Part shown: piece after piece, positions 1 through 64,000 of the stretch
How positions within the stretch are numbered: the first letter of the stretch is position 1
Layout: each line of letters begins with the position of its first letter
NCBI GenBank assembly: GCA_030374765.1
Contig: JARGXX010000095.1
Span: 2,542,001-2,606,000 of the forward strand
Direction of reading: 5' to 3'
Source: Agarophyton chilense
Taxonomy: Eukaryota; Rhodophyta; Florideophyceae; Gracilariales; Gracilariaceae
DNA: 64,000 nucleotides
The notes under the pieces: model-generated
Seen by the model: only the letters and a program-made list of their open reading frames with translations
Told to the model about the DNA's origin: nothing
Databases searched by the model: none
Translations under genes and position numbers: made by a program

Positions 1-802
1 AATGACAGGAGCTGTGAAAGGCTCACCATCGCCAGCTGTGGAACGATCTACCATGAGGGATTGCGCAGGTCCAGCAGAAGGAGCAGGAACAGAACGGTTA
101 ACACGGTTAGAAGAAAGAGCAGCGGAACCAAAAGGTGCGGCGGTAATGGAGATGTGGGAAATCCCTTCCAGAGTCTCCATTTTATGGGTAAAGGGCTGAG
201 GGGACCCACAAAAGGGATCCTCGCCTGGTGATACCAGGTTCGCCTCACTGGGAATGGCTAGCTTCTTGAAGTTCCATACTTCTCAACATTGGCCATCCTT
301 CCACGGATGCGACAAAGACACCTCCAGGTAAGTCTTCAGCTGAGCATCGGTGTATTCTGTACCAAAGCGAATCTCATCCACACCAATCTGGCGGATGAGG
401 TCCACTGTAGTGCCAGAAAGCCGGAAGATACGACCAACAGTTGAGAAGTTATAGTTGGTCATCTGAGGATCGGGGCAACGGCTGCCCCAGATAGTACCGT
501 CGCGGGAAGCTTTAACAGTTTTAAAGGCAACGAAAACGGCCCACTTTGCGAGAGCTACGGACCAAATGGTATGATAGTACCCCTCGTGTAGGACAACGCT
601 CGGAGCGGAGACACCAAGAAGATGATCGGGATCTTCCTCTCTTGTGAGACACGCCTCCGGCGGAGGAGACGCGTCCCAGCGGAGCACAGAAACAGAGCCA
701 CTCTGGAAAGGCACGACGGCATCGGGTGTAAGACCGAGGCCAATCCGGCGGGATATACCTAGAGTGTTTAGGTGAGCACGGCACAGTCCGGGGTGTGACC
801 AA
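1..802 (-). pseudogene. gag-like frame with one in-frame stop, runs off the left edge
   Basis: One minus-strand frame stays open from about 802 to the window edge except for a TGA at 283-285. Before the stop it encodes about 170 residues; after it the same frame runs cleanly for 94 more, rich in Ser, Pro and Ala. I found no zinc knuckle, protease or known domain, so gag rests on its place directly after the retroelement leader, its composition and the absence of a cellular match. The TGA could come from CGA or TGG by one transition. No convincing ATG was located; it may lie in another frame or the frame may be decayed at its start. Alternative: a decayed captured gene. Confidence 0.4.
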
Positions 803-1203
803 TCCTAGGCGGAGCGGTACCACGGCGATTGTCGGAAAAGGAGCGAGGAAACACTCGTATGAGGTGGACGAGCGGGGTGAGTGGGTCGGCCACTCACGAG
901 AGCCAAAAAGGAGAACAAGAGGAAAACGGGGGCGAAACCCTATACAGGGGCGAGAATACGACAGGTGTCGGCGATTAAATATGAACCCACGGTGGTGGTA
1001 GCACTCTGGTCGACAGAGGGGTGGATGACCTAACGTGCAACGGGCGCTCAAGCAGTATGTGGTGAAGACGCGCCGAAGGCGAAGATTTCAGAGCCAAGAC
1101 TCCCTCCTTGGGATCTCCCAAGAGGGTGTTTACTAGAGAGCAGTGCTCAACCTCCTAAGTAGTGTGGCGCGCGGCCCCTGACAGTGGGCGCGCGCCCGAA
1201 AAT

Positions 1204-1264
1204 TAAACACTAAATAGCGATAGCGTAGCTAAATAAATACTAAAAAATACTAAATAATACTAAC
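1204..1264. repeat. AT-rich TAAATACTAA-like short repeat
   Basis: Near-tandem AAATACTAA/AAATAATACTAA words lie in an otherwise GC-rich segment. Comparable AT tracts ending in ACTAACCATTA occur near 33270-33310, and a shorter one near 33955-33975. This suggests a shared LTR or leader module of the local element family. Confidence 0.45.
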
Positions 1265-1358
1265 CATTAGGTAGAATCCGGGCCACGTGTGGCGCGCCTC
1301 GCACTCGAGCGTCGGCATCCGTGCAGTCCACGTGTTCCACCAGTGTGCACTTCCGGTC

Positions 1359-1848
1359 CTAACCGGCCGTCAGCACGCAATAGCGGTATAGCTTGTCAGA
1401 AACCAAGCTAGTCCTTAAGCGAGCGAAATCTCTAAGTCCTGAGAAGAAACCCCCTTGAAGGGCATTTTCCTTCACCTCGTATCGATCGTAATTGTTGCTA
1501 AAGTATGCCAGCACGCTCGTAGCATGTTCACCACTAGGGACGGGTAACATAACACTTTCGACAATTCTCCGTCGTCTGAGTGAAGAACTCAGTGAATTGG
1601 AAACTATGCATGGTACGGACGAGGCGACTCCGACAGCGGATCCGGGTCTCGGTTGCAGAGTCCTCGCCCCGACCGTCACGATCCAACCATTGAATGCTGT
1701 TGAAGGGTGTGCTGAACATAACCCTCTCCAGGTCAAGCTCCAGCAACTTCATCGATGGACCGATACAATGCAATAATTCCACTAGGTTACGGAAGTAAAA
1801 GAACTCGTCGTTACACCGCAAATACCGTAAGTCGCTCGGAATGGTCAA
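1359..1848 (-). pseudogene. decayed coding remnant, possibly leucine-rich
   Basis: Two overlapping minus-strand frames (1848-1534 and 1736-1359) each show protein-like stretches that are complementary, as if one gene carried a frameshift. The first half reads like one leucine-rich repeat (VELLHCIGPSMKLLELDLE); the second is Tyr/Phe-rich and ends at a stop near 1359. No family is recognisable. It abuts the retroelement end and may be insertion-damaged host sequence. Chance open frames cannot be excluded. Confidence 0.22.
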
Positions 1849-2484
1849 GAGGTGGGCTGATCATAATATTAGTGTTTTGTCGTAGCCGGCCGAGTCACCT
1901 GCCTTGACCATTATAGAAAACATGAAGGTTTTAACGGGCCATTTTTACGCCGAGAAGCGCTAAGTTGAAGATGAAACGCTCTTGGAATGCCTGATTGAAG
2001 TTTTAAGTAATATGACTGAAGAGTTTTTGAAAAAACTTATCACCTCTTTCCAGGAGGGTTGTATTGAAGTGGTAGAAAAAAATGAAATGATTTAGCATAG
2101 AATGAAATAAATGCGTTTAGTTGTTTCGGTTTTCATTATATTTTGCTATTATGTTTGGGTTTTTTAATTTTTGGGATAGCTGTGCGTTTTGTTTGGTTTG
2201 AAAAGCTCTGGAACTAGATTTTGTATTGTGTTTTAACTACATTCTTACTGAATACGATAAAATACTCATTTTCCGACGGTGGATGGCAGTAAAGACGAAT
2301 ACAGTGGTGGCTTTTCCAGATATCGCACACTGCAATAGCGATTATTTATAAGGCCCGTTTTTATCAAGCGTAAATTAACCGTGAAACCACGCGTGAAGGA
2401 CGGGTAGTACCATATAATTGGTCAACATTTTTTTTAATTTTGCACAAAAATAGTAGTTTCTTTTCTTATATTTTTCTGATTGTA

Positions 2485-2670
2485 ATGGGAATGTGTGGGC
2501 GCCATCACGGGACTGTGACGCAGGGGGCTAAAATTAAAGCAAATAAATTAATGAAAAGTGCTTCTCGTAGACTCAAAAGCCCCAAAAAGATGAAAGCGGC
2601 CAAGAAAGAACAAAGGCCAAAGCAGAAAACAGAAGAGTGTGTGGACCAAAAGGACTCAACCCAACACTAA
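2485..2670 (+). CDS. possible small Lys-rich protein, unrecognised
   Basis: An ATG at 2485 (another at 2491) opens a 61-residue frame, very rich in Lys, Arg, Ser and Gln with a run such as SASRRLKSPKKMKAAKKE, ending in an acidic tail. The composition resembles a small nuclear or ribosome-associated basic protein, but also what A-rich DNA gives by chance. No signal or membrane segment is seen. It is isolated, with no AATAAA just after the stop. I do not assign a function. Confidence 0.2.
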   Translation: MGMCGRHHGTVTQGAKIKANKLMKSASRRLKSPKKMKAAKKEQRPKQKTEECVDQKDSTQH

Positions 2671-5426
2671 TGAAAAATGAAAACAAAGAGAGAGCACAGG
2701 CTCAAGCTCTTGTAGAACTTCGACGACTTCTTAAAACTTCTTCAAACGACGCGCAACCCGAGACTTATGTCAAGGATTACTAAGTGTCAGACACTCGGCT
2801 TCCGGTAAGACACTCCGGATGTGAGACGATTTCTGCAGCCTACGTACTTCTGCGCCAACCAGAAGCACGCGTATACCATCCCTACAAGACTTCCCGAGGA
2901 GAGCTAATGACAGCAAGATATGCCTTCACTCATACACCCAAGCTGGCCTTTTGCGGGAAAGGTTATACGGCACGTCGCCTGCGGACAGAATCCCGTCCAG
3001 CAGAACCGTCCGGAAACCACCAGGTCTTTCGACCGTCACTGTTATCCGAGCAAAAGCTCCAGTGGGGGCTCACAGCCGACAGAAGCGCCGTTGGTACACG
3101 CTGCCCGTTTCCCGTCCACGCCTAATGGCGCTCCAACAGGTCTTAGCGACGGTAGTGCCCCACCCCAATACGCGCTAGAGTTGCGCGCTTTGATGATTGA
3201 GAATTACGGTTGATTAGGTTGAAAGAATGATTGAAAGATGTGGGGGCGGGGGCTTGAAGTGTGTTTCGATGGCTTTAGGTGAGTCGAGACAGAAGTCGGC
3301 GACTCCAGACCTCCTTTTAGAGAGTTAAGAAGCATGCCGAACTACTCAGAAACTAATTTCTACCCTATGTGCTTCTAGGTTACTCCATTGGCTTTTAGAA
3401 GCCGTTGGAGCAGCACACTAACCAATCACGCTGCACCAAATATGCACAGCGTGGCGAAAATGAGACCGTGACGTCAGCTACAATAATGACGCTGATGTTC
3501 TAGCCGCGTCTGGCACACTCTACACGTGTGTGCCAGCAGTGCAGAACTTTCTACACATTCCGCGACCCACAGAATGCGCAGTTATGGAGACATCAAACAC
3601 CTGCAATATTGCGAAACTGACCACCATTAACGCAGAGCATATCGTCGAAACAAGCTTCGGTGCCCTGGCCAACCAATTTTTTGCGTAACCTTGCCCTGCA
3701 TATCGACATATAACCAGGCGATTACTGTACATTGCATTTTCTCGCACCACCTCCGCACCCTACTCCAAACATCTCCTAAGAAGGACAAAGGTCAGGTTTC
3801 CGAACGATCAGTACCCCACCACAGCATAAAAGCAGAAGGCCAAACAGGTTTCCTCATTCAAAAACTACGAAATCGCTTTTAATGAAGCCACTTCAAAACT
3901 TGCGATGCAAACAAGACGAAAAATATGGAGAAATAAAAATAGATCTGACATCTGTAAAGAAGCTCTTAATGCTTTTTACAGACATTAATTTACTGTTCGC
4001 AAATCTTTAAAAACTATAAATATTCTTTCACGGTCATTCACATTCACGCTCGTTCACGCTTGTTAATAATCTTGAGATGATCGTGTTGCGTTTAAAATTT
4101 CGAAAACTGTAGGAAAACTCGAAAAAACCCATCAAATAACCCATACTAAGAAACAGATTCTCGCCCCATCTCTGACGGCATTTTGCTCATGAAAAACACT
4201 ACTCCGAACGACGGGTGAGTACCTCCTCCGAAGGCGGCAAGTTCTCAGACTTTATAAGCTCTCTGCGCAAACACCTCAGCATCCTCCTAACAAAAGCAAA
4301 AGCGCTTTCGATTTATCAAAACGTATGAAAGGATTCTACATGTTATTCGGCTGGCTGATGCTCATAATGTGAAAAGCGGTCAATCAGAACGATCGTATCT
4401 GTGGGTTTACAAGACTTTTATGTAGCACGTGGTTTACGTTGTTTTTATGCACATGCAAGACCCGTCTTGCAAGACACTCACAAATCGCATCAAGCGGGTT
4501 GTTGCGTAGCTTAAAAAAATCTGTAAACGGGATTAGTAGGGCTTCCGAAATCATTGAGAAGTATGGTGAGAAGGAAGTGCTTGTAAATGATCTTATTCAC
4601 GAAATCGATGAGAAGCAGGCCCTTTCCGATATGTTCTGAACATCTACTTCAGCTTCTCTGGCATTTTTCCAGCATCTAAATACTATCTGTGTGGGAACAT
4701 CCTCGTCCATGCATAATTGAACGAGCCGCATTCTGCGGTTACGCCGAGCAACCGCTTTTCCAATGCGGTAATCCTCTTGGCGAACCATTACGGTTGCTGG
4801 TGGATGTTTTCCAATGGGGTCGATGTGTGAGACTAGTGTGTGCGAAGTGTGCGAATTTTTATTTGCATAAATACAAATTATGGTTTTCGTGTCAAACTTT
4901 TTCGTATAATGCGTGGCATGTGTGACTACGAAAATTTATACAAAGATTTCTAGGCGGAGATCCTCTAATGACATGCTTGCTCCGAGCTCAAACCCAACCG
5001 ACGTAATTCTCCCCTTTTCATCAAAATTCTATTGCCTGTCTCAGCAGCCGTGCGATGTGCTACTGATAGAGGGCCGGCCCTCATCATGTCCCGCTGCTCT
5101 ATCGCCTTTTTCTTTCCCACCGTTTTGTTGGCAAGCTTGTGTACGTATAGTTTCATGAGGCCATCATCGAGCTGCGAACAGTTCGAAGCTGCTTAAAAAC
5201 AAAGGCGTATTTAAAGCAACGATTTGCCCTCACTTGCAGACTACAAAACTTCTCGCTTTGTCTATGCCGGAGGAGGACTTTTCCGAGGATCTCTTAGAAA
5301 CCTGTATCAGTACGATAAGGAGATCGTTCACTACTGTGAACCTGTGCCTATATTCCTCTACAAAGACAGAGCTGGTCTCCGACAGCGCTGGTAGCGTTCA
5401 AGCTTTGATAATTCGTTTTGTGTAAT
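2671..5426. other. gene-poor stretch with short protein-like fragments
   Basis: About 2.7 kb without a gene I can support. A GC-richer part (2780-3180) gives overlapping short frames on the plus strand with no recognisable domain. 3900-4130 is AT-rich with a small imperfect repeat of TTCACGCTYGT near 4030-4070. At 4439-4639 (plus) and 4597-4788 (minus) short frames look protein-like but lack family hallmarks. Decayed mobile-element sequence is likely. Confidence 0.4.
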
Positions 5427-6080
5427 ATGGTACTGGGCTTCATACCAGTCTCGCCGTCAAGCAATCTGAGTACACGAATTCAAAAGTGCTCCCAGTCATC
5501 GTGTTTGCGAAGCAATAGGACTATCAGAATATCTCCAATTACTCGTAATGCAAGAGTAAGACTTGTGTCAATGGAGACCGAGAACGGTTCCTCTGGAAAT
5601 CACATGCCCAAAACTTCAAGAAAGACACTAAGATCGACCTTTGGTGCATGGCTTAAGAACACCATGTCGAAACGAAAGAATCTTAAGGCCAATGTATTGC
5701 GCAACTACGGAATTGCTGCATTTATTTCCTATGGCTTTTTTGATGCGCTTACGTATTCATTTAGTTTTATGATTAGCTTGCAGACTTATATTGCTGCAGG
5801 CAAGGTGTTGACTTGGAAAACATTACCACAGGTACGATTTGAAGTTCAAACCAACGCGAGAATCTCCTAGTCGCCAAGTACTGCGTCCAAGCAACAGTTT
5901 CTCACCTATTGTCGTTTCCTCCAGGTTCTTGCACTCATGTGGGGCATCAACAACTTTAGTCGCCCGTTTCGAATAGCTGGTGCCCTTGCCCTCGCACCTA
6001 TGGTTGACCGTCGGGTTGTGAAACCTTTCCAGAGTTTCTTAACTCGTCTCCGTGAAAGAAGTTCTCGTTCCGAGGAATAG
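5427..6080 (+). CDS. plastid-type conserved membrane protein, two exons
   Basis: Exon 1 is 5427-5831 and exon 2 is 5925-6080. The 93-bp intron starts GTACGA and ends TTCCTCCAG, in phase 0. The 186-residue product has a Ser/Arg-rich N-terminus of about 55 residues (starting MVLGFIPVSPSS) resembling a plastid transit peptide. A conserved core follows: an RNYGIAAFISYGFFDALTYS membrane segment, then WGINNFSRPFRIAGALALAP and a basic tail. That paired pattern is one I associate with uncharacterised chloroplast membrane proteins of plants and algae. Function is unknown. The start is the first ATG in frame after a stop, and the splice restores the conserved core. It is the best sign that the host has a plastid. 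Confidence 0.72.
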
Positions 6081-6769
6081 AGCGCTACGGAACTTTCATG
6101 GGAGTGGTGCACCTCAGCCGTGAATTCGCTTTGGAGGTTGTGACTCTGCTGGACTACTATTGAAGAAAGCTACCCCACCCTTTCTAATTGACATTCTTCT
6201 GGTGAGCTCGCTTTGCCACGGCGTGCGCCCAAGACCATGCTTTCTGGCCTAGTTTTCAATTTAAATCAATTGCGTAGCATTTCGTGGCTAATGTGAATAT
6301 GAATTTAGGCACAATTCTTAGGTGTCTCGAATCCCCACGCACTTGCATTTGTTTCCCGTCTAATGCAGAATGCACGTTTTCATGAATCTTTAGAACAAGT
6401 ATAGTGGCTGGCGGAGAATGTATGCATTAAGGTCTCACAAACAAAGTGTTCAAACGAATCCACCAGGGCTTACCTGGGTGTTTTTCTTCGAACCTGCCCA
6501 GCGAGGTCAATGCGAATTTCACGTCAGAGGCCTTTCGCTTGCCTGATTCTGGGTTGAATCACATAGAGCCTAATTATCCCACTTCAGGAGAGCGTCGGGT
6601 GGGTGATCGAAAACCCTAGCGGTGCGTTCATCGAGGCTTTTGTCAAGTTATTATTGATGATACATTACTCCGCGAAGCATAGTTTCGGTACCACCCAGCC
6701 CCTTTTTAAAGAAGCGACATCTTCCCCGTCGTTTTATATCTGTCAATATTCCACCTTTCTTGCTTGTCG
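6081..6769 (+). other. intergenic region upstream of the ATPase
   Basis: No coding potential recognised in about 690 bp. It contains the 3' flank of the plastid-type gene and presumably the promoter of the P-type ATPase; TTTTATAT at 6733-6740 lies about 35 bp before the ATPase start. Confidence 0.4.
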
Positions 6770-9700
6770 ATGGACTCAAGCGTTTCGAAACATGCCAAGT
6801 TGAAAAATATGGAAGTCATTGCAAAATCTACAGGAGTGGACCATATTCAAACAAAAGATGGGGCTCAAAGACAGACTTTGCTTTTGTGGCAACACAAAAA
6901 GAGTTCAAGCGAGGTGCTCCGTCATCTTGGAACCGACAAGAATCTTGGTTTGAGCTCAATAGAGGCAGGAATAAGACTTCAAAAGTACGGAGCAAACACA
7001 CTCAGTCCCCCTCCTCGCAAACCATGGTGGAAGAAAGTTATTGGTCATTTCACAGACTTCTTTTCCCTTATGCTACAGTTTGCCGCGATACTATGTTTTG
7101 CAGCATACATTGCAGAACCTGATGAACCAATGCACCTTTACCTTGGTCTGTTCTTGTATTCTGTCGTCATTGCAACTTCCCTATTCTCGTTTTTCCAACA
7201 GTATAAATCGGACCAAACGTTGCAGGAGTTTCAAAACTACTTGCCTCCAAAGACAACAGTTCTGCGTGACAACGGCGCCACATATGTCATAAATGCTTCA
7301 GAGCTTGTGATAGGCGATGTGGTCAAGCTTGGACTTGGAGATAAGATACCAGCAGATATCCGTCTGCTTCACAGCAATAGATTTACAGTGGACAATTCAT
7401 CTTTAACAGGCGAAAGTGAACCCATTGAACTAAGCACTGAAGTATGCGACTGCCATCCTTTAGAAGCATCGAACTTAGCATATTTTGGCTGCCTTGCGGT
7501 TGACGGTTCATGTGAAGGAGTTGTAATAGCAACCGGCGATAATACGATACTAGGGCAAATCGCAAGGATGACGGCAAAGTCGGAAACGGAAAATGTTCAG
7601 ACAACTCTTCAGAAAGACATTCACCACTTTGTTGTTAACATATCGGTATTCGCAGTTCTAGTTGGCCTTCTTTTCTTCGTGTTTGGGATACTTCAAGGAA
7701 CAAAACTCATTCATAATATCGTTTATAGCATCGGAATAATTGTTAGTAACATACCCGAAGGGCTGGTTGCGACCGTTACCGTGTCTTTAACTGCTTCTGC
7801 GAGGCGCATGGCTCGTAAGAACGTTCTCGTGAAGAGGCTTGACGCTGTAGAGTCGCTTGGATCGACTACGGTCATATGCTCCGATAAAACTGGGACTCTA
7901 ACTCAGAACAAAATGACTGTGTCTCATATTGTTTGTGGTGGACGTATAGAAGAAGTTTCATCGAACTGGATGCCCCCCAGTCAAAGGAGCATAGAGTCGG
8001 ACGCACGAGAACATGGGGTCCTCAAGTGTTTGCAATCCCTAATATACGGTGCTTCTGTCTGCTCAACGGCAGTATATGATCACGCTAACTCGTCATCCTT
8101 TCCTCAGGAGCTATCGTCTGAATCTCGAAAGGTTTGCGGTGATGCTTCTGAGGCAGGAATCTTTCGTTTTACAGAAACGATTCATGACGTTGAGCGTTTT
8201 CGTACGAGCAATCCTTTGATAGCCACGATTCCCTTCAATTCCAAGCGCAAATACATGGTGACTGTTCATAGATGTCCGGAGTCAGAACATATTCTTCGTG
8301 TGGTGATGAAAGGTGCTCCGGAGAAGATTTTGGCAAGATGCGGAGATACACTGAGTGCGGATGGCGTGCGCAAATTGTCGGAGCGAGATATAATGCTCAT
8401 AGGAAAGCAAGTGAACTACCTTGCAGGAAGGGGGGAGAGGGTAATAGCTTACGCAGAGATGCAGCTTTCTCCGCAAAAGTCTGCTCCTCTCTTATCGTCC
8501 CAAAACTCAACCCCAGACGACGCGGACATTCCCACATCAAATATGTGTTTCGTAGGCCTAGTATCAATGATCGATCCTCCGCGCAATGCAGTTCCGTTTG
8601 CTGTACAGAAATGTAAGAACGCTGGGATTAAGGTTATCATGGTCACTGGAGATCACCCTGACACCGCGCGATCGATCGCGCAAGAAGTTGGAATAATCAC
8701 GCACGAAGTTGCTGGTGACAACGAATCTACGGCAAAAGCCGATGATGCAGTTGTAGTTACTGGGTCTGATATGCTGGAATTTGACTCTAGCCACTGGGAT
8801 GAGATCCTCAGTCATCCGGAGATTGTTTTTGCTAGGACTTCACCGCAACAGAAGCTTGAAATAGTGTCCAATCTCCAGCAAAAGGGTGAAGTGGTGACCG
8901 TCACTGGAGATGGTTGCAATGATGCCCCTGCTTTGAGGCAGGCTAATACCGGTGTTGCAATGGGCATCTCTGGTTCTGATGTGTCGCGGGAAGCTGCTAG
9001 TATTGTTCTCCTGGATGATAATTTCTCATCTATTGTGCAGGGTGTTGAAGAGGGACGGCTAATCTTTGATAACTTGAAGAAGAGTATAGCGTATACATTG
9101 ACGAGCAATGTTCCACAACTTATCCCCTTCCTTGCATTCATAACTCTCAGAATTCCTCTCCCCCTTACCACGGTATTAATCTTGTGCATTGACCTGGGAA
9201 CGGATATTTTTCCTGCCATCGCACTGGCATACGAAACCCCAGAAAGCGATATTATGCGAAGACCTCCTCGAGATGCAACGCGTGAGCGCCTGTTGAACCC
9301 TCGGTTATTGTCTTTTTGTACACTTCAACTGGGTGTCATGCAAACGATGGCTGGGTTCTTCGCGTACTACTTCGTCACGACAGATTATGGTCTTGCTCCG
9401 TCGACCTTGACATTTCTGGATACTGGTCTCCACTTTGGGTCCGAACGATTATCAAACCAAAGGTGGATGATGACGGTGCAGGAGCATGGAAAAGGACTGG
9501 CCTACGACGCGGAATGGTTTTCGAGAGAAAATGCACGTTTTGCCAAGTATTTCGATTCCCAACAAGTCGGCTTCATACGACAAAAACATGATGTCTACAA
9601 CCTACTACAGGTCTCTACCAGTCTTGGAGCGAAGGGCGGTAAAGCTCAATTCAACAACATGTTAAAGATCGTTGGCCGTGAAATGAATAAGCCGCCGTGC

Positions 9701-10282
9701 AGGGCTTTTACCTGCAACTTGAATGGCAATTCTAACCTTCTCATTGACAACAATTTTGCATGTTTCGATCCATCCCAAAACTTGGGACCAGTGACTCTTA
9801 TCAAGATGTCGAGAAAATACCAAAACTCAAGAGTCAGGAAGGGGCGTGGTCCCACTGAAGGTTGTTTTGAGTTTTGGACCCCAACGAGAGAGAGGGAAAT
9901 TCTACTCCGTGCCCAAACAGCGTTTTTTGTTGCCATTGTTGTGGCTCAAGTTTTTACCGTTCTCGCTTGCAAAACACGGATTCTAAGCCTTTTTGAGCAA
10001 GGTATCACCAACTCAGCTCTTGTGTTAGCACTAGCGATTGAAATCACCTTATCAATAATGCTAGTTCATGTTCCCATTTTCCGATCTGGATTAGATGTTC
10101 GCCCGTTGCGATGGATTCACTGGCTCATAGGCGTTCCTTTCGGTATATTTATTCTATGTTATGATGAGTGTCGTAAATGGTTTATTCGGAGACACATTCG
10201 GAATGAAAGCGGGACCGTAGTGCCTGGTCGAGAACGGAAAGATAGACTTGCAAAATGGGTGCATGACTTCACCTTGTGGTAG
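6770..10282 (+). CDS. Na+/K+-ATPase alpha-type P-type (IIC) cation pump
   Basis: A 1170-residue pump. Visible in order: cation N-terminal domain (HLGTDKNLGLSS), actuator TGES at 213-216, M4 motif NIPEGL, phosphorylation motif DKTGTLTQNKM with Asp372, TGDHPDTA, the hinge TGDGCNDAP near 712-720, then M5 NVPQ and M6 CIDLGTD. DKTGTLTQNKMT and the GVEEGRLIFDNLKKSIAYTL stretch are typical of the Na,K/H,K subgroup. Family knowledge: ATP-driven Na+ export coupled to K+ import at the plasma membrane. Oddities: the M5 Glu that coordinates K+ in animal pumps is Gln783, and the M7-M8 extracellular loop is about 175 residues rather than about 50. The start is the ATG at 6770, 27 bp after TTTTATAT. At about 1170 residues it exceeds animal enzymes (about 1020), explained by that loop. 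No introns. Confidence 0.93.
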   Translation: MDSSVSKHAKLKNMEVIAKSTGVDHIQTKDGAQRQTLLLWQHKKSSSEVLRHLGTDKNLGLSSIEAGIRLQKYGANTLSPPPRKPWWKKVIGHFTDFFSLMLQFAAILCFAAYIAEPDEPMHLYLGLFLYSVVIATSLFSFFQQYKSDQTLQEFQNYLPPKTTVLRDNGATYVINASELVIGDVVKLGLGDKIPADIRLLHSNRFTVDNSSLTGESEPIELSTEVCDCHPLEASNLAYFGCLAVDGSCEGVVIATGDNTILGQIARMTAKSETENVQTTLQKDIHHFVVNISVFAVLVGLLFFVFGILQGTKLIHNIVYSIGIIVSNIPEGLVATVTVSLTASARRMARKNVLVKRLDAVESLGSTTVICSDKTGTLTQNKMTVSHIVCGGRIEEVSSNWMPPSQRSIESDAREHGVLKCLQSLIYGASVCSTAVYDHANSSSFPQELSSESRKVCGDASEAGIFRFTETIHDVERFRTSNPLIATIPFNSKRKYMVTVHRCPESEHILRVVMKGAPEKILARCGDTLSADGVRKLSERDIMLIGKQVNYLAGRGERVIAYAEMQLSPQKSAPLLSSQNSTPDDADIPTSNMCFVGLVSMIDPPRNAVPFAVQKCKNAGIKVIMVTGDHPDTARSIAQEVGIITHEVAGDNESTAKADDAVVVTGSDMLEFDSSHWDEILSHPEIVFARTSPQQKLEIVSNLQQKGEVVTVTGDGCNDAPALRQANTGVAMGISGSDVSREAASIVLLDDNFSSIVQGVEEGRLIFDNLKKSIAYTLTSNVPQLIPFLAFITLRIPLPLTTVLILCIDLGTDIFPAIALAYETPESDIMRRPPRDATRERLLNPRLLSFCTLQLGVMQTMAGFFAYYFVTTDYGLAPSTLTFLDTGLHFGSERLSNQRWMMTVQEHGKGLAYDAEWFSRENARFAKYFDSQQVGFIRQKHDVYNLLQVSTSLGAKGGKAQFNNMLKIVGREMNKPPCRAFTCNLNGNSNLLIDNNFACFDPSQNLGPVTLIKMSRKYQNSRVRKGRGPTEGCFEFWTPTREREILLRAQTAFFVAIVVAQVFTVLACKTRILSLFEQGITNSALVLALAIEITLSIMLVHVPIFRSGLDVRPLRWIHWLIGVPFGIFILCYDECRKWFIRRHIRNESGTVVPGRERKDRLAKWVHDFTLW

Positions 10283-10315
10283 CTGTAGAAGTCATCTATG
10301 TAAAGACTCGATCGG

Positions 10316-10321
10316 AATAAA
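10316..10321 (+). terminator. putative polyadenylation signal of the ATPase gene
   Basis: AATAAA lies 34 bp past the ATPase stop, the usual spacing for a polyadenylation signal close to a stop. Confidence 0.45.
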
Positions 10322-10734
10322 AGTTTTACCAAGCACCCTCTAAATAGCTCTTAATGCAAGTGATGACTATCCCTTCTAGGCTTTTTTCGACGAGAATACT
10401 GGAAGAGTTCTATCGATATTCCTTTGTCGGTTTCCGCGACAAAGGAAGTGCTTTCCTTTTTGCGATAGATTCACCACGACCAATATACGTCTCAGTCTGA
10501 GATTGATGAAACGGATCGATATTCGATGGAAGTCTATGTTGACTTATCGGTACATCATTTGGTTTGTCGACCTTTCTGGGTCTCAGGCTTGTCTATCGTT
10601 TCATTCTTTTGGACAGCCCTTTAACGCTTCATATGATCTCTGTCAAGCTATTTCAGAGAAAAGGAAATCACTTCCATGATTAGCAGACGGATTCCCTCGA
10701 TCATTCCATGTCATGTTGTAGCACAACCTTCACC
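10322..10734. other. convergent intergenic spacer
   Basis: About 410 bp between the 3' end of the ATPase gene (plus) and the 3' end of the SAC3-type gene (minus). No coding potential or RNA gene recognised. Confidence 0.4.
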
Positions 10735-12523
10735 TCACTTCAACAGGTCAACAGAGTCGGTTCCAGCGTGAGTTATAAGCTTTGTCGCTGGTTTCGGTCG
10801 ACGAAGACCTCGAGATTTCGTTGCGGTAAAGTCCACTAGTACAGAATTAAGAGCCTCCGACCTATCTCCACTGTCCTGTTTGGTCAATGCTACATTAGCG
10901 TTAACTAAAAAAGATAATGCCTCGTATACTCGTGATTGCTGTGACATTATATTCAGTGATCTGAGCCGTGTGATTATCTGTTCATCATCAGAAGAGAAGA
11001 TGTCTTCCAAATTAACAATTTCTTGCTTCTTATCCCTTTCAGACAGAGGTGACCATCCCAGCAACCGAAATATATACACTGATGATATAAACGCCTTTGG
11101 AACAGACCCGTAGGCAGTTGCCATTGCTGATAGCGCGTGAAAACGCATTCGATCGTATAAATGAACAAGCAAAAAGGAAAGCATGGTATTCTTGGGAGGA
11201 TTAGAGCAGATCTTGAAGAATTTGTTATAGTTACCTGTAATGACCAAATCTCGAACCTGCATCGCGAATCGAGTCGCCAGTCTATTTCTTTCCACTGACG
11301 ACAACTTTGAGAGCATTTTCGCCTGTTCCCATTCGGGAGCCTGAACTATGATGTTGTATACAATTCTGTATGCGAAGAACTCATCCTGTATGTGCTCGTC
11401 AACTTCGATCTTGTCAAAAAGCTCTTGAAGCTGTGCTACACAGGTATTGAACTCACCCAGGTCGTTGTTGGCCAACGCGATTCGTGCATGAGTCTGATAG
11501 ACGTCAACCACCTCAGAAGTTGACACATGCTGCACCCTGTAATCTTGGCGAACTGCCTTAATCTGACGACACACCCAATCGTAGTCGCGCTTTGAATTGT
11601 GCCAAGAAGATTTGATATGGTCTAGGGCTTTGACTAGTACACTTGGTGGGCGTACTTCTTCAGGCTTCGGGGCAGATGTTAGGCGCAAGTATTCCTTCTC
11701 GATATTCTGTGAGGTTCCTACAATTGGTTCAAAGCGAGATTCATCATCTGGGTCAGTAACGGAATGGATATGATTCGGGGAACTATGGAGCACATCACGG
11801 GTTCGAAAGTCTCTGTCGTGAAGCAAACCGACTGTGGGATTCTGGACTCTACAAGCATTCCAAATGGCTTTAGCTGCGATAGAAAAAGGAAGGTGTGATG
11901 CGTAGCGATCACCGGAAAGCGCGGTAGAAAGGGTGGCGGAAGGCTTTGGGCGTGCCGGAAAGGGTTGCGTACGCGAAGATGGGAAATTGACAGGGCCACT
12001 TGAAGCTTGTTTCTTAACGGACTCGTCATATGATTGCTTCGAACGTTTCTTGGAACGGTCGTTAAAGTTCCAATATCGATCGCCTTGCTGTGCACGCTTT
12101 CTTCCACGCGTTGATGGATGGCTTTTGCGAGCAAAAGGCGGTGCTGCTCTTAAGGGATCGCAGTCGAAAGTAGAAGGATCATGAGAAGGAGGAACAAACG
12201 GTTGACGAGTAGGATAGCGATTTACGTGAGGTAGATGGGGATGCCCATTCTGATGTCCACTAGAAAACTGATGGTATCTAGATCGAGAGTTCGGGTGGTA
12301 GCGAGCAGCATCGGACACATTTCTCCCATGCGTACCGGAACCCTTAAGCGAAGGGGAATAAGGGCGCGAGGAATTAGGAGAGTAGGTTAGTTGGGAAACC
12401 GGCGGGTAAAGCGGAGCAGAAGTAAGGGGCGGTGTAAGAGAATGAAAGGGTGGTTGAGAGGAGCCGGTCGGAGCTGGTGGAGGCGGAGGTGGAAACCTGT
12501 GTGACGGCGGTGGAGGTGGAGGT

Positions 12524-12561
<38 letters not shown>

Positions 12562-12906
12562 CGGCGGTGGGGGGGGTGGTGGTGGTGGTGGTGGTAAAAA
12601 AGTCCGAGAATGCGGTACCACCTGTCCAGTAGAATTGTTGGATGGCGGATAACTGCCAGTGGCTTGGTAGAGAGCGATTTCGTCTGGAGACGCGGTTCCA
12701 GTCTGGAGACGCGTTGCTGTGTCCATGCGGTCTACCCATATTTGCAGAGTTGGGTCGACCGAATTACGCACGAACATTCGACCTTTCGCATCCCACTTCT
12801 GCCACAACCATCGTGTCTCTTTCGTATCCACATTTATAAGGAAAAAGCGACCTGAAGTGTGTGTGTGTGTTTCCCATTCCCCGTCGACATCAGGTAGACG
12901 TACCAT
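10735..12906 (-). CDS. SAC3/GANP-domain protein (THP3/LENG8 type) with WW domain
   Basis: A 723-residue protein. Residues 9-35 look like a WW domain (Trp11 and Trp33, with SGRFFLIN between), though the usual Pro after the second Trp is missing. A run of 30 prolines follows near residue 105-134, then a long Ser/Pro/Arg-rich disordered region, then a SAC3/GANP helical domain from about 430 to 690 (LTSAPKPEEVRPPSVLVKAL, DYRVQHVSTSEVVDVYQTHA). That start is characteristic of the LENG8/THP3/SAC3A branch rather than the TREX-2 SAC3 proper. Members act in the nucleus in transcription elongation and mRNA processing or export. The ATG at 12906 is the first in frame. The WW plus its own polyproline ligand is an unusual addition. 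Single exon; convergent with the ATPase gene. Confidence 0.82.
12505..12594 (-). repeat. CCN microsatellite encoding 30 consecutive prolines
   Basis: On the plus strand it reads as GGT/GGC/GGG triplets, interrupted enough to be partly stable. On the minus strand it gives 30 prolines in the WW-SAC3 protein. On the opposite strand it produces a meaningless Val/Ala-rich frame. Confidence 0.9.
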
Positions 12907-13452
12907 AGCAAGGCCAAACCCAAACACTTCCTCTTAGTACAATCTACTTCTGTGGGTGGGGCATGAGCGTGACGGAATTTCTATTTCAGAGGACGGCGGA
13001 ATATTGAAGTGGAAACTTGAAAGCACGTCTTGCACTTAGACGGGTTCGAGTGGTTACACTGACGGTCTCCGAGACGGGTGAGATATATCCGGGCTCGCCT
13101 TACGAAAACCACGGCTGTGGCGGAGACGTCTAGCTAGGTCGTGCACGGTGTTACGAATGTTGTAAAAGTATGATTCAAGTTCTACCTCTTTCTACAGTAA
13201 AGTATGAAGAAAACAAATGTACCGGGGCGTGCAGCACGCTTGGAGGAGTAGTTCAAGAGAGATTGGTTGGAAAGGGCAAACAACTTCAGGCGCTGATAAA
13301 CAAATCATGACTCTGTAAATCTGTGATCCAATGAAACATATTTGAACTTTACATTCTGAAATAGCGAAAAGTTTTCATAACAGTCTTTCGAATACACGTT
13401 ACCATGGTGAAGCAGCAGGTAACGAGCAAATCACTTCGCCGCCGTGATCCCA
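12907..13452. other. divergent intergenic region (shared promoter zone)
   Basis: About 545 bp between the divergent SAC3-type and UMP synthase genes, holding both promoters. A short GT repeat (12857-12869) sits just inside the SAC3 coding end. No other gene recognised. Confidence 0.4.
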
Positions 13453-14970
13453 ATGGACGCTGTTCTCCCAAGGCACAGCTCTCCTTGCCAAGCAAAGTAC
13501 AAGATGACGGTACAAGTATCTACAGCAGATGAGAATCTCCGAAAAAAGAACATAATTCTTAAACTTCACGAAGTAGACGCGTTCAAGTTTGGGGAATTCA
13601 CCCTGAAGTCGGGCATAAAGTCCCCTATCTATATTGATTTGCGAGTTTCTGTATCACATCCAGACTTACTATCCCAAATAGCCGAAGAGCTTCTACACAC
13701 TATATCCACCATTGAATATGATTTACTCTGTGGTGTGCCTTACACAGCACTTCCATTTGCCACGGCAATGAGTCTTTCGTCCTCGAAGCCCATGGTGATG
13801 CGTCGAAAAGAGGTAAAAACTCACGGTACAAAGAAGATTATAGAAGGAATATTTCTGAAGGATCAAACGTGTCTCATAGTTGAAGACTTAGTTACGAGCG
13901 GACTCAGTGTCCAGGAGACTGTTGATCCTCTTTTAAAGGAAGGCTTAAAAGTGAAAGACGTTGTTGTGCTTCTGGATCGCCAGCAAGGGGCACGCGAAAA
14001 TCTGAGATCCAAGGGTCTAAGCTTGCACTCCGCTTTCTCTCTTAAAACTGTTTTGGATGTTCTACTGGAAGCAGGAAAGATCGAATCTGATGTGAAAGAT
14101 ATGGTCATGAAATTCATAAAGGAGAACCAAGTTTTTGAAACGCCTATACCCAGTGCAGTGACGCCTACTGCTGGTATTTCGTACGAAGAGAAAGCTTCCA
14201 AGATGGAAAATCCCGTTGGCCGCCGTTTACTAGAACTTATGGCTACGAAGAAAACAAATCTTGCGGTCTCGGCGGATGTGACATCGAAGGCTGAATTGTT
14301 TGAATTGGCAGAAGCAGTAGGTCCCGAAATTTGTCTCTTGAAAACTCACGCTGACATTGTTGAAGACTGGGATCGTGATACTGGTACTGCCTTGGCCGAA
14401 ATTGCGAAGCGGTTGAATTTCATGCTTTTCGAAGATAGAAAGTTCGCAGACATCGGCAATACTGTTCACCACCAAGCAGCTGGTGGAATCCATACAATTT
14501 GCAAATGGGCAGATATTGTCAATGCTCATTCCGTTCCTGGTCCTGGGGTAATTTCGGGGCTCGAGAAAGCCTGTGATTCCGTTCGCGAAGATAAGAAGCC
14601 GTCAATGGGTTTGCTCTTGTTAGCGGAAATGAGTAGCAAGGGAAATCTAGCTTCTGAGTTGCCAGATTACAGAAGGAAAACGATTGAGATGGCGATGGAT
14701 GCCAAGAGTTTTGTATTTGGTTTCATCAGTATCGGAAAAGTAGCGGATAATAGCTTTGTCTACATGACCCCGGGCGTGAAGTTAGCGCCTGGTGTAGACG
14801 GCCTTGGACAGCAGTATTTGACACCCGAAGTTGTCATTGCCGAGAAATGTTCAGACGTTATTATTGTTGGACGCGGTGTTTATCAGGCTGACGATAGGTT
14901 GAAGGCCGCAAAATCCTATCGCCTTGCCGGGTGGAAAGCTTATGAAAAGCGCTGTAGTGGTGTGAAGTAG
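13453..14970 (+). CDS. UMPS: bifunctional UMP synthase (OPRT-OMP decarboxylase)
   Basis: Catalyses the last two steps of de novo pyrimidine synthesis: orotate plus PRPP to OMP, then decarboxylation to UMP. The N-terminal OPRT part shows [20 protein letters not shown], the PYTALP motif and the PRPP-binding stretch [11 protein letters not shown]. The C-terminal ODC part shows SADVTSK, the catalytic [12 protein letters not shown] and the phosphate loop [11 protein letters not shown]. 505 residues from the ATG at 13453; a second ATG at 13504 would give 488 residues, close to the 480 of the human enzyme, so either may be used. No intron. Order is OPRT then ODC, as in animals and plants and opposite to the fusion reported for stramenopiles and trypanosomatids. 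No plastid-type leader is obvious, so cytosolic location is inferred. Confidence 0.95.
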
Positions 14971-16953
14971 AAACCATGTATACAAGGAGACAAGATTTTG
15001 TTCTAAACGTGGAGCCGTTTTACGGTCCTTGAACCCCTTCCTCTGCTTGTCTTTCTTTTTACAGGATGCTTTGTCCCATTATTGCATTGCACAGAACTTC
15101 GCCTGACAAAGAAACTCTTTAGCATATCTTCGCCCCGTAATGAATCAATTGGCTTCTTCTGGAGGGGCCGTTGAAATGTTGCTTACAAGCCAAATACGAA
15201 GCTCTCATGTACTGAGAAGTGTTTAATTATTGTCTTCAGGAAGGGATTACTGAAGACCCATGCATGCGGTGGCAGTCGATTTCAAGTCTTTTGCAAAAAC
15301 TAAACCGAACGCTCTACCTCGAAAAAGCGTCCACATCACCTTTTTGACCTCCGTTTTGGACAACATTTTTCTCTTCTTTCTTTATATGACCTATTATTCG
15401 TACAACGCGGGGCTTTTTAAACCCACCCCCTCACCAATCAACATGCGTTTCCACAACATAGTTTGTCACTAGTTGCAAGCCTTCAACCTTGCTATGCTTT
15501 TTCGCGAGTACAGCTATTTCTAAAGGAAGCATTAGACCTCGTTCGTGTTCTTGGGCACGTAAGCGTTTCGCAGTTAACGTTTACTGCCTTTTCATGCGAT
15601 AATCTTCACATCTCTCGCTGAGGTTATCTCATTTAAACCTCATCGGCAGAGCTGCTTACTACGACAAACGTCTGCACCCAACCATACTGTACCGCGCAAG
15701 AAACAATGACGACATCCTTCTATTCCAGCCCTCATATTGTCTGCGAAACCAAAACAAAAGAGTGGCCAGTCGCTTCACATCTTTCTTCAACCGTTACTTA
15801 GCATGTAAAAGAATCTCCGAGAAAAGCCCTGCAAAAACGCCGACACGTTTGCCTCAGTAGGTGTGTGCTCCGTGGGAGGGAACAAATTCAGGAAAACAAC
15901 TGCAGGATCGTCGTTCAGCGACCGGTTTATGGCCAATTCTTTCATACAGAAAGCCAGGGGGTCCTTTGCCGACATCCCTCCCAAGTCCACGACGGCAATC
16001 GGCAAGCTGGCCAATGTCCCTGTTGAGTTTAGCGACATCCCTTGTCCGGAGAGGCGGCCGGCATGCTAAAACCTAATGCGAGTTAAAGAACTTCCTGAGC
16101 ACGAGGCGGTCAGTGCGCCGACCGTTTGGGTCAGAGTAGAACGAGTTCGCGGGTTTGACATGGCCATGATTCATCAGTAGTGGGGCTAGAACGCAGTACG
16201 GACGAAAGTTTTATAGGTCGTTAGGGTCCCCTGCTAGCCCCGGTTTGAGATGTGACCAAGCTCAATGTTGGTAAAGGAGGGAGAAACAATGAAGGAGAGA
16301 AATCAGGAACGACAAGACGACAAATATCAACAGGATAGCACCTGCGAAATGGGTAATCTGGAAAAAGCAGAATAGAGACTAATCGCTTACGAAGAACGTT
16401 TCCAGATCGGCACCCTGTAGTGTATGCCTTGAACTCAGTTGAATTTCGATTTGACTGTGTCTATCAGCGGGCCTAGTTATAAGGTTGTGGAATGCGGGCA
16501 TTAGTGTATTGATTGTATTAATGTCATGAACACAGCATTTAACATACTTTAGAATTGTTAAACAGAACCTCGAGAGAGAACAAGGTCTGCAATAGGTTCA
16601 ATAGAACATTCGTCCAATGTTTTAAAAGGTTTGCCCTTGTTTCAAACAAAGACGATCCATGAACATCAGGCAGTCACGGCAAGCAGAATCTTCGTCTTCA
16701 TGGAGAACGCAACTACTGGTCAAAGGAGAGGGGTTTCTTGGGTTCTAGTTCGTCTTTATCATGAATGCAAAAGATGCTGTCGATGTCGTGATGGCCGCTA
16801 AGGAGTGTTTACTACGTAGAGCTTGGGTTTTGCCTCTACCGGCTATGTCTACAGCCGCAATTGGGAGCTTTAACCTCCGTGATCCAGAACATCCCGACCG
16901 TAGATTATCATGGGCAGAAGGACTTCTCGAAGGGCTCTTCACAAAAAAGATGG
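14971..16953. other. 2-kb intergenic region, no supported gene
   Basis: No frame with a recognisable domain. 15000-15780 is pyrimidine-rich with small chance frames. A minus frame at 15787-16038 (83 codons) and one at 16745-16942 both contain LPIA-A/V-VD-like strings, but neither has an adequate start, length or family match. It holds the 3' flank of UMP synthase and of the convergent kinase gene. Confidence 0.4.
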
Positions 16954-19900
16954 CTACTTGGTCGTAGAATTAATTAGTCCAATTATATCAGAAAAAGAAG
17001 GCCGTGTGGACGGCACTGTGCCCCAGCACATTTGAATCAAGTTAATATATGCACGCTGACAATTCATTGGGATCGAAGGCCGAATGTCTTCACCAGCAAC
17101 TCTCTCCGCTACTTGTCTGGGTTCAATACCATGAAATGGAGGTACTCCAGACACCATTTCACATATGATTATTCCATACGAATAGACATCAGACTTCTCC
17201 GAGTGCGGCTCTCCGCGCACCACTTCAGGCGCCATGTATTGATATGTTCCTGACACGCCACTACCAGCATTATCCGTGACGTGACGAGCTAGACCAAAGT
17301 CTCCAATTTTGGCGTTAAAACTGTTGTCCACAAAAACATTGAGAGATTTTAGATCTCTATGAAGAAACCCCGCTTCGTGGACGTAACTCATTCCCTCTGC
17401 CATTTGCAAGCAAATCTTTCGAATGAGGGCCCATGTCAGCTTGATCCTTTGCTTGTGCAAAATGTCGAACAAGGTCCCTCTTTTCATGAACTCTGTCACA
17501 AAGACGAAATTAGGGCTCTTCAAGGAAGCGGCGATACATTTCATAACTCGAGAATGGACCATACTGCACATGATCCTGACTTCATTTGCGAATTCTTCTT
17601 TCGATTGTTGCGATTGAAGTCCGGTTTTAGAAAGCTTTTTGATTGCTACAGGTTCTCTGTTGTATTCACCCTTGTACACGAGAATATTGGTTGCCTCAGA
17701 TATTTTGTCACCGAGCCGAAGTCTCTTCAAGTTCAAAGCCTGTTTCTTATCGATTTCGTAAGAACGTACGAATTTCATCGGTTCAACTCCGCTAGCTCTT
17801 GAAACTTTCAAATCGTGAGGAACAGGATCTGAACGAATTTCTACTCCCTCTGATATCTGATTGTCGTCCACACTATACGTAACACTTTCATACGAATCGT
17901 AGCCGCCTCCATCGTAGTAGTCGTTCTTGGATTTCCCCGTGACCTCAGTTTTGTTAGGCATATCATATTGTACATCACCCCCTTCGTCAAGAGAGTCAGC
18001 ATCTTCGTAGTAGTATGATGTTGACTGCGGTGCGTAGCGCTGAGCGACTGGTTCCGGACCTGCATCTTTGCTCATATCAGAACCACGTGATCTTGGAATT
18101 TGCTCCATTCCAGGCTGAGGGCCGTCAGAAAGTGAGCCTGAACCCATTCGAACGTTAGACATATGGGTTCCACTTTCTGCTTGAAGGGCGGCGGCTTGCT
18201 GTTCTTCCCGCTGACAAATAGCGCATTGACAAAACACTGGGTGGGTCTTGCTGCCGGAGTTGACACGTTCACTGACAACCAATACTTGATTTCCGTATCC
18301 TGAGCGCGCAGCCCATGCTGCAGTCATAGAGCCTTGTCTTGGACCGGGTGCTTGTTTTTGCTTTTGGGTTTGCCGAGCCTGGTAGTCGTTGTAAGCCCCG
18401 TCATCGTCATAGTCGTCCCGAACATCATCGGATTGAGGGCCATCATACTGCGTCGCCACGACCTCTTCGGGAACTCCAAATGCAGACGCGAGTGCTTGAG
18501 CGTTTGAGACACCGGGGGCGGCGTCTTCACCATTTGTGCCGGCAAGTTCGTTTACGGGGTTATCGTTGTCGAGGGCAAGGAGATCTCCAAACAACGTAGT
18601 GACCGCTTTCGAAGCTTCATCCGCACCATGCACGACCAAGGCGCCGTCTTCCGGAGATGGTTCCTTCTCTTCCTTCTCTTCCTTCTCTTTCTCCTTCTGT
18701 GCTTTCCTCTGTTCTCTTTCTTCTCTTCTTTTCTGCCTCAGTTCCTTCCGTTCCATCTTCTCCATCCGTTTTTTATCCACCTCTCTTCTGGCTTCATCAT
18801 GAAGCTCTTGAACTTGGCTTTCCTTCATGGTGGCTTGAGTCAGGACATCTGGAGGTGTTTCTGACGCAAAATGCTGCACCCATTCTTCTCCACCAGCAGA
18901 CGGAACATGTTCTACGGCAAAAACGAGAGCTCTGGAAGCATTGTAGAGGCGGGATATGCCATCCACTAATTTCTGAGCGCCTTGAACTGTTTCGACCTCG
19001 TGCGCCAGTTCTTCTGCGGCTTTAAAGGCCAAGCAGCTGTCACTAACCAGAGCTCCTAGTGCCGTTTGCTTGACTGGAGCCTCACCATCCCTCGCAGAAG
19101 CAAACCGACAGCCGAGCTCGGAAGCCATTTCTATCACATCTGCCATCCCCGAAATAACCCTCCGACGTCTCGTCGTTAGCACATCCCTGCCTTCCGAATT
19201 CAGAGCGCCAGTTCGGTCCCATCGTCCCGTGAACCCTCCAGCAGCCAGCAAGTGAAACTTTGCTTTTCTTCTTAGAAAAGAGGCATAAAACCCCAGCTCG
19301 CCTCCAGCGAAAGAAAAAGTTGCAGAGTGTTTTTCAGAGTTGTTACTTGATTCAATTGCTTCCCTCGTCCATGAGGACTCCACCCAGTCCATGAATTTAT
19401 CATTCTTCCGAACTGCTTCGAGAATACCATCAGGACCGTCTAGAATCAAATTGTGGAGCATTGTCAACACTCGCATTGCACACAACGGATCCGCACTTAC
19501 AGGTTTCCGAAACAAAGTTTTGAAGATGCCTTGTGACATTGCTGCAGGATTGGCGTTAAGGTCTTGAAGAAGTGCAGAGAATGAAGGTGCTATGTCCGTA
19601 CCCTTGATAAGATTATCAACATTTCGCTCAGTGGCTTTTTCAACGAATTCAGGGACTGTCGTTTTTGTCGAGATATCTTTGTTTATATTGATTACAGGAC
19701 TCAATGGTTCTCCTCCAGCAGCTACGGCCCGTTCGAGCAATTCCATGGGATGAGGATGGGAGAACGCAAACGATATTAGTTCGATACATTGAGGTGAATA
19801 TGGAGAAGTTTCTGGGATCTCAAGGCTTTCCGGGGGTTGAACTCCAAAGACCAGCTCATATAGCAACAGGCCGATATCAAACGCATCATCATTGGGCGTG

Positions 19901-20445
19901 AGTCCAGGATTGTCTCGTAAGATGGCCGACCGATGTGCTCCAAATCCTGCAAGGCGAATACGGCCCTCTTGATCCACGAGCAGAGAATCATACGCAATGT
20001 GCGCGTGGGGAGAAGGAATTGTAGCAGCTGCTTTTGCCAGATCGGCTGTAATTGTCAAGAGGACAGCCTCGGAGAAAGATTGGCGCTTCGGCAAAAGACC
20101 ACGTGAACAGAATTCCGCAAGGAAAATGACAGCGAAGGGTGGTTCTCTGAAAACAAACACGTCTTCCAGTTCGATGATATGCTTTTCCGGGTCTGCGAGA
20201 CATGCCCCGCGCCACGCGGCAGCTTCATCGACGAGAGCGTCAACTTCTGTCATAGAGGCAAGATTTTGACGTTTGGCAGCATACAGGCGTGTTGACTTCT
20301 CGTCGCGCACAAGCCATACCGTCGATGCCGGGTTTACAACTTCAGCGGTCTCTCGTGGAGCTAATCGCCTCTCAAATCGCAAGGTCCAAGTGCGACCAGA
20401 CGCCCCTTCCAGAGTTTCCGACCCGCCACGAGTACCCCAAGCCAT
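16954..20445 (-). CDS. pseudokinase-ANTH-like-coiled coil-TKL kinase fusion
   Basis: 1163 residues, one exon. Residues about 25-245 form a kinase-like domain with a Lys (LYAAK, about 57) but HRD replaced by HIAYDS and DFG by AGFG, so probably inactive; it recalls NAK/AAK1-type endocytic kinases. Residues about 262-530 resemble an ANTH (AP180/CALM) clathrin-adaptor domain: VEKATERNVDNL, then VLTMLHNLILDGP, then FYASFLRRKAKFH. Residues about 538-597 are a Lys/Glu coiled coil, followed by a disordered region. Residues about 905-1160 are a complete TKL (Raf/CTR1-like) kinase with VAIKK, HRDLKSLNVF, DFG and APE. The pieces suggest a phosphoinositide- or clathrin-linked signalling kinase on endocytic membranes; that role is inference. 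The ATG at 20445 is the only good start. I know of no described protein with this order. Confidence 0.83.
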   Translation of the reverse strand: MAWGTRGGSETLEGASGRTWTLRFERRLAPRETAEVVNPASTVWLVRDEKSTRLYAAKRQNLASMTEVDALVDEAAAWRGACLADPEKHIIELEDVFVFREPPFAVIFLAEFCSRGLLPKRQSFSEAVLLTITADLAKAAATIPSPHAHIAYDSLLVDQEGRIRLAGFGAHRSAILRDNPGLTPNDDAFDIGLLLYELVFGVQPPESLEIPETSPYSPQCIELISFAFSHPHPMELLERAVAAGGEPLSPVININKDISTKTTVPEFVEKATERNVDNLIKGTDIAPSFSALLQDLNANPAAMSQGIFKTLFRKPVSADPLCAMRVLTMLHNLILDGPDGILEAVRKNDKFMDWVESSWTREAIESSNNSEKHSATFSFAGGELGFYASFLRRKAKFHLLAAGGFTGRWDRTGALNSEGRDVLTTRRRRVISGMADVIEMASELGCRFASARDGEAPVKQTALGALVSDSCLAFKAAEELAHEVETVQGAQKLVDGISRLYNASRALVFAVEHVPSAGGEEWVQHFASETPPDVLTQATMKESQVQELHDEARREVDKKRMEKMERKELRQKRREEREQRKAQKEKEKEEKEEKEPSPEDGALVVHGADEASKAVTTLFGDLLALDNDNPVNELAGTNGEDAAPGVSNAQALASAFGVPEEVVATQYDGPQSDDVRDDYDDDGAYNDYQARQTQKQKQAPGPRQGSMTAAWAARSGYGNQVLVVSERVNSGSKTHPVFCQCAICQREEQQAAALQAESGTHMSNVRMGSGSLSDGPQPGMEQIPRSRGSDMSKDAGPEPVAQRYAPQSTSYYYEDADSLDEGGDVQYDMPNKTEVTGKSKNDYYDGGGYDSYESVTYSVDDNQISEGVEIRSDPVPHDLKVSRASGVEPMKFVRSYEIDKKQALNLKRLRLGDKISEATNILVYKGEYNREPVAIKKLSKTGLQSQQSKEEFANEVRIMCSMVHSRVMKCIAASLKSPNFVFVTEFMKRGTLFDILHKQRIKLTWALIRKICLQMAEGMSYVHEAGFLHRDLKSLNVFVDNSFNAKIGDFGLARHVTDNAGSGVSGTYQYMAPEVVRGEPHSEKSDVYSYGIIICEMVSGVPPFHGIEPRQVAERVAGEDIRPSIPMNCQRAYINLIQMCWGTVPSTRPSFSDIIGLINSTTK

Positions 20446-20731
20446 TTTCCTTGCAAATGGACAGGTTGTGGCGCAGGCCTCGAAGCCGCAGTGAGTGCAA
20501 TCCTGGCGTGAGAGGAGAAGCGTGTTTGTGGCAACGAGGAGAGAATTGATACTATAGCTAGCTACGAAGGTAGCTAACTACAATAGAGAGGGTCTGCCGT
20601 GCTTCGCACAAAATCTTTAGCTGTAAAAATGAGCTACACAGATTGATATTTTTCCGCCAAATTTACTGCCGCAAAGAATACGCCCATCTTTCAAGTCGAG
20701 GTGGCCATCACGAATCTCTCCTCAGCGAAGG

Positions 20732-20749
20732 TAAGGGTTTAGGGTTAAG
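20732..20749 (-). promoter_or_regulatory. telo-box-like motif (TTTAGGG/AAACCCTAA type)
   Basis: The plus strand reads TAAGGGTTTAGGGTTAAG, giving two overlapping plant-type telomere units. On the minus strand it contains AAACCCTTA and AACCCTAAA. It lies about 290 bp upstream of the kinase fusion start. In plants the telo-box is a known promoter element; whether it works here is inference. Confidence 0.4.
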
Positions 20750-21039
20750 CGGTTAGAAGACGCGACCCAAAATGCTTTCCTGAAACAACCCATTATCGTG
20801 GTCCATCTCTCAGAAACTCGTACAGATTTGTGCTATTGAAATCAGTAAAAGTACAAGTAACAAATACCTACGCGAAAAAAAAGTTTACTGACAGGTCTCC
20901 ACGACCACTTCTCCCTGATATCTGCCTGGCAAAAGGTTTTAACACGAATCCCATGAAACCCATTCCTTCTTTTCCGGGAAAAAACCAATCTTAGGGTGCT
21001 TGTTCAACATTGTATCTGGTTCAGCCCACACGGCACTCT

Positions 21040-21078
21040 CGGTATTGAACGTCGGTATTGAACGTCGGTATTGAACGT
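21040..21078. repeat. three exact tandem copies of a 13-bp unit
   Basis: CGGTATTGAACGT occurs three times head to tail at 21040-21052, 21053-21065 and 21066-21078, with a partial TTGAACGTT continuation. Confidence 0.95.
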
Positions 21079-21206
21079 TGAGATTATTTAACCTCTCCCT
21101 GCATCCTAGTTTCATACCCAAGCGCCATCAAAACTCCCACTAGAATTCCAAACTTTCATTGGATAAACGTTCAAAACCCCTTGACGCTGCCTCATAACCG
21201 TGATCT

Positions 21207-22504
21207 TCACCTTATTCCACCGGGGCCAAATTCCTTTCCGAAAGAGTCCGTGGCTTCGAGTAAAGCCTCCTCGATGCCGGGTTCAAATGTAGAGTGGCCA
21301 GCGTTATCCACGAGAACAACTTCAACGCATCTGGGGTCAAACATGCGCGCAAGGTCGTACGCACTTTTTCGGGGACAAACAACATCCCATCGTCCTTGCA
21401 CGATACATGTCTTGATGTATCTGATCTTCTGCATCTGGGACTCTTTCAGCAAATAATCGTCTTCTGTCAAAAAGCTGCTATGGACGAAGTAGTGTGCTTC
21501 AAGACGGGCAAAAGCAAGATTTTCATCGTCGCTGCTATCATTGTCAAAGTCATCTAGAGTATCCTGGCGCTGGAAACTAGAAAGACTTCGTTCCCAATTG
21601 CTCCATGCATTTGCAGCAATACGACGTTCCTCATTATTGTCTTCTTGACTCAATATGCTGTAGAATGTGTCGATAATATGTTCAGCGTCTCTCATATCCT
21701 TTGGGAGACCAGTTAGGAAGTCATCATAAGCCTCTGGATACAACATAGCTGCGCCGTTTGGCCCATACAGCCATTCTAATTCTTGTTTGCGTGACAGAAA
21801 TATACCCCGAAGAATCATCCCTAAAACACGATGAGGATGCTCTTGCGCGTACGCAATCGACAATGTTGACCCCCAACTGCCGCCGAATAATATCCAACAA
21901 TCAATTCCAGCGGCCTCTCGCACGCGTTCCATGTCATCCACAAGATTCCAAGTCGTATTATCCTCAAGGCAGGCGAAGGGCTGTGATTTACCACATCCTC
22001 TTTGATCAAATAGGACGATCTTATAAACTACAATTCATCACGAAGGGGATCAAAATCAGATTCATAGGGTTTCATCGGGGCCCCATGTTATCAGACACTC
22101 TGTGGGAGGGGAAAGATGATGGAGTGCTTACCTCTTGGATCAAAAAAACCGCGGTGCGCAGGAACTGTACCGCCACCCGGTCCGCCGTGTACAAAGCATA
22201 TTGGAACACCGTTCCGATTTCCTGATACCTCGTAATATATTTTATGAGTTTTGGATACTTGCAGATAGTCTTTGTGATAGGGTTCAATCGGTGGATAAAT
22301 GGTGCGATTTGCTATCAACGGTATCTCGTTGTTGTTACTGCGATTGCTGTAAGTACCGGCCATCGCACAAAACTTGGGCACGGATTGAAACAGATTATGC
22401 AAGATGATCCGTTTCCCAAAAACTTTGGAACAAAGAGAGCCCAATGGACGAAGCTTAAGCTTCACAAACGCGAAAGACGAAGCACCCGTCACAAAGCTGA
22501 GCAT
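21207..22504 (-). CDS. prolyl aminopeptidase (proline iminopeptidase, S33)
   Basis: Two exons: 22504-22132 and 22027-21207, joined across a 104-bp intron (starts GTAAGC, ends TTGTAG). The join restores FFDPRVYKIVLFDQRGCGKS, the family's strongest signature, and gives 397 residues. Alpha/beta-hydrolase features: oxyanion motif HGGPGGG, nucleophile elbow GGSWGS, an Asp in GRWDVVCP and His in DNAGHS. It removes N-terminal proline from peptides. The ATG at 22504 gives an N-terminal extension of about 48 residues before a second ATG; the extension is basic and hydroxylated and could be an organelle presequence. A 30-residue acidic insert (DDFDNDSSDDE) sits in the cap region. Catalytic machinery is complete. 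Confidence 0.92.
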
Positions 22505-23409
22505 AGTAAATTCTGCAGAAGCGTATATAAGAAAATTGCTTCATTCACCTAGTTGAAGAGAGATGTCGGTACAATTTGGAACCGTGCCTGGAAATTCAAT
22601 ATTTTCTGCAATGGTTGTTGGGCTACAAACAAGATTGGATGTGATTGATTTGCATTTGTTCACGTGAGCGTGTGTGGGAGCATGAATGTTTGGTTTGAAC
22701 GCCTCTCTCTTAAACTAGTGTCTAGGTAGTCATCTCCGCATGCTGTCTGCCCTTTTCGTCCAATCCGCGCTGTACAGGAAGAAGAACGAAGAAGAACGGG
22801 TACCGAATCAGGCAAGAGGTCTGCTCCTTCGTTGAGCCCTGTCCGCACCGGCCTTTTCGGCCAGCGCTCTTTATTATTCCTTTCTATAGTATTCCCCCAA
22901 TTCGCAAGAGACCCCCATTTGTGGGGCTCAACCTCGCAGAGAACCACGTACAGCCCTCTTTGACTCCGTCAGATCCCACGCTTGGAGGTTGGAGGGGAGG
23001 TTGGTCTTGGCAGCGGAAGGTGTGCCTATTCTTCAGATGGTTGCATTAAAGAAGGTTTCGAAACAAGAAAGACACGACTCATGGGTTACCGTTGTTGATC
23101 TGAAAGAGATTGGCCCCCATTTGCGTGGCAAAGAACGATCGAATCGACACTGCGATTGGGGGATACGCAGTTCTCTTTTCCTCTGATAGCTGAAATGCAA
23201 GCATACAAGCGGAGAGTTCTTTTCCAACTGCTTTTGACTCGCGACGTGGTGTGAATGACACCTACAGGGCAATATGGCTCAATAGTACTTTCCGGTGCAC
23301 AACACCCGGATACGTAGCTCATAGATTAGCGACAACGGCGTGCAATTTATGCGCGGCTCCAAGTGTTTCAGTTTTCGCCGAGATTCGATTGGTGCAGATG
23401 AGAAAATCG
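22505..23409. other. intergenic region, no supported gene
   Basis: 900 bp with the aminopeptidase promoter and the 3' flank of the transporter. It has a double GAAGAAGAAC repeat (22778-22797) and a short inverted CCGGCCTTTTCGGCC near 22850-22865. I looked for tRNA and spliceosomal RNA signatures and found none. Confidence 0.4.
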
Positions 23410-24600
23410 TCATGGTGACTCATGCCCAAGTGTGAGCTGTGTCGCCTTTTTTGTGTTTCCACAGTGACGGTTCTTTTGCGAAACATAACATACAACGCCT
23501 GCTTGGACGATGGCAAAACCAGCACACGTGAGCCAGGAAAGACGGTCACTAAAGATTAGGGCAGCCGCAAAAATGAGGAGCATTTCTTTGAAAACAAAAG
23601 TGACGGAAACGGTGAGGGAGGACGTGATTCTGACAAGTTCATATTCGGACCACAACAGCACAAACACCGAGGAGCCAATGGAGGAAAGCACGACAAGCAG
23701 CTTGAGGTTTTCTGGAAACGAGGCAGTGTGAATCCAGTTGAAGAGACTCGCTCCTTCTACAAGCAGGACGAAGGGCAAAATCCACAAGAGAGTGAAGGGG
23801 GAGACGTATCGCACGGTTTCAATAGCAGACCAGCCTTTGGAGGCCGGAGGATAGTTGAAAAGATTGGGGATGGTTTGATTGAGAAGAGGATCACGTTTAA
23901 TGAAGACTTGGGTGAGAACCCAACGAAACCCAGAAAACAAGGCTGAAACAAGCTGGGCAAGAAGGCCAAGTCGGAGAAAATGTGAAAGAGCTGGGGCGGT
24001 ATTTTTATGTTCGGCACAGACTGCCAGAATGAGGCCCGCAGCCATGGCGAAAAGTGAAGCGGCAACGCCAAATCTGAGCTTGTGAACGCCGAGCACAATG
24101 CCCCAAGCGAGAACAAAAAACGGAGCTGTTGCTTTGAGCACTGTGGAGAAAGACACGGACAAAAGATTGAGGGCAATATTTGCAAGGCCGATCTCTGCGG
24201 CTGTTGTTGCGCCGATTATGGAGGCAATGCGAGCGGAGGGGTGCTCGTTGGGAAGTGGTTGGTGGCGAACGGCGAACAGAGAAGATACGAGGGATGCAAC
24301 GATGTTGTTGGTGGCTGTGAGAGTGAGGGCGAACGGAAAGGGGCGGATTTGATGAGCGATTCCAGAGAAGAGTGCTTTGGTGGCAAGCACGGCGATGGAA
24401 GAAGATACGTACCACAGCGCAACGAGCAGCGGCATGCGTACATGGAGGGGGAGCTGGGAAGAGCGAAGCGAAGAGTGTATGAGACGCGACGGCATGTGGA
24501 TCAATAGTATTTGTGGGGACGGGCCTTGAGGGAGGGGGAGAAAACTAGTGGAGACAAACAAAGCAGGTGTGTCAGAGAATTGAGTAAAGAAGAATGGCAT
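23410..24600 (-). CDS. drug/metabolite-superfamily transporter, SLC35C2-like
   Basis: 396 residues with about nine or ten hydrophobic segments from residue 55 to 370. Characteristic stretches: TVLKATAPFFVLAWGIVLGV, ALFSGFRWVLTQVFIKR and LVRITSSLTVSVTFVFKEML, which match the triose-phosphate/nucleotide-sugar transporter superfamily and most resemble SLC35C2 among those I know. SLC35C2 sits in Golgi membranes and affects fucosylation; substrate here is unknown. The hydrophobic N-terminal 55 residues before the first membrane segment are Ser/Pro-rich and could instead be a leader, with the Met at residue 36 as an alternative start. Starts at the ATG at 24600. Single exon. Confidence 0.82.
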   Translation of the reverse strand: MPFFFTQFSDTPALFVSTSFLPLPQGPSPQILLIHMPSRLIHSSLRSSQLPLHVRMPLLVALWYVSSSIAVLATKALFSGIAHQIRPFPFALTLTATNNIVASLVSSLFAVRHQPLPNEHPSARIASIIGATTAAEIGLANIALNLLSVSFSTVLKATAPFFVLAWGIVLGVHKLRFGVAASLFAMAAGLILAVCAEHKNTAPALSHFLRLGLLAQLVSALFSGFRWVLTQVFIKRDPLLNQTIPNLFNYPPASKGWSAIETVRYVSPFTLLWILPFVLLVEGASLFNWIHTASFPENLKLLVVLSSIGSSVFVLLWSEYELVRITSSLTVSVTFVFKEMLLIFAAALIFSDRLSWLTCAGFAIVQAGVVCYVSQKNRHCGNTKKATQLTLGHESP

Positions 24601-24992
24601 GTATGACAGCGCTGCAGATCAGCATAACCGAGGATGGAAACATGTGCGCGTATGCGACGAAAAGATCGATGCATGGCGTATTCATAGGAAGAAGAAGTCG
24701 TTTGAATAAAAGGTTATGGTGCTCATCATATCGTGGCAGGTGTGTGCGTGTGCGGAGAAATTGGTGCGATGACTTACCACACCGGAGGAATTGGGGGGTG
24801 GCGGAAGCGGGAGGAGTCGTCACCGCATGGAAAAGGGGGCAGAGATTGACGCGGCGATCATGGAGACGAAGTCAGGGCGATGGCAGCGGCGGCGATGGCG
24901 GCGGCGGAAGTATTATAGCGCCGAAGGCGAGTGAGCGGGGCACGTAAGACGGACGCGACAAGACCGACGGAGCGAAGCGCTGACAGGCAGAG

Positions 24993-25210
24993 TAGACGGG
25001 GGCCGGACGCAGGCGTATAAAAAGAGGCTGCAAAACGGGGCATCCAACCGGGGCGCGCCTTACTCGCGCGGCAATGGCGGTTCTCGGCAGCACGCAGGCC
25101 GCGCCAGCGCTGGCCACGGCGCCACGTGTGCGCGCGACAGCTCGTAAACGGGGGCGGGACGCAGGCGTATAAAGCGAGAGGCTGCAAAGCGGGGTACCCA
25201 ACCGGGCCCG
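24993..25210 (+). repeat. two copies of a 65-bp direct repeat, each with a TATAAA word
   Basis: Copy 1 (24993-25058) and copy 2 (25145-25210) share GACGCAGGCGTATAAA, then AGAGGCTGCAAA, CGGGG and CCAACCGGG, with only a few differences and a 152-bp offset. Each carries GTATAAA flanked by GC-rich sequence, which looks like a duplicated promoter-like cassette. No transcript start is visible. Confidence 0.9.
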
Positions 25211-25461
25211 TCGCTTCGGGCCGCCCGCGCCGATGCCCCCACCGCGCCGGCTGCGTAAGTGCCACACCGCCACGCGCGTGGCGCACGCCGCGTGCGGAGC
25301 GTCAAATATGGGCGCCGTCACCGCACGAGACACGCGTCGAGCATGCGTCCGCACTCACATCGAGTTCAGCAGAGCGGTGCTTCCGCCTCCGCCTACCCCC
25401 GCACGACACCCGCCTCCATCGGGCCGCGCGCCGCTTCGCGCGGAAGCGTCGCTTCGCGCGC

Positions 25462-25528
25462 GACGCTTCGAGAAGCCATGACGCTTCGAGAAGCCATGAC
25501 GCTTCGAGAAGCCATGACGCTTCGCGCC
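25462..25528 (+). repeat. three exact tandem copies of an 18-bp unit plus a partial copy
   Basis: GACGCTTCGAGAAGCCAT is repeated at 25462-25479, 25480-25497 and 25498-25515, then a partial GACGCTTCG. The unit contains the palindrome CTTCGAG/AAG. Confidence 0.96.
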
Positions 25529-26673
25529 GCGTTTGCCATCTTGAAACGACGCGTTTCATTCAAGTCGTGAGCTCTGTACGTGTGAATCTCTCGCGCTGGC
25601 GCTCTCTCGTGCCGGACAGCGCCGTTGTGATTCCGCGCCGCGGCAGTGCGCGGTCTGTTGTACCATGTTGCTGCGGTTTGCGCGCGTGCTTGGTATGCGT
25701 CTTCGTCCGACGTGCTGCGAGATGGGCGACTTGGTCCGTGACGCTGCGGGCTGCCCCGTCTTACTTGTCGCTTGCCTGCTTGCCAGCTTGCTCGCCCGCG
25801 CTGCCGGCTGTGCCGTCGTCGTTTCTTTCGCACGGCATACCGCCTACCGCTATTGCAACACGCCCCCACTGCAGTCGTGCCCGTCGCGCCATTGACGCTT
25901 TATTCCGTGCTCATGTCCACACACATCTCGCTCCGTATTGCAAGCGTGTGCCAGTGTGCCACTCTGTCTTGTCCCTCCCCACCCCCGTCCGCCGTTCCAC
26001 CAGCTCCAACTGCCATTCACCGCACAACATGTGCATCGCCATCGCCAAACGCGCACCTGCATGGTGCCGAGTCGCCAGAATTCTCGCCGCCAGCCAGTAG
26101 AACCCCTTCGTGACCTCGTGCCGCTCAATGAGCACCCTTCTTCGCCCACGTCGTCAGTCGTTTCTTGCCATCATGCGCCATCGTGCGCTGCAACCGCCAT
26201 CAGATTTACATGTCCGACACTGCTGGCCCACCTTACATTGGTACAGTCACGCATCCCACACACACGTGCACACTTAACCCCTGCGCTCTCCGCGCGCAGT
26301 GAGGGTACGTGCGAAGCGGCAGCAGAGAGAGAAGGCGTTGCTCGACCCTGTCCTTGCGCTTTGGCGTCATCACAACCCACTGACAGTTTATACATGCCAT
26401 ATCAACAACCCGCATGCGCACCCATTTCGCCGCTGCGCTTACCGCCCATCCATTATGCTCGTCGCATTTCCATTCTTGTCGCATGCGGCCAGTATCGCGC
26501 ACTGATCCGACCTGTGTCATGTCAATCCGCACAGCAGCTCGCGACCTACATGTGGTTTGCGGTGAACGTCACGCCATTCGCCCCACATGATGTCCGTGAC
26601 CCATTCTTCAATTTCTGCCTCGCACACCGTGCGTCGCATCAACGCGACGTTTCTTGCGCTCTCCAAAATCCTG

Positions 26674-26680
26674 TATAAAA
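26674..26680 (+). promoter_or_regulatory. TATA-like box for the STPR gene
   Basis: TATAAAA at 26674-26680 is followed by a CT-rich leader and an ATG at 26900 about 220 bp on. Position and motif suit a core promoter. Confidence 0.4.
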
Positions 26681-26899
26681 CGCCTTCTCACATTTGGTTC
26701 TCTCCAACCACGCCTGCCTCTTGCATGGTTGCTATTCCTTGATCTTCTTCTCGGCTCGATTTCCACCACAATCTCTTCTTTTTTCGCTCAACCAACATCC
26801 GTGCGCCACGCTGCTCACATTTTGCTTCCTCTCGAGCCTTTTCTCCAACACCCAGCTTCGTCAACCCCCCTCCCCCCCAAAACCTCCTTACAACCGAGC

Positions 26900-27424
26900 A
26901 TGTCCAGTTCTGCCACGTCGTCGTCGTCCCGTCCCAGAAGCAAGGACCTCATGAGCATCTACAACCTGCTCAACCCTGAAGGCCAAGGCCCTTCAAGTCC
27001 CACTGCTGTCCTCCCGTCTTCGTCGAGTGCCTCGCTCTCCTCTCAGTCCACCACATTGAGCCTCCCGAGCCAGAGTAAAGTTCCCTCCAAGGAAGAGCTC
27101 CTGCGCCAAAAGCGCAAGATTCAATCTGAGAAGAAACGCGAGTGGCGTCGCAATCTCACCCCGGAGCAGAAAGAACGACGCCAGTTGTTGGATGCCCAAC
27201 GCAAGCGTGAGCAACGCATGAATCAGACACCAGAGCAACGAGTGGAGGCACGCAAGAAGGACGCCGCCCGCAAAGCCAACAAACGTCGTCTTATAAAAGA
27301 AAAGATGGAACTGGAGAAGAAACAACCCGCTCTTGCTTCCGGGTCGTCCACCAACCACTCATCTCACACATCCCACTCCACCCGTTCATCCCACACTCCA
27401 AATTCCCCCAACAACAGGAATTAG
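26900..27424 (+). CDS. STPR-type DNA-binding protein with two 23-residue repeats
   Basis: 174 residues from the ATG at 26900; longer versions from upstream ATGs would read through the CT-rich leader. A Ser-rich start is followed by the short motif MSIYNLLNPEG (18-28), then a Ser-rich linker, a strongly basic helical stretch (about 70-135) and a Ser/His/Thr tail. The basic stretch holds TPEQKERR at 87 and TPEQRVEA at 110, exactly 23 residues apart, with R/K-rich helices between. This matches the one-score-and-three-amino-acid repeat (STPR) of DNA-binding proteins such as silkworm FMBP-1. Nuclear transcription or chromatin role inferred. The NLLNP string recalls short motifs in fungal regulators. 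Only two repeats are present, whereas animal STPR domains usually have four. Confidence 0.68.
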   Translation: MSSSATSSSSRPRSKDLMSIYNLLNPEGQGPSSPTAVLPSSSSASLSSQSTTLSLPSQSKVPSKEELLRQKRKIQSEKKREWRRNLTPEQKERRQLLDAQRKREQRMNQTPEQRVEARKKDAARKANKRRLIKEKMELEKKQPALASGSSTNHSSHTSHSTRSSHTPNSPNNRN

Positions 27425-30115
27425 AACCCCGTCAGTCAACAGTTGATGTATCCAGTTTGTACCTCAGCAATTTTTAACCTTTGGGCCCCCAACACACGGG
27501 CCTCATGTCTCAGGCCTTGCTCCGAAGTTCCGCTGTGTTTTTTTCTCTGCTATGTCTGGCCTCTCCTTGCATCGACTGTTTAAAAGAGAGAAACAAATTC
27601 TCGAGGACTGAACGCTTTTGAAGGGAACATGACGTTGGCATTCGTCTCCTTTCTAGCACTTGTCCTCTGTCTCAATACGCAGTTCTGGAAAAGCGGCTAC
27701 ATTTTCCCACCCCGCCTCCATATTGGTCATATACGCCATCATTCGTTGGCTTCGTTTTATTAGCGATTGCCCTACCGTTTTCAAGCCGTGCATTCACGTT
27801 TTGACAATCCACCACATTCTGAGAAGGGAGCATACTGAAAAATGCGTTAAGGCCCTGTACGGATGCCTCTGGAAAGATTGGTGACTAATGTTGATGTAAC
27901 AGATTGCAGTCTGCATCTTACCGCGCCACTCTTGAGGTCATGAAGAAAGGAGGATGCACCGCACGAGGTGTACAATGTGGTGTGCTTGGATAATGCTTTG
28001 TTTTCAGACCTTCTCAAGAGCTCTCAAACTACTGCTTCGTGCGGACGGCACAAGACGTCATGTGAGTCTTGAAGTCCTGCTGTACATATAGTTTGTCTAC
28101 CCAGAGCAGGCCAAGACGACGGTGACATACTTGAGAACCGATTTAGAATACGTGCGCACAAAGTAGATTCACGTGAGCAAAATCACAATCACATCCGCTG
28201 GACTTTTCTCAAGATGACTGCGATTCTCTGAAACTTTTCCACGTTGGCCGCAGTGGATGGGCCGTCTGAGGTTTTGAGTATGATTATCACAAATTGTGCT
28301 TCCGAGCACGACACTTTCGATGATTTCCTCTATTCTATTGTGAGACTGCGTACCAAGGGTAAGTGTCGCGTATCATAAAAACCTCCGAGAACCCGTTCAA
28401 AAGCACGGCAACTTTTCAACCACAATATCTTTTCGCTCAATTATTGAGCGTAGATACATGATCGAGTAAAAACTGTCGGCGGTCATTGGTCATTCTTCTG
28501 TTTCTAGGGGACCCGTGACGGTGTGAATCGGAAGTATCAATAACAGAAATGCCCAGTCCGATGAAGCTTGGCGTCGCTGGCAGCTCATGCCGCAATGCCC
28601 AGAAAATATAATGCTCTCGGCGTGCAGGACGATTGCTCTGAACGCCTGAGACCCATGAGCTGTACAACATGTCTTTCGTACGTACCTTTGGTAACGATAC
28701 CCGTGCTGGGACGCAATGAATATTCAAGCCTTGCGTTGGATTATAGATCGAGGGATAATAGATCCATCATGCTCCGCTTCGAGCGATTTCCTTACAGCAA
28801 CTTGCACAACCGAGGCTGCCAACCATCGGCGCCTGACGAACGCCCGAACCGACCTAGTTAGACCTTGGCCCGCACCAGAGTGTATTTTGAGCTTTGGTCG
28901 CAAGATAGGAAAGGGTTAACAGGTGCTGTTCTAATTGATTGGATGGAGTATTGTACTTATTGATGCTTGGTCTACTTTGCAGCACATTGGCCAGTGCTCA
29001 GATATTTTTTCGACGCGCGAAACGGTGGCACTGAACAACACGTGACAGAAGTTATGGCCGATTGGCTATCTATCGTGTTCAACAGTTGATAGTATGCAGC
29101 TTCCATTCGAGTGGATCCATCGACAACAATCTTGATATTGCAATCCCACCCGATTTTGCCAAAAAAAAGTGGCATCTCGAGCACTTATCGATGCGCAGTG
29201 GTGTACAACAGGGCGGGAAGGCTCGAGATCGAGATGATTGCTAGATTGCTAACCCTTACTGCATGCATAACCCTTGCGCAAGCAACATGTAAGGCCTACT
29301 GTGCAACGGTAACCTACTGTGGAACCTCCAATCGACTGGAACACGCGACAGAAGCGTTGAGATTGATATCACATGTTCAGAATGGCAAAACTCTTCGCAA
29401 TTTTAGCAAAACAAAAGGATTCAAATATCGATTTAATCCTTCATTAAACTCGATCCCGGTCTTACAGTTCCACCAACGTTCAAAGCATATCTAGATACTA
29501 TACATGTATATGGGCTGTAAAAGAAGCCATTGGAAGGAAAGAGCAGAATAAAAATAAAGATTCTGAGGAAAGCGAAGGGCATGAGATTTGATCCCGAACG
29601 TTTCGAGCTCGCGCAAGCGAGAATATCAGGATCATTAACAATGCTCTGTCCAATAGCTAGCTAGCTAGTAGAGATGTGGGGAGCACCTTGCGAAAAACCA
29701 GTATGAAGATGACGACCTTTTGTGCCTTTGCATGCATGCAAAATGAAAAGATTCAGGATGTTTATCCGCTTGAGAAACCTCTTGTGTGTAGTACCTGCAA
29801 TAGGTCTGGTGGAGGAGCAATGATCAACGAAGCGACCCGATTGTTGGAGACTCGTTCCGGCATTACGTGCACAACTTCTGCGGTAGGTACCGTGTGTGGT
29901 AGATTGGTACGAATTTTATGATCACGCAGGATTGTAGTCCCAACTGCTCGTACCATGGGTATTCGAAATGAAGATATCCGATGGCGAAGGTATGCAAGGC
30001 TGACACAATGTTTATCAATCCAATGGAAGACCGGTACAACATGGCGAAAAGATTTGGTTCTGCGCTCAGAAATGGGCATACATACATCTTTGCGAGAGAC
30101 AGGGTGGTGACCTTT
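27425..30115. other. 2.7-kb region without a supported gene
   Basis: Moderately AT-rich. The longest frame (29111-29494, plus, about 127 codons) and a minus frame (28437-28727) lack recognisable domains, ATG context or splice partners. A GCTAGCTAGCTAG run sits near 29656-29668. It could hold a non-coding RNA that sequence alone does not reveal. Confidence 0.4.
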
Positions 30116-31381
30116 CTAACATGAGTACACGTAGTGCGCCAACAGCAACGCCCTGACCTTTGCCCCAGCCGAAAGTGAGCCCTCGCCCTTCGGCAACATT
30201 AAAAGCGCATCTGCAGATCTTGTTGATAGCAATCTTGAACTAGCTTGCTTCCCTGTTGATGTGCCAACATATCCTTGTTCAGGGATATACTGTAGAGTGA
30301 CTCGATGATACTCCGGCCTTTGCCTGTCAAGTCTTACATCGTGAGCAATAGATACATCGACCTGTGTCCCCATCACACTCTCACCACTCCAGCCCGCAAG
30401 CTTCCTAGCTGCGACGGCAACTGCCAGATGGAAGCAAACAAAGGAACTTACGGGATTACCCGGCAATGCTAGAAAACATCTATGTTCAGACATGGTGGCG
30501 TACGTTAGTGGTTTCCCAGGCTTCATCAATACGCGTCCAAAATGTACAGTGGCAATCTTCTCCAGCACCGGTTTAATAAAGTCTCGCCTTCCCATGGACA
30601 CCCCACCTGTAGTAATTACGATATGACACTTCTTTATGGCATCCAGCAGAGCGTCGGTGACAACTGATTCAATGTCAGGTATAAAACCGAGGTCAAGCGA
30701 CGTGCAAAACGGAAGAGATTCTTGGACGGAAGCGAGAAGCATTGGTCGATTAGAGTCAATGATAGAACCAAAAGGCATTTTCTCTGGCATGTTGTTCACA
30801 TCCAGAATCTCATCGCCGCTTGAAAACACGCCAATGACTGGGCGATCGTAGACCTGAATGGATGTGACGCCACAGCTGGCAAGAATACCTATCTCAGCCG
30901 CTCCAAGATAGGTGCCGGCTGAGAGCACTAGTTCGCCCTCTGCGACATCACATCCGATCTCGCGTATATCTTGCCCCGGCGATAGATCTACGTTTTTTGT
31001 AAATGTGAGCACATCTCCTTCACATATACTGTTTTCCACCATGACGACAGCATCTGCACCCTCTGGAACAGGCGCGCCGGTGGTTACATAGGCTGCGGAA
31101 CCCAGAGTGATACAGGCAGGGGTCTTCGATCCAGCGTGGGACGAGGCCGTCACTTTCAGGGATTCTGCGAGTGGTAAAGATACCGCGTAGCCATCTTTGA
31201 CAGAGGCTCGAAACGGAGGTTGGGGCCAAGAGGCGTGGACGTTGACTGCGAGCAAGCGATGAAGTGCTTGGGTTGTTGGTACAGAAACAAGAGGCAGAGC
31301 TGAGAGTGTTTCGGAAATTTTTTCCAACGCCTCTTGCATTGGAATGAGAGGATATTGCGAGCGTTCGGGAGAAATAACCAT
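30116..31381 (-). CDS. molybdopterin molybdotransferase (MoeA / gephyrin E domain)
   Basis: 421 residues, the usual length of a stand-alone MoeA. Inserts molybdate into adenylylated molybdopterin to complete the molybdenum cofactor. Signatures: FRASVKDGYAV near 55-67, TTGAPVPEGADAVVMVENS, the GQDIREIGCD loop, IGVFSSGDEI, TTGGVSMGRRDF and LPGNPVSSF. All four domains are present, including the C-terminal beta-barrel (residues about 340-421). There is no MogA/G domain on either side, whereas plant Cnx1 and animal gephyrin are E-G or G-E fusions. Starts at the ATG at 31381; cytosolic as no leader is visible. Single exon. Confidence 0.93.
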   Translation of the reverse strand: MVISPERSQYPLIPMQEALEKISETLSALPLVSVPTTQALHRLLAVNVHASWPQPPFRASVKDGYAVSLPLAESLKVTASSHAGSKTPACITLGSAAYVTTGAPVPEGADAVVMVENSICEGDVLTFTKNVDLSPGQDIREIGCDVAEGELVLSAGTYLGAAEIGILASCGVTSIQVYDRPVIGVFSSGDEILDVNNMPEKMPFGSIIDSNRPMLLASVQESLPFCTSLDLGFIPDIESVVTDALLDAIKKCHIVITTGGVSMGRRDFIKPVLEKIATVHFGRVLMKPGKPLTYATMSEHRCFLALPGNPVSSFVCFHLAVAVAARKLAGWSGESVMGTQVDVSIAHDVRLDRQRPEYHRVTLQYIPEQGYVGTSTGKQASSRLLSTRSADALLMLPKGEGSLSAGAKVRALLLAHYVYSC

Positions 31382-33100
31382 GGTTCCATACGACTTTCGG
31401 GAAACAAGAATCGCCCGGTCTACTTGTTTGCGAGCACTTCAATAGCCAAGAAAAAGAAAGGGTGAAGAAATCGGTGTTTCTGTTCGAGTCGGGTAACGGT
31501 CAGTGATGCTGCACAATATTTCAGTTGTTGTGGTTCTCTGACGCGAACCCTCAGAGGATGACCAGGATTCAACTAAAACTCGAACAAGTACGCTCTTTTT
31601 CCATGACCCGAATGTGTCCAATTGTTAAAATGTTCTCTCCGGCGTGGATTGATTCATGTACAACATCAGTCGCGAATAGCCGTCGAAGGCTCATGTTAGC
31701 ATAATCAACTACTGTACAGTTTGCATGCCGAAGGTGCGGTGGATTGATACGCAGACCTCTCAAAGACTCATCAGATTGTGCAATACTGTGTCATCCACGA
31801 TTGCCACTTGTAACGATTCTGTCGGCGCTGCATACTAAATCCTTCTCTTTTGCTCCAACGCGAGATACTACTGACTACACGCCCGGAAAAATGACCTCAT
31901 ATGAGGCCAAACTTTCTCTTAAAAAGTAACTGAAATTCATTCAGGATATGAGTTTTCAAATTTAGAGCAGAAAGAAAGAAAACAAAAATAAAACCCACAC
32001 ATCTTTGTCATTGAAGAAAAGCCTCGAGAATCTAGTCTAACAGAGCTTAAATACTCTTGTTAAAAACGATATATATTTGGTGTAGCAAACATTATTAGTC
32101 GCAAAAAAACAACCAAAATTTTTTGTCTCAAACCATCCAATAAAAAAATATAAAAAAAGAAATGTCTCTTTCAATACTCTAGTAATGCAAACATAAAATG
32201 TTGAGGCCATCAAATGAAAAATTTTAACAATATGTTCCACCTATGAAAAGCATGTGGATTCAATTTATTGCTTAATTAAAAATAAATAAAACATGACATC
32301 ATATGAGACCAATTGAAACCTAATGAAACCATCGGTCGTATAGAAACTAGATGAAAGGAAAAATAAGAAAGAGAAAATAGACCCGTTCGATCTTTTCGAG
32401 ATCCTATAGCACTGAACTGGCGCTATATCTCTCTTTCAATAGCCCCTTCCCTTTTTTTACGATTTCATACAATATGTTGCATCTCCATTCAACTGATGGT
32501 TATTCGCTTTTCTCACCATGCACACCACCAGCTGACATTGCTTGACACTTGCTGAGCAGAGGAACTCGGCGGTTAAGCTAGTTCTTTGCCCGCCGCCAAC
32601 TCAATGCCTGTTGTCGACAGCGATTCCTCGCCAGTGGTGACGCTTCACTGCAGAGTGGTGTTACTCATTGAATTTTCCGTGCCTAAGCTCTAAATGGTGC
32701 AACAATGCGTCTTATCGCCCGTCATTACGCATGAAAAGTTGCACAACTTGCTTTGGAATTGCTCCATTGAGTCGATCGTTCTCAAATGCACAGTACATGG
32801 CTATGGAGTAAAGCCAACAACTTTTTGCGAGGATCAGTGTCGTACAATCACCTCTGGGGTATACTATTTCCTTGTCTCGGGAGCTTTGTGACGCTTAACC
32901 GTAGGGGGCGTGGTGACGCTCAACCTTAGAAGGTAGACATAATAAACCTCGATGGTAACAGTGCACCGTGAAAACCGCAGGTGCAAACGGCGGGGCAACT
33001 AGCCTATACCGTGTAAGTGAACGATGGTAGGCGTCGACGCGCGGGAAAGCCTGTGGGGTAGATGAGAAACACAGATCCAAAATGTATAGTCGTGACCCAA
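31382..33100. other. AT-rich intergenic region
   Basis: 31,940-32,480 is markedly A+T-rich with long A and T runs; short frames there are low-complexity. No RNA gene or mobile-element hallmark seen. It marks the switch from gene-rich sequence to the transposon zone. Confidence 0.4.
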
Positions 33101-34539
33101 GTGGTGCCTGTCTTTATCGGACTAGAGTGGAGGAGGTGCAGTTCTCTATATGCAGTAGACTGCACTCCCCAGATCACCCGGGAGGTGCCAGCAAGGCACA
33201 GTCTCTAACCTAGTGTCAGAGACCTGGCCAGCACTGGCTACAGGGCCAGGTGGCCACTCCACTACTGTACTAAAGTAAATATAATTACAATTTCAATTAC
33301 TAACCATTACTTATCCAGAAGGTACATGTCAACACTACACTTGGCTGACAACACCTAGATGGTAGCTCGCCCGGAGCTGCATGGCCGATGATCCCTCGCA
33401 TCCAGAACCTACAAGTTCAGTGTAGTATATCGACATCCTCAAAGGTGAAACCTTCTGCCATTATACGACAATCAGTTTAACCTCGATGAGCTTGCTCTGC
33501 ATGTTTCAAAACGCCCACGTGAGTCACTCCCTATACGATGGTACTTGTGGATTGATGGCAGCATTCGTATCGCTTGTTGCATTTATGCAAGATGTGTAGT
33601 ATCCGCTCTAACGGAGAGAGCAGACACCTGCGACAGCGTTCGGACTGACGATGGGTCGCTTGCGGCGAAGGAAAAGGGGTGGTAGAGCTACAACACCAGC
33701 GAGCTGGAAGTGAGGTGTAAGGCCACTACTCTCCAGCGAGGGTGAACAGTGCAACTGTAAAACGTTGATGGAACGTAGGTACGAGACGGCTCGTGAAGTG
33801 GTTAGGGGCTGACTATCTATTATAGCTCGTCCGGATCTCCGGTTAAGGAATCCTAAGCGAGGAACAGAATAGTCATGATGCCCATGTTGTCTCCTTTACT
33901 TGGAGTCGGCGCTCACCTCTGGTACACTATATACTGTGTGCCAGGGTGAGTTCCCAAATAAATATATAAATAATACCCACTGGTCAGCCACTTAGCCAAA
34001 CCACTGTATGGGTATGGTCCTTAATGGACGTCTAGCTACAAAGGGTAGTAAAACCAGCCACGTGGATCGCCACTACATGCGCCGTTGCAAGCCACTCCAC
34101 TCGTGATACCACGTGTCCCAACACTGTACCCTGCCTCCTGGCATCCTACGCGGTGTGCCGTCTCATAGCACAATGCTGATGATATCACTCACATATGAGT
34201 TCCAACCGCGACTTCGCGAAAAACCAACCTATCGGTGTAGAGCAACGCCCAGTCAGGGGATACTTGAAGATGCAACTCATAGAATGAGGGTTGAACCCTC
34301 CGAGGGTTATGACTATGATCCCCTCTAATGTGTGCTGAGGTGGCACTGTTTTCTGGTTATATTTCGCCTATAAGGGTTAATTCGGATGGCCCATGGTTGG
34401 ATTGGCCCCGTGATACACGTGGCTTAATTTTGGCACCGAATTTCGGATATTTGTTAGAACGTTGGATTTTTGGGCCCTGGCAGTGGGATCTCCACGTGTA
34501 TGGCCCTGAGCAGGTGTGCACTACTGTAGAGTTTAGTTA
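33101..34539. other. repeat-like sequence before the Ty3/Gypsy element
   Basis: No coding potential. Many short words recur (GCCACTCCACT, CACGTG several times, ACTAACCATTA), as in the element fragment at 1-1340, which suggests LTR, leader or nested-insertion sequence of the same family. I could not define LTR ends or a target-site duplication. Confidence 0.35.
33222..33251. repeat. inverted repeat, 8-bp arms, 14-bp loop
   Basis: ACCTGGCC (33222-33229) and GGCCAGGT (33244-33251) are perfect reverse complements. It could form a hairpin in RNA; the role is unknown. Confidence 0.9.
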
Positions 34540-37500
34540 GTGGGCCCTACTTAGGGAGGCGAGATCTGACAGTCCGAGCTCAGAGTAAATGACAACCAAG
34601 GTTGGTCTTCGATACCTTTAGAGGTTCTTCGTCGCCATCGTTTCGGCCTTACAACCCGGAACGGGCTCTGGTTAGCAACGCCTGCGTAGGGACACGACTC
34701 CCCTTGGAGAGTGCCCACGTTTGGGTTCCGTGCAACCACCCCCTTGGGACCGCTCAGACGACCTGCGTGCACGATACCCCGTGGGGGTTCTGCTTACTTG
34801 TTGCGTGCTTTTTGTGTTTCCTTTCGAGGACAGGTTTTCGCCCCTGTATTGGGTTTCTTTTGTTGTTTCGCCCCTTTTCTGGTTCTCGGGTCCGGTGCCT
34901 GTTAGTGCCCGACCCTCGCCCCGTTTTTCCCCTTCGCCGGATTTTCCCCCATTCTTTGGGATACCCATACCCATTCCCGATCCAACGGTTTCTACCCCTC
35001 ACCTCCGTCGGTACTGCCGGAATCCCCCGTGGGAGTTACATCCCACACTACGGGTGGAAGGAGGGCTCTGTCTCTGAGTCTGCCTCCCCCAAGGAGCAAG
35101 GCTTCGAACACCTTGAGAGCACTTCCCGTCGCCGGGTTTTGCTCCACACTACCGCCCGGAAAACCCACTGATGGACGCAAACAATCGCGCGCTGGCGATC
35201 GCGGGACAAATACACCTCATGGTTATCGCGCACGACCTTAAGGTGAGAACGCAGTTCATCGTCGTCAACCGATTGGCCGCAGATTGCATACTGGGGACTA
35301 CCTTTATTGACCAGCACGTCCGGGCAATATTCCCTAGGTCCCAGACGGTTCTGTTCAACAAGGGCCCGCGCGTGGCCATCATCGGAAACCATAAGGTACA
35401 GACGCACCCCAACCCGAATGCGGACGCTCAACCACCATCTGGTACTGTTTCCAACAAGGTTCGGGGTTGGCCTACGCTGTTTCCATTCCGCCCATGCACC
35501 AAAAGGTCGTCAATGTCACGTGCCAGCGACCAGGCTTGGTATGGATACAGAACCACACCAAACTGGTTGACAAACACATGACCTTAATGGCTAATGGCAT
35601 CGTGGAGAATGTACCCACCAAACCATTCAAGGTGTATCTGAGTAACCTTAGTAACCATTTGGTGAAGCTACCGAAGAACACCGTGGTGGGGCTCGCACTA
35701 CCGGCCCCGGGTCACATCTTTATCATCACACCAAATTGGCGGGACGAGGACGTTCCCGCTAAGGAGGGGGGTGGGACTCAGGGTGAGTCGACCGACGAGG
35801 TAGCAGACGCGAACAGTACGACCAACGAGGTCGCGGGAGAGAACAGTACCGATAAGGTGGAAGACTGGAGAAAGGATGTCCAGATTGGCCTTGAAAGTGA
35901 AACGACGAGGGAAAGAGTGCTCACCATGTTGGAGCCTTTTAAAACCATGTAGTCGGGACGCCTTGGGGCCGTCAAGGCAACTCAGCACCGAATAGAGCTG
36001 ACGCCGGGGGCACACCCGATCCACCAACAACCATATAGGGCTGGACCGAAGGCCCGTGAGGTGGAGATGCAGGAGGTGCAACGCATGCTCCGTGAAGGTG
36101 TGATTGAACCCGCGAATGCGGAGTGGGCCAGCCCCGTGGTGGTCGTCCAGAAAAGAGGTGATACCCGTATGCGGTTTTGTGTTGACTACAGAAAGCTAAA
36201 CGCCGTAACGGTGAGGGATTCATACCCGATACCTCGAATGGACGAGTGCATCGACTCGTTAGGCGACGCGCGCATCTTTACCACATTGGAGGCCAATTCT
36301 GGTTATTGGCAGATCAACATCCCGGAGGAAGATCGGGACAAGACTGCCTTTACATGCCACTCTGGTTTATACCGCTTTCGGAGAATGCCTTTTGGTTTGC
36401 GAAACGCGCCGGCCAGGTTCCAGCGGGCCCTGGACATTATTCTGTCCAAGGTGAAGTGGACGACCGCATTGATATATATCGATGACGTGGTCGTCTATTC
36501 CCGCACCTTAGAAGAACATTTTGATCACGAGCAAACCGTACTGGGACTCCTACAAGGTGCAGGTGTCACGCTGAAGCTACCGAAGTGTATCTTCTTTGAC
36601 CAAAAGGTGGAATACCTGGGCCACCTCATAAGCCCTGGTCGACTCGAAGTAGCAGCGCGTAACGTCCGTGCGGTCCAGGAAGCGAGGCTTCCGAAAACCC
36701 AGACGGACGTCCGCTCCTTCATAGGTTTATGCAACGTCTACCGGCGGTTCATCAAGGGTTTTGCCAAATTAGCAGCCCCGCTGAACCGCCGCCTTCAGAA
36801 GGGACAACCATCTAGGTTTGAGTGCTTGGAGGACGATGAGGTAGCGGCTTTTCAGCATTTGAAATCCGCCCTCCTCTCGCCACCAATTCTGGCACTACCG
36901 AAAGCGGGGAAGCCGTACACGTTAGATACGGATGCCTCGGAGGGTCAGATAGGTTGCTGTCTAATGCAGGAGCAAGACGATGGCAGTAAAGCACCAATTG
37001 GTTACTGGAGTCGCGCACTATCGCCAGCCGAGAAAAACTATTCGGTGACCGAGAACGAATGCCTAGCGGTGGTGTGGAGCATATTGATGCTACGGCCGTA
37101 CCTATATGGTGAGCGGTTCACGCTGCGCACGGATCACGATTCTCTAAGGTGGATATCGGGGCTCGCAGACGCTTCGGGGCGGCTGGCCCGGTGGCGGTTA
37201 CGCCTGTCCGAGTTCGACTTTGAGGTGCAATACCGCCCTGGTATAAAGCACAAAGTCGCAGATGCGCTGTCGCGCCTAAACACCGAAGGGTTAGACATCG
37301 GAACGGTGGATGACGACATCCCCTGTTTTATGCTCCAACCAGCGAGGCCCGACGAAGACGCTCCGTTGGAGGGGACTTGGGACGACCACGGAGGTATAGG
37401 ACTGAAGGACCGTTCGGGTGACCAGACCAAAGCACCGATGATGGTAGCCGACGTGGAAGAAGAAGATGATGCCCCTATAACCCGTGAGGAGATGCTCGCT

Positions 37501-39215
37501 GCGCAGGCAGCGGATGCCTACTGCCGAACGCTAAGTGACCAGATTGGTTTAAAGGAATCTCAGTTCGACGTTGACCACGAAGGGTATATCGTGCGGCGTT
37601 CATCGTTAGACGGTTCCCTCCAAAAGGTGGTCCCCGAGGCTCTAAAAGCCCGGGTTTTTTACCTCGCCCATTACCCACGGTTGGCTGGACATCCAGGAGC
37701 TACGCGGATGTACTACACCTTGCGGTCGTCGTTTTACTGGCCCCACATGGCCAACGATATATATACTTACGTTGGTCAATGCGCCTCTTGCGTTAAAACC
37801 CGTGGTGGTGTAAGGAAGCACCGGAAGTATCTCAAGCTATTTCCGGCGGCCGGGCCCCTGGAGTTCGTCGCAATTGACGTCCTGGGGCCTCTACCGAAAA
37901 CAGCCGAAGGATAACGCTTTGTGGTTGTCATTACCGACAGGTTCTCGAAGCTAACTAGGGCTATCCCCTTGAAGAGTACTACCTCAACGGTCTTGGCTGA
38001 GGCCTTCCTTAACAATTGGGTGTACCCGTACGGGGCTCCGATGTACCTCCTCACCGATAATGGTTCCAACCTAGCCTCGAAATTCTTCGAAGCAGTCTGC
38101 GCCATGCTTGGTACTCACCACTACTTCACTACCGCGTACCACCCCCAGACCAATGGGCAGGTGGAACGTTTTAATAAGAACCTAGTGGCCAGGCTCCGCC
38201 ATTATGTGGAGGAGCACCAAACGAGGTGGGCGTAGTACGTGCAACCGCTGACGTGCGCCTACAACCTTCAGGTGCATCGGACTACACAGACTACACCGTT
38301 CGACTTGGTGCTGTCTCGGGCCCCTCCTAACATTGTTCTTCAATCGGGGCCCTAGAACTACAGCTCCGCAGGGACTCTGACACCGGCAGCGGTAAAACGG
38401 AACATCATTAAGACGGTTCGAACTACCCTACGGGTCGCCAACGTCAAGCTTACCGCAGCGCAACAGCGGTACAAAGCGTACTACGACCAAAAGGTTTCAA
38501 GAGTCACCACAGTCAAGAAGGATGGCTTTGTTTTTATCGATGCACCACCTTCGGGTTCAAGGCCTACGCCGGCCGAGCAGAAGTACGATATTACCGTGGA
38601 CGGTGACATCCGGTCTAAGCTCCTCCCTAAATCTATTGGACCTTATGAAATTTTGGAAGCGAACGACCACACGGTAACCGTCCTAATGGATGGCCTCGAG
38701 AACACCATATCGGTCGACCGCATCTCGATAGACCCGACGCCACGCACGCCCGACTCACCCGAGGGTAACATTGAAGAGACCACACCGACGGGTCCCTCCA
38801 CTACGTCGAACCAAACCCCGGCGTCTCCGTCGGGACCCCAACCCGAACTGCGCCCTGCACCCGAGTCCTTAACCAGAGTGGTATCTGCTGACCCTACCGG
38901 TCCCGACCAGTCAGATGCATCCGCAGGCAATACCTACGAGGTCACCCCAGCCCTTGCACATCGCTCCGTTTCGGATGAACCACCGCAAGGTCTACACCAG
39001 GAGGTAGTTCCTACCGAAATCTGCGTGATCGACACCATCCTTGGTCACGAGCACACCATCAGAGGTGTACGGTACCGCGTTGGGTGGTACGCCTGGGCGG
39101 CGTACAAGGACACGATGGAACCACCGGGTCACATTCCGCGCAACTTCCACCTGCGCTATTGGCGGACGCGCAACGAACCTATGCCACCCGATGGGTAAAC
39201 CCGTGGGGTCCACAG
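34540..39215 (+). mobile_element. dead Ty3/Gypsy retrotransposon with gag deleted
   Basis: A chromodomain-type Ty3/Gypsy element. Its leader (34.5-35.0 kb) is related to that of the fragment at 1-1340 but is followed almost directly by the second half of a protease, so gag and the protease N-terminus are missing. Pol then runs through reverse transcriptase, RNase H, integrase and chromodomain to 39198. A purine run (GGTTAGGAGGAGGGA) at 39215-39229 could be the polypurine tract. The outer ends are approximate, as no matching LTR pair was found. Confidence 0.75.
35117..39198 (+). pseudogene. broken Ty3/Gypsy pol polyprotein
   Basis: The retropepsin second half (ADCILGTTFIDQHV) lies in one frame; the catalytic Asp region is absent. 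Near 35,400-35,470 the reading shifts by one base into the frame that carries the rest. That frame then continues to 39198 with only four stops: TAG 35950, TAA 37912, TAG 38233 and TAG 38353. Domains: reverse transcriptase with YIDD (about 36,475), RNase H (DTDASEGQ), integrase zinc region HHCC, DDE core (TDNGSNLAS), and a C-terminal chromodomain (YRVGWYAWAAYKDTMEPPGH). Each stop sits where a related protein would have Gln or Trp, so single transitions explain them. The copy cannot make its own polyprotein. Confidence 0.88.
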
Positions 39216-39460
39216 GTTAGGAGGAGGGACGACAGTGGTGTGAGTGACTAGAAGAGAAAGACCAGAAGGTGAAGCATAGAAGAAAAGAAGGAAGAAAGTG
39301 GAGATAGAGAAAACCAGAAGGTGCTGGTTAAAAAAAAAGAAGCAAAACGAGAAGAATAACGAGAAGGTGAAGCATTGAAAACAGAAGCGGAAGACGGAGT
39401 TTAAAAAAAAAAGAAATAATGGGACCAGAAGGTGAATAGAAGTAGGAGAAGAAACGTCAT
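39210..39460. repeat. purine-rich tract with a repeated ACCAGAAGGTGAA word
   Basis: 250 bp, almost all A and G on the plus strand. ACCAGAAGGTGAAGCAT or a close variant recurs at about 39261, 39313, 39358 and 39424, spaced 45-66 bp. Oligo-A runs interrupt it. It directly follows the dead element. Confidence 0.8.
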
Positions 39461-40264
39461 ACTAGCGTGGGAATCAAGAACAGACACAGAAATGAGGATA
39501 AAGAAGAAAGAAACCGGGAATGGTGTACCCTTAGAGGCCTTTGCCCGGCATTTGCGCTTGACGAAAACGAAAAGACGAACATCAAAATCTGATATTTAAT
39601 GGGGGAGACAACTGACGGTGGCATGCAGAGCGCCGTGGCGAAGTAACCGATTCGGTTTACACTATTGTGCCTAGTGCGCGCGCGCGCGATTGCTGAAAAA
39701 TCTAAGTATTTTGATCGCGAGGCAAGTACACAGCCGCCCGTCAGAGCCTCTGTAACCCCTTCGTTTCGGAGATACAGACCAAAAGGTTTTTGTGCGTTTT
39801 TGCTATCACCTGGAGGGGTAATTTTCTCGTGGGATTTTTTGATTCGCCTTGCAAGTAACCCCTGGCCTCGCGCGATGGCTACGGACGCAGACGCCGTCCG
39901 AGGCAATGCAAACCGCCCTAATGCATCGCTGGCTCACGACCTCAGCGCGTGCTTCGCAGATCAACCGCTTGGTGTTGAAGCCGTGAGGCCGCCCGAAGAA
40001 ATGATTCCCCTATGGTTCGTGCGTGGTGCCGTTCGTGGAGGAGGAACGGGTGTTTCAGTGTTCACCATGGTGGTAGTTTGGACTATGACTGTCAAAAGCA
40101 CTGCACATATTCTAGCTCACCAGATGATTTCTAAGACGAATTGGATAACTCGAATGATACTGCTTCCACAACCTGAATGGTGGACAATCAATGAATTATG
40201 GAAAACCTCAATGGTCTCGGCGGGAGCGCATCTAAAGAGATAGCGCTCAAGAAACCTTCGGGTG

Positions 40265-41150
40265 GCGCGAACCGCAGTGGTTTCGCTAGCCGCAGCGAGC
40301 GGCACAAATCCAACCGCAAAGAGGCATCCGCACCCAACCGCTCATGGCGACTTTGTTCCTCTTTGGACTCCAAACCAATCAGTGGCGACGTGCCGAGCCG
40401 TGGCACCGCGCAGCCAACGTGGCACCATCTTGGTTCCCGCAGTCAGGCGAATGAGCGCGCACCTTGATAACCAAAACGGTCGACACTTCAAGGCGACCAA
40501 CTGGATGCGGCTCAACCGAAACGGTACGGAGGACACTCCCCGGACCCTACGTGGCGTGAAGAACGGACAAAGGAGAAAGACCGCAGCGCGGCCAGCAGGA
40601 AAAAGAAGGCGACGGATGACTGCGCAACAGCCACCGCAAGGGAAACCACACTGGTCTAAGGAAGACAGAAGGAGGCTCGGCATCCCTGCCTAAATATCTC
40701 TGAGGTGGAAAGAACCGTAGTGGCTGTCCCGACCGTAGCGGTTTGTCCAAGTCGATGTATGAGGGGGCGTCGCCACGAGCGGAATCGCCCGGACGTGGCC
40801 CCTCCGGCGAAGGACCACTCGGTAAATAGTCGAAGTCGATGCGGCGCGCAGCCGGCGTGGCAGCATCGGGGTTCTCGTCTCCGGAGTCGCAAACGCGCAT
40901 CATTGCCACCAAAGCGGTCGGGACCGATGAGAAGACGACGATCCGAAGGGGTATGGGCGACGTGTGGCCAACACCGCGTGGAGCACCAGACCACCAAAGA
41001 AGCGCAAAACGCGGGCCGTTCGGTGGATGCACACGACCACTCGGTGCAAAGGGAGGAAGAAGGGGCCCGCGAGAGCCTTCCACGAGGTAACGGCGGGTAT
41101 TACCAAGCTGGTTGACTGAAGGCAAAGACGCCCACCGGTGTGCTTCGACC
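40265..41150. repeat. diverged tandem duplication with about 440-bp unit
   Basis: GC-rich. Corresponding blocks recur with the same offset: GAACCGCAGTGG (40270) and GAACCGTAGTGG (40711), CGCGCAGCCAACGTGGCAC (40407) and CGCGCAGCCGGCGTGGCAG (40845), and AAACGGTCG and AAGCGGTCG after each. The offset is 438-441 bp. Long open frames here on both strands are a by-product of composition. Confidence 0.7.
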
Positions 41151-42009
41151 CAAAGTGGTGAGGCCACACGCAACAAAAGAGGAGAAACCCAGCGGTCGCG
41201 CTCAATCGTATCGGCGCGGTGGTGGCGGTCTCCAAAAGGCCGCATCCCTCCCCGCATAGGTCAAATGCCTCGAACACCACTGCGGTCGTAACGGAGCCCC
41301 GGGAGCGGGACGGAACACGGCGCGCGAGCGCGGATCAATGCGAGCGGAGTACAGTCACGGGGCGTGCCTGTTGGTGGGAGGGGGGTCTGTAGTATAATTA
41401 CGTTTAGCGCGACACCTCAGGGGTATGAGTACACGTGGGCTATCGGGGCCGCGGTGCACATACCAAGGGGGTAGTTTTTCGCGCTGTAGTTGTACCATGT
41501 AGGTTAGGCCTTACAGTAGATCTGGGCACTGCATGTGCTCCTCCCGGTGCACACGTGGACGCCTGGCGGCTCACCCCCCTTCACTTAGGCAGGGAGGTGA
41601 GCGCCTCTCCTTCCTCATGGTAAAGTCAAGCACCATCTGGACAATTCTTGCACCGCCTTGGTTTCTACAGTCAGCCATCGCGTACCATTCAGGTTTCTGG
41701 GTTTCCTAGCACGCAGGCGCCGACTACCACTCACTACCAACGTGGTACCGGTTAGCACGCCTGGCTACACTGCACCCTAGTGGTCGGTGCTACTACTCGC
41801 CTCTCAGGTTCCTCGTTCATCACCTCCTAGGTTGAGCCCATTGTGCGCTCCCTAGTCCCGCGCGTTACGAACTACCATTTGGTCACCGACACCGCCGGTT
41901 GTACCACACCGGGTACTCATCGTCATCACGAATTCCTCGCGGCCCGACCAACTCTTACAGTTCTCAACAGCATTCTGTTCCTCACCGCTCTTCAGCTCGA
42001 TCTCTCGCG
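41151..42009 (+). other. leader region before the orphan gene
   Basis: GC-rich to about 41,350, then a G-rich AGGGGGG tract and a pyrimidine-rich leader (41,620-42,000). CACGTG words recur. No further gene accepted. Confidence 0.35.
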
Positions 42010-43548
42010 ATGGATCCGAACGCCGGTTCCAACCCGTTTCAGCCCTTCTCTGAGGATGTGCCTTCTGGGGCTCCGTCCAACACTGCTGGTGCTGCGTGGC
42101 AGCCTACTGCTCAACTCGGTCCATACCGTTCGTTCCCCACCCCGTACACCGGATTCTGGTCGGTACCGGTACCTCAGCCAACCGTGGCTCCAATGCCGAA
42201 CGCGGCTTACGTCGCCTCTGCGGGTGTGATTCGAGCTCCTTCTCGTCGTGCTCCGTGGAGCTACTTGCACCCTGCGGATTTCTATGGACGAGAGCCTCTC
42301 GACAACGTTGAACTTTTCGCGCAAGCGCCCTGGTTTGATCCAGTTGCTATCCGCCATGACGCGTTGAAACAACAGTATGTACACAGTGGGTACTTCCCTG
42401 ACGGTATTCCGGAACACGCGATTTATAGCGACAACTGGGCGAGCCATATTGCTTTTCCAGACCACGCGATTGCGCGATATTCAACGGAAACCATGTCCGA
42501 AGCCCGTACGCGGTTCACCAAGCTGATTTACCAGCGTCTTCACAGATTCATAAGTACGGTTCTCCTCCCGCAGGACTGGGAACTAGATACCTGGAGAGCC
42601 CGTACCGACGGTGAAGGTTACTCGTATATCAAGACACTCGTTGAAGTCGATGTTAGCGGTTGGCGCGGTGTGCGCGGTGTGCGTGATGCAGCTCTCTGCT
42701 TTCAGCAACCTCTTCTCCGTGCGGAGTTCCGCTTCCTTCGAAAGCGTGACATTCCCTATTGGGATTATCCCCGTTGGGAACGTCGTATTCGATCTCGTTT
42801 GGGCTATTTGGTGCCGTATCAAATGATCGAGATTGACCGCATCCGGCGAAAAGCGTGCGCTGGGCGCTACATTGGTATTCCGGAGCATTGGGCGGCGATC
42901 GAGAGTCCTCGTGGTTGCCTTGTGGAGCTCCCACCGGCGATCTCCTACATCGGGTCCGTGTTAGTTAACGACCCGTTCTCGGGATATTGGACGGTGGTTT
43001 ATACCGAGTTTATCGCCAAGATGGCCGTCTACCTCCTTTGGGATGCTTATGATACCTTTAGAGTTTGGTACATGTCGCCCATAGCACGAAAGTATGCGAG
43101 AAAACTCGATCTCTCCCTTGTTTTGGGATCCCGTGCGAACCATGCAGACTTCCTCCATCTTGTGGATTTGATCGATAGTGTCGAATGGTTTGGAGTGCTC
43201 GCTGATCAATCCGCTCGCGGAACCCGTGCAAGACACTACGACCATTCTCCTGGACGAACAGCAAGTGCTGGAGATTTCGTTTGGTACGACCCCTGGACCC
43301 GCCAGTTGATCACCTCCGAGCAGGCTCACTTTCTTCGGGAGAACCCGCGTGAAATGCCACCGAACCAGCTTACTGGATACGTGTACGATGCTACTCCATC
43401 CGAGAACGGAGAGGAACCGTATGAGGAAGCGCCGGGAGCTGAGGCTGAACTCGGTTACGAGGACGAGCCAGAGCTAATGTTTTCACAAAACATTCAACAT
43501 AGAGTTCAAATTAGACCTGCCTGCAAAACAATCTATTACTTTAATTGA
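42010..43548 (+). CDS. unrecognised 512-residue protein in the transposon zone
   Basis: From the ATG at 42010 a single exon gives 512 residues. The first 75 are Pro/Ala/Ser-rich and disordered. Residues about 75-460 are well ordered in composition, rich in Trp, Tyr, Arg and Phe with few low-complexity runs, for example YWDYPRWERRIRSRLGYLVP. An acidic Glu/Pro stretch follows, then a short unrelated-looking tail that crosses into AT-rich DNA, which may be a read-through of a lost stop. No signal peptide, membrane segment, zinc knuckle or catalytic motif is visible. The Pro/Ala-rich head and location next to Ty3/Gypsy debris would suit a Gag-like protein of a non-autonomous element; a lineage-specific host gene is equally possible. 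Coding is likely because codon and amino-acid composition stay protein-like for 1.5 kb. Confidence 0.6.
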   Translation: MDPNAGSNPFQPFSEDVPSGAPSNTAGAAWQPTAQLGPYRSFPTPYTGFWSVPVPQPTVAPMPNAAYVASAGVIRAPSRRAPWSYLHPADFYGREPLDNVELFAQAPWFDPVAIRHDALKQQYVHSGYFPDGIPEHAIYSDNWASHIAFPDHAIARYSTETMSEARTRFTKLIYQRLHRFISTVLLPQDWELDTWRARTDGEGYSYIKTLVEVDVSGWRGVRGVRDAALCFQQPLLRAEFRFLRKRDIPYWDYPRWERRIRSRLGYLVPYQMIEIDRIRRKACAGRYIGIPEHWAAIESPRGCLVELPPAISYIGSVLVNDPFSGYWTVVYTEFIAKMAVYLLWDAYDTFRVWYMSPIARKYARKLDLSLVLGSRANHADFLHLVDLIDSVEWFGVLADQSARGTRARHYDHSPGRTASAGDFVWYDPWTRQLITSEQAHFLRENPREMPPNQLTGYVYDATPSENGEEPYEEAPGAEAELGYEDEPELMFSQNIQHRVQIRPACKTIYYFN

Positions 43549-44622
43549 TTTAGATCCAAACCACTGTTTTGTATATTGAAAACTGTGTATATAGACATTC
43601 TGCTGCTGAGATTTTCAGTTTTTACTGTAGCGTTTAAAAGATAATAAAAACAGGTACCTTTTCAAAGTTTTGCAATAAGTTTTGGAGTTTTGATTTTTGT
43701 TCTAATGGTCTAAACCATGTATCCGGACTGGTACAATTCTTCCAGAACTGTAACTTTTTTTGCACCGGATTGTCTTTTAGGAAAATCTTTTCTTCTTCAC
43801 GTAGATCGTGCTAGTACTCGTGATATTCATTCGTGACATTCATGTTAAAATGTTTGTCATTAGAAAAAATAATTTTGAACTATTGCCTCATCGAAAAAAC
43901 GGTAAAAGTTTCGTGCCCGATTAAGCCTTTTCCAAAAATCTCTTGCCATGAATAGCGGTGCTTTTTTTTATATTCCTATATTTTATAATTCTAGATTCAG
44001 TCAAGAACTGTTCCAAACGCCAAGTCGTCACAGAGAGTTAAGGTGCAGAATGTTGTTTCGTGCTGCTTGGCGTAGAAGAAAAAGTCGAGGGTTTTAGAAC
44101 ACTTACAATTTTTGACCGAGAAAATGGAAAAACATGGGAGTGTTCTATTCTAATTTCGGTCACTGCTTCGATTGTCTACAATACATATGCCATGCCACCA
44201 AGAACCTCCGTGTTCACCTTTGTGTCAGGCTTTCGATCATGCTTTTTACGTGTATACGTGTAACACGTGGTATACTTGCTAGAACACAGAAACTTTTTTT
44301 TTTTTGAATGGCAGTTCCGGCTGGTTGCATGCATCACGAGCACGGTCGAAGATTTCATCCGAGTACAGAGTAATCCTTTGCAAATATGGGCCAGAGCTGT
44401 TGCGCCATATTTCATTTTGCATGTCGTGTACCGTTGTACGTTATCTGAAAACTTCTTCCGCCATTGTCATCTTCACCGTCAGGTACCGACTCCTGGCTCA
44501 CCTCCATTATCCGCATCATCTTGAGGAGGGGAAGATAATATTCTCCTTCGCTGGCCTGCCTATGAGGCCCACAGCGTTCGAGCTGTGCGGAGCCACCGGT
44601 GCACACTAGTCCTGTTCCTATC
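43549..44622. other. AT-rich intergenic region
   Basis: About 1.1 kb with long T runs (a run of ten at 44295-44304) and no supported gene. It contains the 3' flank of the orphan and the promoter of the RING-CH gene. Confidence 0.4.
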
Positions 44623-45303
44623 ATGAGCAGTTCTCCCATAGCAGAATGCCGTATTTGTCGAGATGAATTTCCCCCACTTCACCTTTCTTGTCGTTGCAAT
44701 ACACATGTGCATCCCCAATGTCTGAACCGCTGGCTTTCCTACCGCGCAGACGCTCAATTTCCGCTGCTTTCACCCGCCCAAAGCACTAATTGTGAAGTTT
44801 GTAACCAGCCTTTTTTTGAAGATGCGTTGCATATAGAAAGCAAGCCATCCCGGTCTGGAGGGTGTGGTGCTCGTGTGTCTGAATGGTTCACGTCTGGTTG
44901 CAACTATCTCGTCACCGTAGAAGGATGTCTTCTTCTATTTCTTTTTGTGCTCGCTGTCATGGGACACATTCTATTCGTTCTGGGAATGTACAAAGCCGCT
45001 GTGGACCCTACAGAGTACTCAATACAGCGTTTGTCACTTGCGATTGGAAACGCAGTGCTCACCCTCAGTTTATTAGTCCTCGTGCAACGAGTCGTTAGTC
45101 GATGGTTAAGGGAAAGCGACTTTTTATTTGCTCTGGCTAATGCGTCCCTTGTTCCAGATGTAGAAGCATCCGTTCCGCCGTCGCGAAATCACAGGCCTTG
45201 CCGACTGGTTTACCAGGTATTGTTGGGAACCTGTTTATGTATACTAGCTGCGGCTGAGCTTTTCTTTTTGGTTAGACAGCTCCCATTTGGTGACTTACTT
45301 TGA
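44623..45303 (+). CDS. RING-CH (MARCH-type) membrane E3 ubiquitin ligase
   Basis: 226 residues from the ATG at 44623. A RINGv domain at the N-terminus: Cys9, Cys12, Cys23, Cys25, His30, Cys33, Cys57 and Cys60, with the HPQCLNRWLSYR stretch typical of the family. The C-x-C to His spacing is shorter than the classic seven residues. Three hydrophobic segments follow (about 98-120, 136-160 and 205-220), so it is a membrane protein. Such ligases ubiquitinate membrane proteins in ER or endosomes; the substrate is unknown. Single exon; it lies upstream of DOP1 on the same strand. Confidence 0.82.
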   Translation: MSSSPIAECRICRDEFPPLHLSCRCNTHVHPQCLNRWLSYRADAQFPLLSPAQSTNCEVCNQPFFEDALHIESKPSRSGGCGARVSEWFTSGCNYLVTVEGCLLLFLFVLAVMGHILFVLGMYKAAVDPTEYSIQRLSLAIGNAVLTLSLLVLVQRVVSRWLRESDFLFALANASLVPDVEASVPPSRNHRPCRLVYQVLLGTCLCILAAAELFFLVRQLPFGDLL

Positions 45304-45897
45304 CACGTCAGTTATTTTAGTCGGTCGAGTTTAGACCTTGCACGATACCAATACCATCCAAATATCACTACCGTGTTTCTTTGGCACCCAAAACTATGTG
45401 TAGTTGGTGCTTGCAAATGCAAACGCTGTATCTACCCGGCAATTACAGACCTTGCACGCTCTACTTTTCGTAGAGGGTATGGTATGTTCTTAAGACTGAT
45501 GCGCATATTACATATATCGATAGGAAGGTTCCCTGTCTAAGCTGAGCTCTGTTGGCTCGTAAATCAAGGAAGGTTCGAAGATATTTCTGGTTGTGACGGT
45601 TGAGAAGAAATCGAGCAATTTGAGCAGAGAAGGTTGATTTTAAGTTTTCTGCCGATTTATGGTTGGAACGTTAATTTGGTCTACCTTTGGTACCTTTGCA
45701 TGTACCTGCGCACCACATACGTTTCAAATAGCCTCCAACCCGTTTTTTGAGAATGTGCCACATCAGCATCACCGAGCGAATCCAGTCAGGAATCTGTCTC
45801 TATGCATCGCTCTCTCTTACCCGCAGTATTTGCTACGGAACACTAAACCAACCCTCTCAGGAGGTCTTCCTCAGTGTTCAGCCTGGGAAATGCTACC
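45304..45897. other. intergenic region upstream of DOP1
   Basis: About 590 bp; no coding potential. It contains the DOP1 promoter and 5' leader. Confidence 0.4.
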
Positions 45898-48800
45898 ATG
45901 GAATCGGACGAAGAGCAACAACTCATCGAAAAGAACAGTCGTCAGTACGACGCCCTTCGTGCGGATCTTTCAGCGGCTCTGTCAGCTTTCGATCGCGCTC
46001 AGGACTGGGCGGTAAGTTGCAGGCCTTCAATGCGCCTTTTGTTGCGGACAGCGACAACTTGACTATGATCGATGTTCATGAAGTTTCTGACCACGCTGGT
46101 TCTGATGTGAATCATTTCCCAGGATCTCATCCACGACCTGCTCAGAGTAATCAGAATTCTTGGCAAGCACGAAGGCCACACATTTCTTCCCGAAAAAACT
46201 CTACTTGCGAAGCGCTTGGCGCAATGCTTGACTTCTTTTCTTCCTTCTGGAGTACACTTGAAAGCTCTTGAAACGTACCAGACAGTTTTCAAGCGAATTG
46301 GATCTGCTCGTCTCGCTCGAGATCTGCCTTTGTACGCAGGTGGACTCTTCCCACTTTTTTCTCATTGTTCAACTACTTTAAAAGCGCCCCTACTATCTCT
46401 ATACGAAATGTACTTCTTACCACTTGGACCTGCGCTTTGCCCTGTCCTAGATGGATTCATTCTCGCCATACTACCGGGACTCGATGATGAAGGTTCTGAA
46501 TTCTATGGAAGATCCTTCGCACTTTTAGAGGAGGTCGGAAAGGCGGTGGGGGACAAGGGAATTTTTGCTAGAGCATTGTGGAGAGCGCTATTGGTGTCAC
46601 CACCCACGCGCTTTGCGGCAGCCCACTATTTGCGTTCGAAGCTGTCTGGAGGTGATGTTAAACTGCGAGCTGAGATGGTGAGCGATATGACCCTTGTTGC
46701 ATATGCGATAACTGCAGCCCTTGCCGATGAGAATGCTTTGACGCAAAGGAATGTTCTTGATTTACTCATGGGAGAATTGGCACTCAACTCCGCGTTCTTC
46801 GAGTGTAAAGATACTGAAGAGCGGAATGCAGCTGTCTCTGTCATGGGGGGCGTCTTTGGTGCCCTCATAAAGCGGGATGTAAGCCTCACTAAACGCGTAC
46901 ATGCGTGGTTGCTCGGCGGTCAGGATAGCAGAGCAGGTGAAATGTTCTGTTCAAAGTATTCAAAAGATCTTGTCTTACATGCGCTGGACTTGGAGGTGGA
47001 TACTTCGCTCCACCAACACGGAAGGAATGTGAAAACACTAACTAAGCCATGCCGAATTGTTGGAGCTCTTCTTGACCGAGATGAAATTTCTGATTGCCTT
47101 GGTCACCACTTTGCCTTGCGCATTCTCAGGTTTGGGATGAAGGCTTGCGGATACGGAGCAGATGGTGAAGGTCATGACTTGCGCGGGTTGATTGCGGATT
47201 TATTACAGGACATCGGGAGCGCGAGAGTCTTTGGGGAGTTAGAAAGAATGCTCGCCACGGATCCGGGAAGACGACAAGAAGACTTTGAATTGCTTACTTT
47301 TGCTCTTTCCATGTTTCCCAATCAGAATGAAACAGTTAGAAGGGAACACTTGCCTGTGTTACTTCGTGAAGTAGTGAATTCTGTCAACGTCGAAGCCACA
47401 GATCTGAAAACTTTGGACAAAGCAGTGGTATTTTGCGGTGGCGCTGTTCTCGCAATGGGAAAGTCAAGTAATGGGAATATGATCAGCGAACTAGCATCAC
47501 ATATCAAAGACACAATCGCAGCATTCGCATCTGTTTTTGTAGGTTGGTTGGCTCACGGTGTAGAACAAGCGCCTGTTGAAGTCGGTCGAGCATATCGGGA
47601 TGTGTCTGTGGCTGAGGAATATGCTGCTGAAATGCGTATGTCGGCAGTTTACGAATCTCAAAAAGAGTTTGTGAGTTTAGCAAAAGGGGCATGTGCGTTT
47701 TTTATATCAGTAGCATCGTCCGGCTTTGGAGACAGTGAATCAATTCGTTTAGCACTTCAATCTACGGCCAAGTGTGCGGGTTCCGCAGATGTACGTATTT
47801 CTTTAGCAGGGGCAAAGGCGTTCGCTGAAATTGCAGCTTTCATGGACCGAGACGAGCTCTTTGCGCCCGGGAGCAGAGAACAGATTCTACGCGTTGTGAG
47901 AAGGTGCTGGCGGCAAATGCATCCCTCCCTACAGACCGCAACTGCTCAAAGCGCTCAGGCGTTCTTGAGCCTTCAACATAGATTCCCCGAAGAAGCCAAG
48001 GTAACCATAGCTGATGGCATCCTTTCCAGTGACCTTTCTCGGCGGTTAAGAAATCTTGAGCGTTTTGCCTGCCTGTGGCGTTTAGCAGTTGAGCACCGCT
48101 TGCTTCCGCTTCCAGCCGATGATGGATTGTTTTTGATGCTTGATGCACTCACTGACGAAGATTGGGGCCCGAAAATGTTAGCGAGGTCCTGGCTATCTGA
48201 TGCATTAGAGGTGGATGCATCTTCCGTTCTGGATGCTCCTTTACGTCTGTTGCTAACATCAGAAGCCAGGAATGTAGGTCCTTGTCATGATTTCGGCGAA
48301 GTTTATGACGCTCCAAGAGCGCTGTATGGGTTTCAGGTACTGAGAGGCATTCTGGAGAGCTGCCCAACGATTATGAGTTCAACTCACGAAGGGGTCCATG
48401 TCTTTTCTCCATCACCACAAGTGTCGAAGAAGGATGGAAAAAGAGGCAGGACAGGCATCCGAGCCCTGGCGTCATGCGCTCCATCTCCTAGAACTGTACA
48501 AATCCTGGCACAAGTGTTTGCAGTTCCGGAGTCAATGAAGGAAAAGCGTTTCCGCGGTGTACGCCAGGAATCAGACGAGGGACCAGTTGCCCTATCTTCT
48601 CTTCTACCAGCGGATACATATGTAACTGCCATAGGTATAACCTGTCTTGGATATCTAAGAGGCAGTATTCCTTCCAAATTCGATTCTAAATCTAGAACGC
48701 CGGCATCATCAAACGATGAGACCGCTAATGATGTAGACAAGTCTTTCATATCAGAGGACATAGAATGGGTTTTAGCAGGTCTAGGCATCAAATCGTTCAA

Positions 48801-51800
48801 AGAACTCCATGCTGGGGTTTGCGCAGCTGCAGCAGAATGCTTAGCGACTTTGTTTACTGCGATACCAGTTCCAAGTCAGCTTAGTGCTACGATGTCGAAC
48901 GAATTTGCAGGACCGGTCCTTAATTTAGTGCGCAAACACATTGCAAACCCAGACCCTGTGCTCGAACTGCACTTCATGGATGTTATGACCTTCTTGATTA
49001 CAGCCGACGGACCTTGCTATCTTTCATCCATTCACGGGAAAGATGCATTCACAAAATCGGATACTGGTAGAATAAGACTTTCGTTCTCGGAACCGCAACT
49101 ACAATTTGGTGTGACAAGACCACCTGAAGCGTCTTCAGCTGCAGTTCAACCCGGGGCCATTGAGTCCCTAGAACATTTTGTGCCATGGATTTTGGACGGT
49201 ATTTCAAGAACATGTCGAACAAATACTGCTGATCATACCAGTGGATCTCAGGAAGTTTTGGGAGTGCGTCGTCGATGGATACGTTTCATTGAAACCGGTA
49301 TGCGATATATCGGAGCGTCACTGCCAACAATAGCGGAAGGATTGCTACTTATTCTCTCGGAGTACTTAAAGGTCCAGAATGAAGTGGCTACTGATGAACG
49401 CTTCGCAGGCGATAGCGAGTTTTCAAGAGTTGATGAGACTTTGGTATTGTTGGAGGGAATTGGAGTTGTTTCATCGAACGTACTCTGGTCCTTTGAACAC
49501 GCACTCTCTAGCCGTGATCTGAATGATGACTTATCATCGAAATCTCAAACACTTGACCCTTCAGGAATGACTGAATCTGTTACGCGTCGCGACGTTCATT
49601 CAATGCCACATGGAAGTGACCAAGAAGCACGTGTCCGCACATCAGAAAACGGATACTCTCAGACGGAGAAGAATGCAATGCGAGATCATCCTTCGAACTC
49701 TGTCACCACGACGTCGTCGATGATGAGCGCTATCAACCCATTGCGCATGATCAACGACTTTGTGAAAGATGTTTTGAGTGGAAGTGGATCAGATGGAGTT
49801 CTTCGATTGTATGATCCAAGAAGATCCGCAGCACGAGTTCTGTTCTGCATTTTGCCAAACCTCATCGGGAGTATAGCTATAGTTTGGGGTCCTTCAAAAG
49901 AAGCCCAGCTTATCGAAGGGATACGATCCAAACATCACATCACAAACGACGACGCGCTGCCACCATCTCGACTTTCAACAGAGCTACCTCGAGAACGAAG
50001 GCAAGCACAGCGTTCCGCTGTTCTTTCTCTTCTTGAACCAGTATTTGAACTTCGCTCTATGGACGTCATTGCTGCGGTTATCGCACTGTTTACGAAAGAT
50101 GTCGATGATTTAAGCCTTGCTCCGAAGTCCAAGAAAGATGATCCCACTTGCATGGCTGTCCACATGTTGCATGCCTTGGATTATGCGACCCCTGAGGTAG
50201 TTGCAAACGGTGTGAAAGTGATTTACGAGAAAGCAGTGCACTGGGAGAATGGGGCCGTAGATGCATCAGAGGGTCGAATTCAGCATACGATCCGAAACAA
50301 GGCAGCTGCTACAATTCAAAAACTTGTTACTAACGGCGCAAAGGAAGTGCTTTTGCCTGAGGAACTGGGATCAATCGGTCAGAACGCCCCAGCTGGCCAA
50401 GCATCTACTATTCCAGGAGGGTCAGTTGGTCTTGATCTAAATCAAGCTCAGTTTCCATTCAACGGAAGTTTCGTTGGGCATCAGAGCTTGTTTCACTGGG
50501 GAGACTATTTCGCCCAGTTCCCGTCAGCATCAATTGAAACAGCATGTTTGGACTTTCTTGATTATTTTATGGGCACTTGCAGCGATGGGGACGATGTGAT
50601 TTCTGCATGGCCTATACTCAACAACATCTTTAAAGAGTCGCTTGCATCCGGGCGTCGTAAACGCAACATTCCGCTTGTTGTAAGTGTTCTTGGGACATAT
50701 GTGTCAAAGCATCCGATGCCGTTTCCGGACAAACGGCACAAGGCTGAAATAATGTCTCGGGCGTCGACAGCTATTGATTTGAGCGCGCAAATTGCATCTG
50801 GTGTGGCCGATTTGTCCAAAGAAGAGCATTGTGATAGTGATGAATATAAGAGGAAGCTATCTGTCGTTGCCCTTCGAACATTAGCCTCAAATGTTCCCGT
50901 CCTCATTGATTCTGCCTTTCTTGATGAGAAGCCGCAGGTCCTCTCTGCTACATCGTCAAGCCTTTCACCTGCCGCTATGTTACTTCGAAAAGCTGCTGCA
51001 CGCGCGTTCGCGACGCGGAATGCCGCAGAAAACCGACGCCGATTGCGAGGAGGTGGATCAGGAACCATTACCACTCAAGACCAAATAGAAACTGAAGCTT
51101 GTGTTGCGGCAACAGAATTAATTCTGAATATCAGTGGTCGAGATTGGGGCACCAAGTTTGTCCGTAGAGAAGTGTTGGTGCTCTTAGAAGACCCAAATTT
51201 CTTCCATGGCAAGCACGGCCGCGTGCTTGAAAATATGTCTGCGATCATCCGTGAAGTAGTTGCAAGCGGTGGTTCTGCGTTTCTTTTCTCCTCCATATGC
51301 AAGTCTATCTCAAATGGGACTCCCGGACTTCCAAGTATTTTCGTCGGAAGGGACTCGGAGACTGCCTTACGGGCCAGAGCAATCAGGAGGCTTGCTTACT
51401 GCGTCTTCGCCTCTGAGCCAGACTTCTATTCTCCACAGCTACCGACTATTTTGGAGAGGATTCGCGATGCGCTTCGAATGGCAGAACCCTTATTGGTGGT
51501 TGAGTGTATGATGTGCCTTCGTGCTTTACTGTTGAAAACAGGGCCCTCGTCTGTTTCTGCGTTTAGGGCGTCGACGTTATCTGAGCTATTCCGAATTACG
51601 TCGAATCCTACGGAGGATCTTAACTCTACTCTTGCTGCTCTCAAATTCCTTGATCTCATAACGCTGTTGTCTCCTCCTGATTATGGATACGACACATGCT
51701 TTTTCTTCGGAGAACACAACCTTTCTGCGATGGCTTCCAAAGGTACCTATAAGCCATTCGAACCTCTTGCTACAAATGTGTTGTCGCTCTGGAAGGAAGA

Positions 51801-52014
51801 TGATAAGGGCTTTGATAGAATCTTTGAGCCACCTTTTCGCCTCAAACCTGGGTCTACCGTGTTCTGTGGACAGACATCTGTTGACTTAGACACTCCGTTT
51901 TTAGGAAGATATGCAAGCGCGCTTGCAGCGAGAAATTCCCTGCCAAAGATGAAGGCCTCACCTGTAGAGACGGCGACAATCTGTAGAGAATTCGAGTTGG
52001 AATTTCTCATGTAA
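45898..52014 (+). CDS. DOP1/Dopey-family protein (Golgi-endosome traffic), two exons
   Basis: Exon 1 is 45898-46011 and exon 2 is 46123-52014, with a 111-bp intron (GTAAGT to CCCAG) in phase 0. The join gives SAFDRAQDWADLIHDLLRVI followed by LAKRLAQCLTSFLPSGVHLK and YQTVFKRIGSARLARDLPLY, the diagnostic Dopey_N domain. Total length is 2001 residues. The C-terminal third retains Dopey-like helical repeats. Family role: with MON2 it recruits or organises PI4P-linked flippase traffic between Golgi and endosomes. The ATG at 45898 replaces non-ATG possibilities upstream. A possible AATAAA at 52040 follows. Three internal Ser/Thr-rich linkers (about residues 870, 1210 and 1520) look disordered. Confidence 0.9.
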
Positions 52015-52039
52015 CAAACAGGCTGTACTCTGTAGTGTC

Positions 52040-52045
52040 AATAAA
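52040..52045 (+). terminator. putative polyadenylation signal of DOP1
   Basis: AATAAA lies 26 bp past the stop of DOP1, in the 96-bp gap before the convergent complex I gene. Confidence 0.5.
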
Positions 52046-52110
52046 TCTAAACGTAACTGTGTACGACTTATTTGAAGCAAGGGAAGTGCGCCGTCTTCGA
52101 ATCTTGTTTA

Positions 52111-52531
52111 CTATGCTGACGATTTCGAAACTGTGCCTTTAGAGCCGTACTTAGCAATCTCGACGGCATTTTCCTTGTATCCAGTGAGTCTTGTGAATGA
52201 GTTTTGAAAACCCAAAAACAGTCCAAAACTAGCACCAATTACTCCTGCCATGTACATGGATGGGCGCATTACGACTGGGCGACCTGACAAAGATTTCCAT
52301 TTGTTGGGCAAACGTTTTTCGATGAGTCAGTTCAGTCAGCATTACAAAACATTAAATAAAGGTTCAGAGTGAATACCAAAACAAACCTGCTGCATAGCCG
52401 AACGGTAGGGACACAAAGGTTGCAAGCGCAGCATTTTGCCAATCCCTGGCTCGAAGGGATGACATCACTTTCCCGAAGGAGGGGTCACTATCGATGACGG
52501 GAAATGTTGGATCGTTGATTGGATGAGCCAT
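52111..52531 (-). CDS. complex I accessory subunit, 21-kDa (NUXM/At4g16450-like)
   Basis: Exon 1 is 52531-52387 and exon 2 is 52283-52111, with a 103-bp intron (GTTTGT to TTGTCAG). 105 residues. The N-terminus reads PTFPVIDSDPSFGKVMSSL and, across the splice, LPFGYAAG joins RPVVMRPSMYMAGVIGASFG, then FQNSFTRLTGYKENAVE. These match the plant and fungal NADH-ubiquinone oxidoreductase 20.9/21-kDa subunit, an inner mitochondrial membrane protein with two hydrophobic segments. Animals lack this subunit, as far as I know, which supports a plant, algal or fungal-type mitochondrion. It converges with DOP1 and diverges from the next small gene across only 60 bp. Confidence 0.8.
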
Positions 52532-52591
52532 GGTTGATCCAGCGGATCAGTAACAGAAGAGATAAATGGTATCGCAAGTTTTGAAGCAATG
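52532..52591. promoter_or_regulatory. possible bidirectional promoter (60 bp)
   Basis: The complex I gene starts at 52531 on the minus strand and a possible small gene starts at 52592 on the plus strand. If both are real, both promoters share 60 bp and their upstream flanks overlap the neighbouring coding sequence. Confidence 0.3.
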
Positions 52592-52925
52592 ATGTTCACC
52601 TCGGGTTTTCTGGAACTTCCGACCTCTTACCAGACTAATGAAGTACGGGGACTATGGTTTCGTTGCCTTCGACGCCCGGTACTAGAACTCGATGTGCTGG
52701 GTAACGAAGTCGCAGATTCTAACTATAGGGAACTTAGTGTTGAAGATTGGACGCAGGTGTTTAATCCAAGCTCCAGGGCACAAGTGGACAGCTGTATCGA
52801 TTCATGATGAACAAAATTCTCAAATTTACGTCCACTGTAGAACTACCCCGGCGGAAGCAGAAAGTAATGTAGTGATAAAACTAGAAACCGTCGAACTTTT
52901 GCAAAATTCCATGTCGCTTCGTTAG
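52592..52925 (+). CDS. small uncertain gene, probably spliced, unrecognised
   Basis: Two plus-strand frames read as protein. The first starts at 52592 (MFTSGFLELPTSYQ) and ends in a stop near 52805. The second, about 52692-52925, has a sensible C-terminal part (APGHKWTAVSIHDEQ, VVIKLETVELLQ). They can be joined by removing GTAACG...CTAACTATAG (52701-52728), a 28-bp segment with a branch-point-like CTAAC, but that is far shorter than other introns here. A real, longer intron could exist with a donor I could not place. No family recognised. Fcf2 begins 80 bp on. Confidence 0.3.
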
Positions 52926-53005
52926 CTTCAACAGAGCGGCTCCGAAAGACAGGTCGTTGGGCTTTTCGTGCAACATTACGTATTGCTCCGAGTTAAGTTT
53001 GAGTG

Positions 53006-53632
53006 ATGGCCGGGGGGGATTATAACAAGAATCATATTCTGGTTGATGCCAGAGGTTTAATGCTTCCCGCAGCGAAAGAGCTGTTTGACCAAACAGACCT
53101 CGACAAAACGGAAGCATTCGTGAAACAAGACCTTGACTTCCTTCGTCCTTTTCAGAGGCGGAATCAGCAGAAAGTTAAGTGCACTCCTACGCAACCAGAT
53201 TGGAGCACATTGGAGGAATCTCTTCCGCAAGGAGCACAACCGGAACGAAAAGATCCCAACGAAGATGAACACTGGCATGATATGCCTATTGCGGACCTCA
53301 CTCCAGAACTTCAGCGTGATATACGAGTTATAGAAAACCGTCAATATTTGGATCCAAAGCGTTTTTACAAGTCATCCGGCACTGGGCGAAAGAAGGGTCA
53401 GCTTCCGTCAAGAGTTCAAGTTGGTACCATCTTAACTGGAGCTCACGAGTTTTACTCCGGTCGGCTTTTGAAGAAAGAAAGACGGGCGCGAGTAATTGAC
53501 CAGGTGCTCTCAAGCGAAAAAGCCGTACAATACGCAACGAGCAGATTCCGGAAGTTACAGAGAGAGCGGATCAACAACAGGCGCGTAGTGGATCCTGCCT
53601 TTAAGAAAAGAAAGCACCGGAAGAGGCGCTAG
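53006..53632 (+). CDS. Fcf2-type pre-rRNA processing protein
   Basis: 208 residues from the ATG at 53006. The first 85 residues are charged and contain a KELFDQTDLDK segment. The Fcf2 domain follows: WHDMPIADLTPELQRDIRVI, DPKRFYK, QVGTILTGAHEFYSGRL, LLKKERRARVIDQVL, and a very basic tail ending KKRKHRKRR that should direct it to the nucleolus. Yeast Fcf2 and human DNTTIP2 act in 18S rRNA precursor cleavage within the SSU processome. Single exon; convergent with the TMEM198-like gene. Confidence 0.88.
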   Translation: MAGGDYNKNHILVDARGLMLPAAKELFDQTDLDKTEAFVKQDLDFLRPFQRRNQQKVKCTPTQPDWSTLEESLPQGAQPERKDPNEDEHWHDMPIADLTPELQRDIRVIENRQYLDPKRFYKSSGTGRKKGQLPSRVQVGTILTGAHEFYSGRLLKKERRARVIDQVLSSEKAVQYATSRFRKLQRERINNRRVVDPAFKKRKHRKRR

Positions 53633-53778
53633 AAACCTAACTTCGGACTCTTGATCGGTGAGCCCATGATCAATTACGGTCAGTGTTTACCTAATTCAGC
53701 GTTCGCTACTGTCGAAAACGTCTGTTAAATACAGGGGCAAGTTAGATGAAGTAAAACTGCGTTCGTGAATAACATGCT

Positions 53779-54852
53779 TCAAAAAGGAGTGTGTGACGGT
53801 TTCGTATCCTTTGCGTTTTTGAGCATTTCCATGTTGTCGGGAAGCGGTCCAGCACCTATGTTATGTAGCACGGTATATTGATCTTCTGGCTCAACGGCCC
53901 CGTATGTGCTCATGCCTACAGGACTATGCAAAGGCTCTCGCTCGAACGTGGGTGTACGAGGAGGTTCGGAAGTAAGTAAGAGTTGATGCTGATCACTCTG
54001 TGAATTGTACCCAATCGTCTCATTTTCTTTGTCCTCAGCTGTTGTATTTGCTTTCTCAGCTGCTGCTGCCACAATTCGGTCAGCTAAAGCAACTTGCCAT
54101 TGAGTCATTGAGCCGAAAACGCCAAGAAACAGAGTCGCAGCAGCGTAACCGATTGCCCATTCTGTTGGTATTTGAGAGCCCTCCGGAACTTCTGCAAGCA
54201 GTTTTGGTCTATGTCCAAGAAAACGAGCCAGGGAAAAAACGGCTAGTGCGGCACCATCAAAAGAAGTACCAAGGATGATCGCGGGCTCTGGGTAACTTAC
54301 TGAGTAAAGGCCAGAAAGCAACGCAGCAAGTATAACAATTGAATATATGATAATGAGCGCATTCGGACCAACCGAAGGTTCCAAAAGGAAAAGATGTCCA
54401 ACTAGCACCAAAACTGCGCCGAAACCTGCGCAAAGTAGGAATGTCGCAATTCGAAAGAGAAGGCGAAGCATAATGATACCTACAAGTGTCCCAGTTGCAG
54501 CGGCAACGATCATTGATACCCCGCCAAGGACGCGTGGGTTGCTGGGTTTGCGTTCCTTGATGAAGGCAAAGGCGAATGCTGTGATCGCTGTCGCAGAAGG
54601 GATAAAACCTACTAAGAATACGGTTGGGGTTAAAAGAACGCGACCTGCAAAAGTTACAATCACCCCCACGAAAAGGAGCAATGCAACGATCCCATCCTGA
54701 TGGTCTGCCGTGTAGCCATTGAACGTTGACAAGATATTGTCTGCTGAGTCTGATACGGAGTCAACTACCGCCATCACGATTAGCTGAGTAGGCGATGTCA
54801 CAAATGAACGCAACAGAAGACATATACTGCGAGCGCCAGACACGCCCGGCAT
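53779..54852 (-). CDS. TMEM198/TM7SF3-like multi-pass membrane protein
   Basis: 357 residues; seven or so hydrophobic segments from about 20 to 260. The Gly/Ala-rich pattern VALLLFVGVIVTFAGRVLL and GGVSMIVAAATGTLVGIIM resembles the TMEM198/DUF4203 domain, with a short polar C-terminal tail. TMEM198 of animals is linked to LRP6/Wnt signalling, a role I would not carry over. The start at 54852 precedes an Arg-rich 20-residue head and the first membrane segment. A second Met at residue 27 (MAVVDS) is a possible alternative start. Confidence 0.68.
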   Translation of the reverse strand: MPGVSGARSICLLLRSFVTSPTQLIVMAVVDSVSDSADNILSTFNGYTADHQDGIVALLLFVGVIVTFAGRVLLTPTVFLVGFIPSATAITAFAFAFIKERKPSNPRVLGGVSMIVAAATGTLVGIIMLRLLFRIATFLLCAGFGAVLVLVGHLFLLEPSVGPNALIIIYSIVILAALLSGLYSVSYPEPAIILGTSFDGAALAVFSLARFLGHRPKLLAEVPEGSQIPTEWAIGYAAATLFLGVFGSMTQWQVALADRIVAAAAEKANTTAEDKENETIGYNSQSDQHQLLLTSEPPRTPTFEREPLHSPVGMSTYGAVEPEDQYTVLHNIGAGPLPDNMEMLKNAKDTKPSHTPF

Positions 54853-55531
54853 GATGCAAACAGCTTCGGCTTTTATCCATATCTAGACGTTGTAGCATTG
54901 CGTCATTTCCCCGTAAAAAACGTCACCTATGATGCGGTATGAAGCCCGGGTGTGCAATCTACACACTTTGTATGTGTAGTACACAGCCTGTGTGTGTGAG
55001 ACAGGTGGACAAGAAAACAAAAATGTACCCTTTATAGATGATATGCAGTAGTCATATTTCAGTTTGCCACCCCCAGTTATTATTTGTTCCGAATCAACAG
55101 CGATGTACCACGAATTGACAGTCACATCGCTAACTATTTTGTATTCGATAGCTGTTCTTCTACCTTATTCACTGTATATATGTTTTAGTAGAACGCATTG
55201 GCTTTAGAGGAAAAAAAAGCGATGCACTCGAGCCATCGCCGAAACAGAGCAAGAAGGCTATCCGCAGATCGTGAAAGAAAACGCATACCTCACGTCAACG
55301 CTGGTAGTACTTTTCCACAGAACGCTATGTTGCCAATCTGTTGAAGAGGTCGCGGAGAATTCAAAAGAGCTTTTGCAAACACTTGAGAACTTTGAAAATT
55401 CGGACGCCGAGAATATCTATGTTGCATTAGCTCCGTCACTAGGGATTCCACCCCATAGTTCATAGATGAGAGAGCTACATGGCACGTCCTCCAAAAGTTT
55501 TATCCAGCGTAAAGAGGAACGGTTAAACGAG
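54853..55531. other. intergenic region, possible short frame
   Basis: 680 bp. A plus frame (about 55271-55465) gives VEEVAENSKELLQTLENF, which is helical in composition, but it lacks an ATG and a family. It may be a terminal exon of an unseen gene or chance. GTGTGTGTGAG repeat at about 54990. Confidence 0.35.
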
Positions 55532-56266
55532 CTACTTCAGAACCGTAGCTGTTTTGCCGGCTTCAATAGCTTCCTTTTCCAGGTAGCCGAAGCCTACTGG
55601 TAAGAATTCGTATGCATGTGAATATGTATTGGCATAGCGGCGCCTGGCTCGTTGTGTGACTTTCAATTTTTCATCATCAGTGATATCGCGAACTTTTTGG
55701 GCGGGCGATCCCGCCCAAAGCTCCCCTTCTGGGATAGTGACGCCCTCCCCTACGCTTGTACCAGGCTCTAAAACGGAAAATTTACCTACAACAGCTCCCT
55801 CTGCAATCGTCGAGCAATGGCCAATGGTATTATAGCCTTCTATCCGACAGCCCTTCAATGAAACATTTGCACCGATCAAGCAAGAGTCTCCAACCAACAG
55901 CTCTGGCTCAATGGTGAGGCCCGTGGCGACGGCATCAGATGGTGTCATTGTGCCATCAACCGCACCTGCTGTGAGCACACAGTTTTCGCCAATGATAGTA
56001 AGAGCACCAATTTGTATGAGGGCCAGATCACCACGTACGACCGCGCCGTACATGATAGCGGTTTTGTCGTTCACAACCACCGATCCGATGACAGAGGCTG
56101 AGGGCGCGACAAAGGCGTTCGGTTGAACGTACGGCCTAATGGTATTAGCGTCCAACGCCATGATTGAACGATGATTCGGACCATTGCCGGGAGGGGCAGG
56201 CTCGGTAGTGAGGTGACGCAGATGCCTGAAAGCGCGTCGCAGGCCTGCTCTTTGCATTGAAAGCAT
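55532..56266 (-). CDS. gamma-carbonic-anhydrase-like protein (complex I CAL type)
   Basis: 244 residues from the ATG at 56266, which begins MLSMQRAGLRRAFRHLRHL, a good mitochondrial presequence; an earlier ATG at 56443 adds a Cys/Arg-rich leader that looks non-coding. Left-handed beta-helix hexapeptide repeats run from about 50 to 190 (AFVAPSASVIGSVVV, MYGAVVRGDLALIQIG, VGKFSVLEPGTSV). The C-terminus GELWAGSPAQKVRDITDDE matches gamma-CA and CAL proteins. The zinc-binding His positions of true gamma-CA are not His here (VLTAGAV, VGDSCLIGANV), so it should be inactive and structural. CAL proteins sit in the membrane-bound CA domain of plant and algal complex I. Single exon. Confidence 0.82.
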   Translation of the reverse strand: MLSMQRAGLRRAFRHLRHLTTEPAPPGNGPNHRSIMALDANTIRPYVQPNAFVAPSASVIGSVVVNDKTAIMYGAVVRGDLALIQIGALTIIGENCVLTAGAVDGTMTPSDAVATGLTIEPELLVGDSCLIGANVSLKGCRIEGYNTIGHCSTIAEGAVVGKFSVLEPGTSVGEGVTIPEGELWAGSPAQKVRDITDDEKLKVTQRARRRYANTYSHAYEFLPVGFGYLEKEAIEAGKTATVLK

Positions 56267-57318
56267 CGCTAGTCTCTCTTCGGGCGGCGGAGTAGGATAA
56301 AATGCGGGCGCAGGGTTGGGTGCGAAAGATGAGCGCGGGCGCCTTTGAGTGCAGGACGGGCGCCCGCAGCAATCGCATCGGTACGTATGGGGTATCGGTC
56401 TCGCAAAAACTTGAAGCTCTCTGCAATCGTGCCTCGAATGCACAGACCGGGATACCTAGGCTACTAAAAGCTTCTTGGGTCTCTTACGGTGTTCATGAAC
56501 TCCAGATGCGCTGTCACGCAGCACGTCACTTCCACGCAAAGAGACGTGACTATTCCTTGGCTGCTTTGCAGTGCAAACTTTGCACGTTGACGGATTCAGA
56601 AATTTGCTCGTAGGTATCTCTCTCGTTGGATGTAGCGTCCAAAGGTGTGCATCCTTCGCCCACCCGCGCCGCTATGACTCCATTAATTCGATGCCTCGCG
56701 CGTACTGGCTCCCATACAAGTTGTCAGCAAGTCGGCTTTCATTGGGAGATCGGCGATGAGCGAACACATTCGCACTGCCACCTTGAAAACACGCATTACG
56801 CTGTTGTCAAGTCCCACTTCAAATCACCGTGAACAACTGACACGTCGATGGAAAGTAGTCCTCGAAACTGGTACTTCCATCTTTCCTCGAAATGATTCGA
56901 GTGAGGGAGAAAATTTACTGCGCGGGACATCTTTTCTGCGCTTTTTCGGGGCAGCTGGCGCGTTTGATATCCACCGCAGAGGTGTTCTGGTCACTTCGTC
57001 AGAAACCCTGGCTCACGAAGCGAAGGAGGGTAGATTCTCTCAGGGTTTCCGCCTCCGCTCAAGCCCCTCAATTTTTCTGGGTGAAAGATCGGAACTTGGA
57101 ACTTTCCTGGTCTCGATTATCACATGGGTATAGAGTGCAATCGTTTCTCATTTGAACCGTGTTGATCTACAAAGCCCCCAAATCAGCTTCTTTATCAAAG
57201 CCCAATCCCCTTTGAAACTTCTTTTCTTAGACTGGGTTTAATCAGCAACTGAACTTCCTTTTCCCTTGTGTACGCGTACCGAACAAAGTTAAGACCGTGT
57301 TTCTCGTCATCTTCAGCA
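56267..57318. other. divergent intergenic region
   Basis: 1.05 kb between divergent gamma-CA-like and dipeptidase genes. Overlapping plus frames (56302-57155) lack domains and are likely chance. No RNA gene recognised. Confidence 0.4.
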
Positions 57319-59322
57319 ATGTTTGCATCAAGACACCTGTGGAATCACAAACAGAACAACTGTACATCAGCAGATTGGCGTCGCACTCTTCTGCTCATTC
57401 TTTTTGTGCATTCCGCAGTTTCATGTGCTGCGGCATGCACAGCCACTATATTTGGAAGGTTGTCCACCGCAGATGGGAGTACATATACCGGAGGCTCCGT
57501 GGATTGTGACAGCTGCGACTTCCGTCTTGCCAAAGTGCCCTCACAGGATCACCCCCCAAACGCAACGAGACCAGTTTTTCTCATGTATGACTCCTACCCG
57601 CATCTTGTCAGCCATGACCGATCCTCAACATGGCATCCTTCAAATCTGCAAGGCTCAGATTTGCAGATACGTAACTGGTGTACATCAAAACCCATCGGCT
57701 ACATCCCCCAAATCTCTCACACCTTTGCCATGTTTGAGGGCGGAGCTGGGTATGGTATACTAAATGAGCACGGAGTGTCCATGTCGGAAAGTACTTGTGC
57801 TGCAAGGTTCGTCTCGAAACCTCTCACACAAGGTGGTTACGCCTTGTTTGATATTTCTTCCTTGTCTCAAGTCGCTATGGAACGAGCAACGACGGCGAGA
57901 GAGGCCATTAAGATTATGGGCGAACTTTCTGAACAATATGGTTACTACGGCGGCTATTGGTATGATCAACGTCAAATGTTCTACGAAGCTGGAGAGTCTT
58001 TGATGGTCGCCGATAGACGAGAGACGTGGGTCTTTCATATTACCCCTGATGATACAGGCAAGAGTGCTATTTGGGCGGCACAGCGAGTCCCGGATACAGA
58101 CATGACTGTTGTGGCGAATTCTTTCATAATCCGAGCAATTGATCCCAAAAGCCATGACTTTATGTACTCTACAAACTTGTACGACACCGCTTTGCGCCAT
58201 GGTCTATGGATTCCGAGGACTAAGCTTGATTTCACAAAGACATTCAGCAAGCTACGATATCCATCTCATAGTTCTTACTCTAACTTGAGAGTGTGGAGAT
58301 TGTTTACCGTCGCGAATCCGGATCTTCTCAAAACTCTGAATCCTCAGTCGAATGACTGGCTAGATGGATATCCGTTTTCTGTGACACCGAAATCGAAATT
58401 ATCCAGAGATGACCTTTTCCGCATGTACAAAGATCATTTTGAGGGCACTCAATTTGATCTGACTGCTAGTGAAGCCGGAGGTCCATACGGGGACCCTGAC
58501 AGATACGACACTGGATCAAATGGTAACATGTCTTTTGAAAGAGCTGCTAGTGGCGAGTTTGGGCGAGCGGTTTCTTTGTTTCGAACCAGTTACACAACTC
58601 TTTCGCGTTCAAAAATGAGTCTTCCTCGACAAGTTGGATCTATGATGTACTATTCACAGCAACAACCAAGCTCCAGCGCCTTTGTACCAATTTATATATC
58701 AGTGGAGTCGATTCCGAACGAGCTGAGCCGAGGATCCCTCTTCAGGTATGACAACGAATCTATGTTTTGGGCTGTAGCTGTGGTCTCCAACTGGGTGCAT
58801 AAATTTTACAAACATGCCGTCGACGATTTAAGAACTCTACAACGTGAGGTTGAGAGCTATAATGTGGAAAAGATTGATGAGAAAGCAGTCACTCTCTTAG
58901 AAAAAGGTGAGACAAAGCAAGCAGTTTCCCTCATGGAGAACTTCAGTCACAGGGTGTCATGCGCCTCGAAAAAACAGTACTCAGAGTTCTTCTGGAAACT
59001 GGTGGCTCGATTTCATGATGGATACATCATGGATGACGAAAACGCATCAAAGATTAAGATGAAATCGGTCTTCTATCCAGAATGGTGGTTGGAGAATGTC
59101 GGGTACTTCTCAGCACGAGAAACAGGTGGCAACTTTGGCGCACGCCTGGAACTTGACGTTAAGAAAAACCAGTTTGATTTACTGGACGAGAGGCCGTTGC
59201 CTTGGTCAGCCTTGGCATTTTTCTGTGGTATATCTGTAGGTTCGTTTCTGTCCTTGTGCTTTGCCTTGCTTGGGTTTTCTGCGCTAAAGACTGCAAACAG
59301 AAGTGGCTACCAAACAATTTAG
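57319..59322 (+). CDS. membrane-anchored C69-family dipeptidase (PepD/U34 type)
   Basis: 667 residues from the ATG at 57319. A hydrophobic signal sequence (about 23-39, TLLLILFVHSAVSCAAA) ends just before Cys40, which in the C69 family becomes the N-terminal nucleophile after cleavage. Then come TATIFGRLSTADGSTYTGG, FAMFEGGAGYGILNEHGVSM and DRRETWVFHITPDDTG, all family signatures. The domain continues to about residue 510. An extra C-terminal region and a membrane segment (about 628-655) end in a short tail, so it is probably a type I protein facing the lumen or outside. Activity inferred: hydrolysis of dipeptides or acyl amides. Single exon. Confidence 0.85.
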   Translation: MFASRHLWNHKQNNCTSADWRRTLLLILFVHSAVSCAAACTATIFGRLSTADGSTYTGGSVDCDSCDFRLAKVPSQDHPPNATRPVFLMYDSYPHLVSHDRSSTWHPSNLQGSDLQIRNWCTSKPIGYIPQISHTFAMFEGGAGYGILNEHGVSMSESTCAARFVSKPLTQGGYALFDISSLSQVAMERATTAREAIKIMGELSEQYGYYGGYWYDQRQMFYEAGESLMVADRRETWVFHITPDDTGKSAIWAAQRVPDTDMTVVANSFIIRAIDPKSHDFMYSTNLYDTALRHGLWIPRTKLDFTKTFSKLRYPSHSSYSNLRVWRLFTVANPDLLKTLNPQSNDWLDGYPFSVTPKSKLSRDDLFRMYKDHFEGTQFDLTASEAGGPYGDPDRYDTGSNGNMSFERAASGEFGRAVSLFRTSYTTLSRSKMSLPRQVGSMMYYSQQQPSSSAFVPIYISVESIPNELSRGSLFRYDNESMFWAVAVVSNWVHKFYKHAVDDLRTLQREVESYNVEKIDEKAVTLLEKGETKQAVSLMENFSHRVSCASKKQYSEFFWKLVARFHDGYIMDDENASKIKMKSVFYPEWWLENVGYFSARETGGNFGARLELDVKKNQFDLLDERPLPWSALAFFCGISVGSFLSLCFALLGFSALKTANRSGYQTI

Positions 59323-60800
59323 GTAACTCATGGATGTTAAATGTCTATGAAACAGCTACTGCTTAACACCGACAACGGTGACCCTTGAAGTGTTTTAAAA
59401 GTAAATATGGTGTACGTGAAGAAATCAGTTCATATGTTTGAATGTTGCTCAGTAGTTTTCGTTTATATCGCTATGCACTCCCATTTTCTACAGGCAAGTA
59501 TGCATGCGCTTTCCCAACTGAAAGACTAACTGGGAAATCTCAACCGAGACGGAGAGTGCTGCGCTTACTCGGAAAGGAGGTGAATGATGAACTCGACAGC
59601 AGGTGGGTTGGGCGATTTGTCAATTATTCCCACTTTCACGTGAAGCCAAAGAAAATGTTCTCAGAAGTAATTGCCAAATCGACCCAAATCAGTCCTCCAG
59701 TGCGCGAAATCCAATTAAAGTCACCCCCCTTTTTGTTGATGCACTATTTCTTTCGTGTTTCCCCAACCTGATCTCTTCTTTCGCTTAACAAGGACAAAAG
59801 AAACACTTCAGATCCATTAATAAAACTTTCTACTTCTCTACACTGTCAATAACACTTTGTACAAAACACACCCCCGAAATATAAGTAAAGATTACTGTAT
59901 TCTTTTCTTCGAACAAACGCGCGCACATTTTGAAGAAAAAAGTATAATATTTGCACCTTCATTTCGTTGCTGTTTTCAAATTGTTAAAACCATTAAACAC
60001 TCTCGTACTGTGGTCCAAAACATCCTCAAAGATCCTAATAAACTACAAAAACCGCAATAAAGACTATGACAACAAAAAATGAGTTTGAAGACCGAAGGAG
60101 CTCTACTCTGCTCGCATTTAATCTGATCAAACTCACACAAAAACTTCGTAACGATCTTTGTCCTTCGGTTCATTTCAAACGCAAAAAACATATTCTTTTT
60201 AATGATTCATATTTTATCTAGGAAATGATGTATAATGAACCAAGAATGACTACAATGCATATAAACAGGTTTATATGAGCTTGAAAGTAGATAACTCTTT
60301 CCAAGAATAAAATGGAAAAAACAAATTTGTGTGTGAAAAACATTCAATTTAGATAAATATAATACATTTTCTCATTATTGGAACGATAAAAAGAAGAACG
60401 GTATGCATTTTTTTGTTCGAAAACATGTAAAGAATTCTGTTATGCTATACTTGGGTTTTTTTACTGTTAGTTCAGTAATCTAGTTGATTTTCTGGGTACA
60501 AGTGACTCTACAGAATATTAAGGTAATGAAGAAAGAATAGCTAACATTTGTGGCTGAATCGGCGGAAAGAAACTTTTATTTTCAGCAATAAATAGCCTCT
60601 TTGCAAATTTTTTTATACACAACAAAGTAGTTGGCCGTTCGTTATTCTAATATTATACCTTGACTAGCCAATTTATTTGAATTGAAGAATATCCGTTGAA
60701 AAGTCGAACAAATAGTCCAGCATACTACCCGCAAAGCTTTTAGGATCACGCCTATTGAACAAAAATCACCCGACGGTGAGATCAAACTTGGATGCGCTTC
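59323..60800. other. AT-rich intergenic region before the second retroelement
   Basis: 1.5 kb, mostly A+T-rich, especially 59,790-60,700, without supported genes. The longest frame (59442-59771) lacks family signs. It is the insertion-site side of the retroelement at 60.8 kb. Confidence 0.4.
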
Positions 60801-61119
60801 TGTGGGTGTATAGTCTGCCCGGCGTGGCCGTGCAGTATAGATAGAGTCCTGACGGTCGGTACAGTACCGAAGACTGAAAACAGACAGACAGGGTGGAGTT
60901 TACTCAAGCACAGTGGGTCGGCTAGAGAGGATCGGGTGATTTCGATACCTCGTCGACTCAAACGAGGGAGAGACCTAAGGGACTAAATAGGCCGCCCAAG
61001 CTCGGCGAGCTTCGAGCAGATTGGAGGCTCGAGGCTGTACAGTATCCAATGAGGTCGATGCATAATATCTAAACTATCTTCCCAATCGGGTCGGGCGCAT
61101 ATGCGCCGCAGGCGTTACA
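60801..61119 (-). repeat. putative 3' LTR
   Basis: It starts at 61119 with TG after a polypurine tract (61120-61131). The end at about 60801, at an ...ACACCCACA, is a guess that gives a 319-bp LTR beginning TG and ending CA. It contains a perfect 14-bp palindrome GGCGCATATGCGCC (61094-61107). The 5' LTR is needed to confirm it. Confidence 0.5.
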
Positions 61120-61129
61120 CTCCCCTCTT

Positions 61130-64000
61130 TCAAATAGCAAGGAGAGCGTTGGCCTTCTGGGCCAGATGGGCTGGGGTGGCCTTGCGCTTAAGTAGGCGCT
61201 CGACCATCATCGGGACGTCTTCGAACACACGTTCAAGCGGCTCGACAGTGTCCTCGGAGTTATCCAGTCCCTTCCAGCGGACGTGGACCTTGAGACCATC
61301 GGGACTGTCCTCGAGCCCCATTAGGCAGGCGACAGGCATGCCCGACTCGGACTGTAGGACATGAGACAGAATGGCTGCCTCGTCAATCGCGTCGTCGCGG
61401 TAGAACTTCAGACGCGTCGAGTGTACGTCATCCATTTGGCCATTCCGGAGGTCTTCAACTTGATAAACGTAGTCGCTCAGCGCCTTGATGACCCTGCGAA
61501 GACCGCGCCAGCGAAGGACGAGCTTGTCTCCAGCACCATATTCGGTGCGGGCCACGAGGACATAGTCACCCTCAGTGAAGTGAGGGTGCTTTCCACGCGA
61601 CGCCGCGGCTCTTGCTTGCTTGCGATGTTTGACCAAATTGGACTGTACGAGTGGATGAAGCTCGTCTCGGAACTCGATGAGCTTCTGTACGTTGAGGGTG
61701 CGTTCTGCTTGCGCCTCTGTCAACGTGACCGGTGTGGACAGTGATGTTCGCATGAAGGTCTGAACCGGTGGCGTCGGTTCTTTGCCCATGAAGGCCGTGA
61801 TTGGACACACATTCCCACGCTGCGGAGAGGGGGAATTGTTGAGGACCGATTGGACGATGGGGATGAGGTCAGGCCATTCGGTCGTGCGCATCTGAAGCTC
61901 TGAAAGGACCGACCTTAGGACGCGAAGCAACTCACGACCCAGACGCTCTACTGCCCCGTTGCTCCACGGACAGTAGGGAAGGGTGAAGTGGTGCGGCACC
62001 TTGAGACCCTTTGAGACCAAACGGACAGTCTCATTCTTGAAATGAGTGGGGCCATCGGACATGAGACCATTAGGGACGCCGAAGGCTGCACACCACTCGA
62101 TGATGGCAGTGGCGGCGTTATCGGCGGAGGTGTCAGGGAACGGGAAGAACCACTTGTAGTCCGAATGGTCGTCTCGCAACATGAGTGCGTACTTGTCGCC
62201 GTGCGCTGTGGCTCCGAGCTCGATGGAGTCGAACTGGAGCAGGTCGTTCGCTTTCGTGCCGTGGACGGCCGGGCCGAAAGGACGTGGGATTTTCTCCCCT
62301 CCGACTGTCGATAGACAGTGGATACAAGCACGGACGAAGGCGCGGACGTCCGCCTTGAGCGTAGACCAATGAAAGGACTTGAGGAGCGCCTGCTCCGTGG
62401 CGCTAACGCCGCGATGACCCGAAGGACCAGTATGGGCGATGATGCACAACCGGAGCTGGATGTCAGCGGCGTCATCCGGGACCCAGATGGAACCAGAAGG
62501 AAGAGTCCAAAGTTGGTCATTGAGGACGAGGTCCGCAGGGCGTGATGCATCGTGCGCCTGCTGAACCGCGGCGAGTGTAGTCCGTGTAGGCCAGTCGAAG
62601 TCCGTGCTGGACGACGAGGGAAGCTCCAGGATGCGCACGAGGCGGCGCACAGTGGCCGGAACCGTAGACCATCGGGTCAGAAGATCGGCCCAGACGTTGT
62701 CGTCGCCCTTGATGTGGTAGCATGTGTAGCGGTACATGCTCAGCCGCACGGCCCAACGTAGGACTTTGCGCATCGACGTCTGCGACATGTCGGGGACCAC
62801 CGACAGCGGGTCGAATAGGAAGATGAGGTTGTTATTGTCCGTGTAGAGGTCGAATCCTTCAGGCGTCGCGACGATCCAGTGCATACGGTCCAAAGAGGTC
62901 AGGACGGCGTACGCTTCCTTCTCGAGGACGGACCAACCCATCTGGGTTTTGTTGAAGCGTCCCGAGAGGAACGCCAACGGCGAATGCCGTTGGTACTTGT
63001 GGGGCTTGACGATGTCCGGGAAGGGGACTTGGGTCACAATCCCGGACCAGGCCGTATCGGACGCATCGGTGTAGACGCACAAGCGTTGGCCGACGTCGCG
63101 GTGCTCGAGCGTGACCTGACGCGCGAGAGCGTTCTTGCATGCCTCGAAGGCGTCCAATTCGGTCTTGTCCCATCCGAGGTTCACGAGTAGGACACGAGCA
63201 ACTGCGCTCTTCGTGCGCTTGGCCACATGGTCATACACGCGTTCCATGAAGTCGTGCAGCGGTGCCACGAGTTCGGAGAAGCTGGGGATGCCCTGCTTGA
63301 CCCACTGTAGGGCGCAGACGAACTGCTGCAGGTTGGTCCCGGTGGTCGGCGGCTGCATGGACAGCAGGCCGTCGAGGCGGTGCGGATCGTAGCGAAGACC
63401 AGAACTGGACACGAGACGGCCACACCAGCGTATCTTCTTGGCGAATAGGATGCATTTCGCCAGGTGGAGCTTGATATTGTGGTCCGCACAGACCACAAAG
63501 AATGACCGAATGAACTTCAGCAGGCCGGAAACGGTCGGTGCATGAATGAGGATATCGTCCAACCAGGACAACATGATGGCCTTGAGGTCAGCGGGTATGA
63601 TACCCGCGAAGGCGGATTGCAGATGAGTCACTGCATTGGTCGTCCCGTGGAGGACACGCGTCGGGGAGAAAATGCCGTCTGGTGTGATGAATGACTGGCA
63701 CTCCTGTGACTCTTCGGATAATGGCAGCTGCCAATAGCCGTGCGAGAGGTCGAAGGTCGCGAAATATCTCGACGTGACCAGTTTGGTCAGATCGTGCTCC
63801 AGATTCGGCATCGGGTACTGATGCCGGACGGTGAACTTGTTGACCGGACGCAGGTCCACTGTAAAGCGGAAGCGGGTGCCTGGCTTCGGCACAAGGAGCG
63901 GCGCGCAGGCCCATTTGGACGTCGGGTTCGCGTACGCGAGACCATGGTGGACGAGGTCCTTGACGAACTTGTCCATGAAGTCCCTTTGGTCTTGCGAATA
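61130..64000 (-). CDS. Ty3/Gypsy pol polyprotein, 5' partial
   Basis: The frame is open to the right edge and ends at 61130, giving 956 residues. Reverse transcriptase with SWLDDILIH in place of the usual YxDD; RNase H (CVYTDASDTAWSG); integrase zinc region (AHTGPSGHRG, then CIHCL); a DDE core visible as LLQFDSIEL, LMSDGPTHFKNE and NGAVERLGREL; and a C-terminal chromodomain (VHVRWKGLDNSEDTVEPLER). Similar proteins are well known from oomycetes and algae. Being intact, the element may be recent or active. The polymerase variant Trp-Leu-Asp-Asp is worth noting, but both catalytic Asp are kept. Confidence 0.9.
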   Translation of the reverse strand, partial: YSQDQRDFMDKFVKDLVHHGLAYANPTSKWACAPLLVPKPGTRFRFTVDLRPVNKFTVRHQYPMPNLEHDLTKLVTSRYFATFDLSHGYWQLPLSEESQECQSFITPDGIFSPTRVLHGTTNAVTHLQSAFAGIIPADLKAIMLSWLDDILIHAPTVSGLLKFIRSFFVVCADHNIKLHLAKCILFAKKIRWCGRLVSSSGLRYDPHRLDGLLSMQPPTTGTNLQQFVCALQWVKQGIPSFSELVAPLHDFMERVYDHVAKRTKSAVARVLLVNLGWDKTELDAFEACKNALARQVTLEHRDVGQRLCVYTDASDTAWSGIVTQVPFPDIVKPHKYQRHSPLAFLSGRFNKTQMGWSVLEKEAYAVLTSLDRMHWIVATPEGFDLYTDNNNLIFLFDPLSVVPDMSQTSMRKVLRWAVRLSMYRYTCYHIKGDDNVWADLLTRWSTVPATVRRLVRILELPSSSSTDFDWPTRTTLAAVQQAHDASRPADLVLNDQLWTLPSGSIWVPDDAADIQLRLCIIAHTGPSGHRGVSATEQALLKSFHWSTLKADVRAFVRACIHCLSTVGGEKIPRPFGPAVHGTKANDLLQFDSIELGATAHGDKYALMLRDDHSDYKWFFPFPDTSADNAATAIIEWCAAFGVPNGLMSDGPTHFKNETVRLVSKGLKVPHHFTLPYCPWSNGAVERLGRELLRVLRSVLSELQMRTTEWPDLIPIVQSVLNNSPSPQRGNVCPITAFMGKEPTPPVQTFMRTSLSTPVTLTEAQAERTLNVQKLIEFRDELHPLVQSNLVKHRKQARAAASRGKHPHFTEGDYVLVARTEYGAGDKLVLRWRGLRRVIKALSDYVYQVEDLRNGQMDDVHSTRLKFYRDDAIDEAAILSHVLQSESGMPVACLMGLEDSPDGLKVHVRWKGLDNSEDTVEPLERVFEDVPMMVERLLKRKATPAHLAQKANALLAI

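Follow-up and report, generated by a model that had tools for sequence, protein, structure and literature searches.

In well-known organisms, NAK kinases, ANTH domains and TKL kinase domains belong to separate proteins. The NAK family includes AAK1 and BMP2K and also holds GAK and yeast Ark1/Prk1; the classical substrate of these kinases is AP-2, and they carry a helical insertion after the activation segment. We know of no NAK protein fused to an ANTH-like and a TKL domain. In the ANTH adaptors (CALM, AP180, HIP1R, Sla2) the domain lies near the N-terminus; the motif K-x9-K-x-K-H, known from CALM, is taken here to be the ANTH phosphoinositide motif. The NAK family acts on clathrin endocytosis (PMC10952953, PMC10653628), and the ubiquitin site of ANTH domains lies in the C-terminal three helices (PMC8648300). 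A review describes AP-2 as very well retained, with the African trypanosomes as the striking exception (PMC10952624). Trypanosoma brucei, which is without AP-2, keeps a NAK-related pseudokinase, NRP1/AAK1L1, with HRN for HRD and an altered DFG; two reports state that it affects endocytosis and that it co-localises and interacts with clathrin (PMC9633767, PMC10952953). One trypanosome RNAi study, as cited in the second report, saw no effect on cargo uptake (PMC10952953).

The window analysed here is a stretch of 64,000 nucleotides from Agarophyton chilense (contig JARGXX010000095.1), and its minus strand carries a protein in which relatives of these three domain types follow one another (Table 1). 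The preliminary description had reported one uninterrupted frame of 1163 residues, and this was borne out: frame translation runs from ATG to stop with no internal stop codon. When the frame is cut into 12 blocks of about 97 codons, linker included, codon position 1 is the richest in G+C in 11 of them. The plus-strand frames overlapping the gene reach at most 147 aa. The domain order of that description also held, but its coiled coil and its "intact" TKL kinase did not. At gathering thresholds Rfam gave no match in the whole window, and a comparison with plasmid records (near mode) also gave none. NCBIfam returned 12 families for this protein and 12 for the related protein described below; every one of these is a family of kinases or of kinase-containing proteins, and each scored below its own cut-off. 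The component domains are already known; the order pseudokinase, ANTH-like, TKL was not met in the titles and abstract openings of the literature searched.

Table 1. Positions of the features of the fusion protein in the window, and of its paralog
Feature	Residues	Position	Strand	Remarks
Whole coding frame		16954-20445	minus	ATG to stop, 1163 aa, read as single exon
NAK-type pseudokinase	12-245 (approximate limits)	19711-20412	minus	PF00069 and pair profile
HAH for HRD	147-149	19999-20007	minus	catalytic Asp lost (H149); paralog HAN
GFG for DFG	167-169	19939-19947	minus	Mg-binding Asp lost (G167); paralog GFG
Divergent ANTH-like core	307-476	19018-19527	minus	BLASTP to paralog middle, 87 bits
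Linker	521-900	17746-18885	minus	no significant similarity to paralog linker
K/E/R-rich charged stretch	545-595	18661-18813	minus	no coiled-coil heptads
Clathrin-box-like motif LLALD	622-626	18568-18582	minus	motif search
TKL-group protein kinase	908-1159	16969-17724	minus	PF07714, catalytic residues kept
Degenerate glycine loop	914-926	17668-17706	minus	S916, A918, I921 where paralog has G
Paralog		L009:1701-5267, contig C88		1188 aa; three domains, same order, one frame

When the whole protein was searched against its own genome (135 contigs, 79.8 Mb in total; 40 of 215 candidates scored), 42 matches were listed, mostly to the C-terminal kinase. One frame of 1200 codons on contig C88 was matched in order by query residues 12-215, 317-608 and 921-1159, and encodes a paralog. 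The two proteins can be aligned end to end with 29% identity. Conservation over aligned positions is highest in the TKL domain (39% identity), followed by the pseudokinase (31%), the middle region (27%) and the linker (21%). BLASTP between corresponding pieces gave 214 bits for the TKL domains, 86-87 bits for the middle and 61 bits for the pseudokinases, and nothing significant for the linkers. Apart from the query itself, the listed locus that the TKL domain matches best is the paralog (206.6 bits, the runner-up having 130), and no other listed locus matches the middle region; each pseudokinase, in turn, has the other as its best match. The domain fusion therefore probably preceded the duplication, which would be an old one.

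The N-terminal part was described earlier as a degenerate NAK-like kinase, and the results agree. Residues 1-260 alone match PF00069 with E=0.0027, below the curated cut-off. The beta3 lysine (K58) and the alphaC glutamate (E74) are kept, while both catalytic aspartates are replaced, in the paralog by N137 and G155. Since the HRD and DFG aspartates are lost, both copies should be catalytically dead. A profile made from the two copies (pair profile) gave 894 matches to PDB sequences at E<=10, and the best 60 were inspected. The best nine are BMP2K (3) and AAK1 (6), with E from 2.7e-12 to 9.2e-11 (best E 2.7e-12 for BMP2K and 3.2e-11 for AAK1), followed by CBK1 (1.6e-10) and then PAK kinases. 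NAK appears to be the best assignment by a modest margin that is not decisive, because the score gap is small (BMP2K 49.8 bits vs CBK1 44.0) and the BMP2K score sums two stretches (35.8 + 12.2) where that of CBK1 comes from one. In the paralog, the N-terminal part also matched Pfam APH with 22.4 bits, just below the cut-off of 23.2. This region is unlikely to have arisen from the TKL domain by tandem duplication, because the profile is nearest to NAK and no TKL kinase stands in the best 60 of the 894 matches. Compared with AAK1 and BMP2K, to which its fold is closest, the fusion protein differs by the loss of both aspartates and by the attached ANTH-like and TKL domains. NRP1/AAK1L1 is likewise a NAK relative with altered HRD and DFG, but it has HRN and DFN where the fusion proteins have HAH or HAN and GFG, and the parts of its reports available mention no ANTH-like or TKL domain. 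The pattern H-[RS]-D-x-K-[VIM]-E-N for an active NAK kinase had no match in the genome, in a weak search that used one DNA pattern and no positive control.

The middle region may be called a divergent ANTH relative through the paralog. In the genome, Pfam ANTH (PF07651) has two matches: L010, an ordinary ANTH protein of the AP180/CALM kind (119.1 bits), and the paralog, in which residues 373-530 match with 28.3-31.2 bits (cut-off 21.5). The Pfam profile search gave no PF07651 match in the window protein, whose middle is called ANTH-like because it is homologous to the paralog region that passes this profile (transitive homology). The ANTH-type region first described was thus retained as an ANTH relative via the paralog (28.3 bits); no result placed residues 260-530 outside the ANTH group, although direct profile support in the window protein is absent. 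A pair profile of the middle had only three matches to PDB sequences at E<=10, namely two Sla2 ANTH domains (E 0.22 and 0.26) and an enoyl-CoA hydratase (E 1). With hhalign, the pair and L010 aligned over only 21 columns with a probability of 1%, which is not significant. The match in the paralog spans positions 50-205 of the 276 in the profile, with 1-49 and 206-276 unmatched; this match may stop short of the helices of the ubiquitin site. When viral contigs were scanned with a pattern for the middle region, 49 stretches fitted it, but none was confirmed as a relative.

The membrane type proposed earlier, clathrin or phosphoinositide, has to be narrowed as far as the known ANTH site is concerned. 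The motif search found K-x9-K-x-K-H in neither fusion protein, while in L010 it is visible by eye as KATNRENAAPKGKH; phosphoinositide binding by the canonical site is not supported in either copy. With the ANTH adaptors, L010 included, the fusion protein would have in common the ANTH core, for which the homology is traced via the paralog; it differs from them in the internal position of the region, the missing motif and the unmatched ends of the profile.

Of the linker, the coiled coil of the preliminary description could not be retained. Residues 551-600 contain 76% K/R/D/E and 8% hydrophobic residues, and the hydrophobic fraction at positions a and d, in the best register, is 0.12-0.38 (28-residue windows starting at 541-586, every 5 residues). 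A salt-bridged single helix was not clearly favoured either, with 15 opposite-charge vs 13 same-charge pairs among 47 at i/i+4. Because heptads and a clear salt-bridge pattern are both lacking, we name this simply a charged stretch. A single clathrin-box-like motif follows the ANTH-like region in each of the two proteins; that of the paralog reads LLTLD, at position 575. At least one such motif arises in shuffled linkers with a chance of 0.07 (window protein) and 0.06 (paralog), but in shuffled whole proteins with 0.55 and 0.59, so that the motifs are suggestive only. The AP-2 appendage motifs DPF, DPW, FxDxF and WxxF, and also NPF, occur in neither protein.

The C-terminal domain matches PF07714 over residues 911-1155 with E=3e-58. 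It keeps K936, E955, HRD (1029-1031), K1033, N1036, DFG (1049-1051) and APE (1072-1074). In the PDB list CTR1 occupies rows 2 and 3 for this domain, with one EGFR construct ahead, and the first two rows for the TKL domain of the paralog, which retains the P-loop glycines and reads AVE at the APE motif. The earlier assignment to an intact Raf/CTR1-like kinase is therefore right as to the TKL type and the catalytic residues, and too strong in the word intact, since the glycine loop is lost. The likeness to TKL kinases of the CTR1/Raf/MLK type is confined to this domain; the fusion protein differs from them in carrying clathrin-coat-type domains and, in the window copy, a degenerate glycine loop.

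Parts of the coat machinery were also found in the genome. Two clathrin-heavy-chain-like frames (1762 and 1834 codons) have seven PF00637 matches each. Adaptin profile searches, which ignore introns, gave three PF00928 medium chains, AP-1 mu, AP-3 mu and one (L030) that is presumably delta-COP. Six PF01602 large chains exceeded the cut-off. One is a beta chain that may be AP-1, AP-2 or shared, because its scores against the two beta chains are close (AP-1 beta 660.8 bits, AP-2 beta 653.4 bits). The others are gamma-COP, beta-COP, AP-3 delta and two further places, L035/L041 and L038/L042; AP-1 gamma and AP-3 beta would account for these two, although L041 might instead be an alpha chain. A seventh, weaker PF01602 place (L040/L043) is condensin-like. 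The alpha appendage profile PF02296 had no match in the genome, and it gave none in any control either; PF02883 gave none over its cut-off, although the ear of an AP-1 gamma chain could have been expected to match. AP-2 therefore went undetected in profile searches that ignore introns and leave L041 as a candidate alpha chain, results that fall short of proving its absence.

We give a probability of about 0.5 to the joint reading that the frame is a real gene, one member of an old pair of paralogs, and that its protein unites a NAK-type pseudokinase and a divergent ANTH relative with a TKL kinase which would be placed at clathrin coats. The pseudokinase and the ANTH-like domain would be docking surfaces inherited from clathrin-coat regulators rather than enzymes. 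Together with the clathrin-box-like motif of the linker, this N-terminal half may bring the TKL kinase to clathrin-coated membranes, where it could phosphorylate coat or cargo proteins or trigger a kinase cascade. Were the protein to touch the membrane, it would do so by other means than the known phosphoinositide site of ANTH domains. By analogy with NRP1/AAK1L1, the N-terminal half is most likely a non-catalytic coat-binding module and the TKL domain the effector, because in T. brucei, a host without AP-2, a NAK-related pseudokinase affects endocytosis; in A. chilense AP-2 is undetected. For the clathrin-coat reading we count the domain order of the paralog, the NAK profile, the PF07651 match of the paralog, the clathrin-box-like motifs, the clathrin heavy chains and NRP1/AAK1L1. 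Against it stand the lack of a direct ANTH match, the null result of hhalign, the modest NAK lead and the APH match of the paralog, and also the lack of appendage motifs, the chance-level clathrin box over the whole protein, the glycine loop and the RNAi study. The earlier interpretation is thus partly supported in its outline, without its phosphoinositide claim, coiled coil and intact kinase; the coupling of endocytosis to phosphorylation signalling that it proposed is a hypothesis.

Other explanations account for part of these data. The frame could be an artefact, either of adjacent genes taken for one or of a chimeric assembly, as the unconserved linker and the usual residence of the domains in separate proteins might suggest. 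A chance join is unlikely because a protein of 1188 aa in the same genome has the same order and is alignable throughout, and chimerism or misread neighbours are disfavoured since the order is probably older than an old duplication. With this second locus in one frame on another contig, and with 1163 codons free of stops, an artefact is very improbable. More weight, though still little, goes to a pure scaffold in which both kinase domains of the window protein are dead or nearly so and the paralog keeps the activity. The replacement of P-loop glycines that the paralog retains would fit this, but the lysines, glutamate, aspartates, asparagine and APE listed above are all kept, the TKL domain is the most conserved of all, and the paralog itself departs from the consensus at APE.

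The strongest of the alternatives, unlikely in our judgement but more credible than the scaffold, is that the pseudokinase regulates the TKL kinase allosterically, as JH2 does JH1 in the JAKs, the ANTH-like region being a spacer or dimeriser in a cytosolic MAP3K-like protein that has no link to endocytosis. Pseudokinase and kinase have stayed together in both paralogs, the phosphoinositide motif is absent, the ANTH signal of the window protein is weak, and the nearest relatives of the TKL domain include CTR1 and MLK/MLT-type kinases. However, NAK kinases head the profile matches of the pseudokinase and the best 60 of its 894 PDB matches contain no TKL kinase, the paralog passes PF07651, and some 660 residues separate the two kinase domains, all of which speaks against this alternative.

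A more far-reaching and doubtful extension of the clathrin-coat reading would be that, upon loss of AP-2, a NAK kinase decayed to a pseudokinase and an ANTH domain lost its phosphoinositide site, and that both were fused to a TKL kinase and later duplicated, giving a coat-bound signalling kinase through which clathrin coats would connect to a MAP3K-like pathway independently of AP-2. If so, NAK pseudokinases would have outlived AP-2 twice independently, here and in the African trypanosomes. If placement at coats is right, clathrin coats would be physically linked to a Raf/CTR1-type kinase in a single polypeptide, probably in red algae, and evolution would have retained the surfaces of two coat components whose canonical activities had gone. 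The question whether NAK kinases become scaffolds upon AP-2 loss would then become testable.

Besides the paralog, contig C88 carries phycobilisome linker domains (PF00427), a type of domain that points to a red alga as the probable host, a glaucophyte being less likely. These gave 13 matches, all over the cut-off, on C88, C68 and C1 (each larger than 2 Mb) and on C10, C16, C80 and C39, the last of which has the appearance of a plastid contig.

No AP-2-specific subunit was found among the adaptor-subunit loci of the own genome (G000, the assembly that holds the window; L028, L029, L033, L035/L041, L037 and L038/L042), in which two large chains are unassigned. The same survey did detect the mu subunits of AP-1 and AP-3, the delta subunit of AP-3 and chains of COPI, and the beta chain matches AP-1 and AP-2 nearly equally. 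A loss of AP-2, if true, would be unusual. The gene of the ordinary ANTH protein (L010) lies near a gamma-COP gene (L034; G000:C2:1144312-1147833), on the opposite strand.

The PF00637 search of this genome detected two long clathrin-heavy-chain-like frames, of 1762 and 1834 codons (on C105 and C131), in addition to fragments on a third contig. The two heavy chains may or may not be connected with the two fusion proteins, the window protein and its paralog. In the linker of the window protein, between the ANTH-like region and the TKL kinase, the motif CQCAIC is possibly a small metal site.

Features located in the window and in the own genome (C, contig of G000)
Feature	Location	Strand	Remarks
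CxCxxC motif (CQCAIC) in linker	window 18214-18231, residues 739-744	(-)	gap opposite in paralog alignment
Clathrin-heavy-chain-like frame, long	G000:C105:1161354-1164458		seven PF00637 matches
Clathrin-heavy-chain-like frame, long	G000:C131:415469-418606		seven PF00637 matches
Clathrin-heavy-chain fragments	G000:C98:1340753-1342063		three PF00637 matches, internal stops
Reverse transcriptase/RNase H frame with integrase zinc-binding domain	window 36061-37911	(+)	LTR-retroelement type
Reverse transcriptase/RNase H frame with integrase zinc-binding domain	window 61133-63976	(-)	LTR-retroelement type

Among the matches listed, kinase matches on contigs C77, C78 and C79 (about 7,158 bases apart), and also on C5, recur at intervals of about 7.16 kb with equal or nearly equal scores. 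The frames that hold them are 532 to 1161 codons long. They are read as a putative tandem array or a putative mobile family with a kinase domain.
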